From Actinomycetota bacterium (GTDB taxonomy: Bacteria; Actinomycetota; Acidimicrobiia; IMCC26256; PALSA-555), in the NCBI GenBank assembly GCA_016870355.1, contig VGBR01000001.1, positions 183,574 through 247,573 of the forward strand: a stretch of DNA of 64,000 bases, written 5' to 3'. The translations under genes were made by a program, and so were the position numbers. The notes beneath the pieces were generated by a model, which did no database searches, had not been told where the DNA came from, and was given only the letters and a program-made list of their open reading frames with translations. Positions 1-64,000 of this stretch are shown here, in pieces. Each line of letters begins with the position of its first letter. Position 1 is the stretch's first letter.

Positions 1-5
1 GCGGC

Positions 6-260
6 GTGGTGGTCGAGCACGTGAAGGGTCTCTCCGGCTCGAACGGCCTCAACGCTGCGACCGGCGAGTACGTGGACCTCATCAAGGAGGGCGTCATCGA
101 CGCCGCCAAGGTGACCCGCTCGGCGCTGCAGAACGCGGCGTCGATCGCGGCGCTGTTCCTCACCACCGAAGCAGTGGTGGCGGACAAGCCCGAAGACAAG
201 GGTGCCGGCGGCGGCATGCCCGGTGGCATGCCCGGCGGCATGGGGGACATGGACTTCTAA
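6..260 (+). CDS. groL: Chaperonin GroEL, C-terminal part (gene starts upstream of window)
   Basis: [16 protein letters not shown] followed by [16 protein letters not shown] Gly/Met tail typical of GroEL. Confidence 0.97.
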
Positions 261-261
261 G

Positions 262-288
262 CACGAGGGGGGCTGCGCCCCCCTCGTG
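262..288 (+). terminator. Hairpin downstream of groEL
   Basis: Perfect 11-bp stem cacgagggggg/cccccctcgtg, loop ctgcg, directly after the stop codon. Confidence 0.75.
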
Positions 289-375
289 AGCTCCCCCCGG
301 CGCGAAGTCGGGAGGTGCCCACGGTGTCGGCGGGCGGCAACGCCACCCGCCGGCGAACCAGCAGAGTCCGAGCAG

Positions 376-399
376 AGAAGGGGCCTTCGGGCCCCTTCT
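376..399 (+). terminator. Second hairpin with TTCG tetraloop
   Basis: agaaggggcc-ttcg-ggccccttct perfect 10-bp stem. Confidence 0.7.
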
Positions 400-472
400 T
401 CGCGTCCGGGTCCGCATCTCGCCTTGTGTCCGCGGGTACAACTGCTCGATCGAAGAGCGGCGGATCTGCTCG

Positions 473-886
473 GTGGTGCTCCACAAGTGGGGTGATTACA
501 AGCCGGTCCTGCCCGCGGCCACGCTCCAGTTCCTCGACCGAGAGCCCTATCTCGATGCGGCGCGTGCGGACGCTCGAGTCCGTGACGAGATGGTCATGGG
601 CCTCTTCGCCGACTTCGAAGCCGAGTTCCGCGAGCCCGTCCTCACCGACGTCGACCAAGAGCTCGTCACGGTCTGCCCACCGCTGATGCGCCAGATCGTC
701 GAGCCTGAGGTGCCGCGCATCCAGCGGGCCTACGTCGAAGGCGCGTTCATGCGCCGCATGTTCCGTCTCCTCGTCGAAGGTGAAGGATGGGAAGCCGACG
801 CGCAGGTGCGTGACGTGATGGCCCGCCACTTCCCGTTCCACCTCGTGGCCGTCGAGGCGGTCGAGCGCACGCCCGCCGAGTCGTGA
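473..886 (+). CDS. Conserved hypothetical protein (137 aa)
   Basis: ORF with coding-like composition between terminator and hemQ. Confidence 0.55.
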   Translation: MVLHKWGDYKPVLPAATLQFLDREPYLDAARADARVRDEMVMGLFADFEAEFREPVLTDVDQELVTVCPPLMRQIVEPEVPRIQRAYVEGAFMRRMFRLLVEGEGWEADAQVRDVMARHFPFHLVAVEAVERTPAES

Positions 887-960
887 CTCGCTTGTAGGTC
901 TCGACCGATAAGCACGTCGCTGAGTATTTATTCACGGCGCGGCCGGTAGCCTCGTAGGCC

Positions 961-1752
961 GTGGACACCTCCAAAGAGCGTGTGGAACCGTCGGTCGGCT
1001 GGGGGGTGCTGCACCTCTTCTATCGAGTCGACGCGGCGCGCGCCGAGCAGGAGCCCGGGGGGGCCAAGCGCGTCCTCGATGCGATCGACGGCTTCGTCGA
1101 CGACGACCACCAGGTCCTGACCTACGCCGTGCTCGGCCACAAGGCCGACCTCGGCGTGCTCGCGCTCGGGCCTGACCTGGCACGACTCCAGGCGTTCGAG
1201 CAGGAGCTGTCCCTCGCGCCAATCATCCCGACGTGGTCGTACGTGTCGTTGACCGAGCAGTCCGAGTACGGCGCGACCGAGGACGACGAGCGCAAGCGCC
1301 TCGCCGATGAAGACGAGTTGACCGACCCGGCCGAGGTCGAGGAACGACTCGTCACGTGGCGGGAGCGCATCGAGCACTACCGCGAGCAGCGGATCCACCC
1401 GCGGCTGCCGATGAAGCGAACGATCTGCTTCTATCCGATGTCGAAGCGCCGCAGCGCCGACGCCAACTGGTACGACTTGCCGTTCGACGAGCGCAAGAAG
1501 CTCATGGCCGGGCACGCGAAGGTCGGGCGCACCTACGCGGGTCGGGTGCTCCAGCTCATCACCGGCTCCACCGGGATCGACGACTGGGAGTGGGGCGTGA
1601 CGCTCCTCGCCGACGATCCCGCCGCGCTGAAGGAGATCGTCTACGAGATGCGCTTCGACGAGGTGTCGGCGCGCTTCGCCGAGTTCGGGCCCTTCTACAC
1701 GGGGCTCGTGCTGGAGCCGCGAGACGCGCTCGCGCGCATCGGCCTCGAATGA
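961..1752 (+). CDS. hemQ: Chlorite-dismutase family heme protein, coproheme decarboxylase HemQ-like
   Basis: GWGVLHLFYRVD, PMSKRRSADANWYDLPFDERKKLMAGHAKVGRTYAGRVLQLITGSTGIDDWEWGVTLLADD. Confidence 0.93.
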   Translation: MDTSKERVEPSVGWGVLHLFYRVDAARAEQEPGGAKRVLDAIDGFVDDDHQVLTYAVLGHKADLGVLALGPDLARLQAFEQELSLAPIIPTWSYVSLTEQSEYGATEDDERKRLADEDELTDPAEVEERLVTWRERIEHYREQRIHPRLPMKRTICFYPMSKRRSADANWYDLPFDERKKLMAGHAKVGRTYAGRVLQLITGSTGIDDWEWGVTLLADDPAALKEIVYEMRFDEVSARFAEFGPFYTGLVLEPRDALARIGLE

Positions 1753-2255
1753 CCTCAGCCTTTCACCTTGCGCATCTCAACATCGGGCGCATGCTCGCAC
1801 CCATCGGCGCGCCCGAAGTCGCCGACTTCACCGCCGCGCTCGATCCGATCAACGCGATCGCCGACGCCGCGCCGGGCTTCGTGTGGCGGCTCCAGACCGA
1901 CGAGGGCAACGCCACCGCGCTCCACGTGTTCGAGGGTGACGACCTGCTGCTCATCAACATGTCGTTGTGGGAGTCGCTCGAGGCGCTCTCGGACTTCGTC
2001 TACCGGAGCGCGCACGTCGATGTGATGCGGCGCCGGCGGGAATGGTTCGAGAAGCTGGACGAGGCGTTCATGGTGCTGTGGTGGATCCCGGCCGGGATGC
2101 TCCCCGACATCGAGGACGCGAAGCGCCGCCTGGAGCACATTCGCACGCACGGACCCACACCGACCGCGTTCGCCTTCCGGCAGTCCTTCCCTCCGGACGC
2201 GAAAGTCGACGCAGTTGCCGATGTGGATGATCGGCGGGCGTGCCCGACGGGGTAG
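1749..2255 (+). CDS. DUF3291-type protein
   Basis: ATGA overlap with hemQ; LAHLNIGRMLAPIGAPEVADFTAALDPINAIADAAPGFVWRLQ. Confidence 0.8.
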   Translation: MTSAFHLAHLNIGRMLAPIGAPEVADFTAALDPINAIADAAPGFVWRLQTDEGNATALHVFEGDDLLLINMSLWESLEALSDFVYRSAHVDVMRRRREWFEKLDEAFMVLWWIPAGMLPDIEDAKRRLEHIRTHGPTPTAFAFRQSFPPDAKVDAVADVDDRRACPTG

Positions 2256-2713
2256 CCCGGCTTGGCGAGACCGGCGACGCGATCGTCGCGGGCGTCGAGC
2301 GCTGCATGCCCGGATGGGCCGTCGCCCAGGTCGACCGGATCCTCGTCGCCTGGGGGGAGCTCGATCCCGCTGCTCACGCGGACGCGATCGACGAGGCGCG
2401 AGCCGCGGGAATCGCCGCCGCTCGGCGAATCGCTGACGAGCTCCGTCAGCTGCTCGCGCTCGACCCCGCCGAACAGGCGGCGACGCCGCTCGAGGTCGTG
2501 CGGGGCGCGGTGCGTGAGCCCACCGCCGTGCTCGCCGCCGCCGGGGTGCCCCCGGTCGTGCGGGATGCCTTCGAGGAGCGCTCGTTGCCCGACGACGTCT
2601 ACGGCCTGGCGCCCAGGACCCTCGGCGAACTCGGCGACGAGTCGCTCGCCCCGCTCCACCTGGCGTGGGGCATGGCCAAGGCGGCCGTCCTCAGGGCTCG
2701 TGCGGCTGGCTGA
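2240..2713 (+). CDS. Conserved hypothetical protein (157 aa)
   Basis: Overlapping downstream ORF with coding-like composition. Confidence 0.6.
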   Translation: MPDGVARLGETGDAIVAGVERCMPGWAVAQVDRILVAWGELDPAAHADAIDEARAAGIAAARRIADELRQLLALDPAEQAATPLEVVRGAVREPTAVLAAAGVPPVVRDAFEERSLPDDVYGLAPRTLGELGDESLAPLHLAWGMAKAAVLRARAAG

Positions 2714-2717
2714 CCCG

Positions 2718-2755
2718 TTCACAAGACCGAAACACTCCCGCTACCGGAGAGAAAC
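2718..2755 (+). promoter_or_regulatory. Putative GlnR box upstream of amt
   Basis: TTCAC-n6-GAAAC-n6-GCTAC-n6-GAAAC, matching the gTnAC-n6-GaAAC repeated GlnR consensus. Confidence 0.7.
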
Positions 2756-2833
2756 AGCCCGCTGTGAGAGTGCCGCCCAACTTCAAGTGAGCAGGTCCGG
2801 TCGCGCGCCGGGCGAACGGTGGAAGGGGAACGT

Positions 2834-4434
<1,601 letters not shown>

Positions 4435-4453
4435 GCGGACGTTCACGGTCGTC

Positions 4454-4499
4454 GCGAGCGAGCGGCCGCGAGCCGGGTATCCAGGTTCGCAGGGAGCGA
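4454..4499. repeat. Copy 1 of dispersed palindromic element
   Basis: gcgagcgagcggccgcgagccgggtatccaggttcgcagggagcga; reverse-complement match to 9494-9543. Confidence 0.8.
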
Positions 4500-4520
4500 G
4501 CCAGGTTTGATGTTGCGACT

Positions 4521-6905
4521 GTGAGCGGAAAGACGGCGAATGCGCTGAAAGCCGCGCAGGCCCAAGCGGTCGATGACCGGGGCCTGCGCGGCAGCGCGTT
4601 CGGACGCAGGCTCAGCGAGGCGCTCGACGAGGCTTGTCGGGAAGCAGCCACGGATGTCGATCTGCCCGGCCGTTGGGTCGTCGTCGCGTTGGGTTCGTAC
4701 GCGCGTCGCGAGCAGTGTCCCGGATCCGACATCGACATCATGCTTGTGCACGACGGTGCGGCACGCGGGACGCTCGCATCCGCCGCTGCCGAGGCGCTCT
4801 GGTTCCCGCTCTGGGATGCCGGCTTCGTGCTCGGTCACTCGCTGCGCACGCCGAAGGAAGCGGTGGCGCTGGCTCGCGAAGACGTCGACACCCTGACCGG
4901 ACTGCTCGACGTGCGGGCGGTCACCGGCGACGAGGACCTCGCGCACGAGGTCGTGCGCAAGACCCGCGAGCTTGCGCAGGGTCGACAGAAGAAGATCATC
5001 GCGGCGCTGGCTGAACGCGCGGCTGCCCGTCACGAGCGGCCCGGGCCGATCGCGGAGATGCTCGCGCCAAACCTCAAGGACGGTACCGGGGGACTACGCG
5101 ACATTCAGGCGCTCGAGTGGGCCGGCTGGACCATGGGTGAGCCGGGGGGCGTCGACGCGCTGGTCAAGGCAGGGATCCTGCAGTCTCAAGATCCCGCGAT
5201 GCTCGACGCGGCTCGAGCGCGACTGTTGGAAGCGCGCGTCGAGCTGCACCGAGTCACCGGGACGCGCTCCGACGTGCTCGAGCTCCAGGAGCAGGACGCC
5301 GTCGCGGCTGCCCTCGAGTATGCCGATGCCGACGCGCTCGTGCGGGACCTCTCCGCAGCCAGTCGTGCCGTGACCTGGGTCACGACTGAGGTCTGGCGAC
5401 GCCTTCGTGCGCGCACTGGACGCGGACGCTCGCGCAACCTTCAAGCCGGCGTCGTAGAGCGCGACGGGGTGGTCGCACTGGACCCCTCGGCACCGACCGA
5501 CGCCGCTACGAGCCTCACGCTGGCTGCGTACGCCGCTGACAAGCAACTTCCGATCGAACGCGGAACGCTCGAGCGTCTTCGCACCGTCGACCCAGACACG
5601 TGGAACGACGAGGCACGGACCCAGCTGATCACGCTGCTCCGAGCGGGTAGCCGTGCCATCCCCGTCGTTGAGGCGCTTGACCAGGTCGGCGCGCTGGTCG
5701 CGCTCGTGCCGGAGTGGTCGTGCGTCCAGGCGCGGCCGCAGCGCAACGCCTACCACCGCTTCACCGTCGACCGGCATCTCCTCGAATGCGTGGCCGAGTG
5801 CGCGCGTCTTCTCGACGAGAAGGGCTTCGATGGTGACGCGGCGCGGCGGTGTCGTACTGACCTGTTGTTGCTTGGCGCGCTCTTGCACGACATCGGGAAG
5901 GGGATCCCCGGCGACGACCACTCGATCACGGGTGCGCGGGCCGCTCGGGTGATCACCGAACGGATCGGGCTCGATGCTCACGGTGTCGAGGTCGTCGACT
6001 GGCTCGTCCAGAACCACCTGTTGCTGGCCGACACCGCGACTCGCCGAGATCTCGCCGACGAAGAGACGATCATTCGCGTCGGCCGAGCCGTGCGAGACAC
6101 GGAGCGTCTCGACCTCCTCTACGCACTGACCGTCGCGGACTCATGTGCCACCGGGCCGGCCGCGTGGAGCAGCGCCAAGGCCGTGCTCGTGCGCCAGCTG
6201 TTCCTCGAAGCCGATGCCCTCCTGGAACGAGGTGTGGTCGGTCCCGGGCTGAGCGATGAGCGGCTCGCAGCCTTGGAGCGGAACAAGGAAGCCCTCGCGA
6301 ACCTGCAGCTCGCAGTGGCGTGGGAGGACCGAACCGACGGACTGGTCGAGTGCACGGTCGTGGCACCTGACCGCACCGGCCTGCTCGCAACCGTGACCGC
6401 GGTGCTCGCGCTGCACGGCTTCGACATCCGCAGCGCGTCGGCGTACGGCGACGAGTCGGGGATGGCGCTCGAGGTGTACCGCGGCGTCGACACCTTCGAA
6501 CGCCTCGATGACGCCGGTCGGCGCGGGATCGAGTCGGACATCGACGCCGCGATCAACGGGACGCTCCCGGTGCGACGACGGCTCGACGAGCGCATTCGTC
6601 GTTACCGCCACCAGCAACCACCCGATGCTGCCGTCGAGGTTCGCTTCGATCTCGACGCGTCGAGCGCGGCAACCGTGTGCGAGGTGCACGCACCGGACGC
6701 CGTCGGATTGCTCGCGCGCATCGCCGCAGTGTTCGCCGACCTCGAGATCGACGTGAACGCCGCGCTGGTGTCGACGCTCGGCGAGCGCGTCGTCGACGTC
6801 TTCTACGTGCAGGACTCACACGGCGCCAAGATCACCGATCCTGCGGTGCTCGAACGACTGCGCGCCACGATCGTGGCGCGCCTGAGTACTGATTCAGTCG
6901 GCTGA
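4521..6905 (+). CDS. glnD: [Protein-PII] uridylyltransferase / uridylyl-removing enzyme
   Basis: Nucleotidyltransferase motif LGSYARREQCPGSDIDIMLVHD, HD motif GALLHDIGKGIPGDDHSITGA, two C-terminal ACT-like domains; downstream of amt-glnK. Confidence 0.95.
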   Translation: MSGKTANALKAAQAQAVDDRGLRGSAFGRRLSEALDEACREAATDVDLPGRWVVVALGSYARREQCPGSDIDIMLVHDGAARGTLASAAAEALWFPLWDAGFVLGHSLRTPKEAVALAREDVDTLTGLLDVRAVTGDEDLAHEVVRKTRELAQGRQKKIIAALAERAAARHERPGPIAEMLAPNLKDGTGGLRDIQALEWAGWTMGEPGGVDALVKAGILQSQDPAMLDAARARLLEARVELHRVTGTRSDVLELQEQDAVAAALEYADADALVRDLSAASRAVTWVTTEVWRRLRARTGRGRSRNLQAGVVERDGVVALDPSAPTDAATSLTLAAYAADKQLPIERGTLERLRTVDPDTWNDEARTQLITLLRAGSRAIPVVEALDQVGALVALVPEWSCVQARPQRNAYHRFTVDRHLLECVAECARLLDEKGFDGDAARRCRTDLLLLGALLHDIGKGIPGDDHSITGARAARVITERIGLDAHGVEVVDWLVQNHLLLADTATRRDLADEETIIRVGRAVRDTERLDLLYALTVADSCATGPAAWSSAKAVLVRQLFLEADALLERGVVGPGLSDERLAALERNKEALANLQLAVAWEDRTDGLVECTVVAPDRTGLLATVTAVLALHGFDIRSASAYGDESGMALEVYRGVDTFERLDDAGRRGIESDIDAAINGTLPVRRRLDERIRRYRHQQPPDAAVEVRFDLDASSAATVCEVHAPDAVGLLARIAAVFADLEIDVNAALVSTLGERVVDVFYVQDSHGAKITDPAVLERLRATIVARLSTDSVG

Positions 6906-7586
6906 GTCCTCGCCGCGCCATGCCGGCGTGCGGGGGAGGTCGAAGTCTACGGGTCGTTGCTTGCCTTCGATCGCGTCGAACGCGGTGTCGACCCAACGCG
7001 CACCGCCGGCCAGCGGCCAAGGCAGCGCGTCGCGCGCGAAGAACCCGACGTCGCGCGTCTCGAGCGGATGCCCTTGCAGATCGCCGCCGAGCACACGGCA
7101 GTGGAAGACGATGGAGTACAGCGGGAGGCGGGCGAACCCCAGCCGCAGCCCATCGAACACCGCGATGATCGACACCGGCTCGATCTCGATGCCGGTCTCC
7201 TCGTGCACCTCTTTGATGGCGACCTCTGACGGCGAATAGCCAACGTCGGCCCATCCCACCGGGTAGAGCCACACGCCCGAGTCAGCCCGTTGCGTGAGGA
7301 GGATCTCGTTCTTGTCGTTGCCGACGACCGCGGCGACAGCAACCTTCGGCGTCACGTAGCCGGCCACTCCTTCGCCCACACTGGCGAGCCACTCCTCGAA
7401 GAGGGCGTCGGCTTCGGCCTCTTCGATCGCCGCGGCACGGATGTCGGCGGCGACCTTCAGCACCTCTTCGAACCGCTCCTTCTCGTACAGGCTCTGCGTG
7501 AAACCGAGTCCGGTGCGCGCGATCCCCGAAAGCGTCTCGGCCCAGCGGAGCAGATCGACCGCGGAGATCTGGTGCTCGTCGCTCAT
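6894..7586 (-). CDS. NUDIX hydrolase with N-terminal hydrolase domain
   Basis: NUDIX box GYSPSEVAIKEVHEETGIEIEP; ATGA overlap with pyrE-like gene. Confidence 0.9.
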   Translation of the reverse strand: MSDEHQISAVDLLRWAETLSGIARTGLGFTQSLYEKERFEEVLKVAADIRAAAIEEAEADALFEEWLASVGEGVAGYVTPKVAVAAVVGNDKNEILLTQRADSGVWLYPVGWADVGYSPSEVAIKEVHEETGIEIEPVSIIAVFDGLRLGFARLPLYSIVFHCRVLGGDLQGHPLETRDVGFFARDALPWPLAGGARWVDTAFDAIEGKQRPVDFDLPRTPAWRGEDSAD

Positions 7587-8101
7587 GGAATGAGCTCCGA
7601 CATCGTGAACAGCGCCCGGAGCTCGACGTCGATCTCGGCGAGCGCTTCGGGCCCGCCGGACTCGCGGTTGATGACGCAGAGCGCGACGTCGACCTCGGCA
7701 TTGCGGTCGCGTAGGTCTTGGCACGATGCGACGACCTGTCCGCCCGACGTGACGACGTCTTCGACGACGGTCAGCCGCACACCGGCGACGTCGCGACCTT
7801 CGGCGAGCTGACACGTGCCGTACGTCTTGGCTTCCTTGCGGACGAACACCGCAGGGAGCCCCGTCACCTGCGAGAGCATCGTGGCCAGCGGCACGCCGCC
7901 GAGCTCGAGGCCGGCGAGCGCGTCGGTCGTGTCCGGGACCAGCGGCGCGAGCGCGTCGGCGATGGCGCGCAACAGCTGGGGATCAGACTCGAAGCGGTAC
8001 TTGTCGAAGTACTCGGTGCTCGTCGCACCTGACCGGAGGGTGAACTCCCCGGTGAGGTGCGCGACGTCGTAGATGGCGCGCGCCAGTGCGTCTCGGTCCA
8101 T
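7583..8101 (-). CDS. pyrE: Orotate phosphoribosyltransferase-like protein
   Basis: FTLRSGATSTEYFDKYRFESDP; PRPP motif VVEDVVTSGGQ. Confidence 0.88.
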   Translation of the reverse strand: MDRDALARAIYDVAHLTGEFTLRSGATSTEYFDKYRFESDPQLLRAIADALAPLVPDTTDALAGLELGGVPLATMLSQVTGLPAVFVRKEAKTYGTCQLAEGRDVAGVRLTVVEDVVTSGGQVVASCQDLRDRNAEVDVALCVINRESGGPEALAEIDVELRALFTMSELIP

Positions 8102-8595
8102 CAGCCCGCTCGCAAGTCGTCGAGGAGCAGTGCCACGAGTGAGACGGTGCCTTCGGCGCGTTCCCACGCGTCACCGATGCGCTGATGATCGACGAGTCCC
8201 GACGCACTTGGTGCGATGCCGAGCATGTCGCGCGCAGTTCCCACGAGGATCGGAGGCTCCACCTCGTCACCGTACGCCGGAAAGCACTCCAGCCCATCCC
8301 ACAGCGAGGCGAGCTCTCGATGCTCCGACCCGAGTGCCAGATGTTCGGTGCCCAAGCCGCTCGCCAGCCCGCCCACCACCGCGTCCCACACGTCGTAGTG
8401 CGTGCACCCCGCCGGGGTGCGATACGACGCGACGGGATGGAGACGCCATTCGAGGTGGATGCCACCCGATTCGCTGTCGGTCAGCCACGTCTGGGTGCCG
8501 TTCACGTAGCTGTCGACCGGTGTGCCCAGCCGCTCGTCCAGCGCAAGCACCAGCTCCGTCGAGATGGTCCAGACCGCCGCGGGTGTCAGTGCCAC
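8101..8595 (-). CDS. Conserved hypothetical protein (164 aa)
   Basis: Overlaps pyrE start; operonic arrangement. Confidence 0.65.
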   Translation of the reverse strand: MALTPAAVWTISTELVLALDERLGTPVDSYVNGTQTWLTDSESGGIHLEWRLHPVASYRTPAGCTHYDVWDAVVGGLASGLGTEHLALGSEHRELASLWDGLECFPAYGDEVEPPILVGTARDMLGIAPSASGLVDHQRIGDAWERAEGTVSLVALLLDDLRAG

Positions 8596-8615
8596 ACAGA
8601 CCTCGAGGACGGGCG

Positions 8616-10379
8616 TCAGGCCGCGGCGGGTTCGATCGGGCCGTAGCGGACGATCGGCTCGAAGTGGTCGAGCACCGTGCGGTCGTCGCCCAGCAGACCT
8701 CGGGCACGCGTCGGTGTGAGCCGTTGCGCGAAGCGGCGAGCGATGACCGCCTTGCGCGCGTCGCCGTCACGACCGAGCTGCCAGGTGGCCTCGTCGAGGA
8801 GGAGCGCACCCTCGACCAGATCGGCGAGGAGGTGCGTGAGGCGCTTGGCATTGAGGAGCTGGGTGTCGTCGTCGGCCGCGGCGTAGTGCGCGATTGCCTC
8901 CTTGGCGTCGGTCAGGGTGCTCGCCACCGCGTCGACTGCCGGCGCGAGCACTGGCTCGTGGCTCGCACCGTCGAGCGCACGCGAGACCCGGGCGAGCAAT
9001 GCTTCGTGCGCGTCCTCACCACGGATGGCGCGCCGCACGTCGAGGCAGCAGATGTTCTCCGTGCCCTCCCAGATCGTGTGGCACTGCGCGTCGCGCAGCT
9101 GCCGGGCCATCGGCCAGTCCTCCATGTAGCCGTTGCCACCGTGGATCTCGAGGCTTTCGCTCGCGGCGCGCAGGGCCTCGCGGGTGGCGCGCACCTTGGC
9201 GATCGGCACGAGGATGCGGCGCAGCATCCGGCCTTCTTCCTCGTCGGCGGTTGTGCGAGTGGCGGCTGCACACTCGAACGTCAGCGCCATGCCAGCTTCG
9301 AGCCCGACGAGCAGGTCGACCAGCGTCTCGCGGACCATCGGGTACGCGTCGATGCGTTGATCCCATTGCGTGCGGTGCGACGCGTAGATCGCGGCTTCGA
9401 GGAACGACCGCCGGTGGATGCCGAGCCCCATGAGCGCGACCCCGAACCGACTCCCGTTCACCATCTCCATCATCTTGTTCAGGCCACCTCTATTCGCTCC
9501 CTCGCTGCGAGCCGGGGTACCCGGCTCGCGGTCGCTCGCTCGCTGGGATGCCATCCATGCGCGCGCGCCGACGAGCTCGATCTCTGCGGTCGGCACCGCC
9601 TTGGTGCCGAGCTTCGGCTTCAACCGCTTGGTGTGGAAGCCGTTCGGCGTGCCGTCGGGGAGCACCCGCGGGACGATGAAGGTGGCGAGTCCGCGGGTGC
9701 CATCGGGCGCACCTTCCGGACGCGCGAGCACGATGAACACCTCCGCGTCGGCGTTCGAGCAGAAGTGCTTCTCGCCGAAGATCCGCCACTCGTCGCCGTC
9801 GGGCACCGCACGGGTCGTGTTCGCACCCACGTCACTTCCGCCCTGGCGCTCGGTGAGGAACATCCCGCCTTCCCACGCCTCCTCGGGATCGAGGCTCGTG
9901 AGCCGGCGGACGAAGTCGTCGCGCACATCGTCGGGCGCATAGCGCTCCACGATGTCGGCGGCGCCGACCGTCATGCCGAGCCCGCAGTAGATGGCGGTCT
10001 CGGCCTGGCTCACGAGGTAGTTCATCGCCGCCGTCACCACCGCGGGAACGGGTCGCCCGGCGTGGCGAGACAGACCGGTGAACCCGGCCCGTACCAGATC
10101 GGCCTTGCTCTCGACCCAGCCGGGATGGTGCTCGATGTGATCGACCTCGTGGCCCCACTCGTCGTAGCGAAGCAGCTCGGGGCCGTGCTTGTCGGACACC
10201 TCGGCGCGGCGAGCGAGCGCACCACCGCACAGCACTCCGTAGCGCGCGACGTGCTCCTCGGCGAACTCGCGATCCGCCGTGTCTGTCAGCAACCGATCGA
10301 GCAGGAGGCGCAGGTTCGGATCGGCGGCGTACCAGTCCAACCCGATCGCGCCGTCGTGCGTTGCGTAGTCGGGGAGCAT
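8616..10379 (-). CDS. Acyl-CoA dehydrogenase (588-codon form), containing the in-frame repeat copy
   Basis: MFLTERQGGSDVGANTT; FGEKHFCSNADAEVFIVLARPEG; EIHGGNGYMEDWPMARQLRDAQCHTIWEGTENI. Confidence 0.93.
   Translation of the reverse strand: MLPDYATHDGAIGLDWYAADPNLRLLLDRLLTDTADREFAEEHVARYGVLCGGALARRAEVSDKHGPELLRYDEWGHEVDHIEHHPGWVESKADLVRAGFTGLSRHAGRPVPAVVTAAMNYLVSQAETAIYCGLGMTVGAADIVERYAPDDVRDDFVRRLTSLDPEEAWEGGMFLTERQGGSDVGANTTRAVPDGDEWRIFGEKHFCSNADAEVFIVLARPEGAPDGTRGLATFIVPRVLPDGTPNGFHTKRLKPKLGTKAVPTAEIELVGARAWMASQRASDREPGTPARSEGANRGGLNKMMEMVNGSRFGVALMGLGIHRRSFLEAAIYASHRTQWDQRIDAYPMVRETLVDLLVGLEAGMALTFECAAATRTTADEEEGRMLRRILVPIAKVRATREALRAASESLEIHGGNGYMEDWPMARQLRDAQCHTIWEGTENICCLDVRRAIRGEDAHEALLARVSRALDGASHEPVLAPAVDAVASTLTDAKEAIAHYAAADDDTQLLNAKRLTHLLADLVEGALLLDEATWQLGRDGDARKAVIARRFAQRLTPTRARGLLGDDRTVLDHFEPIVRYGPIEPAAA
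9494..9543. repeat. Copy 2 of dispersed palindromic element, inside the acyl-CoA dehydrogenase ORF
   Basis: tcgctccctcgctgcgagccggggtacccggctcgcggtcgctcgctcgc with perfect 10-bp stem gcgagccggg/cccggctcgc; both strands' spurious ORFs share peptides with copy 1 (ASERPRAGYPGSQ). Confidence 0.82.
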
Positions 10380-10425
10380 CGTCACGAGGCTACCCGAGCC
10401 CCTCTTGGTCACTAGCGTGCGGCGC

Positions 10426-10890
10426 ATGTTCCGTGCGGCCGCAGTCGCGTTCACAGTGTTGATGGCCTCCGCGTGCAGCGGCGCGACGCCGTTGAGCATC
10501 GAGGAGTTCACGAAGCGTGCGAACCAGGAGTGCGCATCGCTTCAGTCGGCGAGCAACGCGTTCCGCAAGGCACAAGATCCATCGTTCACCGGCGATCAGG
10601 TGACGCGCTTCTTGGGGAAGATTGCCGACCGCCTGCGCGGGTTGGTCGCGAACATCGACGAGCTCGAGCCACCCGACGCGATGCAGTCGGACGTCGATGA
10701 CCTCCTCGACGTGCTCGCGGAGTACGCCGACGGGCTCGACGAGCTCGGAGAGAAGACCGCGCCTGGTCAGACCTTCCAAGGTGTGCTCGAGGAGAGCACC
10801 GGCAAGGTCAACGCGCTCAACGAACTCGCGACCGAGGCGACCGTGCTCGTGGGCAACCTCGGCCTCGTGAGCTGCATCCTGCCTGCGTAA
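10426..10890 (+). CDS. Putative lipoprotein, alpha-helical, two Cys in mature domain
   Basis: MFRAAAVAFTVLMASACSG lipobox. Confidence 0.65.
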   Translation: MFRAAAVAFTVLMASACSGATPLSIEEFTKRANQECASLQSASNAFRKAQDPSFTGDQVTRFLGKIADRLRGLVANIDELEPPDAMQSDVDDLLDVLAEYADGLDELGEKTAPGQTFQGVLEESTGKVNALNELATEATVLVGNLGLVSCILPA

Positions 10891-10965
10891 CCACATCTCA
10901 CAACTGGGTCACGGTCTCGGCGCCGCGGTGTCCCGACGCCGCAAGCCGAATCCAGGAGGTTCCTC

Positions 10966-11790
10966 GTGCGCACTCGCTTCTCCCCGCGCGCCCTCGCGGT
11001 GCTCGTCACACTCTTCATCGCCGTTGTCTTCACTCCCGTCCTGTTCGCTGGTGCGAGTCACGCGGCACCCGCGGTGCAGACGCAGTGCTTCGACGACTCG
11101 CACGCCCGGTCGCGCACCGAGATCGACACCGATCTCGTGGTACCGCAGTTCGATCCCGCACTGGGCGAGCTGCTCGACGTAGCTCTCACCGGGCCGAGCA
11201 TCCACCTCGACACCGACGCCGTGTTCGAGAGCACCGCCGCGACGGCAGCCGTGTTTGCCGAGCGCATGGACTATCTGTTCATGGTCACCAGCCCCGGCGG
11301 CCTCCCCTCGCCCACCAGCCTCACCGGATCGATCCAGCGGGTGCCGATGCAGACCTTGGCGGCGTTCGATGGCGCGCTCGACTTCCTCGGCCCGAGCTCG
11401 GTCGCGCAGCCGTCGACGGCGTTGGACGACGCCGCGGCCAACATCACCAGCACCGATCCCGCGGTGCTCAGCGGCTTCACCGGCACCGGCACGATGGCGT
11501 TCCATCTCACCAGCACGATCAGCGAGACGTTCACCGGTGGCGGGGGCAACGTGCAAGCACAGATCAACACGTTCGCCTCAGCTGCGGTGCAGGTCTGCTA
11601 TCGCTACCAGCCGCCCGACGTGATCTCGACGGTGGTGACGCCGCCGGCCGCGCCACCACCGGTGGAGGCGACGCTGCCACTCACCGGCGGATCAACGGGA
11701 CCGCTCACGGTGGTCGGAGTGGCCGCGGTCGCGCTCGGCGTGGTGCTCGCTCGTAGAAACCGCGCGCCCCAGCCGAGTTTCGATCTGTAA
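10966..11790 (+). CDS. Secreted surface protein with LPxTG-like sorting signal
   Basis: Signal peptide; C-terminal LPLTGG - hydrophobic segment - RRN tail; GTG start. Confidence 0.75.
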   Translation: MRTRFSPRALAVLVTLFIAVVFTPVLFAGASHAAPAVQTQCFDDSHARSRTEIDTDLVVPQFDPALGELLDVALTGPSIHLDTDAVFESTAATAAVFAERMDYLFMVTSPGGLPSPTSLTGSIQRVPMQTLAAFDGALDFLGPSSVAQPSTALDDAAANITSTDPAVLSGFTGTGTMAFHLTSTISETFTGGGGNVQAQINTFASAAVQVCYRYQPPDVISTVVTPPAAPPPVEATLPLTGGSTGPLTVVGVAAVALGVVLARRNRAPQPSFDL

Positions 11791-12224
11791 GTCGAGTTGG
11801 CGCGACCACCTGTCGGCGCGCACGCACTTGCCCGCGCGTGCGCGTCGACAGCATGATCCCGATTGACCTAGGGCCGGGCGGGGGAGGTCGCTCGGTGTTG
11901 GAATGGATCGTCCGGTCCGGTTCCCGCAACGAGCGGTCACTGCCCAGCCCCACCGCTGCGGGAACCTCCGGATGAAGGGGCGCCCTGTCGAGGCGGATCT
12001 CGTGCCCAACCGCTTCCGGGGCGCCCCACCTTCTTCTCGTCGAGCACCTTCTTGTCGGTCCGCTCGGGCGCTTGCTTGAGCAACGGCTGACACGCACTGC
12101 TGTGTTCGCACGGCGTCTTCCCGTCGCCAGCCCAGATTCCGCTCTTGGGCGAAGCGCAGGCCGCTAGGCCCCGGCTCCCTGCGCCGTGGGATACCCACGC
12201 CGCGATCGGTAGCCTTTGCGCCTC

Positions 12225-13640
12225 ATGTCCTACGACCGGATGACCGCGCTCGACGCCAGCTTCTTGCAGCTGGAGCGGCTGGAGACGCCGATGCACGTCG
12301 GCGCGCTCACGGTGCTCGAAGGCGAGCCGTTCTTCGGCGCGGGTGATCGCTTCCGGCTGAACGAGGTGCGCGACCTCGTCGCCAACCGCCTTCACCTCAT
12401 CCCGCGGTTCCGCAAGAAGGTGATGACGGTTCCGCTCGAAGCCGGTCAGCCGATCTGGATCGACGACGAGCGGTTCGACATCGGGTACCACGTGCGACTC
12501 ACCGCGCTCCCCGCGCCGGGTTCACGGAGCCAGCTGCTGGCGTTGTTCGAGCGGGTGCAGGCGCAGCTGCTCGACCGCACGCGCCCGCTCTGGGAGCTGT
12601 GGTTCGTGGAAGGTCTCGAAGGCGGCAACGTCGCGCTGATCCAGAAGACGCACCACGCGCTCGTCGACGGCGTGTCGGGTGTCGACGTGGCCACGGTGCT
12701 GCTCGACCTCCAGCCCGAACCCGTGGTGCACGATGCACCCGAGTGGTCGCCGAGCCCCGCGCCTACTCCTGCCCGACTGCTGCTCGACACCGCGCGTGGC
12801 TACGTCGAGGGTACCGGCGCGGTGGCGCGCACCGCGCGCAACGCCCTGGAAGTTCCCCGGCGCGCCGCGGAGCGGCTCGGCACGTTCGCTCGTCAGCTGT
12901 CGACGCTCACCGAGGGCTCGCTCGTCGCGCCGCGCACATCGCTCAACAAGCCGGTGGTCGGACGCACCCGTCGGTTCGGCACGGTGCGCGTGCCGCTCGA
13001 CGACGTGAAGACGATTCGCCGGGCCTTCGGTGGCACCGTGAACGACGTGGTGCTCGCGGGTGTCACCGGTGGGTTGGCGCGGCTCCTCGAGTCACGGGGT
13101 GAGCTCGACCCCGACATGATGCTGAAGGTGTTCTGCCCGGTGTCGGTGCGCGACGAGTCCGAGCACATGCAGCTGGGCAATTGCATCTCGGCGATGTTCG
13201 TGCCGGTGCCCGTGGGGGAGCCGGATCCCATCACGCGTCTCTGCGCAGTGCAGGCCACCACCGCCGACCTCAAGGATCGTGAGCAGGCGCTCGCTGCCGC
13301 GACGCTCCTCGAGCTCACCAGCTTCGCCGCGCCCACGCTCGTGGGGCTCGCGGCGCGGCTCGCGCACCACCAGCCGCTCTTCAACGTGATCTGCACGAAC
13401 GTCCCCGGACCGCAGATCCCTCTCTATTGCATGGGTGCGCGCGTCCTCGAGGCGTACCCGATGGTGCCGCTGTCGCGGAACCTCAACGTCGGCATCGCGA
13501 TCCTCTCCTACTGCGGCAACCTCCAGATCGGGGTGCTGGCGGACCGCGATCAGTGGCCCGACCTCGAGGTGCTCGAAGCGGGCATCGACGACGCCTTCGC
13601 CGAGCTCACGAAGCTCGCCGAGGAACGCAACGACGCGTGA
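12225..13640 (+). CDS. Wax ester synthase / diacylglycerol acyltransferase (WS/DGAT)
   Basis: MTALDASFLQLE..PMHVG; HHALVDGVSGVDV (HHxxxDG); NDVVLAGVTGGL. Confidence 0.95.
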   Translation: MSYDRMTALDASFLQLERLETPMHVGALTVLEGEPFFGAGDRFRLNEVRDLVANRLHLIPRFRKKVMTVPLEAGQPIWIDDERFDIGYHVRLTALPAPGSRSQLLALFERVQAQLLDRTRPLWELWFVEGLEGGNVALIQKTHHALVDGVSGVDVATVLLDLQPEPVVHDAPEWSPSPAPTPARLLLDTARGYVEGTGAVARTARNALEVPRRAAERLGTFARQLSTLTEGSLVAPRTSLNKPVVGRTRRFGTVRVPLDDVKTIRRAFGGTVNDVVLAGVTGGLARLLESRGELDPDMMLKVFCPVSVRDESEHMQLGNCISAMFVPVPVGEPDPITRLCAVQATTADLKDREQALAAATLLELTSFAAPTLVGLAARLAHHQPLFNVICTNVPGPQIPLYCMGARVLEAYPMVPLSRNLNVGIAILSYCGNLQIGVLADRDQWPDLEVLEAGIDDAFAELTKLAEERNDA

Positions 13641-15067
13641 CCGCGATCTTCGAACGGGATGCTTGGGAGCTGGCCGACGGCGTGCGCGCGGGTGACCACA
13701 CGGCCAAAGAGCTCCTCGAGGCACATCTGGAGCGCATCGAGCGCCTGAACCCGACGCTCAACGCGGTCTGCCATCTCGACGTCGACGCGGCGAGGGCACG
13801 CGCCGAGCAGATCGACACCGAGGTCGCGGCGGGCAACGATCCCGGACCGCTCGCCGGCGTGCCGGTCGGGGTCAAGGAGCTCGCCAGCGTCGAAGGGTGG
13901 CCGTGCACCGACGCGTCGCTCGTGTACGCCGACCGCGTTGGCGCGCACGACGACACCGAGGTGGCGCGCGTGCGCGCCGCAGGTGCGGTGCTGGTCGGGC
14001 TCACCACCGCGTCGGAGTTCGGCATCGTGAGCTTTACGAACACGCCGCTGCACGGCACCACGCGCAACCCGTGGGACACCGCGCAGACGCCGGGCGGGTC
14101 TTCGGGTGGCTCCGCGTCCGCGGTTGCGGCCGGGATGCTCCCGGTGTGCACGGGTGGCGACGGCGGTGGGTCGATTCGCATCCCATCGTCGTACTGCGGG
14201 TTGCCCGGCATGAAGACGACGTACGGGCTCACGGGCACCGGACCGGGCCCGGCGAGCTTCTCGCAGACGTCGGTGCGGGGACCGATCGTGCGGTCGGTGC
14301 GCGACGCGGCTCGCTATCTCGATGTGATCGTCGGACCGACGCTGATGGATCCGATGTCACACCCGCGTCCGGCGCTGCGCTTCGAAGACGCGGTGGTATC
14401 GGGTGATGCGGTCGGCGCGCTGCGTGGCCTGCGCGTCGCGTGGTCGTCGACCCTCGGCTATGCCAGCACCGAGCAGGCCGTGGAGTCGGCAGTACGCGAA
14501 GCGGCCGACGCACTCATCGACGAGGCCGGGCTCGAGCTGGTCGAGCTGCCCGTCGAGCTCCCGAAGCCGGGAACCTCGTGGACCGTGCTCGGCACGATCT
14601 ACGAGATGGCGTTGCACTACGAGCACATCCGCGACCGCGTCGCCGATCTCGACGAGGTGGCACGGATGTCGGTCGCGTCGTTCGAGCACTTGAAGCCCGA
14701 GATCCTGCTGAAGGCGATCCGTGGTCGGTGGGCGACCGTCGAGGCCGCGGCCGCGGTGTTCTCCGACATCGACCTCCTGCTCACCCCGACCACTCCCACC
14801 ACCGCGTTCGCAGCAGAGGGCGCGTTGAGTGGAACCGTCAACGGCAAGGAGGTCTCACTCATGGGACTGTCGGCGCCGTTCACCGCGCCGTTCAACCTCA
14901 CCGGCCAGCCCGGGTGCAGCATCCCGGCGGGAATGGTCAACGGACTGCCGGTGGGTCTCCAGGTTGTGGCGCGACGTCACGAAGACGTGCAGTGCCTCGC
15001 GGCCGCGGCGGTGCTCGAGCAGGCGCGTCCGTGGCCGAAGCTCGCACCCCTCGCGTACGAGGGCTGA
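13637..15067 (+). CDS. Amidase (amidase-signature family)
   Basis: TAQTPGGSSGGSASAVAAGMLPVCTGGDGGGSIRIPSSYCGLPGMKTTYG; GTG start overlapping previous stop. Confidence 0.95.
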   Translation: MTAIFERDAWELADGVRAGDHTAKELLEAHLERIERLNPTLNAVCHLDVDAARARAEQIDTEVAAGNDPGPLAGVPVGVKELASVEGWPCTDASLVYADRVGAHDDTEVARVRAAGAVLVGLTTASEFGIVSFTNTPLHGTTRNPWDTAQTPGGSSGGSASAVAAGMLPVCTGGDGGGSIRIPSSYCGLPGMKTTYGLTGTGPGPASFSQTSVRGPIVRSVRDAARYLDVIVGPTLMDPMSHPRPALRFEDAVVSGDAVGALRGLRVAWSSTLGYASTEQAVESAVREAADALIDEAGLELVELPVELPKPGTSWTVLGTIYEMALHYEHIRDRVADLDEVARMSVASFEHLKPEILLKAIRGRWATVEAAAAVFSDIDLLLTPTTPTTAFAAEGALSGTVNGKEVSLMGLSAPFTAPFNLTGQPGCSIPAGMVNGLPVGLQVVARRHEDVQCLAAAAVLEQARPWPKLAPLAYEG

Positions 15068-15151
15068 GGCTTCCTCTCCTGATCGGGAACGATCAGTCGC
15101 AGTCGCGCAGCCCCATCTCTTCTGGTCTGGCCACGCGGCGCCTCCGGTAGT

Positions 15152-16381
15152 GTGCGCAGCGTGACCGCCACCGCGCGGCGGCCGGGTGACTCGGAACCTC
15201 GTGCACCCAGGCCCCACAAGCAGGAGCAAGAGCCCGCATCCGAGGACGTGACGGAGGTCGCGCCCGGCGTCATCCGCATGCAGCTGCCGATCTGGATGCC
15301 GGGCCTCGGCCACGTGAACATGTACGGGCTGCTCGACGACAAGGGCCTCGCCGTCGTCGACCCGGGCCTGCCTGGTCCCAAGTCGTGGCGCTCACTCAAA
15401 GCGCGCCTGAAGACGGCGGGATTCAAGGTCGGCGACATCCACACGGTGATCGTCACGCACTCGCACCCCGACCACTTCGGAGGCGCCGGCCGCATCAAGA
15501 AGGAGTCCGGCGCCAACCTCGTCACGCACAAGGCGTTCACCACGTGGTCGCTCGAGGAGTCCAGCCGACGGAACCACTTGCCGAGTGAAGAGGAAGCGGC
15601 CGAAGCCGAGCGCGTCGCGGCGGCGGCTGCGGAGGCGCTCGACATCGGTGGCGAAGAGATCCCGACGATCGCCGATCACGTCGACGACTACGAAGGCGAT
15701 CCGTTGCGTGACGGCCCGACCGAAGAGACCCAAGCCCGGTCAGTGCCATGGGGTGGTGAGACGCCGTGGGGTGGGAGCAAGCACCCGCTGCCACCCCTCA
15801 CTCGCCGGCTGGCGATCAAGGCGCTCCGATGGCTCTTCGCGCCACCGCGGCCTACGCAGCGCGTCGTGCACGGTGAGCGGTTGCAGCTCGCCGGGCGCGA
15901 GTGGGTGTCGATCCACACGCCCGGGCACACCGTCGACCACCTCTGCCTCTACGACCCCGCGCACGGCGTGCTCATCTCGGGTGATCACGTGCTGCCGTCG
16001 ATCACGCCGCACATCTCGGGCGTGGGCAACGGCGCCGACTCGTTGAAGTCCTACATCCAGACGCTCGACCTCGTCGCCGCGCTCGACGGCGTACGTCTCG
16101 GCCTGCCCGCGCACGGTCACCCGTTCGACGACGTGCCGGGTCGCGTCGACGCGATCAAGGAGCATCACGAGGAGCGCGTGGGGCTCTTGCGCGCCGCGTC
16201 CGAAGGATTGGGTCCCGCCACCGTCCAACAGCTGTGCCACGAGATCTTCCCGCGGCGCCACTGGGGCGTGATGGCCGAGAGCGAGACGTTCGCCCACCTC
16301 GAGCACATGGTCATCGCCGGTGAAGCCGAGCGTTGGGACGACCGCGGTCGTCTGCTCTATCGCGCTGCGCCGGCTGCCTAG
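15152..16381 (+). CDS. Metallo-beta-lactamase fold hydrolase
   Basis: VIVTHSHPDHFGGAGRI; HTPGHTVDHLCLYDPAHGVLISGDHVLPSITPHI. Confidence 0.93.
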   Translation: MRSVTATARRPGDSEPRAPRPHKQEQEPASEDVTEVAPGVIRMQLPIWMPGLGHVNMYGLLDDKGLAVVDPGLPGPKSWRSLKARLKTAGFKVGDIHTVIVTHSHPDHFGGAGRIKKESGANLVTHKAFTTWSLEESSRRNHLPSEEEAAEAERVAAAAAEALDIGGEEIPTIADHVDDYEGDPLRDGPTEETQARSVPWGGETPWGGSKHPLPPLTRRLAIKALRWLFAPPRPTQRVVHGERLQLAGREWVSIHTPGHTVDHLCLYDPAHGVLISGDHVLPSITPHISGVGNGADSLKSYIQTLDLVAALDGVRLGLPAHGHPFDDVPGRVDAIKEHHEERVGLLRAASEGLGPATVQQLCHEIFPRRHWGVMAESETFAHLEHMVIAGEAERWDDRGRLLYRAAPAA

Positions 16382-17298
16382 CTCGCGGTCACTCCGAGCT
16401 CGTCGAGGATCAACGGCGCGAGCCAGGCCGCGCCTTCGGGAGTGAGGTGTCGGCCGTCGCCACCGCGTGGGGCCAAGCCCGGCGCGATCTCGAGCGGACA
16501 GAGTGCGCCGCCGTACGGGCACAACCACTTGCTCAGTCGGAGCATCGAGAAGCGCGCGGGATCCTGCGCGATGACGAGGTGGAGGATCTCGGCGTGGTGC
16601 TCGAGCGAGCTGTACGCCGCCGGGTCGGGCGGACCGAACCGGAGGCTCGGTGACTGCGGCGCCGGAAGGAAGAACACGATCCGGCGGCCACTACCGGGTG
16701 GGGCGACGATGTCAGCGGTCTCGCGGATGAGCGCGGCGATGCGCACGCGACCTTCGGGCGTGGCGGGATCGGCGATCGTCCCGTCGATCAAGCGCCGCGA
16801 CGCGTCGAAGCTCGACAGCCAGAGCACCGTCGATGCCGGGGTCGCGGCGACCTGCGCGCGCCATGTGGTCTCGAGGTTGTGGAGACATGTCGGTGCCCAT
16901 GGGAGCCAATTCCCGTCGGCAGAGACCGGGAGGCCGCCGATGTTCCCGCAGCCCGACACCGTGATCGGCACGACCGACGCGCCCCGACTGGCCGCGACCG
17001 GCGCCAGGCCGCGTGCGAGGTTGCCGCCCAAGGAGTCGCCCATGAAGACCATGGCTGCACGCGGGCCGATGACCGCGGGGGATTCGAGTGGATGCACGGT
17101 GGTGGTCGTGGTGGGGAGCGCGGACGCGGGCGTGCGATTCCCGGCGGCGGTGCCCTGTCCTACGGGTGCGCGGCTCTCCGAGAGGAAGAGACCGATCGTG
17201 ACGGCCACCACCACCAGAGCCGCCGATCCGGCCACCGCCCACCTGCGCGAACGCACGATCCCCCCAACCCGCCTGGCTGCTGCCCTCGCCCAGCACAA
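16378..17298 (-). CDS. SGNH/GDSL-like membrane-anchored hydrolase
   Basis: N-terminal TM; MVFMGDSLGGNLARGLAPVAASRG; late RHLTPEGAAWLAPLI. Confidence 0.75.
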   Translation of the reverse strand: MCWARAAARRVGGIVRSRRWAVAGSAALVVVAVTIGLFLSESRAPVGQGTAAGNRTPASALPTTTTTVHPLESPAVIGPRAAMVFMGDSLGGNLARGLAPVAASRGASVVPITVSGCGNIGGLPVSADGNWLPWAPTCLHNLETTWRAQVAATPASTVLWLSSFDASRRLIDGTIADPATPEGRVRIAALIRETADIVAPPGSGRRIVFFLPAPQSPSLRFGPPDPAAYSSLEHHAEILHLVIAQDPARFSMLRLSKWLCPYGGALCPLEIAPGLAPRGGDGRHLTPEGAAWLAPLILDELGVTAS

Positions 17299-17361
17299 CA
17301 GTGGCCCGTGTAGGCGATTTCGTCCACCCGGTCGTCGAGCGATGACCGGTAGCGTGCCCTC

Positions 17362-18690
17362 GTGGCCGACGTCACCGCTGAGACGACCGACCTGCTCCAG
17401 CAGCTGATCCGCAACGAGTGCGTGAACGACGGCACGGTTGCCTCAGGCGGGGAGACCCAAAGCGTCGACCTGCTCGAGTCGTACCTCGCTGGGAGCGGCC
17501 TCGACGTCGAGCGGTACGAGCCCCAACCGGGGCGCGGCAGCCTCGTGGCGCGCATCGAAGGCTCGGACCCCACGGCGCCGAGCCTGCTGCTGATGGGTCA
17601 CACCGATGTGGTGCCGGTCAACCCCGATGGTTGGTCGCGCGATCCCTTCTCCGGTGATGTGATCGACGGCTTCGTGTGGGGGCGCGGCGCCGTCGACATG
17701 CTCAACATCACTGCGTCACAAGCCGTCGCGTTCCGGCGGCTGGCCGACGGCGGCTTCAAGCCGAAGGGCTCGTTGATCTACCTCGCGGTCGCCGACGAGG
17801 AGGCGCTCGGCACGTGGGGGGCGCGGTGGCTCGTCGAGCACGAACGCGATGCCGTGTACGCCGACTACGTCCTCACTGAATCGGGCGGCTATCAGATGCC
17901 GACCGCGGACGGCGTGCGACTTCCGGTGCTCACCGCGGAGAAGGGGACGTTCTGGACGAAGCTGCGGATCCGAGGGACACCGGGACACGGCTCGCAACCG
18001 TTCCGCACCGACAACGCGGTCGTGACCGCGGCCGAAGTGGTGCGACGCATCCACGAGTTCCAGCCGCAGAGCCAGATCCACGACGTGTGGCGGAAGTTCG
18101 TGGAAGCGATGTCGTACCCCGAGGAGATCACGAAGGCGTTCCTCGATCCCCAGGGCTTGCGCGATGCGCTCGCCGAGCTTCCGCTCGGGATGTCACGTCT
18201 CGTGCACGCGTGCACGCACACGACGTTCGCACCCACGATCATGCACGGTGGCACGAAGACGAACGTCATCCCCGACTACGTGGAGCTCGAGGTCGACATC
18301 CGCACGATGCCGGGCCAGAGCGGTGAAGACGCGCATGCACTGCTGCGCGAAGCACTCGGCGATCTCGCCGACCGCGTCGAGATCGAGTCGAACGACGACC
18401 CGGCGACCGAGTCACCGATCGACACGCCCCTGTGGGACACGCTCGCGCGCGTCAGCGGTCGGATGGTCGAGGGTTCGGCGCTCGTGCCGTTCCTGATGGT
18501 GGGCGGCACCGACAACCGCTACTTCCGGCGCGCCGGCTCGGTGGGCTACGGGTTCGCGCTGTTCAGCCGGCGCCTGTCGTTCGAGGACTACGCCACCATG
18601 TTCCACGGCAACGATGAGCGCGTCGACGTCGAGTCGTTGGCCTTGTCGGAGGAACTGTGGGAGGCAGTGGCGCGCGATCTCCTCGAGTAG
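17362..18690 (+). CDS. M20 family metallopeptidase
   Basis: LLLMGHTDVVPVNPDGWSRDPFSGDVIDGFVWGRGAVDM. Confidence 0.94.
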   Translation: MADVTAETTDLLQQLIRNECVNDGTVASGGETQSVDLLESYLAGSGLDVERYEPQPGRGSLVARIEGSDPTAPSLLLMGHTDVVPVNPDGWSRDPFSGDVIDGFVWGRGAVDMLNITASQAVAFRRLADGGFKPKGSLIYLAVADEEALGTWGARWLVEHERDAVYADYVLTESGGYQMPTADGVRLPVLTAEKGTFWTKLRIRGTPGHGSQPFRTDNAVVTAAEVVRRIHEFQPQSQIHDVWRKFVEAMSYPEEITKAFLDPQGLRDALAELPLGMSRLVHACTHTTFAPTIMHGGTKTNVIPDYVELEVDIRTMPGQSGEDAHALLREALGDLADRVEIESNDDPATESPIDTPLWDTLARVSGRMVEGSALVPFLMVGGTDNRYFRRAGSVGYGFALFSRRLSFEDYATMFHGNDERVDVESLALSEELWEAVARDLLE

Positions 18691-18719
18691 CGCGCCGCCG
18701 GAGGCGACCAAATGCGGGC

Positions 18720-19601
18720 TTACCCCTCGCGTTGATCCCTGAGGAAGCGTTCGACTTCCTTCGCCAGCTCGTCACCTGAGGGAAGGTTGGCGCCCCAGGA
18801 CGTCTCCGCGTCGGGTTCGGCGGCGTCGAAGCGCTCCTCGAGCGTGCGCACGTACCCGCGGACGTCGTCGTCGGACGCGGCCACCTCATCCACCTTCTCG
18901 CGCCACGCGACCGCGGTGCGTTCGAGCCGCCCGAGATCGAGCTGGAGGTCGAGCAGGCCCGCGGCGCGGTCGAGCAGCGCGAGCGTTGCCGGCGGGTTCG
19001 GCGGGGCCGCGAGGTAGTGCGGCACCGGCGCCCAGAGGGACACCGAGTCGATGCCTTGCGACCGGCAGTGGTCGTGGAGCACACCGACGATGCCGGTGGG
19101 ACCCTCGTAGCGGGACTGCGCCAGCCCGAGGCGCGCCACGAGGTCGGGATCGGTCGCAGTACCGGTGACCCGGGCCTCGCGCGTATGGGGGACATCGGCG
19201 AGCAGCGCACCGAACGTGATCACCATCTCGCACGACGTCGCTTGTGCGACCGACACCACGGCGCGGCAGAACGAGTGCCACTTGTAGCTCGGCTCGACGC
19301 CGCGCAGCACCACGAGGTCGCGCTCGTCGCGGGGGACGGTGAAGAAGATGTTCTCCGGCCACGTGATCGAGCGCGTCACGCCGCCGGCCAAGGTCACGTG
19401 CGGGCGCCGGGATTGGAAGTCGAAGTGCACTTCAGGGTCGATCGACGCCACTCGTTCGGCCTCGCCCGTGCCGTGCTGAGTGAGCCAGACCGCCGCATTC
19501 GAAGCCGCATCAGCGGCGTCGTTCCAACCCTCGAAACCCGCCAGCAGCACCGGTCGTTGCAGGTCGGGCGAATTTCGCTCCCAGGTGAGTCCATCAACCA
19601 C
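18720..19601 (-). CDS. PAC2 family protein
   Basis: RPVLLAGFEGWNDAADAASNAAVWL; GVEPSYKWHSFCRAVVSVA; LWAPVPHYLAAPPNPPATLALL. Confidence 0.9.
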   Translation of the reverse strand: MVDGLTWERNSPDLQRPVLLAGFEGWNDAADAASNAAVWLTQHGTGEAERVASIDPEVHFDFQSRRPHVTLAGGVTRSITWPENIFFTVPRDERDLVVLRGVEPSYKWHSFCRAVVSVAQATSCEMVITFGALLADVPHTREARVTGTATDPDLVARLGLAQSRYEGPTGIVGVLHDHCRSQGIDSVSLWAPVPHYLAAPPNPPATLALLDRAAGLLDLQLDLGRLERTAVAWREKVDEVAASDDDVRGYVRTLEERFDAAEPDAETSWGANLPSGDELAKEVERFLRDQREG

Positions 19602-19683
19602 GTTGCAACCCTACGTCGGTGGGGTAACCCCTTCGTGGTCGACTCATGAAGAGGATCGACCACAACGTGCCTGGGATCTACAG

Positions 19684-20886
19684 CTAGGCGATCGCCTCCG
19701 CGGCACGCAGCGCGCTGATCTCGTCGACGCCGTAGCCGAGCTCGGCAAGGATCTCTTCGGTGTGCTGGCCGATGTCGGGCGCACCCCGCCTCACCTCCAC
19801 CATCTGGTCGTCGAACTGCATCGGCGCCGTTGCCACGCGGCACGTCGGATGGTCGGGATGGGGAGCCAGGTAGCCGTTCGCGACCACCTGTGGGTCATCG
19901 ATCACGTCGAGCATCGACTGGAGCCAGGCGAAGATCGTGTCCTCGGCCTCAAGGCGTGTTCGCAGATCCTCCAACGTCGAGCCGCCGATCTTGTTGGCGA
20001 TGGCCTTGTGCAGTGACTCGCGGTTGTCGGCGCGCGCTTGGGTGTCGGCGTACCGCGGGTCTTCGATGAGCTCGTCGAGCCCGAGTGCACGACACGTCGG
20101 TGCGAAGTGACGCATGTCGTCGAGCATGTTGAGCAGGAGCCAGCGCTGGTCGCCGGTTCGGTACGAGCCGACCAACGGGTTGGAGAGCGCACCGGTCGCA
20201 CCGAGTGGCTTCGGGTCTTCGCGCAGGATCGTGGTGGACGTCATGTCCATGCCGAGCTGCCAGATCGCGGTGTTGAGGAGCGCGACGTCGACGATGACGC
20301 CCTTGCCGGTCTTCTCGCGCTTGTAGAGCGCGGCTCCGATCCCGCCGGCGAGCATCGCGCCGCTTGGAAGATCACCCATCGCGCCGCGCTGCATGATCAG
20401 TGGACCGTCGGGCGGCGTGAGCGTGTGCCCGAGTCCGCCTCGAGCCCAGAAGCTCACGGCGTCGAAGCCACCCTTGTCGGCGTCGGGACCACGTTGCCCT
20501 TGGCCGTGGCCCTTCGCGTAGACCAGACGCGGGTTCACCTTGAACAGGTCGTCGGGGGTGACACGCAGCTTGTCGCGCGCGTTGGGCAGGAAGTTCGTGA
20601 GGAACACATCGGCGCCTTCGATGAGCTTGTCGAAGACAGCCCGCCCCTCGGGCACGCGGAGGTCGAGCGCGATGCCGCGCTTGTTGCGGTTGCAGAGCTG
20701 CCAGAGGAAGTTGAAGTCGCCGGTGTCGGCGGCGAAGCCCGACTTGATCACCTGACGCAGCGGATCGCCCTGGGGTGCTTCGACCTTGATGACCTCGGCG
20801 CCCCAGTCACCCAACGTCGCGCCGCACGCGGGCACGAACCCGTGGATGGCGAGCTCCACCACCTTGACGCCGTCCAACACATCCAT
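19684..20886 (-). CDS. CaiB/BaiF family III CoA-transferase
   Basis: MDVLDGVKVVELAIHGFVPACGATLGDWGAEVIKVEAPQGDPLR; NKRGIALDLRVPEG. Confidence 0.94.
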   Translation of the reverse strand: MDVLDGVKVVELAIHGFVPACGATLGDWGAEVIKVEAPQGDPLRQVIKSGFAADTGDFNFLWQLCNRNKRGIALDLRVPEGRAVFDKLIEGADVFLTNFLPNARDKLRVTPDDLFKVNPRLVYAKGHGQGQRGPDADKGGFDAVSFWARGGLGHTLTPPDGPLIMQRGAMGDLPSGAMLAGGIGAALYKREKTGKGVIVDVALLNTAIWQLGMDMTSTTILREDPKPLGATGALSNPLVGSYRTGDQRWLLLNMLDDMRHFAPTCRALGLDELIEDPRYADTQARADNRESLHKAIANKIGGSTLEDLRTRLEAEDTIFAWLQSMLDVIDDPQVVANGYLAPHPDHPTCRVATAPMQFDDQMVEVRRGAPDIGQHTEEILAELGYGVDEISALRAAEAIA

Positions 20887-21022
20887 GATTCCTCCCGTGT
20901 CCGCTGCGGCGCAGGGTACCTGCGCCGCGGACGCTCACCAGCGGGTGCGAGCGCCCTCGCTGCGCTCGGTCGCCGCCGGTATTCGACGATCCCGAAACGG
21001 CGTGTTCTGCCACACTGCTGCG

Positions 21023-21808
21023 ATGTCTGGTGCCACCGAGCCGCGTCTTCGCGCGCCCGTGTTCGAGGCCCGCGGCCTCGTGAAGGAGTACAAGCGCGTC
21101 CGGGCCGTGGACGGCATCGACCTCACGGTCGCCGCCGGTGAGCGCGTCGCGCTCCTCGGGCCGAACGGCGCGGGCAAGACCACGACGTTGCTGATGCTGC
21201 TCGGTGTGATCACCCCTGACGCGGGCGAGATCGAGATCGTCGGCCGCCACCTCCCCAAGGAGCGCAGCGCAGCGATGGAGCAGGTTGGCTTCGCCGCGGG
21301 GTACCTGCCACTGCCGGAGCGCCTGCGGGTGCGCGAGTTCCTCGAGCTCTTCGGCCGCCTCTACGGGTTGCGCCATCCCGCGCCGGCGGTGGAGCAGGGG
21401 CTCGAGCGCTTTGCGATCACCCACCTCGCGTCCGCGATGGGCAACGAGCTCTCGTCAGGGCAACGCACGCTGGTGGGGATCATCAAGGCCACCCTCAATC
21501 GACCACGTCTGCTCGTGCTCGACGAGCCCACCGCCTCGCTCGACCCCAACGTGGCGCGTCGTGTGCGCGCAGGTCTCGAACGACTGTGTGCAGAAGAGGG
21601 AACCGCGCTGTTGGTCACCAGTCACAACATGGTCGAGGTCGAGCGCCTCTGCGAGCGCGTCGTGTTCGTCTCGGCGGGCAAGGTCGTGGCTGACGGCACG
21701 CCCGAAGCGGTGGCGGCCCGCTTCGGTCGAGACGACCTGGAGGGCGTGTTCCTGCACCTTGCTGACGGGGGCGTCGCTCATGAACCTGACCAGGAGCAGG
21801 TCTCGTGA
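21023..21808 (+). CDS. ABC transporter ATP-binding protein
   Basis: Walker A LLGPNGAGKTTTL, signature LSSGQR, Walker B LLVLDEPTASLDP. Confidence 0.95.
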   Translation: MSGATEPRLRAPVFEARGLVKEYKRVRAVDGIDLTVAAGERVALLGPNGAGKTTTLLMLLGVITPDAGEIEIVGRHLPKERSAAMEQVGFAAGYLPLPERLRVREFLELFGRLYGLRHPAPAVEQGLERFAITHLASAMGNELSSGQRTLVGIIKATLNRPRLLVLDEPTASLDPNVARRVRAGLERLCAEEGTALLVTSHNMVEVERLCERVVFVSAGKVVADGTPEAVAARFGRDDLEGVFLHLADGGVAHEPDQEQVS

Positions 21809-22593
21809 ACGCCGACCGCGTGCTTGCCATCTCGCGCCGTCAGTTCTACGTGCTGTGGCGCGCGCCGCAACGGTGGTTCGACATGGTCGTGTGGCCCGTC
21901 GTCGACGCCGTGCTCTTCGGCGCGATCGGGATCTACTTCGGACAGCAGCAAGGCGGCACCGCCGCGAGCGTCGCGTTCCTGCTCTCCGGGATCATCCTCT
22001 TCCATGTCGTCTTTCAGGCCGAGGTGAGCGTCGCGACCGGGTTCCTCGAGGAGACGTGGTCGAGCAACCTGCTCAACCTGATGGTGACGCCGCTCTCGGA
22101 GCTCGAGTACGGCGCCGGTGTCGCGCTGTTCGGACTGGCGAAGCTCCTGATCGGCGTGTCGTTGGCCGCGGTCGTGGCGTTCGCGCTGTTCGCGTTCGAG
22201 ATCACGAGCCTGGGCTTGTCACTCATCCCCTTGGCCGCCGTGCTGATCGTCGTCGGTTGGGCGGTCGCGCTCGTCGTGATCGGGCTCATCCTGCGGGTCG
22301 GGCAGGGCGCCGAGATGATGACGTGGGGCTTCATCGCGCTGCTGCTGCCGCTCTCGGGGATCTTCTACCCGGTGCGGGCGCTCCCCGACGTGCTCCAGCC
22401 GATCGCGCAGGCGCTGCCGACCACGCACGTGTTCGCGGCCGCGCACAAGGTTGTGAACGGGCATCCACTTCCCTGGGGCGAAGTCGGCATCGCCGCCGGA
22501 GGAGCCGTGGCGCTCTCGGCCCTCTCGGTCTGGTACATGACGCGGATGCTCGCGACGTTCCGCAAGCGGGGCTACATCTCACGTCACATGTAG
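21805..22593 (+). CDS. ABC-2 type transporter permease
   Basis: Six hydrophobic segments, overlaps the ATPase gene. Confidence 0.9.
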   Translation: MNADRVLAISRRQFYVLWRAPQRWFDMVVWPVVDAVLFGAIGIYFGQQQGGTAASVAFLLSGIILFHVVFQAEVSVATGFLEETWSSNLLNLMVTPLSELEYGAGVALFGLAKLLIGVSLAAVVAFALFAFEITSLGLSLIPLAAVLIVVGWAVALVVIGLILRVGQGAEMMTWGFIALLLPLSGIFYPVRALPDVLQPIAQALPTTHVFAAAHKVVNGHPLPWGEVGIAAGGAVALSALSVWYMTRMLATFRKRGYISRHM

Positions 22594-22599
22594 TCAGGG

Positions 22600-22622
22600 C
22601 GGGGAGGGCAGGCCCTCCCGGC
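22600..22622. terminator. Hairpin between convergent ABC permease and arfB-like gene
   Basis: cgggagggcaggccctcccg-type inverted repeat (ggggaggg/ccctccc). Confidence 0.5.
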
Positions 22623-22711
22623 TGACTCTCCCGGCGCGGCCCGCCCCTCGACTCTGGTAGGTCCGGGGCGGCAAGGCCACCCCGGGGCGGAACCGATGGC
22701 TTCGTCCGGGA

Positions 22712-23122
22712 TCAGTCGTCTCGAGTCGGGCGTTGCCGACGACGCTTCAGCTCACCGCGTCGATGCTTGGTGTCGAGGCGACGTTGCTTGGCTGATCGGG
22801 ACGGGCGGGTTGCCCGCCGCGGCGTCTGCACTCGGAGTCCTTCGGCCAGCTTTGAGCGCAGGCGCTCCAGCGCGAGCTCACGGTTGCGGGCTTGAGAACG
22901 GGAGTCGGCGGCGGTTGCCCGCACGACCGGCCCGAGTCGCTCCAGGAGACGGGCGCGCTGGCGCGGGCCCAGCGATGCCGACTCCTCGACGTCGAAGCGC
23001 ACCTCGACGCGCGTGTCAGAGGTGTTGGCGTGCTGTCCACCGGGTCCGCCCGAGCGACTCGTGTGCCACTCCAGCTCGCCGAGGTCGATGCGGCACGACG
23101 AGGTGACCCGCAGCTCGCTCAT
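22712..23122 (-). CDS. arfB: Peptidyl-tRNA hydrolase / release-factor-like ArfB (RF-1 domain)
   Basis: SRSGGPGGQHANTSDTRVEVRFDV GGQ motif; basic tail. Confidence 0.9.
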   Translation of the reverse strand: MSELRVTSSCRIDLGELEWHTSRSGGPGGQHANTSDTRVEVRFDVEESASLGPRQRARLLERLGPVVRATAADSRSQARNRELALERLRSKLAEGLRVQTPRRATRPSRSAKQRRLDTKHRRGELKRRRQRPTRDD

Positions 23123-23131
23123 CCTCGTCCG

Positions 23132-24193
23132 TCACCCTCGTAGCTGGGGATCGGCCGACTTCGCAGCCCGGTCGAGCGCAGCGTCGGCGAGCGCGATCAC
23201 GCCGAGACCCATCTGCTCGAAGCCCTCGCCCAGCGTCTTGCCCATCAGGAACCGGGCGTTGATGCCTTCGAGGATGACCGCGAGCTTGTAGAGCGCGAAC
23301 ACGACGTAGAAGTCGAGATGCTGGATCGATCGGCCAGACCGTTCGGCATACCGCTCGACCACCTCGTCGATCGAGATGAAGCCCGGTACTTGCGACACCC
23401 CTTGGGTGGAGCTCAACGCGATGTCCGACCCGCCGGCGCCCCAGTACACGAGCAACAACGCGACATCCGTGAGCGGATCGCCGAGCGTCGACATCTCCCA
23501 GTCGAGGACGGCGACGATCTTCCCTGCATCGTCGGGAGCAAGCATGGTGTTGTCGAGGCGGTAGTCGCCGTGCACGATCGTCGGCGGGCCCGATTCCGGC
23601 AGCGCCGCGTCGAGTCGGCGCGCGATCTCGTCGATTTGGGGAAGCTCCCTTGTCTTGTTCGCCTGCCACTGCTTGCCCCACCGAGCGACGTTGCGGGCCA
23701 GGAAGCCCTCGGGGCGGCCGAACTCGCCGAGGCCGGCGTCGAGGTAGTCGACGTCGTGGAGGTCGGCGAGCACATCGACGAGCGCGTGCGAGCACCGTCG
23801 GGCGTCGTCCTCGTTGAGCGTGGCGATCTCGTCGAGGTCGCGCAGCACGCGGCCGTCGACCTTCTCCATGACGTAGAACGGCGCGCCGGTGACGTCAGGG
23901 TCATCGCACGCGGCGAACATCCTGGGAACGGGAACGGCGGTCCCCGCGAGCGAGGCCATCACCCGGTACTCGCGACCCATGTCGTGCGCGGTGGCCACGA
24001 CGTGTCCCAGCGGTGGGCGTCGGAGCACCCACGTGGAGCTGCCGTCGGTGACTGCGTAGGTGAGGTTCGAGCGGCCGCCGGCGATCAGCTCGGCGTTGAG
24101 CGGCGCGCCGGTCGCGCCATCAACATGCTCAGCGAACCACGGCGCGAGGACGTCGAGATCTACCCCATCAGGAGCGGGGGTGGAGCTGGTCAC
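23132..24193 (-). CDS. Aminoglycoside phosphotransferase-like kinase (ACAD10/APH family)
   Basis: IAGGRSNLTYAV; IVHGDYRLDNTMLAPDDAGKIVAVLDWEMSTLGDPLTDVALLLVYW. Confidence 0.93.
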   Translation of the reverse strand: MTSSTPAPDGVDLDVLAPWFAEHVDGATGAPLNAELIAGGRSNLTYAVTDGSSTWVLRRPPLGHVVATAHDMGREYRVMASLAGTAVPVPRMFAACDDPDVTGAPFYVMEKVDGRVLRDLDEIATLNEDDARRCSHALVDVLADLHDVDYLDAGLGEFGRPEGFLARNVARWGKQWQANKTRELPQIDEIARRLDAALPESGPPTIVHGDYRLDNTMLAPDDAGKIVAVLDWEMSTLGDPLTDVALLLVYWGAGGSDIALSSTQGVSQVPGFISIDEVVERYAERSGRSIQHLDFYVVFALYKLAVILEGINARFLMGKTLGEGFEQMGLGVIALADAALDRAAKSADPQLRG

Positions 24194-24249
24194 GCGCCGC
24201 AGGGTAGCGGCGGCTTCGCAGAGAGTTCTACGGTGAACGAAGGTGTGAC

Positions 24250-24606
24250 TCAGGCGACGCGGGACTCGCGCGGCTTCACCGGCTTGCCTGCGCCCTTCGG
24301 GTAGCGCGCCACCCGTCCGACCGGCATGTCGACGCGGTAGCCCGCCGCGGCGCGCTCCTCTTCGGACTCGCCGCCCCAGTAGCCGTACTCGCGGTTCTCG
24401 CGTGCCCACTCACGGCACGGATGCAGCACCTCACAGCTCCGACAGATCGACCGCGCCCGCGCTTCGCGCAGGATGCGGGTTTCGGGGCGCTCGCCGGCCG
24501 GCGCGAAGAACACGTCGGTCTGGCCGATGCACGCAGCATCGGCGGTCCAGGCCAAGGGCCCCGTGAAGATGAGGTTCGAGATCGTCTCCGCCGCCACGAA
24601 CACCAT
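24250..24606 (-). CDS. WhiB-family iron-sulfur regulator
   Basis: C..CxxC..C pattern (DAACIGQ..CRSCEVLHPC), REYGYWGGESEEER, basic C-terminus. Confidence 0.93.
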   Translation of the reverse strand: MVFVAAETISNLIFTGPLAWTADAACIGQTDVFFAPAGERPETRILREARARSICRSCEVLHPCREWARENREYGYWGGESEEERAAAGYRVDMPVGRVARYPKGAGKPVKPRESRVA

Positions 24607-24703
24607 CGTGCACCGCGCGCCACCAATCTGTCCAACAGGTACAAGTGATATGCTCCATCGGTCTCACAGATGGATAGGCGAGACCGACGGAAGGCAGGGC
24701 GAG

Positions 24704-25597
24704 GTGGAGCTGCGCCACCTGGAGACCCTCTTGGCCATCGCCGAGGAGGGATCGTTCACGGCGGCCGCCGACGTGCTGGCGACCGTGCAGTCGAACGTCT
24801 CCGATCAGGTGCGCCAGCTCGAGACCGAGCTCGGCGCGTCGCTCCTCGTGCGCAGCCGCCGCGGCGCCGAGCCCACCGAGTCCGGGGAGGTCGTGCTCGA
24901 GCGGGCCCGGCGCATCCGCCGCGAGGTCGAGGCGATGCGCACCGACCTGGCGATGCTCCAAGGTCTCGAGGTCGGTGCGTCGAGCTTCGGCATCGTCGGT
25001 ACGGCGAGCCGATGGGTGGTGCCGCAGCTCGTCGCCAGCCTGCGCGAACGCGCGCCTGGCATCCGTCTGCTCGTGAACGAGGCCGCGTCCGAGCGCCTCA
25101 TGAGCGAGGTGCTCGCGGGCGAGCTCTCGCAAGCGCTCGTCACCGAGCCCGTGAGCGACCGCCGGCTCGTGAGCGAGACCGTCTTCGAAGAGGCGTTGGT
25201 CGCGGTCGTCCCGCGTGACGTGCAGATGCCCGCTCCGCCTGTGCCGCTGGCCGCGGTCGCGAGCCTTGGCATGGTCATGCCGCCGCGAGCGAACCCGTTG
25301 CGGCACGAGGTCGAAGCGGCTGCCGCCGCGCAGCGCGTCGACCTCCCGATCGTCGTCGAAGTCGAGGGCATCCGGCTCGTCGCCGATCTGGTCGCGGCGG
25401 GCGTCGGTGCGTCGGTGCTGCCCGAGATGGCGGTGCCTGGCGATCTCACCGTCCGGGTGATGCCGATCGCGGGGATGCCGCCGCGCCGCCTGGCCATCGT
25501 GAACGCACGCGATGCCCAGCTGTCGTTCGCCGACCGAGCGGTGCGGGAGACGACGCTCGAGGTCGTGGCCCAGCGCGCCCGCCCGGTCGCTCGGTAG
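24704..25597 (+). CDS. LysR-family transcriptional regulator
   Basis: VELRHLETLLAIAEEGSFTAAADVLATVQSNVSDQVRQLETELGASLLVRSRR. Confidence 0.93.
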   Translation: MELRHLETLLAIAEEGSFTAAADVLATVQSNVSDQVRQLETELGASLLVRSRRGAEPTESGEVVLERARRIRREVEAMRTDLAMLQGLEVGASSFGIVGTASRWVVPQLVASLRERAPGIRLLVNEAASERLMSEVLAGELSQALVTEPVSDRRLVSETVFEEALVAVVPRDVQMPAPPVPLAAVASLGMVMPPRANPLRHEVEAAAAAQRVDLPIVVEVEGIRLVADLVAAGVGASVLPEMAVPGDLTVRVMPIAGMPPRRLAIVNARDAQLSFADRAVRETTLEVVAQRARPVAR

Positions 25598-25631
25598 ATT
25601 TCCCGCCACTTCGAGCGGGGGAGGCGGCCAC

Positions 25632-25874
25632 ATGGTCGAGAGCACGACACCGAACACAGCGGCCACGGGATGGCGACCGAACCGTCGTCAGATCACGATC
25701 GGGATCCTGGTCCTGATCGTGGCGATCTTCGGTGCGGTGAACTTCGAGGAGACGCCGATCGACTTCCTGATCAAGACGGTCAGCGTGCAGCTCGTCTTCG
25801 TGATCGCGGGATGTGCGCTGCTCGGCTTCCTTGCCGGCTTCCTCTTCGCGCGGCACCTCGAGAAGAAGGACTGA
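25632..25874 (+). CDS. LapA/DUF1049-like small membrane protein
   Basis: 80 aa, two TM segments, FLFARHLEKKD end. Confidence 0.7.
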   Translation: MVESTTPNTAATGWRPNRRQITIGILVLIVAIFGAVNFEETPIDFLIKTVSVQLVFVIAGCALLGFLAGFLFARHLEKKD

Positions 25875-25887
25875 GCGCTCCGGCCTC

Positions 25888-26691
25888 CTACGAGGCTGGA
25901 CTCACGACGACGCGGGCCCCGGCGATGTCGAGCTCGCGCGCCTGACCCGGACCTTCCACCTCGAGCCGATCGATCCTGGCCGGTCGGTCACCCTGGGCAC
26001 CCGCCAGTTCTTCGAGACGGATGCAGCTGCCGCCTGCCCACACCAGATCGATCCAGTCCTGCCCGTCGGGACTCTGCCCACGAGCACGCTCGGTGCCTTC
26101 GAGGAGATCGGTGAAGAAGGACGTGGTCGCCGCGAGGTCCGGCGTGGCCATCACGATCCGGCGCAGGTAGCTGCGCTCCGATGCACGCGGTGGCGTGTCC
26201 GGCCACCACTGCTCGCCACCCTCGCCCTCCATGAGCCGCGCCCCCTGCGTCTCGACGTACGCGTAGTCGTCGAGCGGAGACTTGCCGGGCACCGACGACT
26301 CGGCGAGCTGCACGACCGTGCCGTGCGCGTCGCGGGGTTGCAGGAACGCCTCCATCCACACCGGAGAGGAGAGGTCGATGCCCACCGCCGTGAGCCCGGC
26401 CTGCTCGACGCGCGCCAACATCGCCTCGAGGTCGTCGACCTTGAACGTGAGGTGGTGCGGACCCTGACCGTGCCGGTCGACGAACCGGGCGAGGAAGTCG
26501 TTCTCCTCGGTGCGCCATGGCTCGAGGAGCTCGACCTTCATGCCCGAATCGCCGTCGCCGACGTGGACCTGCATCGGCCGGTAGCCGATGGCCAAGCCGC
26601 CCGACAGCACCGTGGCGCCGAGCTCACCTACCAGCAAAGCCAGCGGCGGTCCCGCGTCGCGCGTCGCCAACGCGACGTGATCCAGGTACAT
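25888..26691 (-). CDS. Glyoxalase/VOC family protein
   Basis: MYLDHVALATRDAG; GPHHLTFKVDDLEAMLARVEQAGL. Confidence 0.88.
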   Translation of the reverse strand: MYLDHVALATRDAGPPLALLVGELGATVLSGGLAIGYRPMQVHVGDGDSGMKVELLEPWRTEENDFLARFVDRHGQGPHHLTFKVDDLEAMLARVEQAGLTAVGIDLSSPVWMEAFLQPRDAHGTVVQLAESSVPGKSPLDDYAYVETQGARLMEGEGGEQWWPDTPPRASERSYLRRIVMATPDLAATTSFFTDLLEGTERARGQSPDGQDWIDLVWAGGSCIRLEELAGAQGDRPARIDRLEVEGPGQARELDIAGARVVVSPAS

Positions 26692-26713
26692 CCTCAGTCC
26701 TCCGGCAAGGTGA

Positions 26714-27535
26714 TCAGACCGACGCGGGTTCGCGCTCACGCGCGGGTGACGGCGGGTCGTGCGGTGACGCGCGTCCAGCGCGGGTGATGGCGCGGGCGAT
26801 GAGATAGCCGAATCCGAGGACCACGAAGCCGCCGACCACGTCGAGGAAGAAGTGGTTGGCGGTGAGCACGATCGAGATCACCGTGCCGACGGGGTACAAG
26901 CCCGCGAGCACCTTCGCCCAAGTTCGACGTACTCGCGGAACGAGTGCCAGCGCGCACCACAGCGCCCAGGCGCAGTGAACGCTGGGCATCGCGGCGAACT
27001 GGTTCGAGATCTTGTTCACGGCACCGCGGTTGAACGACCAGAACGTCGGATATTGCTCGAGCGTGTCCTGGAAGCCGTAGTGCGACGGCAGGAGCCGGGG
27101 CGGCATGAGCGGCCACAGCGCGAAGCCGATCAACGCGAGACCGGTGCTGATCGCGAGCATGTTGCGCCACAGCGGGTACTCATCGCTGAACTTCCGGTAC
27201 AAGAAGATGAGTACACCGGTCGTGACGATGAAGTGCAACGAACCGTAGAAGTAGTTGCAGGCGATGATCAGCGGCTTGTACTGGAGCGCCCACTCCTGCA
27301 TCGCTTGCTCGTGGTTGATCCCGAGCGTCTCCTGCCAGCGCATCAGCTTCAGCGCGTTGAGTCGCGCCACCGTCGGGTTCTGCCCGTTGAGGTTCCGGAT
27401 CGTGGAGTAGACGACGTAGAACACGACGGCCGACAGCAGCTCGGCCCACCAGTACGCGACGGTGCCGTCGCTGAGGACTCGCGCGCCGGGGAGGCGTCGG
27501 TGCAGACCGCGCAGCTGCGGCGGGGCGATGCTCAT
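26714..27535 (-). CDS. PAP2-superfamily / inositol phosphorylceramide synthase-like membrane protein
   Basis: QFAAMPSVHCAWALW and TANHFFLDVVGGFVV. Confidence 0.9.
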   Translation of the reverse strand: MSIAPPQLRGLHRRLPGARVLSDGTVAYWWAELLSAVVFYVVYSTIRNLNGQNPTVARLNALKLMRWQETLGINHEQAMQEWALQYKPLIIACNYFYGSLHFIVTTGVLIFLYRKFSDEYPLWRNMLAISTGLALIGFALWPLMPPRLLPSHYGFQDTLEQYPTFWSFNRGAVNKISNQFAAMPSVHCAWALWCALALVPRVRRTWAKVLAGLYPVGTVISIVLTANHFFLDVVGGFVVLGFGYLIARAITRAGRASPHDPPSPAREREPASV

Positions 27536-27548
27536 GATCCAGCCTTGC

Positions 27549-28559
27549 TCACGAGCTTCCCGCCACCGGCGCGGTCACCTTGTGATCGCGGTCGTGGTGT
27601 CCGAACACGAAGGCCGGCGCGGCCGCCAGGCTGACGATCACCGTCATCGCGTACCAGAGCAACCCGACCGCGACGGACTGCGCGGTGGGCACGCCGCCAC
27701 TCAGTGGGTGCCACAGGAGCGCGAGCGTGCCTTCCCGCACGCCGAGTCCGCTGAGCGAGATCGGCAGCACCTGCACCATGGCGACCGCGGGGACGAACGC
27801 CAGGATCGACGCATTGGAGATCGTGAGCCCGATCGTGTGCACCGCGCAGTACACGGCGATGACGACGGAGAGCTGGTACGCGACGGCGGCGCCGAGCGCG
27901 CCCCAGGCGTCGCGTGGGTCGCGACGCAGGCGGTCGACGCCCACGTGCACGATGCCGATGTAGCGCATCCAGTTCTCGTGGTCCTTGAAGCGACCGGCGA
28001 GCTTCGGACTCCCGGCGAGCAGGAGGATCACCCCGAGGATGGCCAGTGTGCTCCCCGCGATCACGACCGCGATCCACGAGCGGCCCTTCTCCAGGAGGCT
28101 GGGCTCGATGAGGAACCCGACGAACGTCAAGACGGGGAGCGCGAAGAACCCGGTGAGCCGTTCGATCACGACCGACGCGAAGGCCACTTCGGTCGGACCC
28201 ACGTCGCGTGCGCAACGGCTGACCCGCAGCACGTCACCGCCGATGGTGGACGGGAGCGCGTTGCCCACGAACTGACCGGCGAGATAGTGCTTCAGGAGCG
28301 TGCGCAGCGGCACCTGCGCGCCGTACACGGCGAGCACGCGCTGCCACCGCCACGAAGCGAGCAGGAAGCTCAGGCCCATGATTGCGATGCCCGAGCACAA
28401 GAACGCGAGCGCGCCGGGCAGGCTGCGGTCGTCCGGCAGCAGGTCGTCCGCGTCGAACTTCGTGATGAGCACGGCGAGCAGCACCGCGCTGACGGCGAGA
28501 CGAACCCACTTCACCCAGGGGCGGTGGGGGCGCGTCGCAGCCGTCGTCGAAAGCGCCAT
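27549..28559 (-). CDS. Lysylphosphatidylglycerol synthase TM-region (YbhN/AglD) protein
   Basis: Multiple TMs; NALPSTIGGDVLRVSRCARDVG; PISLSGLGVREGTLALL. Confidence 0.9.
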   Translation of the reverse strand: MALSTTAATRPHRPWVKWVRLAVSAVLLAVLITKFDADDLLPDDRSLPGALAFLCSGIAIMGLSFLLASWRWQRVLAVYGAQVPLRTLLKHYLAGQFVGNALPSTIGGDVLRVSRCARDVGPTEVAFASVVIERLTGFFALPVLTFVGFLIEPSLLEKGRSWIAVVIAGSTLAILGVILLLAGSPKLAGRFKDHENWMRYIGIVHVGVDRLRRDPRDAWGALGAAVAYQLSVVIAVYCAVHTIGLTISNASILAFVPAVAMVQVLPISLSGLGVREGTLALLWHPLSGGVPTAQSVAVGLLWYAMTVIVSLAAAPAFVFGHHDRDHKVTAPVAGSS

Positions 28560-28658
28560 GGCTCCTTAGACTACGAGGCGTCCGGCGGGCTCCGTCAGGC
28601 GACCCGCCCACGAGGCTGTCGTCGGTGCGCGGATCGCACTCCCAGTACGGTCGCGGCG

Positions 28659-29489
28659 GTGCGGAACGACGTGACGACCGACGACGGCGTGCGCTTGGCG
28701 GTGGAGGTGCATGGCGAAGGCCCCCCGCTGCTGATCGTCCACGGCTTCACGGGCGCCAAGGAGGACTTCGCGGACCACGTGTCCGCGTTGGCCCGGTTCG
28801 CGACCGTGGCGCGGTTCGACCATCGCGGCCACGGGGAGAGCGACAAGCCCGATCACGCCGACGCGTACTCGCTCGATCGCCTCGCGGCCGACGTGCTCCA
28901 GGTCGCCGATGCGCTCGGCTTCTCCCGGTTCCGCCTGCTCGGGTGGTCGATGGGTGGCATGGCCGCGCGGCAAGTCGTTCTCGCGCATCCCGATCGAGTG
29001 GACGCGCTCGTGCTCATGGGCACCTCGCCGGGCTGCCCGAGTGGGGTCGACCCCGACATGGTGGAGATGGGCGCGGCCGTCGCGCTCACCGAAGGGATGG
29101 TCGTGGTGCGTCAGCTCCTCGACGAGCTCGATCCGCTGGGCACACCGGCCGACCAGCGCCTCAAGAAGGAACGGCCGGGCCACCTCGAGTACCAGCGCAA
29201 GAACTTCTTCGCGGTGCCGCCGGTTGCCTACGCCGCGCTGATCCAGGAGATCGCACACCAGCCCAACCAGCTCTCGGAGCTGGGCTCGGTCACGTGCCCG
29301 ACGCTCGTGATCGTCGGCGAGCAGGACGAACCGTTCCTCACCGACTGTCACGCGATCGCGTCGACCATTCCGGACGCGGAGCTCGTCGTGGTCCCCGACG
29401 CCGGTCACGCGCCGCAGTTCGAGAACCCCGACGTCTACCTGTCTGCAGTCCAAGGCTTCATCCGCGCACATGTGGGTGTGGAGGCCTGA
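28659..29489 (+). CDS. Alpha/beta hydrolase
   Basis: LLIVHGFTGAKEDF; RLLGWSMGGMAA; GTG start. Confidence 0.93.
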   Translation: MRNDVTTDDGVRLAVEVHGEGPPLLIVHGFTGAKEDFADHVSALARFATVARFDHRGHGESDKPDHADAYSLDRLAADVLQVADALGFSRFRLLGWSMGGMAARQVVLAHPDRVDALVLMGTSPGCPSGVDPDMVEMGAAVALTEGMVVVRQLLDELDPLGTPADQRLKKERPGHLEYQRKNFFAVPPVAYAALIQEIAHQPNQLSELGSVTCPTLVIVGEQDEPFLTDCHAIASTIPDAELVVVPDAGHAPQFENPDVYLSAVQGFIRAHVGVEA

Positions 29490-29491
29490 AG

Positions 29492-31129
29492 GTGAGTGAC
29501 GTGAAGCCTGCGGGGGAGGTCGCCGCCGAGACCTTGAAGGTGCACGGTGTCGACATGCTCTTCACCTTGAGCGGCGGTCACCTTTTCCCGCTCTACGACG
29601 GCTGCGTGAAGCACGACGTGGCACTGGTCGACACCCGTCACGAGCAGACCGCCGCGTTCGCCGCGGAAGGTTGGGCGAAGGTGACCCGCCGCGTCGGTGT
29701 CGCGGCGCTCACTGCGGGTCCCGGTGTGACGAACGGAGTGAGCGCGATCACCAGCGCACACCTCAACGGATCGCCGCTGCTCGTGATCGGTGGACGCGCG
29801 CCGCAAGCGCGGTGGGGATCAGGCTCGTTGCAGGAGCTCGACCACGTGCCGATCGTGGCGTCGGTGACGAAGCACGCGGCGACGCTCGAGGACGGCGACG
29901 CGGTGGCGACCGGTCTCGACGCGGCATTGCGTACGGCGCGCACACCGCACCGCGGCCCCGCATTCGTGGACATTCCTCTCGACGGGTGGGGTGGAACGGA
30001 GTCGCCGGTGCCGAACGCACCCGACGCAGGTGCACTTGCGGGCGCGGCGCCGGATCCGGACGCGGTCGCACGCGTCGCCGATCTCCTTGCCAAGTCGGCG
30101 CGACCCGTCTTGATGGTGGGTGGCGACGTCTATTGGGCCGGCGCGGAGCATGCGGTGCTCGCGCTCATCGAAGCGGCGAACATCCCGGCGTTTGCGAACG
30201 ACCTCGGCCGCGGGTTGATCCCGGCCGATCACGAGCGCGCTTTCTCGCGTGCGCGCAAGGTTGCGTTCGTGGAAGCCGACCTCGTCGTCGTTGTTGGCAC
30301 GCCACTCGACTTCCGGCTCGGCTTCGGGTCGTTCAACGCACCGGTCGTGCACCTCGCCGACACCGAAGGAGGCGTCGCACCACACGTCGAGCTTGCGGCG
30401 TCCGCGGCCGGCGATCTCAAAGTGATGTTCGAGGCGCTCGCGGAGCAGGTGCCGACGGCGAGCGACGGTGCTGCGCTCAAAGCACGCGGCGACTGGATCG
30501 CGCGTCTGAGGGAGGACGAGCACGCCAGACGGGAGGCTGAGCGTGACACGCTCGAGTCGGATGCGTTCCCGATCCACCCCGCGCGCATCTACGGTGAGCT
30601 GCGCACCCGTCTCGCGCAGGACGCGGTGGTCATCGGCGACGGTGGTGACTTCGTGTCGTACGCGGGCAAGTACGTCGACACCTTCACTCCAGGCTGCTTT
30701 CTCGGGCCTGGCCCCTACGGATGCCTCGGGGCCGGCACCGGGTACGCGCTCGCCGCCGCGCTCGCGTATCCGCAGCGACAGGTGGTGGTGATGTACGGCG
30801 ACGGCGCCATCGGGTTCACCCTCGGCGACCTCGACACACTCGTGCGCCACAACGTGAACGTGACCGCGATCATCGGCAACAACGGGATCTGGGGACTCGA
30901 GAAGCACCCGATGCAGCTGATCTTCGGGTACGACGTCGTGGCCGAGCTGCGTCCGGGTACTCGCTACGACCAGGTGGCCGAAGCGCTTGGCGCGCACGGC
31001 GAGCTGATCGAGCAGCCCGGAGACATCGGCGCAGCGATCGACCGCGGCCTCGCGCATCCGGGCCTGTCGGTGATCAACGTGCTCACCGACCCGGCGGACG
31101 CGTATCCGCGCTCCAGCAATCTCGGTTGA
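29492..31129 (+). CDS. Thiamine-pyrophosphate enzyme, acetolactate synthase / 2-hydroxyacyl-CoA lyase-like
   Basis: HEQTAAFAAEGWAKVTRRVGVAALTAGPGVTNGVSAI; VVMYGDGAIGFTLGDLDTLVRHNVNVTAIIGNNGIWG. Confidence 0.93.
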   Translation: MSDVKPAGEVAAETLKVHGVDMLFTLSGGHLFPLYDGCVKHDVALVDTRHEQTAAFAAEGWAKVTRRVGVAALTAGPGVTNGVSAITSAHLNGSPLLVIGGRAPQARWGSGSLQELDHVPIVASVTKHAATLEDGDAVATGLDAALRTARTPHRGPAFVDIPLDGWGGTESPVPNAPDAGALAGAAPDPDAVARVADLLAKSARPVLMVGGDVYWAGAEHAVLALIEAANIPAFANDLGRGLIPADHERAFSRARKVAFVEADLVVVVGTPLDFRLGFGSFNAPVVHLADTEGGVAPHVELAASAAGDLKVMFEALAEQVPTASDGAALKARGDWIARLREDEHARREAERDTLESDAFPIHPARIYGELRTRLAQDAVVIGDGGDFVSYAGKYVDTFTPGCFLGPGPYGCLGAGTGYALAAALAYPQRQVVVMYGDGAIGFTLGDLDTLVRHNVNVTAIIGNNGIWGLEKHPMQLIFGYDVVAELRPGTRYDQVAEALGAHGELIEQPGDIGAAIDRGLAHPGLSVINVLTDPADAYPRSSNLG

Positions 31130-31131
31130 GT

Positions 31132-31146
31132 CGCGCCGAAGGCGCG
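31132..31146. terminator. Short hairpin between convergent genes
   Basis: cgcgcc-gaa-ggcgcg. Confidence 0.45.
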
Positions 31147-31165
31147 GGAAGGCCGGGAGCCAGGG

Positions 31166-31546
31166 CTAGCTGCCGGCCTTGTCGAGGAATCGGTCTCGTT
31201 CTACGACGACTCTGGTGATGCGGCCGGCGGCGACGAGGCCGCGGCCGTCGCTCACGCTGACTCGGAAGGTGAGGCGGCGGCCTTCGACGGACTCGAGGAT
31301 TGCTTCGGCGTGGACTTGGCCGCCGACCGCGGTGGGAGCGAGGTGGTCCAGTTGGACGCGATACCCGACGGTGGCGCTGTCGTCGTCGAGGTCGTTCGCG
31401 ACGGCTTGCACGGTAGCTTCCTCGGCGAGGTTGACGACGCGGGGCGTCGCCAGCACCGGCACGTCTCCGGTGCCGAGCGCGGTCGCGGTGTCGCTTTCCG
31501 TGACTTCCATGTGTGCAACCGCGGAGAGACCGACGCGCACTGGCAT
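31166..31546 (-). CDS. Hotdog thioesterase, FlK-like
   Basis: VLATPRVVNLAEEATVQAV; GYRVQLDHLAPTAVGGQVHAEAIL. Confidence 0.82.
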   Translation of the reverse strand: MPVRVGLSAVAHMEVTESDTATALGTGDVPVLATPRVVNLAEEATVQAVANDLDDDSATVGYRVQLDHLAPTAVGGQVHAEAILESVEGRRLTFRVSVSDGRGLVAAGRITRVVVERDRFLDKAGS

Positions 31547-31584
31547 TGAAATACCCTAGCGAGACGCAGCGTCGCGCTGGTCGG

Positions 31585-33018
31585 ATGACCGGGAGCGCGA
31601 CGCGGAGTCGACCAGACGTAGAGGATCCCTTGCTCGACGAAGACGTTCTCCAACAGACGCTGACGCGCGCGCTGCGAGACGGCGGCGACTTCGCCGAGAT
31701 CTTCGTCGAGCGTCGGTCATCATCGAGCGCACAGCTCGACGACGGGAAGATCGAAGAGCTCGTGTCGGGCCACGCAAGCGGAGCCGGCGTGCGTGTCGTG
31801 CGCGGTGAGACCACGGGCTACGCACACACCGCGGACCTCACCGGCGAGGGGTTGCGCAACGCCGCGGAGGCTGCGGCCGCGGCTGCTCGTGGCAACGGAG
31901 GCGGCGCGCAAGTGATCGCGCTCACCCGCCGACACGTCGAGCGAACGCACGAGGTCACCGACGCGCCCGAGACCACGCCGAAGGCTCGCAAGCTGGAGGT
32001 GCTCGCGCGTGCCGATGACGCGGCGCGTGCTCGTGGTGACTCGATCCGGCAAGTGCGCGCGGCATACGCCGACGGGCGCCGTCGCATCCTCGTGGCGAAC
32101 TCCGAAGGACTGCTTGCGGAGGACGACCAGGTGCGGACGCGCTTCTCCGTGCAATGCGTTGCGGTCGGAGACACGGGGATGCAGACCGGCACCGAGGCGC
32201 CCGGCCGAAGTGTGGGCTTCGAGCTGTTCGACGAGATCGATCCCGAAGAGGTGGCTCGCATCGCCGCCGACCGCGCGCTCACGATGCTGTCGGCCCGCCC
32301 GGCGCCGTCGGGGAAGCTCCCCGTGGTGCTGCGGCGCGGCGCCGGTGCGGTGCTGTTCCACGAGGCCTGCGGTCATGGGCTCGAGGCCGACCTCGTGGGG
32401 CGCGACGCGTCGGTGTTCCGCGGTCAGGTCGGCGAGCAGGTGGCGTCGCCGCTCGTCACCCTGGTCGACGACGGCCGGTACGCCCGGGAGTGGGGCACGT
32501 TCGCGATCGACGACGAGGGCGCGCCGGCGCAGCGCAACGTGCTCATCGAAGACGGTGTGCTCACCGACTACATGTGGGATCACCTGCGGGCGCGGAAGGA
32601 AGGTCGACCGAGCTCCGGCAACGGCCGCCGGGAGACCTACGAGCACCTGCCGATGGTCCGCATGACGAACACCTTTCTCCTGTCCGGCGAGGGTGATCCC
32701 GACGATCTCATCGCGAGCACGCCGCACGGCCTGTACTGCACGGCGCTCGGCGGCGGCCAGGTGAACACCGCCACCGGCGACTTCGTGTTCGGCGTGACCG
32801 AGGCCTACCTGATTGAGGACGGCAAGGTCACCGAGCCTGTGCGCGCGGCCCAGCTCATCGGCAACGGGCCCGAGACCCTGCGGCTCGTCGACGCCGTGGC
32901 GAACGACTTCGACACCTGGGCTGGCACGTGCGGCAAAGAGGGTCAGGGGGTGCCGGTCTCCTCCGGACAGCCGACGCTGCGAGTCGCGGAGCTCACCGTC
33001 GGCGGCACCGCTGGCTGA
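31585..33018 (+). CDS. tldD: Metalloprotease TldD
   Basis: LFHEACGHGLEADLVGRDASVFRGQVGEQVASPLVTLVDDG; MVRMTNTFLLSGEGDPDDLI. Confidence 0.95.
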   Translation: MTGSATRSRPDVEDPLLDEDVLQQTLTRALRDGGDFAEIFVERRSSSSAQLDDGKIEELVSGHASGAGVRVVRGETTGYAHTADLTGEGLRNAAEAAAAAARGNGGGAQVIALTRRHVERTHEVTDAPETTPKARKLEVLARADDAARARGDSIRQVRAAYADGRRRILVANSEGLLAEDDQVRTRFSVQCVAVGDTGMQTGTEAPGRSVGFELFDEIDPEEVARIAADRALTMLSARPAPSGKLPVVLRRGAGAVLFHEACGHGLEADLVGRDASVFRGQVGEQVASPLVTLVDDGRYAREWGTFAIDDEGAPAQRNVLIEDGVLTDYMWDHLRARKEGRPSSGNGRRETYEHLPMVRMTNTFLLSGEGDPDDLIASTPHGLYCTALGGGQVNTATGDFVFGVTEAYLIEDGKVTEPVRAAQLIGNGPETLRLVDAVANDFDTWAGTCGKEGQGVPVSSGQPTLRVAELTVGGTAG

Positions 33019-33032
33019 CGCGCGGCACGCTC

Positions 33033-34382
33033 ATGGCTGATCTCCTCGGACTGGTCGTCGACCTCGCCGAGCGCGCCGCGCCGGGTGAGGAGCTCGAGGC
33101 GTACGCATCGCACACCCGCGAGACCGACGTGAAGGTCTTCGACGGCGAGGTCGAGTCGCTCACCGTCGCTGAACGCGCGGGAGTTGGCGTGCGCGTGGTC
33201 ATTGAAGGCCGGCAGGGGTTCGCGTGGGCGGCGACGCTCGAGCCGGAGATCATCGACGCCGCGCTCGCCGACGCGCGAGACAACGCACGGTTCGCGACAC
33301 CCGACGAGTGGCACGGACTGGTCACTGCCGAGGAAGCACGCTCGAACGACGCAGTGACCCTGGACCTCTGGTCCGAAGAGCTCGCGCGAACAACTACCGA
33401 CGCGAAGGTCGCGTTCGCGCTGGAGCTCGAAGCAGCCACCCGCGCCGCCGACCCGCGGGTGCGCGGCGTCGAGTACGCGTCGTACGGCGATGGGCTGACG
33501 GAGCTCGCGGTCGCGAGCTCACACGGTGTGCAAGCGGCGTCGCAGCGCACGACGGCCGGCTGCGTGGTGATCGCAATGGCCGGCGAGGATGCGCAGACCC
33601 AGACCGGGTACGGACTGAGCGCGGGGCGCGCGTTCAGCGATCTCGATCCCGCGAAGGCCGCGGCCGACGCCGCCACGCGCTCCACGCGTCTGCTCGGTGC
33701 CACGCAGCCGCCATCACGAAGACTGCCAGTTGTGTTCGATCCGCTAGTCACGGCTTCGTTGCTCGGCGTGCTCGGCGCAGCGTTGAGCGGCGAAGCGATC
33801 GTGAAGGGTCGGTCGATCTTCGTGGGTCGCGAGGGTGAGTCCGTAGCCGCGCCGTGCGTGACGCTGCAGGACGATCCCACCAACGCCGACGCCCACGGGG
33901 CGACGATGCACGACGCGGAAGGAGTGGCATCACGTCGGAACGACCTGATCGTCGAGGGCGTGCTGCGTGGCTTCCTCCACAACACCTACACGGGTCGCCG
34001 ATCGAACACTGGCACGAACGGTGCCGCGGTTCGCTCGTTCGCCTCGACACCCGGATGTGGCGCGCGTGCGATCTCGCTTTCGCCCGGGACGCGCAGCCCC
34101 GAAGACCTCATGACGGGGTTGGAGGAGGCGCTCTACGTGCAGTCGGTGAGCGGTCTGCACTCGGGCACCAACCCGGTGAGCGGTGACTTCTCCGTCGGGG
34201 CCGAAGGACTCATGGTGCGCGACGGCGCGTTCGCTGAGCCCGTGCGCGAGGTCACGATCGCCTCGACCCTCCCGCGCATCCTGCTCGACATCGCCGAGGT
34301 CGGGACGGACCTCGAATGGCTCCCGGGCAGTGCGGCTGGCCTGACGGTCTTGGTGTCCGAGATGACGATGAGTGGGGCTTGA
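33033..34382 (+). CDS. pmbA: TldE/PmbA family protein
   Basis: Follows tldD; LPVVFDPLVTASLLGVLGAALSGEAIVKGRS; GTNPVSGDFSVGAEGLMVRDG. Confidence 0.94.
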   Translation: MADLLGLVVDLAERAAPGEELEAYASHTRETDVKVFDGEVESLTVAERAGVGVRVVIEGRQGFAWAATLEPEIIDAALADARDNARFATPDEWHGLVTAEEARSNDAVTLDLWSEELARTTTDAKVAFALELEAATRAADPRVRGVEYASYGDGLTELAVASSHGVQAASQRTTAGCVVIAMAGEDAQTQTGYGLSAGRAFSDLDPAKAAADAATRSTRLLGATQPPSRRLPVVFDPLVTASLLGVLGAALSGEAIVKGRSIFVGREGESVAAPCVTLQDDPTNADAHGATMHDAEGVASRRNDLIVEGVLRGFLHNTYTGRRSNTGTNGAAVRSFASTPGCGARAISLSPGTRSPEDLMTGLEEALYVQSVSGLHSGTNPVSGDFSVGAEGLMVRDGAFAEPVREVTIASTLPRILLDIAEVGTDLEWLPGSAAGLTVLVSEMTMSGA

Positions 34383-34407
34383 TCAGCGGCTCGTCACCAG
34401 TTCCTCG

Positions 34408-35064
34408 CTACGCCGTTCCCCGGCGCGCCAGCATCTCGTCGAGCTCGGCGATCGTGACCATGGGGTCGGGCGTCACCTGGATGCACTCGAGGCCGACCGC
34501 GCGGGCGGATTCGATGTTCTCCTCGTTGTCGTCGAGGAACACCGCGGCGGTGGGCTCGGTGCCGACGCGCTCACACGTCAGCTCGTAGATGCGCTGATCG
34601 GGCTTGCGCAGTCCGACCTCACTGGAGTCGATGACGACGGGGAAGAGCTCCAGCACCGGGAAGCTCGCGCGCCACGCGTCGGAGAACTCCTTCGCGTTGT
34701 TGGTGAGCAGCGCGAGCTTCATGCCGTCGTCGCGCAATCCACGGATGCGGTGCACGACTGGCCACTGGATCTGGAGCCCGCGCGTCGCCGAGAACCTCGT
34801 GAACGCGTCGGCGTCGAGCTCGCGGCCGATGATCTCCGGTGCGCGACGCTCGAGTCCGGCGAGGTAGTCGGCGAAGCTGAGCTCGCCGGTCTCGAGCCGA
34901 TGGAAGTCGGGGTTCGCTTCGTCCGGACCGCCGAAGAGCAGACGATTCAGCGATCCGCGCGGGACACCGAACTCGTCGTCGACCGGGTCGAGATCGTGGA
35001 ACACCGGCACCGAGATCACGCCACCGAAGTCGAAGATGACGGCCTCGATCGGCTCGGAGCTCAT
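34408..35064 (-). CDS. HAD-superfamily hydrolase
   Basis: AVIFDFGGVIS; LALLTNNAKEF; VFLDDNEENIESARAVG. Confidence 0.92.
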   Translation of the reverse strand: MSSEPIEAVIFDFGGVISVPVFHDLDPVDDEFGVPRGSLNRLLFGGPDEANPDFHRLETGELSFADYLAGLERRAPEIIGRELDADAFTRFSATRGLQIQWPVVHRIRGLRDDGMKLALLTNNAKEFSDAWRASFPVLELFPVVIDSSEVGLRKPDQRIYELTCERVGTEPTAAVFLDDNEENIESARAVGLECIQVTPDPMVTIAELDEMLARRGTA

Positions 35065-35092
35065 CCAACAGGCCCGTTCATCTCAGGCCCGT

Positions 35093-35926
35093 TCATCTCA
35101 GGCCGGTCGCAAAGATCACGATCACTCCGATTCCGAACACGATTCTGTACACGACGAACGGTGCAAACGACTTCGTCGTGATGAGTCGCAGCAGCCCCGC
35201 GATCGCGACGAAGCCGCTGACACCCGAAGCGATGGTGCCCCAGATCATCGGCTCCACGAAGTCGTCGGGGATGCCTCGCCCGGTGAGCACGTCGACAGCC
35301 TTGTAGAGCGCGGCCCCGCCGATGATCGGGATGCTCATCAAGAACGACAAGCGCGCGGCCGCGGCGCGGTCGAAGTGCAGCCAGCGTCCGACCGACATCG
35401 TGACGCCCGAGCGTGAGATGCCCGGCTGGAGTGCGAGTGCTTGCGCCACGCCCATCACGATCGCGTCGCGCGTGCCGAAGCTCTCGGTAGGGCGACTCCC
35501 GGCGAGGCGGTCGGCGAACCAGAGGACGACACCGAAGACCACGAGCATCACGCCGATCAGCACCGGGTCGCCGAGCTCCTTGTCGATCGTGCTGCTCAGG
35601 GCGGCACCCACGATCGCGCCGGGGACGGCCGACAGGAGGAGGAGCCAGGCGAGCCGCTCGTCGGTGGTTCGAATCTGGCGGGTGCGGATCGTGCGGAGCC
35701 CGGCAGCGGCGTAGCGGCCGAGGTCCTTGCGGAAGTACCAGAGCGCGGCCACCAACGTGCCGATGTGCAGCGCGACGTCGAAGGTCTTGTTGAGCTGCGG
35801 ACGGTTGACGAGCTCGTTCCACTCGAACAGCTCGGGCACGAGGATGAGGTGCCCGCTCGACGAGATCGGCAGGAACTCCGAGAGACCCTGGACGATCCCG
35901 AGGACGATGGCGTGCAGAACCGGCAC
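35093..35926 (-). CDS. uppP: Undecaprenyl-diphosphatase
   Basis: IVQGLSEFLPISSSGHLILVP; QALALQPGISRSGVTM. Confidence 0.97.
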   Translation of the reverse strand: MPVLHAIVLGIVQGLSEFLPISSSGHLILVPELFEWNELVNRPQLNKTFDVALHIGTLVAALWYFRKDLGRYAAAGLRTIRTRQIRTTDERLAWLLLLSAVPGAIVGAALSSTIDKELGDPVLIGVMLVVFGVVLWFADRLAGSRPTESFGTRDAIVMGVAQALALQPGISRSGVTMSVGRWLHFDRAAAARLSFLMSIPIIGGAALYKAVDVLTGRGIPDDFVEPMIWGTIASGVSGFVAIAGLLRLITTKSFAPFVVYRIVFGIGVIVIFATGLR

Positions 35927-35968
35927 GCGCTCACCCTATGACGCGCCTTCAGAACGCTGGTGCTTGCT

Positions 35969-36667
35969 CTACGGGGAGTTGGTGTCCTCGGGCGGCACGA
36001 GGCTGATCGTGATGACGCCGTGGGTCATCGCGAAAACGAGGTCGCGCGCTTGGCGAGGCGTGACCAGCAGCGTGACGCCCCGTGCCGCACCACCCGTCGT
36101 TGCGGAGCTGGCCGCGTTCACACCGAGCACCAGCACACCCTCGGCGATGACCGTGGCCGAGCCGGTGCTGAGCGAGTCCAAGCCCTCGAGTGATTCCGCA
36201 TCGCCAGTCGGGAAAGAGCCCCCCTCGAAGCTCGCGAGCACGTCGACCGACGCGCCGACGCGCGGCTGCACCGCGTCTGCCACCACGATGCGCAGCGCAC
36301 GCATGCCATTCGGGATCGCGCCGTCGAGGCCGGTGCGGTGGCGCGCCGCGACGTTGCCACGCGCTACAAAGCCATCACGGAGCAGCGGCACGGTCACGAC
36401 CCGACCGACGGCGGCGCGCTTGTCGTCGAACACTTCGGGCGGCAGCTGCGACGAGTAGATCGTGCGCGTGGTGACGTCACCCGATGTGATCCTTGTGCCA
36501 ACGAGGAGGTCGCGCCGCGCGACGACCGCTTGTCGTGGTTCGCCGAACTCCTTCGCTCGACGGTGCAGCGCGGCGAGATCAGACGCAACCAATGCCGCAG
36601 TGACCACCACCACGATGACCGCGCCAACACGAAGCACGACCGCGCGCGGCGGCGCAGGGCGTCTCAC
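35969..36667 (-). CDS. SAF-domain protein (CpaB/RcpC-like)
   Basis: N-terminal TM then VVARRDLLVGTRITSGDV..VPLLRDGFVARGNVA. Confidence 0.8.
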   Translation of the reverse strand: MRRPAPPRAVVLRVGAVIVVVVTAALVASDLAALHRRAKEFGEPRQAVVARRDLLVGTRITSGDVTTRTIYSSQLPPEVFDDKRAAVGRVVTVPLLRDGFVARGNVAARHRTGLDGAIPNGMRALRIVVADAVQPRVGASVDVLASFEGGSFPTGDAESLEGLDSLSTGSATVIAEGVLVLGVNAASSATTGGAARGVTLLVTPRQARDLVFAMTHGVITISLVPPEDTNSP

Positions 36668-36733
36668 CTGGAATACCTCCCGACCGAAGCGCGCCGGGCG
36701 CGCGCGATGGAGGGAAGGCCAGGGGGAGGTGCG

Positions 36734-37120
36734 TCAGGACTTGCTGCTGGACCCCGAAGAGCTCGAGGTGTCACTCGACTTGCTCGACTTGCTCGACTTG
36801 CTCGACGCACCCGAGGAGCCGGAGTCCGACGACGTCGAGCTGGAGTCTGACGACTTGGACTCCGACTTCTTGGAGTCGGACTTCGAGTCCGACTCCGATT
36901 CCGACGTCTCCGACTTGCTCGAACCTCGGCCATTGCCGGTCCCCGAGCGGTTGTCGGTCTTGTAGAAGCCCGAGCCCTTCAGCACGATGCCCGCCGCGCT
37001 GAGCACCTTGGCCAGGGCGCCACCGCAGGCTTCGTGCGTCGTGAGCGCCGAGTCGGTGATCGACTGCCACACCTCGATCTCGTCGCCGCACTTGTTGCAG
37101 CGGTATCGATAGGTCGGCAT
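36734..37120 (-). CDS. FmdB-type zinc-ribbon protein with Ser/Lys/Asp low-complexity tail
   Basis: [34 protein letters not shown]; tail [15 protein letters not shown]... Confidence 0.92.
36774..36806. repeat. 9-bp tandem repeat (ctcgacttg, ~3.7 units) in FmdB tail
   Basis: ctcgacttgctcgacttgctcgacttgctcgac. Confidence 0.9.
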
Positions 37121-37234
37121 CGGCGTGCTCTCGGGTGGCCTGGTGCTCTTAGCACTCGTGGGCTGGGACTGCTAAGGCTACCGCACTCTCGACGAGCACA
37201 CCTCCGGCGACCGGCCCGACAGAATGACGCTCGC

Positions 37235-37942
37235 ATGTCGGAGCTCGTACAGGCCCTCGTCCTCGTCCCCTTCGCCTACCTGCTCGGCACGTTCCCGAGC
37301 GCGCGGCTCGTGGCCCGTCGGCGCGACATCGACGTCCACAACGAGGGGTCGGGCAACCCGGGCGCCTCGAACATCTTCCGACTCATGGGCTGGAAGTGGG
37401 GCCTGCTCGTGCTGGTGCTCGACATCGGCAAGGGCGCGCTCGCCGCCGGGATCGGCGCGATCGTCGACGACGGGTTCGACGGGCACCGCGGTGCCTACAT
37501 CCTCGGACTCTCCGCCGTGCTCGGTCACGTGTTCCCGATCACCCGGCACTTCAAAGGTGGCCGTGGAGTCGCGACCAGTGCCGGCGCACTCGCCGTGCCG
37601 CACCCCCTCGTGATGGTCATCACCGGGATCGTGTGGATCGCGATTGCGCGCGGCTTGCGCCGGGCTTCGGTCGCCTCGGTCGTGGCTGTGGTCACCTTCA
37701 CGGTGATCGTCGTCGCTCGCGGTGCGAGCTGGCTCGACATGACCGTGGTCAGCGTGATCGCCGGGCTGATCATCATCCGGCACTTGAAGAGCCTGTTGCG
37801 CGTCGTGCGCGGCCAGGAGATCGGCCTGCGCTCCGACCTCGAGTCGCGCGGTGAGGCGACGAGGCGCTTCGACCTGTCGCCCAGGCCAGATCTGGAAACC
37901 GAGGCGACTCCCTCCTCGGATGCTGGTGAGCCGCCGGCATGA
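37235..37942 (+). CDS. plsY: Glycerol-3-phosphate acyltransferase
   Basis: GTFPSARLVARRRDIDVHNEGSGNPGASNIFRLMG; HVFPITRHFKGGRGVATSAG. Confidence 0.96.
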   Translation: MSELVQALVLVPFAYLLGTFPSARLVARRRDIDVHNEGSGNPGASNIFRLMGWKWGLLVLVLDIGKGALAAGIGAIVDDGFDGHRGAYILGLSAVLGHVFPITRHFKGGRGVATSAGALAVPHPLVMVITGIVWIAIARGLRRASVASVVAVVTFTVIVVARGASWLDMTVVSVIAGLIIIRHLKSLLRVVRGQEIGLRSDLESRGEATRRFDLSPRPDLETEATPSSDAGEPPA

Positions 37943-38850
37943 GCGCGGCGAAGCAGGGCGCCGTCTCCAAAGCCGTGATTCCGGCCGCGGGTTTGGGCAC
38001 CCGGTTCTTGCCGGCCACCAAGAGCCAGCCGAAGGAGCTCCTCCCGATCGTCGACAAGCCGTCGATCCAATACGTGGTCGAGGAGGCGGTGGCGGCGGGC
38101 ATCACCGACGTGCTCGTGGTGATCGGGCCCGAGAAGCAGGCGATCCAAGACCACTTCTCCAGTGATGCCGAGCTCGAGCGCCATCTGGAGGAGCAGGGCA
38201 AGCTCGACCTGCTTGCAGAGGTCCGCGCCGTGAGCAACCTCGCCGATCTCCACTACGTGAGTCAGCTCGAGCCGCTGGGGCTCGGCCACGCAGTGTCGAT
38301 GGCGCGCGAGCACGTGGGCGACGAGCCGTTCGCGGTGATGCTCGCAGATGACTTGATGATCGATGACGCCGTGCTCCTCTCGCGCATGCTGGCGACGCAG
38401 GCCGAGCACGGCGGCGCGGTGCTCGCGCTGATGGAGTCGACGCCCGAGGAGATCTCCGCGTACGGCTGCGCCGCCGTGGAGGAGATCGAATCGACGAAGT
38501 CGGGGATGGCTGGAGTCATGCGCGTGCGGGGCGTGGTCGAGAAGCCGAAGCCTGCCGATGCGCCGTCGAACCTCGCGGTGATCGGCCGCTACGTGCTCCC
38601 GCCCGAGGTGTTCGACGCGCTCGACCGGACGACGCCGGGGATGGGCGGCGAGATCCAGCTCACCGACGCGATCGGGCTCCTCATCGACGAGTGTCCGGTG
38701 CACGGCGTGACGTTCTCCGAGGGCCGGTACGACGCGGGCGACAAGCTCGACTTCCTGCGCGCCAACGTCGAGCTCGCGCTCGACCGGGACGACCTTGGAC
38801 CGGGTCTCGCGGAGGTCCTGAAGTCGATCGTGGCGCGCCGCGGGCTCTGA
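37939..38850 (+). CDS. galU: UTP-glucose-1-phosphate uridylyltransferase
   Basis: VIPAAGLGTRFLPATKSQPKELLPIVDKPSIQYVVEEAVAAGI. Confidence 0.97.
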   Translation: MSAAKQGAVSKAVIPAAGLGTRFLPATKSQPKELLPIVDKPSIQYVVEEAVAAGITDVLVVIGPEKQAIQDHFSSDAELERHLEEQGKLDLLAEVRAVSNLADLHYVSQLEPLGLGHAVSMAREHVGDEPFAVMLADDLMIDDAVLLSRMLATQAEHGGAVLALMESTPEEISAYGCAAVEEIESTKSGMAGVMRVRGVVEKPKPADAPSNLAVIGRYVLPPEVFDALDRTTPGMGGEIQLTDAIGLLIDECPVHGVTFSEGRYDAGDKLDFLRANVELALDRDDLGPGLAEVLKSIVARRGL

Positions 38851-38851
38851 G

Positions 38852-40090
38852 ATGCCTCTCGTTCCGCTGGAACAAGTCCGCGACGAGATCCTGCGCGCGG
38901 TCTCGGTCCTCGAACCGATCGAGGTTCCACTCGCCGACGCGCATGGCCTCGTCCTGGCCGAGGCAGTGTCGACCAGCGAGGACGTGCCGCCGTTCGCGAA
39001 CACCGCGATGGATGGCTACGCCGTGCGCGCTTGCGACACGAGCGGCGCGAGTACGGATGCGCCAGTCAGCTTGAAAGTGGTGGGGGAGCTGCCCGCCGGC
39101 CGTGCGCCGGATCGGGTGGTCGGCCCGGGTGAGGCGATCCGGATCATGACCGGCGCTCCAATCCCCGAAGGCGCTGATGCGATCGTGATGGTCGAGCGGA
39201 CCCGGATCGAAGAGGGAGTGGGCTCTGCGGTTCTCGTGGAGGTCGAAGCCAAGCCCGGCGATCACGTGCGGCCGGCCGGAGGCGATCTGACCCAAGGGCA
39301 ACAGGTCTTCCCGGCCGGGGCCGTCCTCTCGGGTGCCCACCTCGGGGTGCTGGCCAGCGTGGGCGCATCGACGGTCCAGGTGCACCCCCGCCCGAAGGTG
39401 GGCGTCCTGTCGACCGGCGACGAGCTCGTCGAGGCTGGGCCACCGGGCAGCTCGGCGCCTTCCCTCGGTCCCGGGCAGATCCGCGACTCCAACCGGCCGA
39501 TGCTGCTCGCGATCGCTCGGGAGTCCGGCTTCGAACCGATCGACCTTGGTGTCGCGCGCGATGACGAGGCGAGCATCGTGGCCACTCTCGAAGACGCGTT
39601 CGCGCGCTGCGACGCGGTCCTCACGAGCGGCGGCGTGTCGGTGGGTGACTACGACTACGTGAAGGCCGCGCTCGAACGTCTCGGGCGCCTCGAGTGGCGA
39701 CAGGTCGCGATCAAGCCGGCGAAGCCGCTCGCGTTTGGGGTTGTGAGCGACACACCGGTGTTCGGCCTGCCCGGTAATCCGGTGTCGTCACTCGTGAGCT
39801 TCGAGCTGTTCGCACGTCCCGCCATCTTGAAGCTCGCCGGTCACGAGCACACCCTCCGGCCTGAGGTCACGGCGCGCGCCGCGCACGACTTCGCGCGCAA
39901 GCCCGACGGGAAGGTGCACCTCGACCGCGTGCATGTGCAGTGGGAGCGCGATTCCTACGTCGCCACCAGCACCGGCAGGCAGGAGAGCAACGTGCTCTCG
40001 GCAACCGCCAGCGCGAACGGCTTCGCACTCATCCCCGACGGCGACGGCATTCGGGAGGGCGAGTCCGTGCAGGTGATGCTGCTCTCCTGA
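38852..40090 (+). CDS. moeA: Molybdopterin molybdenumtransferase
   Basis: PPFANTAMDGYAVRA; IMTGAPIPEGADAIVMVE; GGVSVGDYDYVK; GLPGNPVSSLVSFELF. Confidence 0.97.
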   Translation: MPLVPLEQVRDEILRAVSVLEPIEVPLADAHGLVLAEAVSTSEDVPPFANTAMDGYAVRACDTSGASTDAPVSLKVVGELPAGRAPDRVVGPGEAIRIMTGAPIPEGADAIVMVERTRIEEGVGSAVLVEVEAKPGDHVRPAGGDLTQGQQVFPAGAVLSGAHLGVLASVGASTVQVHPRPKVGVLSTGDELVEAGPPGSSAPSLGPGQIRDSNRPMLLAIARESGFEPIDLGVARDDEASIVATLEDAFARCDAVLTSGGVSVGDYDYVKAALERLGRLEWRQVAIKPAKPLAFGVVSDTPVFGLPGNPVSSLVSFELFARPAILKLAGHEHTLRPEVTARAAHDFARKPDGKVHLDRVHVQWERDSYVATSTGRQESNVLSATASANGFALIPDGDGIREGESVQVMLLS

Positions 40091-40109
40091 TCCCCGGGGC
40101 GCACGCGAG

Positions 40110-40139
40110 ACGACCAGGGGTCTGGGCGCCCCTGGTCGT
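40110..40139 (+). terminator. Hairpin downstream of moeA
   Basis: acgaccagggg-tctgggcg-cccctggtcgt, 11-bp stem. Confidence 0.7.
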
Positions 40140-40649
40140 GTCGCCGTGCTTGGTATCTCTCGGGACCCGTGCGCTCCCGGCCCCGGCCCGCCCCGAGAAG
40201 GCCGGGACCGCGAGCGCCGGTCGCTCGGTGCTCAACCCCCGCTGAACACCTCGGAACTGCTCACGATCACCCGGTCCGACTCGAGCGTGCCCTCTCGAGC
40301 CGATGCGGTTGCTCCATGGCTGTCCACCCCTGCGCCGACCCGGCTCGTCCCGCGACCGACTGCCCACCGGTCTTGGAAGAGCTCTGGTCTGCGAGCCATG
40401 GGTCCTCGTGTGCGTCGGGTCCAACGAACACAACCGGCACCCAACACTCTGCACGTGCAGAGCGGGGGCCGGTTTCGCCTGGCTCCCCGTCGTCCCTAGC
40501 GACCAGTTGTCGGACGACGGATCGTTGCCTCCCTGAGCAGGTGGCTCGATCGTCCTCGCCTCAGCCACTCTTCGTGGCCGAGCAGGAGCAGCAAACCACG
40601 GAGAGTGGCACGAGTCAAGGGAAAGCTTCCGGCCGGTACGCTCCGAGGC

Positions 40650-41657
40650 ATGAGCCCCGAACCCGGCGTCCTCCAAGACAGCTGTGGCCGGGTCGTCGGT
40701 GACCTTCGGATCTCCATCACGGATCGCTGCAACTTCCGGTGCACCTACTGCATGCCGGATGAGGGGATGCAGTGGCTCGACCGGGCCGAGCTGCTCACCT
40801 ACGAGGAGCAGGTCCGGGTCGCCCGGATCTGTGTCGACCGCTGGGGCTTCGACGCCATCCGGGTGACCGGCGGTGAACCCACCGTCCGGTCGCACCTCCC
40901 GCGGCTGTTCTCCCTCCTCGCGCCGCTGGGCACCGACCTCGCCATGACCACGAACGGCGTGAAGCTCCCCGAGCTCGCGCACGACCTCGCGGCCGCGGGC
41001 CTGCGCCGGGTGAACATCTCGCTCGACACCCTGCGGCCGGAGACGTTCCTCGCGCTCACGCGCCGCGCCGAGCTCGACCGTGTGCTCGCTGGCGTCGATG
41101 CCGCGCTCGCCGCGGGACTCGCGCCGGTGAAGATCAACTGCGTCGTGATCCGCGGCGTCAACGACGACGAGGTCGTCGATCTCGCGGCGTTCGGTCGCGC
41201 CAAGGGCGTCGGGATCCGCTTCATCGAGTTCATGCCGCTCGACGCATCCCACGAATGGTCCATGAGTCGCGTCGTGCCAGCGAGCGAGATCCGCGATGCG
41301 ATCCACAACGTCTTTCCGCTCGAGCAGCACGCGCCCTCTGGGCACGTCGAGCCGGCGGAGCGCTACGCGTACAGCGACGGCGTCGGTGATGTTGGCTTCA
41401 TCGCTTCGGTGACCGAGCCGTTCTGCGGTGACTGCGATCGGGTGCGCATCACCGCCGAGGGCAAGTTCCGTTCGTGTCTGTTCGCGCTCGACGAGCACGA
41501 TCTGCGGCCGGTGCTGCGTGATGGGCCGGATGGTGGTTCAGATGACGAGGTCGCGGCGGTCATCGAGGCTGCGGTCGCAAAGAAGTGGGCCGGGCACCGG
41601 ATCGGCCAGGTCGACTTCATCCAGCCCCCACGATCGATGAGCCAGATCGGCGGCTGA
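40650..41657 (+). CDS. moaA: GTP 3',8-cyclase
   Basis: RISITDRCNFRCTYCMPDEGMQWL; TGGEPTVR; C-terminal GG. Confidence 0.97.
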   Translation: MSPEPGVLQDSCGRVVGDLRISITDRCNFRCTYCMPDEGMQWLDRAELLTYEEQVRVARICVDRWGFDAIRVTGGEPTVRSHLPRLFSLLAPLGTDLAMTTNGVKLPELAHDLAAAGLRRVNISLDTLRPETFLALTRRAELDRVLAGVDAALAAGLAPVKINCVVIRGVNDDEVVDLAAFGRAKGVGIRFIEFMPLDASHEWSMSRVVPASEIRDAIHNVFPLEQHAPSGHVEPAERYAYSDGVGDVGFIASVTEPFCGDCDRVRITAEGKFRSCLFALDEHDLRPVLRDGPDGGSDDEVAAVIEAAVAKKWAGHRIGQVDFIQPPRSMSQIGG

Positions 41658-41760
41658 GCGGCGGGTCCAGCCTTTCCACGCCGCCCCGCCGTGCGGACCG
41701 CGTCCGAGCGACGACGAACCGGAACAGCACAACAGCGACCTCACCCATACACTCTCGGCC

Positions 41761-42258
41761 GTGTCTGCGTCGGAGTTCACGCACCTCGATCCTCTGGGCC
41801 GGGCCCGGATGGTCGACGTCACCGCCAAGGATCCGACGCACCGCCGGGCCGTCGCCCGCTGCAAGATCTTCATGGAGCCCGACACCGCCTCGAAGATCGC
41901 CACCGGGGCGATCACCAAGGGCGACGTGCTCGCCGTCGCTCGGGTAGCTGGCATCCAGGCCGCCAAGGCCACGCCCAGCCTCCTGCCGCTGTGCCACCCC
42001 CTCCTCGTGGGCTCGGTCTTCGTGAACTTCCGGATCGAGGAGAGCTACGTCGAGGTCGAGGCCCAGGTCGACACGGTCGACCGTACGGGGGTCGAGATGG
42101 AGGCCCTCACCGCCTGTGCGGTGGCGGCGCTCACCGTCTACGACATGTGCAAGTCGGTGGACCGGGGGATGACCATCGGCGAGCTGGCCCTCTGGGAGAA
42201 GACCGGCGGCCGCTCCGGCCACTATCGGCGCGCCGGTGGTGACGCAGCGGATTTCTGA
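41761..42258 (+). CDS. moaC: Cyclic pyranopterin monophosphate synthase
   Basis: FTHLDPLGRARMVDVTAKDPTHRRAVA; LLPLCHPLLVGSVFVNF; MEALTACAVAALTVYDMCKSVDRGM. Confidence 0.97.
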   Translation: MSASEFTHLDPLGRARMVDVTAKDPTHRRAVARCKIFMEPDTASKIATGAITKGDVLAVARVAGIQAAKATPSLLPLCHPLLVGSVFVNFRIEESYVEVEAQVDTVDRTGVEMEALTACAVAALTVYDMCKSVDRGMTIGELALWEKTGGRSGHYRRAGGDAADF

Positions 42259-42438
42259 GGCCGCAGCCAGACGCCGCAACGTATTCTCAGTGTTCTCAGA
42301 TCAGGGTTGTCCACTCGGAGTGCTGCCCGACTACCATCCTCGTCGTTCGAGCGGCATTCCTGTGGGTGCTGCTATGCCTTTGGTACGGTCCGCGGACCGG
42401 GCTGTGGTGAACTAGGTAGGCGGAGGACACCAAGAGTC

Positions 42439-43062
42439 TTGGCCATCGTCGTAGTGCTCGTGCTGGGTGTGCTGTGGGCCGCGGTCCTCGTGCCGCCGAT
42501 CCTGCGCTCTCGCGCGGAGTCGGGCGCGGCCGGCGGCATCAGCGACTTCTTCGGGCGCTTGCGTGACGGCCTCGGGCACCGTGCGCACGGTGATGCCGGC
42601 CTGCATCCGCTTCAGCCGATCGTTGGTCCGGTCAACCCGATGGGTGGACCGACTGGCCCGACCGCCTCGTACCAGGCGCCAATGGGTCCGGTGCACGTGC
42701 CGGGCGGCATGTCGCCGCAGCAACGTCGTCGGCGCGACGTGCTCGTCATCCTTCTCGCCGCCGTCGGACTCACGCTGCTCATGGCGTTGTTCTCCGGCAC
42801 CATCGCGTTCTGGGTCGTGCAGCTCCTCTCGGATGTGCTGCTCGGCGCGTACGTCTACCTCTTGCTCCAGATGAAGGCTCGCAACCGCGGCACTGAGCAG
42901 CGGCCCGCGGCCTTCCCCGCACACCCGGGTCCCGTCGTGCCAGCACTGCCGAACGTGCACGACCTCACGGCGCGCCGCTTCCCGCCGGCCACCGCCGCGT
43001 CACGGGTGGAGGCGCCGGGCGAGGTGACCGTCCTCGCGCTGCGCCGCAGCGCGTCCTGGTAG
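42439..43062 (+). CDS. Actinobacterial membrane protein of unknown function
   Basis: N-terminal TM LAIVVVLVLGVLWAAVLVPP plus two central TMs; TTG start inferred. Confidence 0.65.
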   Translation: MAIVVVLVLGVLWAAVLVPPILRSRAESGAAGGISDFFGRLRDGLGHRAHGDAGLHPLQPIVGPVNPMGGPTGPTASYQAPMGPVHVPGGMSPQQRRRRDVLVILLAAVGLTLLMALFSGTIAFWVVQLLSDVLLGAYVYLLLQMKARNRGTEQRPAAFPAHPGPVVPALPNVHDLTARRFPPATAASRVEAPGEVTVLALRRSASW

Positions 43063-43169
43063 ACGCGCTCGCGCACGACTTCAAGCTCCGCTCGAGACCG
43101 GTACGGCCGCGCGTCCGCCGGGGTCTCCCGCGCGCGACCGTCCGATCGTCGGGCCCACTCGCTCTTCAG

Positions 43170-43179
43170 TTGTCAAGGA
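43170..43179 (+). repeat. Flanking direct repeat (ttgtcaagga), left of HNH gene
   Basis: TCAGTTGTCAAGGA; matches TCGGTTGTCAAGGA at 44419-44431. Confidence 0.6.
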
Positions 43180-43202
43180 GCTGGTGGGGAAGTGATGCCT
43201 GT

Positions 43203-43234
43203 CACCATGACGCTCCGCTGCGGGCGTCAGGGTG
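43203..43234. terminator. Hairpin overlapping the HNH stop codon
   Basis: caccatgacgc-tccgctgcgg-gcgtcagggtg, 11-bp stem with one mismatch. Confidence 0.55.
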
Positions 43235-44342
43235 CTCGGGTGTGCCGGTCGACCCGAACGAGCGTGAGCCCGTCAGGTCGGGAAGGGTGGCCCTCGAGCC
43301 GGTAGGGGCCGTTGGGCACGAGCATCTGGTGGTGGCCGCACGGTCTGCCGGCCAGCACCAGGTTCTGCGGATCGTGCGAGCCGCCTTCGCACTGCGGAAT
43401 CAGGTGGTGCTCTTCGAGGCCGCGGCTCTCGTCGCAGCTGCCCACGCGGCAGTGCACATCGCGCGCTCGTACGAAGCGGCTGGTCTCGGCGGGCACGCAC
43501 TCGGTGTCGGTGCGCGCGCCCCAGAGCACGCCATCGTCGATGGTCACGTTCGAAACGGTCGCGTCGTCGAGCAACGCGCTCAGCGTGTCGCTTGCGATTG
43601 CCACGCCGTCCACTTCGGGCGGTCCCTGCGGCGGTACATGGAACGTGATGTGCGCACGCAACGGACCCGGTGTCGCATCGGAGTAGTTCTTGCAGAGATC
43701 CACGAGCGCGTCAGCACCGCGATGCGCGCGCGTGTCCCAGGGTTCGCCCTTCGGCGGCTTCATTCGCTCGACCATCCGTTCAAGCACGGACTTCACGAGC
43801 GCGCCCTCGACGTCGGGGAGTCGGCCGCGCACGCCGAGCATGCCGCTGCCCGGCTCCCACCACCAACGCAGCTCGCGCGCTTCTCGGCGCGCCGCTGCCT
43901 CGTCGCTCGTGACGCCTCGTTGCGAACGGGCCATGCGCTCGAGATCGACCGGTGAGCAGTTGGGGCCACGTCGTGCCCACTCGGCGTCGGTCTCGGGGGT
44001 CGCGAGCTCCGCAAGCGGGCGGAGCTGATCTGCGGACAACAACCCTGCGTGGGCCGCGGCGGCGATGGCGGGCAATGCCTCCAGCTGGCGCGCCAGCTCC
44101 ACGTTCTGCCGCGCCGTTCGCGGCGACTCGCCGTGGCGGCTCTGCAGGACGTCATCACGGAGGTCGACCTGCTGGCGTTCGTCGAGGACCCGCCGGGCGA
44201 GCAGCTCCTTGACCCGCAGGGCTCGCTGCTGGGCGAGGAGGTCGTGGACGAACGTGCACAGCCATTCAGATGTGTGGGTGCGGAGCTCGTCGAGGAAGGC
44301 CTTGCTGTCGAACCCAGTGTCGGTCTCGGTCGCAGCAGCCAC
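43227..44342 (-). CDS. HNH endonuclease / DUF222 (REP13E12-like) protein
   Basis: N-terminal DUF222-like helical region; CHCRVGSCDESRGLEEHHLIPQCEGGSHDPQNLVLAGRPCGHHQ-type HNH end. Confidence 0.9.
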   Translation of the reverse strand: MAAATETDTGFDSKAFLDELRTHTSEWLCTFVHDLLAQQRALRVKELLARRVLDERQQVDLRDDVLQSRHGESPRTARQNVELARQLEALPAIAAAAHAGLLSADQLRPLAELATPETDAEWARRGPNCSPVDLERMARSQRGVTSDEAAARREARELRWWWEPGSGMLGVRGRLPDVEGALVKSVLERMVERMKPPKGEPWDTRAHRGADALVDLCKNYSDATPGPLRAHITFHVPPQGPPEVDGVAIASDTLSALLDDATVSNVTIDDGVLWGARTDTECVPAETSRFVRARDVHCRVGSCDESRGLEEHHLIPQCEGGSHDPQNLVLAGRPCGHHQMLVPNGPYRLEGHPSRPDGLTLVRVDRHTRAP

Positions 44343-44421
44343 GGCACCTCCCTAGGTCTCCGTCGTTCGAATGGGACTCAGCGGGGAAGTGCTCTGAGCA
44401 CCGTATCGAACGTGCGTTCGG

Positions 44422-44431
44422 TTGTCAAGGA
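44422..44431 (+). repeat. Flanking direct repeat (ttgtcaagga), right of HNH gene
   Basis: Same orientation as copy at 43170. Confidence 0.6.
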
Positions 44432-44502
44432 CACGGTACCCACGGGGTGTGACAGCCAAGAACACAGCCCTGACCTGCGAAAACGCCGTCGAAGAGGCGG
44501 CT

Positions 44503-44952
44503 TCAGGCGCTCTTGGGCCAGATGATGAAGACGAAGACCAGGAGGAAGATCAGACCGATCACGACGACGACCGCGGTCATGAGCATCCGGAATCGCCGGA
44601 GGTCGGCGGCGCGGTCGACCCGGGCCGACCACAGCTCGAACTCGCGCTCGTCCTCGGGTGCCGTCGCCCGTGCGGCCGTGGCGTGCCGGGGTGGCGGTGT
44701 GGCCGGCCGAGCGCGCGCCGGTGCGTCGGCACTGAGGAGGCGGTCGTACTCGGCGCGGCGCGTGGGATCGCCGAGCACATCCCAGGCGTCGTTGATCGCA
44801 GCCATCACGTCAGCCGCGGCGGAGCCGTCGACGCGCCGGTCCGGGTGCGCGTCGAGCGCCTTGCGTCGATACGCCTGACGAAGCTCTGCCGCCGTCGCGT
44901 CGCGACGCACACCAAGTCGTTCGTAGTGGTTCGTGCGACGCAGCCTACGCAC
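44503..44952 (-). CDS. J-domain protein with C-terminal TM
   Basis: NHYERLGVRRDATAAELRQAYRRKALDAHPDRRVDG; variant of HPD motif present; TM at C-terminus. Confidence 0.88.
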   Translation of the reverse strand: MRRLRRTNHYERLGVRRDATAAELRQAYRRKALDAHPDRRVDGSAAADVMAAINDAWDVLGDPTRRAEYDRLLSADAPARARPATPPPRHATAARATAPEDEREFELWSARVDRAADLRRFRMLMTAVVVVIGLIFLLVFVFIIWPKSA

Positions 44953-45000
44953 GTCGACCCAGAAGCCGCGACGACGCGCTTTGGTAGCGTTGACGGTTCC

Positions 45001-45077
45001 GGGGGTGTAGCTCAGTCCGGTAGAGCGCTACGTTCGCAACGTAGAAGTCGTGGGTTCAAGTCCCATCACCTCCACCA
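45001..45077 (+). tRNA. tRNA-Ala(CGC), CCA encoded
   Basis: Cloverleaf gggggtg..cacctccacca, anticodon loop ttCGCaa, G3:U70 identity pair. Confidence 0.95.
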
Positions 45078-45080
45078 ATC

Positions 45081-45246
45081 GTGACATTCTCGAACCGGGG
45101 CGCGTGTCTGCGTCCCGGTTCTTCATTTCCTGATCCAGGGTGGAGATGAGGTCCTCAGCAAGGAGTGCAGCGAAGGGCTCTGTCAGCTTCACCGCTGTAA
45201 CGCCGTCGATGTCCACGTAGATCTCGTCGAAGAACGCTCGATTCAT
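45081..45246 (-). pseudogene. C-terminal fragment of a large serine recombinase
   Basis: [33 protein letters not shown] resembles the C-terminal region of serine recombinases; no catalytic domain. Confidence 0.6.
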
Positions 45247-45425
45247 CGAACGTGTCGACGCTGCCGATCGCGCTGTACCCGGACATGAAGATCGGCCAGA
45301 TCTCCTTCTTCCGCATGAGCACGCCTGCCGAGAATCCCTACGGCAGCGACAGCACCGGCTCGAAGTATCAGGGGCAGCGCCGGCCGACGCCGTCGCGCTA
45401 CTACCTCAACTTCCGCGAGAAGTAG
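45246..45425 (+). pseudogene. dcd: 3' fragment of dCTP deaminase
   Basis: [59 protein letters not shown], typical actinobacterial Dcd C-terminus; no N-terminal part. Confidence 0.85.
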
Positions 45426-45428
45426 CGC

Positions 45429-46715
45429 TCACCCGACGCCGCAGCTGTTCTCGATGAAGCTCTCGAGGCGCTCCGACGCGGCGTCGAGAGCCGGGTCGTC
45501 GCCGGCAGCTGGGGCCGCGGCAAGCGAGAAGTCGGCGGCCTCGAGTTGGGTGAGCAGCGCGTCGAGTGCGCGGCTCAGGAGCGCAGTGTCGGCCGCGATC
45601 GCGTCGGGCGCGAGCGGCTTGAGGCGTCCGAGGTATTCCGCGTTCGTCCGGAAGTAGTCCTCGACATCTTCGGGCGCCGGCGACGCGGGTCCCTTGGCGC
45701 CACCGCTGGCATTGCGCGGCAACGTCTCGACCCATTCCGCAGCCACCTCACAGAAGTCCTCGGACGCGGCTGTCGTGGTCGTCGTCGGCCTGCTGTCGCT
45801 GGATCCTCCGCCGCTGAGCGCGGCGAAGACGCCCGCAGCTGCGACTGCGGTCGCGAGCGCTACCCCGCCGACCGCGAGCCTTCGCGTCGAGCCCAGGCCG
45901 GGCGGGTACGACCGTCCCCCACTCGTACCCGACCGGGTCTCGAGGGCGCCGAGCGTGCGGTCGCGGAGGATTGCCGGCGCCGTCGCAATCGGCACGGTGG
46001 CGAGCAGCGCGATCGGGCTCGCCAGCGCTCGCCGCCGCTCGAAGCACGTCTCGCACGAGTCGACATGCCGCGTGACCCGACGGCGGACGTCCGGCGCATA
46101 CGCGCCGTCCCAATCAGCGAGCATCGCAGCGAGCTCGGGGCAGTCGCGCCGTCCGAGGCGCGCCACCAGCAGCGCGCCGAGCGCACGCTCGACCCGCTTG
46201 CGGACATTCGAGGCCAACACGTATGCGTGTTCGCGTCGAACGCCCAGCGCGTCCGCAAGCTCGGCACCGTCGAGACCTTGGCGCACGCTCAGATCGAGGA
46301 CGGCCCGGTCGCGCGGTTCCAGCCCACCAGCCGCGGCCCAAACGAGCTCACGCAGCTCGGCTTCCTCGACTTGCAGTTCCGGACTTTCCGCCGCGGGCGC
46401 CGCCATGTCCGGCGGCTCCTGGAGATCGAAGCCTGCGCTGCGGCGGGCGCGACGGAGTGCCTCGTGCCGCGCGATCGCGTACAGCCAGGCGCGCACTCGC
46501 GCCGGATCACGTAGGCGCGCGAGGTGCTGCCAGGCGAGCATGAAGGTCTCCTGGGTCGCGTCGGCCGCCTCCTCGTTGCTGCGCAAGGTCGCCCGACAGA
46601 AGTCGTGGATCCGGTCGGCGTACCGGTCGTAGATCGCGGCGAAGGCGTCGCGGTCGCCCGCGAGCGCCTGCGCCACGAGTTCGGCGTCGTCGTTCGTCAC
46701 TTCACGCGGTGACAC
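45429..46715 (-). CDS. ECF sigma factor fused to ZAS-like zinc finger, TM helix and extracellular domain
   Basis: Sigma region 2 (DRDAFAAIYDRYADRIHDFCRATLRSNEEAADATQETF), region 4, HVDSCETC (Hx3Cx2C), TM LAVGGVALATAVAAAGVFAAL, TTTTTAASEDFC..ENSCGVG domain. Confidence 0.88.
   Translation of the reverse strand: MSPREVTNDDAELVAQALAGDRDAFAAIYDRYADRIHDFCRATLRSNEEAADATQETFMLAWQHLARLRDPARVRAWLYAIARHEALRRARRSAGFDLQEPPDMAAPAAESPELQVEEAELRELVWAAAGGLEPRDRAVLDLSVRQGLDGAELADALGVRREHAYVLASNVRKRVERALGALLVARLGRRDCPELAAMLADWDGAYAPDVRRRVTRHVDSCETCFERRRALASPIALLATVPIATAPAILRDRTLGALETRSGTSGGRSYPPGLGSTRRLAVGGVALATAVAAAGVFAALSGGGSSDSRPTTTTTAASEDFCEVAAEWVETLPRNASGGAKGPASPAPEDVEDYFRTNAEYLGRLKPLAPDAIAADTALLSRALDALLTQLEAADFSLAAAPAAGDDPALDAASERLESFIENSCGVG
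45646..45785. repeat. 140-bp near-identical block, copy in sigma-fusion gene
   Basis: 3 mismatches over 140 nt to 46931-47070. Confidence 0.92.
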
Positions 46716-47178
46716 CGCACGCGGTCTCGATGTAGCTCTCCAGCGTGGCGCGGTCGGCCAGAAGCGTCGGGTCCGACGCGTTCGCCGCCGCGACCGAGAA
46801 GTCGAAGTTGCTGGCCTCGAGATCCTCGAGCAGTCCGACCGACGCCGGGTGCAGCCGGCTCAGAGCATCGGCGACAGCGGGCGTCGCCTGGCCCGAGAGC
46901 TCGTCGAGTCGCCCGAGGTACTCGGTGTCGGTCCGGAAGTAATCCTCGACATCTTCCGGCGCCGGCGACGCGGGTCCCTGGGCGCCACCGCTGGCATTGC
47001 GCGGCAACGTCTCGACCCATTCCGCAGCCACCTCACAGAAGTCCTCGGACGCGGCTGTCGTGGTCGTCGTTGCGCTCGCCGACGTGCTGTCGTCGGACGA
47101 ACAGGCCCCTGCGCTGAGCGCAAGGGCGGCGGCGGCCACGGCCAGCAGGTACGAGCGGTGCCTTGAACGGTTGGTCAT
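46702..47178 (-). CDS. Lipoprotein carrying the same extracellular domain
   Basis: Lipobox LALSAGACSSDD; TTTTTAASEDFCEVAAEWVETLPRNASGGAQGPASPAPEDVEDYFRT; overlaps start of the sigma gene by 14 nt. Confidence 0.88.
   Translation of the reverse strand: MTNRSRHRSYLLAVAAAALALSAGACSSDDSTSASATTTTTAASEDFCEVAAEWVETLPRNASGGAQGPASPAPEDVEDYFRTDTEYLGRLDELSGQATPAVADALSRLHPASVGLLEDLEASNFDFSVAAANASDPTLLADRATLESYIETACGVTA
46931..47070. repeat. 140-bp near-identical block, copy in lipoprotein gene
   Basis: See 45646-45785. Confidence 0.92.
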
Positions 47179-47220
47179 TGGGGTCCTCCCCCTCTCGGGC
47201 CGGTACGGAGCGCACCGGCT

Positions 47221-47433
47221 TCACCCGTTCAGAGATCCCTCGACCGGAAATCTAAAAGACCTGGCGGCGGATTTCTCGCTTCCGAGCTCGGTCAACAGCG
47301 CCTGGCCGGGCTCGTCCTGGATGTCGGCGACGACACAGCGCGCGCCCTCCTCGACGAATCGGCGGACCGTTCCCGCACCGATGCCGCTCGCCGCGCCGGT
47401 GATGACCGCGACCTTTCCGTCGAGCCGTGTCAT
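47221..47433 (-). pseudogene. N-terminal fragment of a short-chain dehydrogenase/reductase
   Basis: MTRLDGKVAVITGAASGIGAGTVRRFVEEGARCVVADIQDEPGQALLTELGSE then unrelated 16 aa and stop; catalytic YxxxK part missing. Confidence 0.85.
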
Positions 47434-47591
47434 CGTCTCGTCCCTTCGTCCGCGACTTCGGCGGCACCGAAGGTACCGCCTGTTCGCGACAGCTCGGCGA
47501 GCTCCTCGACGAGCGCGGGCGTCATGAGGTCGGTTATGTGCCCGCGCAGCCCGTCGCGCCATGCGATCGGGTCACCGCTGAGGCCCGTCAG
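47430..47591 (-). CDS. Small ORF (~53 codons) between cupin-like gene and SDR fragment
   Basis: LTGLSGDPIAWRDGLRGHITDLMTPALVEELAELSRTGGTFGAAEVADEGTRR; ATGA overlap with SDR start; no ATG/GTG at the expected start. Confidence 0.4.
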   Translation of the reverse strand: MTGLSGDPIAWRDGLRGHITDLMTPALVEELAELSRTGGTFGAAEVADEGTRR

Positions 47592-48060
47592 GCCGGTCCC
47601 GCGTTGAGGTCGAAGTCGGCGAGCAGGCTCTCGATCGTCACGTCGAACACGACGGTGCCGTTCGGGTCGATGATCTCGTAGAGGCTGCCTGTGTCGGTAT
47701 GGCACCCGAAGAACGCGAGCCCGCCCTCCGGCCCGCCGCACTCGAGGTGTGGCAGCGACTCGGGGCCGGTGAGCGCGTAGTCGCCGGCGCGCCGCACGCG
47801 CTCGGGGCGACGGGTGCCGTCGGGCTCGATGTCGACCAGGTGCTGCTCGCCGTCGAGCACGAGCACCGTCGTGGTCGCGGTGTGACGGTGGATGTGGCAG
47901 TGGCCGCCGTCGCTCCCCCACCGCACGAGCATGTCGAGTGTGCCTCGCGCAGCGTCGTGGCCGAGGATCGTGTAGTCGTGATGGACGAAGTAGCCGTCGT
48001 CGGGCTCGCCGTTCACCTCGCGCCAGCGGTAGCGGGACGGGTCGAACGGGTTCGGTGCGG

Positions 48061-48064
<4 letters not shown>
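47588..48064 (-). CDS. Cupin-like small protein
   Basis: DMLVRWGSDGGHCHIHRHTATTTVLVLDGEQHLVDIEPDG; ATGA overlap with monooxygenase gene. Confidence 0.75.
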
Positions 48065-49869
<1,805 letters not shown>

Positions 49870-49930
49870 CGCCGACTCCGGGCGAGGCCGTCGGCGCTGA
49901 TGACGACCTTCGATCGACTCGAGCTCCGCT

Positions 49931-50770
49931 TCACTCGCTGACCCATCCCCCCTTGCCGGGGTCGCGGCCCTGATCCACCAGATCCTGCATGTTCTTGTGG
50001 ATCACCTCGCGGACGTCGGTGTGGTGCGCGGTGAGCGTGACCATGTCGTTGGACCACTGGAGGTGCACTCGCAGCCCCATCAGCTCCCAGGCGCGCTTGA
50101 CGAGGAGCTTGGTCGCCCGGAGGGTGGTCAAGGGGGCTTCGGCGATCTCGGCCGCGATCTCGTAGGTCGTCGACTCGAGGTCGTCGCGAGCCACGACGTG
50201 GTTCACCAGATGGAACTCGAGCGCCTGCTGCGCGGTGAGGCGTTGCCGCCGGTAGAGATACTCGTAGGTGAGCTTCCAGTTCATGAACACCCACGGCTCG
50301 ATCATGGTCTCGGCGCCCGGCAGGCCCATGAGCTTCACGTGCGGCATCTGGAACCAGGCGTCGTCGGACGCGATGGTGATGTCCGGGAGCAAGGCCCAGT
50401 ACGTCCCGCAACCGGCCGCGTACCCATGCACGGCAGCGATCGTCGGCTTGGGGAACTCCCAGAGGCGGAGCACCGGGTCGAGGAACAGCGTCGACTGGCC
50501 CGTCCATGTGGTTCCGCTCCGCTCGAAGTTCTCGATGAACTCCGGGTAGTCGCCGGAGCCGAGGTGGCCGGCACAGAAGCCCTTGCCGTTCGCCTTGATC
50601 ACCACGACCTTGACGTCGTAGTCGGCCTCGGCGAGATCGAGCGCCTCGTCGAACGCCCACACCATGTCGTGGTCCTGCAGGTTCGCCTGCGCGCCGTTGT
50701 CGAGTGTGAGCGTCGCGATGCCGTCGGCGGACTCGTAGATGAGGCGATCGCGTAGGCGGGTTGCTTCCAT
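49931..50770 (-). CDS. Enoyl-CoA hydratase/isomerase family protein
   Basis: VVVIKANGKGFCAGHLGSGDYPEF; PTIAAVHGYAAGCGTYWALLPDITIASDDAWFQMP. Confidence 0.93.
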   Translation of the reverse strand: MEATRLRDRLIYESADGIATLTLDNGAQANLQDHDMVWAFDEALDLAEADYDVKVVVIKANGKGFCAGHLGSGDYPEFIENFERSGTTWTGQSTLFLDPVLRLWEFPKPTIAAVHGYAAGCGTYWALLPDITIASDDAWFQMPHVKLMGLPGAETMIEPWVFMNWKLTYEYLYRRQRLTAQQALEFHLVNHVVARDDLESTTYEIAAEIAEAPLTTLRATKLLVKRAWELMGLRVHLQWSNDMVTLTAHHTDVREVIHKNMQDLVDQGRDPGKGGWVSE

Positions 50771-50884
50771 CTGGTGTCTCTTCCTCCCTCAGGTCATCGG
50801 GGCGCAACCGCGTCCCAGAACGGCTGCCACGTGACGGCCGCGACCCGATCGTCGAGCTTCATCGCACCTCGAGCACGGGGCCGA

Positions 50885-51493
50885 TCATGACGCATCCCGC
50901 GGTCGCTGCTCACTCGAGCCGTCGTCGGGTTCGAAGCGCGGCTCGGGGGCAGCGTCGCGACCCACCAGGGCTCGCAGCCGCGCGACCCGGTGGTCGTCGG
51001 GCCCCAGGAGGTCGACGAGCCAACCGAGCGCGTGGTGCGCCTCGGCATCGCCGGCGGCGAGCATCGCCTCGATGTCGGCCCAGTCCTTCGTGCGGTCGAA
51101 GAACGCCTTGAAGACGATGAGCTCGGTGGCGCCGAGGATGGGGATCGCCGTGTCGGCAAAGGGGACGCGCTGTGCATCGAGACGAGCAAGGTCGTGGAAC
51201 CGGTGCGTCGTGAAGAAGAGGTCGACCGGCGTGTCGTCCCAGAAGAGCCGCACCTGACCGTCGCGCTCGACGGTCGCGCGATCGTCGTCGCCGGAAGCCA
51301 CCCCCGGCGGGAGCGCAGCGAAGACCGTCGCGGCCTGCCCGGGGTCGACGAAGACGTTCACGTCGATGTCGCGGGTGGCTCGGGGTTCCTCGGTATGGAA
51401 TGCAAGCGCCAGCGCGCCGCCGAACGCGTGCGGGATCGAGGCGCGATCCAACGCGTGGTGGATCGCCACGATCTTCTCGCTCAGCGGATCCAT
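50885..51493 (-). CDS. Nucleotidyltransferase, AbiEii/MenT-like toxin candidate
   Basis: IPHAFGGALALAFHTEEPRATRDIDVNVFVDP; VDLFFTTHRFHDL; ILGATELIVFKAFFDRTKDWADIEAML. Confidence 0.82.
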   Translation of the reverse strand: MDPLSEKIVAIHHALDRASIPHAFGGALALAFHTEEPRATRDIDVNVFVDPGQAATVFAALPPGVASGDDDRATVERDGQVRLFWDDTPVDLFFTTHRFHDLARLDAQRVPFADTAIPILGATELIVFKAFFDRTKDWADIEAMLAAGDAEAHHALGWLVDLLGPDDHRVARLRALVGRDAAPEPRFEPDDGSSEQRPRDAS

Positions 51494-51825
51494 CAGCCCG
51501 GCCGAGGGGAGGCCGAGTGGGGGAACGGCGGGTAGGCGAGCCGGCGCGAGGCCCGGCGTCTCGGGAGCCGGTCGGCGAGCTCGAGCACCTCGGCAAGCCG
51601 CTGGGCCGAGACCGATGGATCGAGGTGGCGAACCGGCTCGATCTCGACCACGAGCGTGGCGCCGGTCGCGGCCACGAGCCGTTCGAGGGTGCCGACCGTC
51701 GGATCCCGGGTGCCGGACTCGTACGCGACCACTGCGGCGGGCGACGTGTGGGCCCGGCGAGCCAGCTCCCGCTTGGAGATCCCCGCATGCTCCCGGGTCT
51801 TCTGCACGATCCAGCCTGTCTCCAT
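51493..51825 (-). CDS. XRE-family HTH protein, antitoxin candidate
   Basis: IVQKTREHAGISKRELARRAHTSPAAVVAYESGTRDPTVGTLERLVAATG; abuts the nucleotidyltransferase gene. Confidence 0.85.
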   Translation of the reverse strand: METGWIVQKTREHAGISKRELARRAHTSPAAVVAYESGTRDPTVGTLERLVAATGATLVVEIEPVRHLDPSVSAQRLAEVLELADRLPRRRASRRLAYPPFPHSASPRPG

Positions 51826-51830
51826 GGAGC

Positions 51831-51847
51831 ACAGGGTACCACCCTGT
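51831..51847. promoter_or_regulatory. Inverted repeat 1 upstream of XRE gene
   Basis: acagggt-acc-accctgt. Confidence 0.65.
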
Positions 51848-51865
51848 TATCGGATCCGATAACAG
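51844..51865. promoter_or_regulatory. 22-bp perfect palindrome, candidate operator
   Basis: ctgttatcggatccgataacag. Confidence 0.8.
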
Positions 51866-51919
51866 ATGAGCGGCGGGTTCGGCAACGGCGTCGTGTACCT
51901 CCGTTACTTTGCTGGGCTG

Positions 51920-52891
51920 ATGAGCATCCGGTACTCCAAGCCGCCGGTGCTCCTGCACGATGTGATCGGCGACCTCGGCGCGGTCGTCGATCTCCTCACG
52001 TCCCAGGAGCCGTATCACCCGCTCGGCGGGTGGTACAGCCTGGGGGCCGATCCGCACGCGCGCACCAGGCCGACGTGGTTCCAGAAGGACTGGGTGCACG
52101 ACACGTTCGCGGCCGAGGGCTCCGAGCTGTTCTTGTGGCACCCGACCTATGTCGACGCCGCGAAGGCGTTCTACGACGCGGCGGTGGTCGAGCCGAAGAG
52201 CGTCTACGTGAACCTGATGACGTCGATGGCGGAGGCCGGGCCGGCCCACACCGACAACCCGCGGTTCCACGGACGCGATCGCACGAACACGCCGATGTGG
52301 CTCCTGCGGGTGATGCTCTGGTCAGGCCTCTTCGACGACGTCGAGATCATGCAGGCGACGGCCATCTGGTGGATGAACGACGTCGAAGGGGGCGGGCTCC
52401 TCTACTGGCCAATGGGCCCCGACCGTCCACCCGAGCAGCACGTGGGATCGATGGCGAACACGGCGCTGTTCGGCGACAACCACGGGATGTTCCACCAGGT
52501 CGGCCCCGTCGGGCCGTTCGAGCGGGGAACGCTTCGCGTGACACCCCGTGCTGAGCTCGCACCGGCGCGGGACGGCACGGCGGACTGGACGGTGGTCGAC
52601 CAGGGCGAGCAGGTCGTGCGCACACCGCTTGACTCGATCCGAGTGAGCGTGCTCTGGAAGGCCGACGTGTACCGGACTGCCGCCGAGCGCGACGCCCGCG
52701 TCGCGAACGCGCTGTCGATGCACGACGTCGCGGAGGCGTTCAACAACGACCTCGCGCGACGGGGTTCGTCGCTTCGGCTCGACCCGGCGCAGGTGGATGA
52801 ACCGAGCCTCAAGGACCGGTTCGCCGACGTCTACCCCGAAGTCGAACCGGTCGGCGCGCTGCCCTCGGTCTTCGACGATCAGGCGCGGTAG
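51920..52891 (+). CDS. Hypothetical protein, possible 2OG-Fe(II) oxygenase-like fold
   Basis: AHTDNPRFHGRD HxD-like motif and distal DNHGMFHQVGPVGPFERGTLR; family not firmly recognised. Confidence 0.55.
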   Translation: MSIRYSKPPVLLHDVIGDLGAVVDLLTSQEPYHPLGGWYSLGADPHARTRPTWFQKDWVHDTFAAEGSELFLWHPTYVDAAKAFYDAAVVEPKSVYVNLMTSMAEAGPAHTDNPRFHGRDRTNTPMWLLRVMLWSGLFDDVEIMQATAIWWMNDVEGGGLLYWPMGPDRPPEQHVGSMANTALFGDNHGMFHQVGPVGPFERGTLRVTPRAELAPARDGTADWTVVDQGEQVVRTPLDSIRVSVLWKADVYRTAAERDARVANALSMHDVAEAFNNDLARRGSSLRLDPAQVDEPSLKDRFADVYPEVEPVGALPSVFDDQAR

Positions 52892-53005
52892 AAGCTTCTC
52901 GACAACGCGCCCGCTCTCGACCGCGAGCAACGCCGACTGTCCCGATCCCACGCGTCGATGGCTGGCGCAGCACGGGAGCGACGCGCTGGTTGAGGGCGTG
53001 ACGTC

Positions 53006-53647
53006 CTACAGGGGGGCGAGCTGCGGAAGGCCCGGGAACTCGCCCCGTCCGAAGAGCCACCAGAGCTCGTCGGGCGCATCGAGCGCGAGGTGGGGCGGAT
53101 CGACGCCGGCGGGAAGGCGGCTAGCAACGGTGGCGCGCAGCGACGGAAGGAACTGATCGACGAACGGTTGCGACCAGTCGCGTTGTGTCGGGCCCACGTC
53201 GAGGTCGACGACGTGGACCTCGACCTCTGCGAGGCGACGGTGCGGGAGAGACCCGAGGGTGCGGATCGTCCCACTGAGATCGCGCGACTCCACGTCCCAG
53301 TGCGCGGGGTCGACCGTCTGCCACGCACGGTCGAGCGCGTGCGACGACGCGATGGTGTCGTCGACGACGGTCGCGGCGTCACGTGCGGCGCCGTCTTCGA
53401 TCTCACGCGCCCGACCCGCCGCGCCACCGACGTACTGATCGACCAACTCGCCGCGCGCGGCCGCCTCGATCCGGCGCCGATGACTGTCGGCGTTACGCGC
53501 CATGTGGACGAGGACGTGGGCGAGCGACCAGTCGGGCAGCACGGACGGCACCGTGAGGTCGCGCGTACGCAGCGCTTCGACCGTGTCGCGCATCCATGCC
53601 TCGCGGGTCGCGAGGTGCTGCACCATGGCTTCCGGGCCAGTGCTCAC
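53006..53647 (-). CDS. Mycothiol-dependent maleylpyruvate isomerase / DinB-like family protein
   Basis: LPDWSLAHVLVHMARNADSHRRRIEAAARGE; RRLAEVEVHVVDLDVG. Confidence 0.88.
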   Translation of the reverse strand: MSTGPEAMVQHLATREAWMRDTVEALRTRDLTVPSVLPDWSLAHVLVHMARNADSHRRRIEAAARGELVDQYVGGAAGRAREIEDGAARDAATVVDDTIASSHALDRAWQTVDPAHWDVESRDLSGTIRTLGSLPHRRLAEVEVHVVDLDVGPTQRDWSQPFVDQFLPSLRATVASRLPAGVDPPHLALDAPDELWWLFGRGEFPGLPQLAPL

Positions 53648-53829
53648 GAGGTCATGCTCGCGCGAGACTTCGACTCGACGCGCTCCTCAATGCCCGGAGC
53701 GCGCTGGGCACACCCGCGCCGATCGGCAGATCTGTACCGACGAGTCTGTTCGCAGCGAAAGAGCTACCGGAGCGACCACATGGCGGGAGCGGTGATGGCG
53801 GAGCACGGGGTGAGTGCAGGACGCGCGGG

Positions 53830-54819
53830 ATGAGTGGCGCCGACGTCGTCGATCGAGCGCTCGAAGCGACGGTCGTTCCGAGCTTCACTCGTGTCGGGTC
53901 AGCGATCCGCGCCCGCCTGGAGCACTGGACGCCGATCGAGCGATACGACCTTGCGGGCCGTGTGATCGTCATCACCGGTGCCACCTCGGGTTTGGGACAC
54001 GCCGCCGCGGAGATCCTCGCTCGCGACGGCGCAACCATCGAGGTGATCGCCCGGAGCGAGCACAAGGCCGTCGGTGTGGTCGACGAGCTCCGCGCGGTCG
54101 CGCCCGACTGCGATCACGGCTACGCGTTGGCGGACATGGGCGACTTCCATGCGGTGCGGTCGGCGGCAGAGGAGCTGCGGGCGCGTCACGACCGCATCGA
54201 CGTGCTCGTGCACAACGCAGGCGCGCTCGACGCCGAGCTCGCGCGAGCGCCGAGCGGGATCGAGCAGACCGTGGCGAGCCAGGTGGCGGGTCCGTTCTTG
54301 CTCACCGCGCTGCTCCTCGACGCACTCCGCGCGGCCTCTCCCGGGCGGGTGCTCTGGATGACCTCGGGCGGGATGTACACCCAGCCACTCGACGTCGACG
54401 CGCTGGAGCCGGATCCCACGACGTATCGGGGGGCCATGACCTACGCGCGGGCCAAGCGTGCCCAGGTGACGCTCGTCGAGATGATCGCCGCCCGACTCGA
54501 TCCGTCATCGGTCGTCGTGCACGCGGTGCATCCCGGCTGGGCTGACACGCCGGGTGTGGCGCGCTCGCTGCCGACGTTTCGACGCGTCGTCGGTCCGCTG
54601 CTGCGGACCCCGGCCCAGGGTGCCGACACTCTGGTGTGGCTCGCCGCCGACGATGGCGAGCCGGTGCGCACGAGCGGCTTGTTGTGGCACGACCGCCGCC
54701 CGCGGCCCGCGCACCGACGCAACCTCACGAAGAAGGCTGACACGCCCGACGAGCGTCGTCGGCTCTGGGAGTGGTGCGTCGACGTCACCGGGGTCGACAT
54801 CCCGGCGGATCGCACCTGA
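53830..54819 (+). CDS. SDR family dehydrogenase (DHRS12-like)
   Basis: GRVIVITGATSGLGHAAAEILARDGA; VLVHNAGAL; YARAKRAQV. Confidence 0.92.
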   Translation: MSGADVVDRALEATVVPSFTRVGSAIRARLEHWTPIERYDLAGRVIVITGATSGLGHAAAEILARDGATIEVIARSEHKAVGVVDELRAVAPDCDHGYALADMGDFHAVRSAAEELRARHDRIDVLVHNAGALDAELARAPSGIEQTVASQVAGPFLLTALLLDALRAASPGRVLWMTSGGMYTQPLDVDALEPDPTTYRGAMTYARAKRAQVTLVEMIAARLDPSSVVVHAVHPGWADTPGVARSLPTFRRVVGPLLRTPAQGADTLVWLAADDGEPVRTSGLLWHDRRPRPAHRRNLTKKADTPDERRRLWEWCVDVTGVDIPADRT

Positions 54820-54830
54820 GGCCGGGCACC

Positions 54831-55844
54831 GTGGACGCGCCCGACCTGAGTGCCGTGCTCTACGGGTCACCGGCGGTGCGGCGCGCGGTGACCGTGCCGA
54901 CGGTTGCTGCCACCGCCGGGGCGCTCGCATCGACTGCGTGGATCTGGGGTCCGGCGGCGTTGGGGCTCGACGCGCTGACGGCGCCTCGCCGGCTGCCGCG
55001 ACTTCGTTCGCTGTCGATGGCCACGGCGTGGTCCGCGCTCGAGACCGTCGGCGTTGGCCTGTCGGTGGCGCAGTGGGCGGCCGGCTTGTCGAAGGCGCCC
55101 GGCCCCAGCTACGCCCTCCAGCGGTGGTGGGTACGGCGCCTCGTCGACGCGCTGCGCCTGCTCGGCAACCTGCAGATCGAGGTGGAAGGCGACGAGGTGC
55201 TCGCGCCGGGCCCGACGGTCATGCTGGCGCGCCACGCCAGCATCGCGGACTCGCTGCTCCCGGCGTGGCTGCTCGCTCGCCGCGGCATGCACCCGCGCTA
55301 CGTGCTCAAGCGTGAGCTGCTCGTCGACCCGTGCCTCGACATCGTCGGAGGCCGTGTCCCGAACCACTTCGTCGTGCGCAACGGTGACGACACCGACGCC
55401 GAGCTGGCTGCCCTGCGAGCACTCTCGACCGGGATGTCCGACGGAGATGCCGCGGTGATCTTCCCCGAAGGCACGGTGGCAAGCGACGAACGCCGAGCGC
55501 GGGCGCTCGCGAGCATCGCCGCGCGCGACATCGAGCGCGCCGATCGCCTGCGGGATCTCGCCGTCCTCCTGCCGCCGCGGCATGCCGGGGCACGCGCGCT
55601 GTTGGAGGGATCACCCACGTCGGACGTCCTGCTCGTGACGCACCGTGGCTTCGAGCAGCTCGGCCGCCTGGCCGATGTGCCCGCGCGGCTGCCGCTCGAC
55701 CGTCCGGTTCAGGTGAACATCACGCGCGTTGCTCGTGCTGAGGTGCCGACCGGCGATGCCTTCGTGCCGTGGCTGGATGCCTGCTGGCTCCAGCTCGACG
55801 CGTGGGTGACCGAACCGGCGACGCGCCCTGGTGAACCTTCGTGA
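54831..55844 (+). CDS. 1-acyl-glycerol-3-phosphate acyltransferase-like (PlsC domain)
   Basis: LARHASIADSLLPAWL (HxxxxD), DAAVIFPEGTVAS; GTG start. Confidence 0.88.
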   Translation: MDAPDLSAVLYGSPAVRRAVTVPTVAATAGALASTAWIWGPAALGLDALTAPRRLPRLRSLSMATAWSALETVGVGLSVAQWAAGLSKAPGPSYALQRWWVRRLVDALRLLGNLQIEVEGDEVLAPGPTVMLARHASIADSLLPAWLLARRGMHPRYVLKRELLVDPCLDIVGGRVPNHFVVRNGDDTDAELAALRALSTGMSDGDAAVIFPEGTVASDERRARALASIAARDIERADRLRDLAVLLPPRHAGARALLEGSPTSDVLLVTHRGFEQLGRLADVPARLPLDRPVQVNITRVARAEVPTGDAFVPWLDACWLQLDAWVTEPATRPGEPS

Positions 55845-55908
55845 GCACCGTGGCCGCCCAGCGGTCTTTCCACGCGGCGAGGAACGTACGGACGGTCGAC
55901 CGCCGGCC

Positions 55909-55950
55909 TGCATCCAAGTAGGCATCAGATGACGTAGCACTTGATGCAGG
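55909..55950. promoter_or_regulatory. Inverted repeat upstream of VapB-like ORF
   Basis: ctgcatccaagt ... acttgatgcag (11 paired positions, one bulge). Confidence 0.5.
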
Positions 55951-55983
55951 GCGGCCGACGAGGAGCGACCTGGAGGAGCGACC

Positions 55984-56151
55984 ATGCGCACGACCGTGAC
56001 GATCGACGACGAGCTCGCGGCGAAGGCCGAGGAGCTGCTCATCGACCACGAGCTCCGCCAACCCCAGCGTCACCCGGTCGTTGGCGAATCGAGAGTTGCG
56101 ATCGCTCCAGACGAGGCCCTGAACGCAATGCTCAGCACGCAGGCCGTCTGA
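55984..56151 (+). CDS. Short VapB-like RHH antitoxin ORF (55 aa), possibly degenerate
   Basis: MRTTVTIDDELAAKAEELL at N-terminus; no VapC toxin adjacent; below the supplied ORF length cutoff. Confidence 0.55.
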   Translation: MRTTVTIDDELAAKAEELLIDHELRQPQRHPVVGESRVAIAPDEALNAMLSTQAV

Positions 56152-56153
56152 GC

Positions 56154-57332
56154 ATGTGCGACACCCTCTGTGCGGTCGGGCGGAAGCGGACGCTCTTCGC
56201 GAAGAACTCCAATCGACCCCGCGACGAGGTGCAGGTCGTCGAGTCGCACCCGCGCCGGCCTACGGGTGGCAGCCTTCGCACGACCCATCTCGAGCTTCCC
56301 GATGCCGGCGCCGCCGCGGTGATCGGGTCGCGCCCCGCGTGGATGTGGGGCTTCGAGCACGGCATCAACGAGCACGGCGTCGCGATCGGCAACGAACGGA
56401 TCTTCACGACCGACGATCCCCACGACGCGCCCCCCGCGCTGACAGGGATGGACGTCGTGCGCCTCGGGCTCGAGCGCGGCCGAAGCGCCGATGCCGCGAT
56501 CGATGTCATGACCGCGCTGATCGAGGAGCACGGGCAAGGTGGGCGCTGCAGTGAGCATCACGACGACCCGTACTGGTCTTCGTTCCTGGTTGCCGATGCG
56601 CATGGGGCGTGGGTCGTCGAGACGAGCGGACGCCGGTGGGTCGCGCGAGCCGTCGAGGACGGCGCGGCCATCTCCAACCGGGTGACGCTGGGGGTCGACT
56701 GGACCCGGTCCAGCGCCGACGTCGCGCCGGGGACGGACTTCTCCCACCTCATTGATCCGAATGTGCCGACCGAGCCGTCGGACGTGCGGTTGGCGACGAC
56801 CCGCGCGTGCGTCACCACCGGTGCCGACCTGCTCACACCACGCGATCTCGTGGCCACGATGCGCCACCACGGCCGTCGCGCCTGGGGCGCGCCGGGCGAT
56901 GATCCGTCCGACGTCGATCTGCCCCAGCCGGCGGGAGCACCGGGCTGGGACGCGTTCACCGTGTGCTGGCACATCGTGCCGGTCGAGTCGACGGCCGCGT
57001 CGATGATCGCCGAGCTCCTCCCGGCTGGCGGGCCGCTGCGGGCATGGTTCGCGCTGGGGAGCCCATGCGCCAGCCTCTACGTGCCGACGTTCCCGCCCGA
57101 GGTTCCCGAGGAGCTCGCGTCCGCGCACACCTGGGCGCGCTTTCGGGCGCTGCGTGATCGCGTCGAGGTCGACAGGGGCGCGCTCACTCCTATCCGGGCC
57201 GTGCTGGGGCCGGTCGAGGCACGGCTGTGGGACGACGCCGACGCCGTCGCGCACGACCCATCGCGGCGCGAGACGTTCGGGCGCGCCGTCTGGCAGGCGG
57301 TCGATGGCGCACTGACCCGTCTCGGCGTCTGA
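56154..57332 (+). CDS. Secernin-like / peptidase C69 family protein
   Basis: MCDTLCAVGRKRTLFAKNSNRPRDEVQVVE; GINEHGVAIGNERIFT. Confidence 0.9.
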   Translation: MCDTLCAVGRKRTLFAKNSNRPRDEVQVVESHPRRPTGGSLRTTHLELPDAGAAAVIGSRPAWMWGFEHGINEHGVAIGNERIFTTDDPHDAPPALTGMDVVRLGLERGRSADAAIDVMTALIEEHGQGGRCSEHHDDPYWSSFLVADAHGAWVVETSGRRWVARAVEDGAAISNRVTLGVDWTRSSADVAPGTDFSHLIDPNVPTEPSDVRLATTRACVTTGADLLTPRDLVATMRHHGRRAWGAPGDDPSDVDLPQPAGAPGWDAFTVCWHIVPVESTAASMIAELLPAGGPLRAWFALGSPCASLYVPTFPPEVPEELASAHTWARFRALRDRVEVDRGALTPIRAVLGPVEARLWDDADAVAHDPSRRETFGRAVWQAVDGALTRLGV

Positions 57333-57466
57333 GCACGGCACGCACCCTCGACAGGGAAGGCGAGCTCGTGCCGTGCTTGCCGGGTGCGACGGTCATGAGC
57401 GATCGCGCGGGGTCCTCGTGAGCTTCCGAGGCGGCGTCGAGCCCGCGAAAGCGACAGGATGCGCCG

Positions 57467-59746
57467 ATGCGAACACCGAGTGAACCTGGGCTGACGGTCG
57501 CCGAGCACACGCCGGCGTACCCGCCGGTGGTGAAGCCGCCAGCCGGTGCCCCGAACGTCGTCGTCATCGTGTTCGACGACCTCGGGTTCGCACAGCTCGG
57601 CTCGTTCGGCTCCGACCTCGAGACCCCGAACGTCGACGCGCTCGCGGCGAGCGGGCTGCGCTACAACCGCTTCCACGTCACCTCGCTCTGCTCGCCCACG
57701 CGCGCCAGCCTGTTCACCGGTCGCAATCACCACGCGGTCGGGTGCGGCTTCCTCGTGGACGTGCCCCTCGCGTTTCCGGGGTACGCGGCGCGCCTCCCAC
57801 GGTCAGCAGCGCCGCTTCCTCGGGTGCTGAAGGACGCTGGCTACAACACGTTTGCGGTCGGGAAGTGGCATCTCGTTCCCCGCGGGGAGCGCACGCATGC
57901 GGGGCCGTTCGACTCGTGGCCACTCGGCTTCGGTTTCGAGCGCTACTACGGCTTCCTCCAGGGCGACACGAACCACTGGGTGCCCAACCTCGTCTCGGAC
58001 AACACGTACGTCGAGCCGCCGGCCGCGCCCGAGGACGGCTACCACCTCACCGAGGACCTTGCGGACACCGCGATCCGCATGATCACCGACCAGCAGCACT
58101 CTGCGCCGGGGAAGCCGTTCTTCATGTACCTCGCGCTCGGTGCGATGCACGCGCCGCACCACGTGGCACCGGAGTGGATCGCTCGATACGAGGGAAGCTT
58201 CGACGCCGGTTGGGACCACTGGCGCGAGGCGACGTTCGCGCGCCAGGTTGCGAGCGGCGTGGTCCCTGCGGGGACACACCTCACCGAGCGGCCGTCGTGG
58301 GTCGCGGCGTGGGACACGCTCGACGACGGGGCGCGTCGCATGCACGCGCGTGCACAAGAGGTGTTCGCGGGGTTCCTCACCCACACCGACGCGCAGATCG
58401 GCCGCGTGATTGGCGCGCTCGAACGCCTCGGACTGCGCGACAACACGCTGGTCATGCTGCTCTCCGACAACGGAGCGAGCGCTGAGGGCGGCCAGCACGG
58501 CACGATCAACGAGCATCGCTTCTCGGCTCGTGTCCCCGAGACTGTTGCCGACAACCTTGCGCATTACGACGAGTGGGGCGGCTTCCGCTCCTACAACCAC
58601 TACTCGTGGGCGTGGGCGTGGGCCGGCAACACGCCGTTCCGACTCTGGAAGCGCTACACGTGGCTCGGCGGGACGCGTACCCCACTCGTCGTGAGCTGGC
58701 CCCGGCGAATCGACGATCGCGGAGGCGTCCGCAGCCAGTTCTGTCATGCCGTCGACGTGATGCCGACGTTGCTCGAGTGCTGCAACCTCGACATGCCCGA
58801 GGTCGTGGACGGCGTCGAGCAGCAACGAGTGGACGGCGCGAGCTTCACGACCACCTTCGACGACGCGGCGGCCTCCGTGCCGCATCGGGTCCAGTACTTC
58901 GAGATGCTGGGTTCGCGATCGATCGTCGACGGGCCGTGGAAGGCGACCACCGACCATGTGTCGCAGGGCGTCGTCGACGAAGAGGAGCTCATGACCGGGA
59001 GCCGCGACTTCGCATCCGACCAGTGGTCGCTGTTCAACCTCGACGAGGACTTCTCGGAGGCGAACGACGTCGCGGCGCACCATCCCGATGAGGTACGGAG
59101 GCTCCAGGAGCTCTGGCTCACCGAGGCGGAACGGAACCAGGTGCTTCCCATGTCCGACGGGCTGACGAACCGCCTCACCGCGATCATCTTCCCTGCCTAC
59201 CCGCCGTCGTCGCGCACGGTGTTCCGCCCCGGCGGCTCGCCGATCTCGGACGAGGCTGTGCCGCTGCTCATGTTCGGCTTCCGGATGACCGTCGATTGCG
59301 ACGTGGCGGCCGACGCCGCGCAGGGAGTGCTGTTCGCGATGGGTGACTGGACGGGCGGCTATGCGCTGTACGCGACCGCTGGGACGCTGCACTTCACGTT
59401 CCGACCCGCGGGCGAAGCCATCACCACGTCGTCGTCGCGCACCGTCGGGCCGGGCCGCCATGCGCTCTCGGTAGTGTTCACACCCACTGCCGATCGCACG
59501 GGTACCTTCACGCTCGAGTGCGACGGAGAGGCGATCGGCTCGCGCACCGCAGACGTCACCGTGCCACCGGCGATGCAGCACGGCGGCGCTCGTCTCTGTC
59601 TCGGGCACGACCGCGGCTTCCCGGTCGCCGACGACTACTCGCCGCCGTTCCCCTGGCAGGGCGAGATCCACCAGATGATCGTCGAGACGCCGCCCTTCGC
59701 CGCGTCGACCGTGACCGACCTCTCGAGCGCGCTCCACGCCGACTGA
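57467..59746 (+). CDS. Sulfatase (arylsulfatase family, 759 aa)
   Basis: VVVIVFDDLGFAQLGSFG; SLCSPTRASLFTGRNHHAVG (CxPxR motif). Confidence 0.96.
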   Translation: MRTPSEPGLTVAEHTPAYPPVVKPPAGAPNVVVIVFDDLGFAQLGSFGSDLETPNVDALAASGLRYNRFHVTSLCSPTRASLFTGRNHHAVGCGFLVDVPLAFPGYAARLPRSAAPLPRVLKDAGYNTFAVGKWHLVPRGERTHAGPFDSWPLGFGFERYYGFLQGDTNHWVPNLVSDNTYVEPPAAPEDGYHLTEDLADTAIRMITDQQHSAPGKPFFMYLALGAMHAPHHVAPEWIARYEGSFDAGWDHWREATFARQVASGVVPAGTHLTERPSWVAAWDTLDDGARRMHARAQEVFAGFLTHTDAQIGRVIGALERLGLRDNTLVMLLSDNGASAEGGQHGTINEHRFSARVPETVADNLAHYDEWGGFRSYNHYSWAWAWAGNTPFRLWKRYTWLGGTRTPLVVSWPRRIDDRGGVRSQFCHAVDVMPTLLECCNLDMPEVVDGVEQQRVDGASFTTTFDDAAASVPHRVQYFEMLGSRSIVDGPWKATTDHVSQGVVDEEELMTGSRDFASDQWSLFNLDEDFSEANDVAAHHPDEVRRLQELWLTEAERNQVLPMSDGLTNRLTAIIFPAYPPSSRTVFRPGGSPISDEAVPLLMFGFRMTVDCDVAADAAQGVLFAMGDWTGGYALYATAGTLHFTFRPAGEAITTSSSRTVGPGRHALSVVFTPTADRTGTFTLECDGEAIGSRTADVTVPPAMQHGGARLCLGHDRGFPVADDYSPPFPWQGEIHQMIVETPPFAASTVTDLSSALHAD

Positions 59747-59803
59747 ATCACTGGGTGCGCGGGATCACGCTCCCGTCACCTCTCTATGTCACGCCGCAGC
59801 CGC

Positions 59804-60304
59804 TCACGCGACCGTCGTGCCGTACATCTCTCGCAAGGGATCCCTGATCAGCTCGAGGCGCTCGCCGTCGGGCCCCCGGAAGTAGAGGGACGACCCGCTC
59901 ATCCGCTGCGTCTCGATACCCGCGGCGTCGAGCTTGGTCGCGAGGTGCTCCCAGCGCTCGGGTTCCACCGAGATCGCGAGGTGATGCAGTCCGCCGAGCA
60001 CCTCCGCGTAGTCGCGGAGGTCGAGGCCTGGGAAGTCGAAGAACGCGAGGAGGTTGCCGTTGCCGATGTCGAAGAAGAAGTGGTTGGATCCCTGATAGTC
60101 GCGGTTCTCGAACAGCTCGGTGAGGGGGAACTCGAGCAGATCCTGGTAGAAGGTGATCGTCGCCTCGACGTCGCTCGACAGGAGCGCGAGATGGTGCACG
60201 CCGCGGCCAGACGACGCCGCACGCTTCTCCGCCGGCAGCAGGTGGCGAGCCCGCAGCTGTGCCCACTCGTCGGTGCGATCGACGTCGACGCCATGGCGGG
60301 CCAT
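59804..60304 (-). CDS. Glyoxalase/VOC family protein
   Basis: GRGVHHLALLSSDVEATITFYQDLLEFPLTELFENRDY. Confidence 0.93.
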   Translation of the reverse strand: MARHGVDVDRTDEWAQLRARHLLPAEKRAASSGRGVHHLALLSSDVEATITFYQDLLEFPLTELFENRDYQGSNHFFFDIGNGNLLAFFDFPGLDLRDYAEVLGGLHHLAISVEPERWEHLATKLDAAGIETQRMSGSSLYFRGPDGERLELIRDPLREMYGTTVA

Positions 60305-60474
60305 CGGAGCCTCCCCGGAAGCGAAAGCGCTGCCACTTTGCGCTCACGATACCGAGGCCACCCGTTCCTCGACCGTCCGGTTCAGGTGAAACAGATCGTG
60401 CGTGCCCGACCGATGCGAGACGGCTGCGTCCGATGTCCGATACTTCAGGCTTGCCGCGAGCGCCACGAGGTGAG

Positions 60475-61239
60475 ATGACGAGCGATCCCGACGACGCACC
60501 GCAGTACCACAGGCTCCGCCGGTGGAACCTCATGGTCGGGCTGGTGCACGCGGCGCAGGCAGGTGTGGTGCTGGCGCTCAGCAACGATCTCTCGTTGCCG
60601 ATCTCCGGATCGTTCCTACGAGCCGACCCGGTGACGGTCCAAGGGCCGACGCTAGCAAAGCCAGTCTTCGATCTCCCGATCGGCGCAGTGGTCGCGGCCT
60701 TCCTGCTCCTCGCCGCGCTCGATCACCTGCTCGTTGCCGCGCCAGGAGTGCGCGAGTGGTACGAGCGCAACCTCGCCCGCCGAGTCAACTACGCACGCTG
60801 GATCGAGTACTCGATCAGTGCGTCGGTGATGATCGTGCTGATCGCGATGTTCGTCGGCATCCGGGATCTGGCCGCGCTCATCGGGATCTTCGGGGTCAAC
60901 ACCGCGATGATCCTCTTCGGCCTGCTGATGGAGCGACACCAGGCGCCAGGCGACGCCGATTGGACGGCGTTCTGGTTCGGGACCGTCGCCGGCACCGCAC
61001 CGTGGCTCGCGATCATCATCTACATCGCCGAACCCCCCGAGGTTCCTGGGTTCGTGTGGGCGATCACCGCGGTCCAGCTCGTGCTGTTCGCCACCTTCGC
61101 GATCAACATGGCATTGCAATACCGGCAGGTCGGGCGATGGCGCGACTACCTCTTCGGCGAGCGCACCTACCTCGTGCTGAGCCTCGCTGCGAAGTCGTTG
61201 CTCGCGTGGCTGATCTTCGCCAACGTGCTCCGGTCCTAG
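60475..61239 (+). CDS. Heliorhodopsin
   Basis: RWIEYSISASVMIVLIAMFVGI; IFGVNTAMILFGLLMER; AFWFGTVAGTAPWLAIIIY; FGERTYLVLSLAAKSLLAW (retinal Lys). Confidence 0.95.
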   Translation: MTSDPDDAPQYHRLRRWNLMVGLVHAAQAGVVLALSNDLSLPISGSFLRADPVTVQGPTLAKPVFDLPIGAVVAAFLLLAALDHLLVAAPGVREWYERNLARRVNYARWIEYSISASVMIVLIAMFVGIRDLAALIGIFGVNTAMILFGLLMERHQAPGDADWTAFWFGTVAGTAPWLAIIIYIAEPPEVPGFVWAITAVQLVLFATFAINMALQYRQVGRWRDYLFGERTYLVLSLAAKSLLAWLIFANVLRS

Positions 61240-61620
61240 AAGTCGCCCCGCGCGCCATCGTTGGATGCACAACGTGCGGATGGTGGTCACGTCGTTCCTG
61301 ACCAAGGACCTCGGGTGGGTCGGCGGAACCGTCGCGTTCACCCGATCGAGCTCGGGCAGGTCGCGGATACCCGTGAGGAACTCCTGGATCGCGCGCGCCT
61401 GGCGGGCGTAGCCCTCTCGCAGTTCGGGATCCGCCCGATCGTGATCCGCGCGGAGGCATCGAGTCATTGCACCGAGACGTGCTCGGTCCCGGTGTGAGGG
61501 CGGGGCACTCATCCGGGCGCTGAGCGCGCGCCGCCGCGCTGCATCTGCCGCCATCTCGTCATCCCTCCCATCACATCTGCACACCGACTTCGGCGCGCCC
61601 TCAGGTCGACGGCGCTGGCC

Positions 61621-62631
61621 GTGGTGCTGCTGGCCGCCGCGGTGCCAAGTGCGGCGGCCGCGGACTCCCCGCCGCTCCCCGAGTTCGGCTCTCAGTTCCA
61701 TGCGACCTGGACCGACTACACGAGCGAGCAGCGCGAGCTCGTGCTCGAGCGTCTCCAACGGGCCGGCGTCGAATGGGTGCGCATCGACGTCGGGTGGGAG
61801 ACGCTGGAGCCGCGCCGTTCGGGTGCCATCCAGTCGTGGTATCGCGACCTGCTCGACCATGCGGTCGATGCGTCGCGTCGTCAGGGCATGTCGATCGTCC
61901 TCACGGTGCTCGCCACGCCGAGATGGGCCAGCGGGCGCAGAAGCGCTACGGCGCCACCCCGTGATCCGGATGACTTCGGCGCCGTCATGGGGTGGTTGGC
62001 CCATCGCTACGAAGGAGAGGTGGACGCCTACGAGGTGTGGAACGAGCCCAACAGCCCGGCCTTCTTCAGCGGCTCGCCCCGTGACTACGCCGAGATGCTG
62101 AGATCGGCGCACGACGCGATCGCCGAGGCTGATCCTGACGCGATGGTCGTCGCCGGCGCCACGCAGTACAACGACGACGCCTTCCTCGAGGCCGTCTACG
62201 AGGCGGGTGGTCAGGGCCTCTTCGACGTGTGGTCCACGCATCCCTACATGGGGCTGGCGGACGCCCCGCCCGAGACCGAGGACGACGGGACGATGTGGAC
62301 CATGGACCACGTGCGCGTCATCCGAGCGGTGATGGACGAGCACGAGGACCGCGACGTTCCCATCTGGTTCACGGAGTTCGGCTGGTCGAGTCACTCGAGC
62401 TCACGACACACACCGGAGTGGCGGCGCGGCGTGAGCACCTCACGGCAGGCTTCGTACCTCGTGCGCGCGCTCCGCTTCGTCGCCGCCGAGCACCCTTCGG
62501 TCGAAGTGATGATCTGGTACACGGAGCGCAACAAGGACACCGGTGATCGCCATGAGGACAACTACGGCCTCTTGACCCGGGATCTCCGGCCCAAGCCCGT
62601 CTACCTCGCCGCGCGGCGCCTCTTGAAGTGA
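61621..62631 (+). CDS. Secreted glycoside hydrolase, GH5/GH39-like clan A
   Basis: Signal-peptide-like start; YEVWNEPNSPAFFSG and PIWFTEFGWSSHSS; start codon uncertain (may lie upstream). Confidence 0.85.
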   Translation: MVLLAAAVPSAAAADSPPLPEFGSQFHATWTDYTSEQRELVLERLQRAGVEWVRIDVGWETLEPRRSGAIQSWYRDLLDHAVDASRRQGMSIVLTVLATPRWASGRRSATAPPRDPDDFGAVMGWLAHRYEGEVDAYEVWNEPNSPAFFSGSPRDYAEMLRSAHDAIAEADPDAMVVAGATQYNDDAFLEAVYEAGGQGLFDVWSTHPYMGLADAPPETEDDGTMWTMDHVRVIRAVMDEHEDRDVPIWFTEFGWSSHSSSRHTPEWRRGVSTSRQASYLVRALRFVAAEHPSVEVMIWYTERNKDTGDRHEDNYGLLTRDLRPKPVYLAARRLLK

Positions 62632-62727
62632 CTCACGTCCGATTCGACCGAGCGGTCGCGCGCCGCGCGCGTCACGGATCGGCTTCTCGATTCGGCCCAC
62701 GGTTGTTGCGCGTCTCCGGCCCGGGTG

Positions 62728-63720
62728 TCAGTCGGGCAGCGCGAGCTTGACGGTGCCAGTCAGGTGGTCGCCGAGATCGTTGTGGGCGCGCACCGCGACC
62801 TCGACGACGCGCGCGTCACCATCCTTGCTGCTGGACGACACGTGACCCGTGAACCGGAGCACGAGGCCGGGGATCGCCGGCGCGCCCAGCCGGATGGCGA
62901 TGCTCCTCAGCACGGCCTCGGGACCGGCCCAGTCGGTGATGTAGCGAGAGACGTAGCCGTTGCTGGTCAAGATGTTCATGAAGATGTCGGGCGCACCTTG
63001 GCGTCTCGCGAACTCGGCGTCGTGATGGGCGGGCATGAAGTCGCGTGACGCGAGTGCCCCAGCGACGATCACGGTTGGGGTGACCACGAGGTCGAATGCC
63101 GGGAGCTCCTCACCGGTGTCCGCGGGCGTGTGCTTCTCCGATCGCCCTCGGCGCGGACCATCCGCGTCCACGCGGCGAGGGTCGAACTTCAGGATCCGAA
63201 ACCGCTGACGACCGACGACGTCGTTCGAGGCGTCGAGGAACGTGGTGACCCACGTGAGGAAGTAGCCGGCGCCGAGCCCGGTGGTCTTGCGATCCGAGAT
63301 CGACTCGACCACGGTCGAGGACCGGAGGCGGTCACCGATCCGCAGGTACCGCACGAACTCGAGCTCGGAGTTGGTGGCGAGCGTGCCCGTGAACCCGGCG
63401 CCGTCGAGGATGCTGATCGGGCTCTTGGTGTTCACCTCACGCGGTGCGCCACCCCGTTCCGCGATGCCGGCGATGAGCGGCCGCGCCATCGTCCAGGCCT
63501 GGAGCATGGCCGGGGGCGCGACCAGCCCACCGAACCGCGTCGTCGCGGCGAACGGCTCGTCGAGGTACACGGGGTTCTGGTCGTCCAGCGCGTCGACCCA
63601 GTGCCGGATCATCGGGAGGTTGACGGCGTCGGGCGCCTCCGTCAGCTTCGACAGCGTGCGTCCGACCCAGGGTTCGAGGAGCTCCCGCGTCGTGTCGGGG
63701 GCATCAGTTTCCCGCGCCAT
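62728..63720 (-). CDS. MaoC-like acyl dehydratase (FAS1-DH-type)
   Basis: MIRHWVDALDDQNPVYLDEPFAATTRFGGLVAPPAML; LEFVRYLRIGDRLRSSTVVESI. Confidence 0.88.
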   Translation of the reverse strand: MARETDAPDTTRELLEPWVGRTLSKLTEAPDAVNLPMIRHWVDALDDQNPVYLDEPFAATTRFGGLVAPPAMLQAWTMARPLIAGIAERGGAPREVNTKSPISILDGAGFTGTLATNSELEFVRYLRIGDRLRSSTVVESISDRKTTGLGAGYFLTWVTTFLDASNDVVGRQRFRILKFDPRRVDADGPRRGRSEKHTPADTGEELPAFDLVVTPTVIVAGALASRDFMPAHHDAEFARRQGAPDIFMNILTSNGYVSRYITDWAGPEAVLRSIAIRLGAPAIPGLVLRFTGHVSSSSKDGDARVVEVAVRAHNDLGDHLTGTVKLALPD

Positions 63721-63834
63721 CTCCTCTTCCTAGCGCACACTCGGGACCTTCAGCCCTGCCGTGCGCAGCCCCATAGAGTCAGGCTCAGACCCGTGGTGCT
63801 CGCGGGGTGCCCCTGACGTGTAGGTGGTCGTGAC

Positions 63835-64000
63835 ATGAGTGCAGGTGCTGCGCAGACGGCACGGGCCGGCGGAGGTTGGACCGCAGGCCGGGTGATCGCG
63901 TTGGTGCTCGGATCGATCTTCGGGCTGATCGGCCTCGCTGGTGTCGTGGGTGGTGGTGCGCTCGTCTGGGCGGCGACGACGCAACGTGACAGTGACGGTT
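63835..64000 (+). CDS. Membrane protein, N-terminal part (continues past window)
   Basis: MSAGAAQTARAGGGWTAGRVIALVLGSIFGLIGLAGVVGGGALVW, TM helix. Confidence 0.65.
   Translation, partial: MSAGAAQTARAGGGWTAGRVIALVLGSIFGLIGLAGVVGGGALVWAATTQRDSDG

Follow-up and report, generated by a model that had tools for sequence, protein, structure and literature searches.

Can a perfect palindrome lie in frame inside a conserved enzyme gene because it is a copy of a mobile, protein-coding repeat? The question arose from a 64,000-nt stretch of actinobacterial DNA (the window), part of a 2.8-Mb genome of 31 contigs (G000). A preliminary description had placed a 50-nt string at 9494-9543, with a perfect 10-bp stem and a 3-nt loop. 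When the window sequence was re-read, the string was located there as first described, and the hairpin was read directly at 9507-9529 (GCGAGCCGGG-GTA-CCCGGCTCGC); it lies in frame in a 631-codon minus-strand open reading frame (8616-10511). The odd peptide attributed to it is indeed encoded there, as ..GARAWMA-SQRASDREPGTPARSEGAN-R-GGLNKMME.., with edges that had been drawn one A and one R short. The match in reverse complement to a second copy also held, and the alignment gap once proposed for it proved unneeded: 48 nt at 4454-4501 and 9496-9543 are 88% complementary.

Using a covariance model, we found four copies in the window. They are given here with the host gene and the stem:

8616-10511, minus strand: host gene, AidB-like acyl-CoA dehydrogenase, start codon uncertain; Pfam AidB_N, Acyl-CoA_dh_M, Acyl-CoA_dh_1
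9488-9543, minus strand: in-frame element copy, 5' flank GAGCGAGCGACC, 3' flank AGCGAGGGAGCGAATAGAG, hairpin between; all 56 model positions, 71.6 bits, E 1.2e-15
9507-9529, minus strand: 10-bp stem with TAC triloop, minus-strand reading GCGAGCCGGG TAC CCCGGCTCGC
4454-4509, plus strand: second copy, degenerate stem (8/10 pairs), hairpin 4468-4490; 64.8 bits, E 5.9e-14
12162-12217, minus strand: longer subtype B copy, intergenic, hairpin 12181-12203, then GGGGCCTAGCGGCCTGCGC.. arms; 34.8 bits, E 1.7e-6
20887-20942, minus strand: copy with perfect stem GCGGCGCAGG TAC CCTGCGCCGC; 39.8 bits, E 1e-7

The dehydrogenase linker

The insert occupies about residues 318-337 of the dehydrogenase, whose nearest solved relatives are ACDH-11 and AidB, and separates two Pfam domains, the middle one (217-313) and the C-terminal one (342-496). 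Orthologous copies are present in the dehydrogenase genes of G000, G001 and G002, with the stem kept, the residues changed, and compensatory differences such as A-T to G-C at stem pair 4. The G003 gene has no copy, and in G016, from another family, a related palindrome occupies the same linker. Because repeats are present there in several lineages, we regard the linker as an apparently tolerant site at which they have been taken up.

Does the palindrome simply lengthen the protein? The expectation of 18-21 extra residues relative to homologous dehydrogenases found no support. Measured from RLKPKLGT to MM[EL]VNG, the linker has 58 residues here and 51-66 in palindrome-free relatives. A clean net insertion is not supported, nor is a simple net gain shown, because linker length already varies among homologues without repeats.

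Another genus also has repeats in this linker: G010 carries three 72-nt tandem units (GAGCGAGCGACCCC..; L030 1019-1249), in frame and weakly similar to the element.

A folded, oriented repeat in many copies

Is the palindrome one of a pair or one of a family? The whole-genome search with the covariance model returned at least 90 copies in G000, not two; 93 candidates were scored per genome, so this count is a lower bound. With several of these copies in frame in unrelated conserved genes, the earlier suggestion that this lineage may have a protein-coding palindromic element comparable to that of Rickettsia is supported, and neither of the conditions named in advance for its refutation applies. 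A direct pattern search of G000 for GCGNNNNGGGNANCCCNNNNCGC found 47 exact matches; almost every one is a perfect or near-perfect palindrome with a TAY loop, and the reversed-pattern control gave 0. The stems are diverse yet paired, ranging from GCGCATCGGG-TAT-CCCGATGCGC to GCGGCACGGG-TAT-CCCGTGCCGC.

Could such palindromes be quasi-palindromes that arose by chance or mutation in simple sequence of the GC-rich GAGCGAG type, with no mobile unit behind them? The flanks are indeed GAGCG-rich and the GC content is 69%, but a 56-column unit is conserved, E-values reach 1e-15, there are empty sites, and the controls, with zero reversed-pattern matches in carriers, refute the idea. We give it practically no credence.

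The collected copies align gap-free over this 56-column unit, with invariant loop and flanks. The oriented reading is (GG)GAGCGARYGNCC, a 10-bp stem with a TAY loop, ARYGAGCGANCNA and then often RTRGWG; in the consensus, GAGCGARYGNCC leads into a GCGNNNNGGG-TAY-CCCNNNNCGC hairpin followed by ARYGAGCGANC. Members of this strand-oriented family are about 55 nt long and reach about 95 nt if a second hairpin lies upstream; the short unit of 55-56 nt is taken from the tandem period, and its ends are approximate. The second hairpin lies directly upstream and ends in ..TCGCC. It is present in 24 of 49 aligned G000 copies, its arms covary by eye (GGATCCC..GGGATCT, GGCACCC..GGGTGCT), and at one orthologous site G001 has it and G000 does not. 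Subtype B has further GC hairpins downstream. None of the 4227 Rfam models matches over the elements.

Across 85 sequences, 92.6% of stem cells are paired. Changes on both sides of a pair numbered 116, whereas shuffles gave 32.5 +/- 5.2 and no slid control exceeded 21; the covariation score was 0.279, compared with at most 0.07 in slid controls. Covariation extends beyond the hairpin (columns 9-40, 10-39, 5-44 and 1-48), around columns reading GA/GA, which we interpret as probable tandem G.A pairs lengthening the helix. A frequent G012 variant has GA/GA in place of two stem pairs (GCGAGCCGGG..CCCGGCGAGC). Stem mismatches were G.T or T.G in 19 cases versus A.C or C.A in 4, and G.A or A.G in 43 versus C.T or T.C in 1. 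That G.T and G.A occur and their mirror mismatches A.C and C.T rarely do shows that the relevant fold is that of a single strand, in most cases the one that is sense for the adjacent genes. The hairpin is kept even where it is translated.

Placement between genes and in frame

Where do the copies lie? By a codon model trained on the window, 42 of 53 G000 copies are intergenic, and for 37 of these 42 the downstream gene is on the same strand (p 4e-7). A coding start follows 8-30 nt 3' of the hairpin in 24 of the 53, in one phase in 19 of those 24; distances before the start codon are often 13-22 nt (13 nt in 8 copies, 19 nt in 9). Most intergenic G000 copies sit between stop and start codons in the atp, nuo, ribosomal and glnB-glnD operons. 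The neighbours, named from protein starts, include atpA-atpG, atpD-atpC, nuoH-nuoI-nuoJ, rplW-rplB, nusG-rplK, purS-purQ and glnB-glnD. The last pair flanks the copy at 4454-4509, between a P-II (glnB-type) gene and a glnD-type gene (names inferred from protein sequence), and G001 has the orthologous copy. In G012 the start-codon phase is absent and the orientation bias is weaker than in G000. A single fixed target (ATG), at which G000 hinted, was rejected; no target is claimed because in G012 the copies commonly lie next to stop codons and have AGG at their end.

Might the hairpins be intrinsic transcription terminators, given that their stems are strong, GC-rich and located in transcribed regions? 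However, the T-run after the stem is absent in aligned copies, and copies lie 13-22 nt upstream of operon starts and within coding sequences. We consider this function highly improbable.

Translated copies were found in the AidB-like dehydrogenase, the PHP domain of a DnaE-type polymerase (dnaE2), MutM, the tails of L10 (rplJ) and L4 (rplD), NuoC near its N-terminus, NuoL (in antisense orientation), a SnoaL-like protein and a ThiS/MoaD-like tail. Element-encoded segments read REPGTPARSEGANR in the dehydrogenase, SELAGAASVRGAGNPPR in MutM and DGVPPAAASEAVE in L10. The clean empty/filled site is mutM, where G000 has 24 extra residues: its loop is DTSGERSELAGAASVRGAGNPPRSECDQSAGPTIGLHLGMSG, versus DTDDGAGPVIGLHLGMSG in G001. 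The loop is similarly short in G003 and 12 other relatives, so that the search for empty sites proposed earlier found the insert missing from two congeners and 12 further relatives. G002 has a degenerate copy at the same place. In the rplD C-terminal tail, G000 and G001 both have a copy, in different frames (RERGTPARSE* versus ERAPADGVPPAAASEA).

The ThiS/MoaD-like carrier protein (L076 1484-1759, minus strand) has a GG end, then the element-encoded tail, with its stop beside the start of the next gene; in G001 there are two tandem copies. If the GG end is used, the tail would have to be cleaved off.

Spread and kinship of the repeat

How widely is the element distributed, and does it move? 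The oriented pattern was present in 14 of 396 genomes of the class, most of the compared genomes being draft MAGs. All 14 belong to the window's order, and none was found in the 338 genomes sampled from the remaining orders of that class. All four genomes of the window's genus carry it; in the other eight of the family, six had 0 copies and two had 4-5 model matches. Model counts were at least 90 in G000, at least 92 in G001, at least 93 in G012, 71 in G016, 48 in G052 and 43 in G014, and carriers are scattered patchily through a single order. Because the predominant stems differ from genome to genome, the data suggest separate bursts of spread. Of about 11 orthologous sites compared in G000 and G001, roughly half have a copy in one species only; empty sites in G001 include L009, L008-1646, mutM and rplW-rplB. 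In G012 we saw tandem 55-56-nt arrays and copies lodged in the loop of a different repeat hairpin (L172, L166, L200). The family has apparently been active recently.

We conclude that the palindrome is probably a copy of a short non-autonomous mobile repeat, which spreads to new sites and is tolerated between genes and in frame. The repeat unit would be an oriented folded strand, its helix lengthened by tandem G.A pairs and often preceded by a variable extra hairpin, and it would multiply and insert at new sites. Surviving copies would mostly be those in short intergenic gaps, in G000 typically from a stop codon to the next operon start, where this placement would leave translation undisrupted. 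Others would survive in frame at tolerant sites in proteins, in loops or tails, where translation of the repeat, which has almost no stop codons, would yield 18-26 hydrophilic, probably disordered residues. Insertion is presumably enzyme-driven, the active form may be single-stranded (RNA or ssDNA), and continued compensation would reflect structural selection or re-mobilisation.

Might the host instead select these hairpins as leader or intercistronic RNA elements that serve the stability or processing of mRNA or the coupling of translation, mobility being either a secondary trait or an ancient one? The strand-specific fold in sense orientation, the fixed distance to start codons and the highly expressed operons (atp, nuo, ribosomal) would fit such a role. 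However, copies lie in frame in dnaE2, mutM, nuoL (antisense) and the dehydrogenase, sister species have copies in different genes, and occurrence is patchy: close relatives with these same operons have zero copies. We think this explanation unlikely.

What, then, might move the repeat? The single-strand, orientation-specific hairpins and the target-like fixed 3' neighbours recall miniature elements of REP/RAYT type or derived from IS200/IS605, which a Y1 (HUH) transposase would move. However, Y1_Tnp (RAYT-type) had no match in any of the 14 carrier genomes, while controls matched in five genomes, and GTAG is missing at the hairpin 5' foot; this origin is already largely refuted and very unlikely. 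A reverse-transcriptase partner was rejected as not required, since its presence is uncorrelated with the element: absent from G000, G002, G003, G014, G029, G052 and G053, present in G001, G012 and G016. Returning to the mobile repeat, a bolder and rather doubtful proposal is a new class of element that spreads as one specific folded strand. An enzyme with no kinship to Y1 transposases or to reverse transcriptase would recognise its hairpin and tandem G.A pairs, and the element would home to operon stop/start junctions and code acceptably in several frames.

Among known repeats, Rickettsia palindromic elements (RPE) and the protein-coding palindromes of Wolbachia lie between genes and in frame in conserved genes, translated as extra residues (PMC10969869, PMC2229807). 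The present element resembles RPE in lying in frame in several unrelated genes (mutM, rplD, rplJ, nuoC, nuoL, dnaE2, dehydrogenase). RPE measure 105-146 or about 150 bp and have been described from Rickettsiales, whereas our element measures 55-56 nt (long form about 95 nt), belongs to an actinobacterial order, and is GC-rich and gene-oriented, with tandem G.A pairs and one-strand covariation; the comparison is with RPE as described.

Mycobacterial interspersed repetitive units (MIRUs) share the orientation of genes and are not known to have dyad symmetry. They are short actinobacterial operon repeats, apparently mobile, that insert at start codons with translation continuing (PMC12548453). 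Like them, our element lies in operons, is gene-oriented and adjoins start codons (in G000; more weakly in G012), but its conserved core is a strong hairpin and copies also lie within genes. With regard to the MIRU trait of an ORF in the unit overlapping the next start codon by 4 nt, element tails such as GTGATG and GTAGAGATG place stops and starts nearby, with no single fixed overlap.

REP/REPIN (GTAG) and CGTC repeats are 20-40-bp hairpins in many copies, with compensated stems, G-T pairs and some intragenic units, and there are CGTC families without a dedicated transposase; the text describing them makes no mention of Actinobacteria (PMC3733652). Our element shares the many hairpin copies, the compensated stems, the G-T pairs and the occasional intragenic units. 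It differs in its 3-nt TAY loop, 10-bp stem and lack of a RAYT gene (0 of 14 carriers). No GTAG-type tetranucleotide was found at the hairpin 5' foot, which reads NCC, the RTRG motif lying 13 nt 3' of the hairpin. Nor is a CGTC tag the consensus at one end: the sequence there is CGNCC, and about 10-20% of copies have the T. The element thus functions like a Rickettsia-type protein-coding palindrome and like a start-adjoining MIRU, shares the defining features of neither in full, and is most aptly described as a new REP-like family with a conserved structure. A literature search on palindromic repeats in Acidimicrobiia found nothing relevant; the mobile repeat is previously undescribed.

Protein-coding palindromes, once described as confined to Rickettsia and later reported from Wolbachia, now have a large family in a distant phylum. 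Comparative data can now address three questions: by what route mobile hairpins get into essential genes and leave them working, whether they give ribosomal and respiratory proteins extra disordered segments, and what mobilises REP-like repeats where RAYT is lacking. Caution is due with predicted gene starts and linkers in these genomes, which may be repeat-derived.

Some minor observations accompany this work. In named collections the element occurred only in MAGs titled Acidimicrobiia or Actinomycetota, plus one titled Bifidobacterium breve; the CAMDCC01 contigs under that last title (L116, L125) carry the Acidimicrobiia-type element, and the title is probably wrong. These genomes have a second repeat family, a GC hairpin GCCCGAGCGGCCCGG..GAGAGCGG with short element copies in its loop (G012 L172, L166, L200). 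The window also holds a c-di-GMP-II-GAG riboswitch aptamer (40458-40541, minus strand; score above the Rfam gathering threshold) and a 215-nt direct repeat, 85% identical, at 45571-45785 and 46856-47070, spaced 1285 nt.
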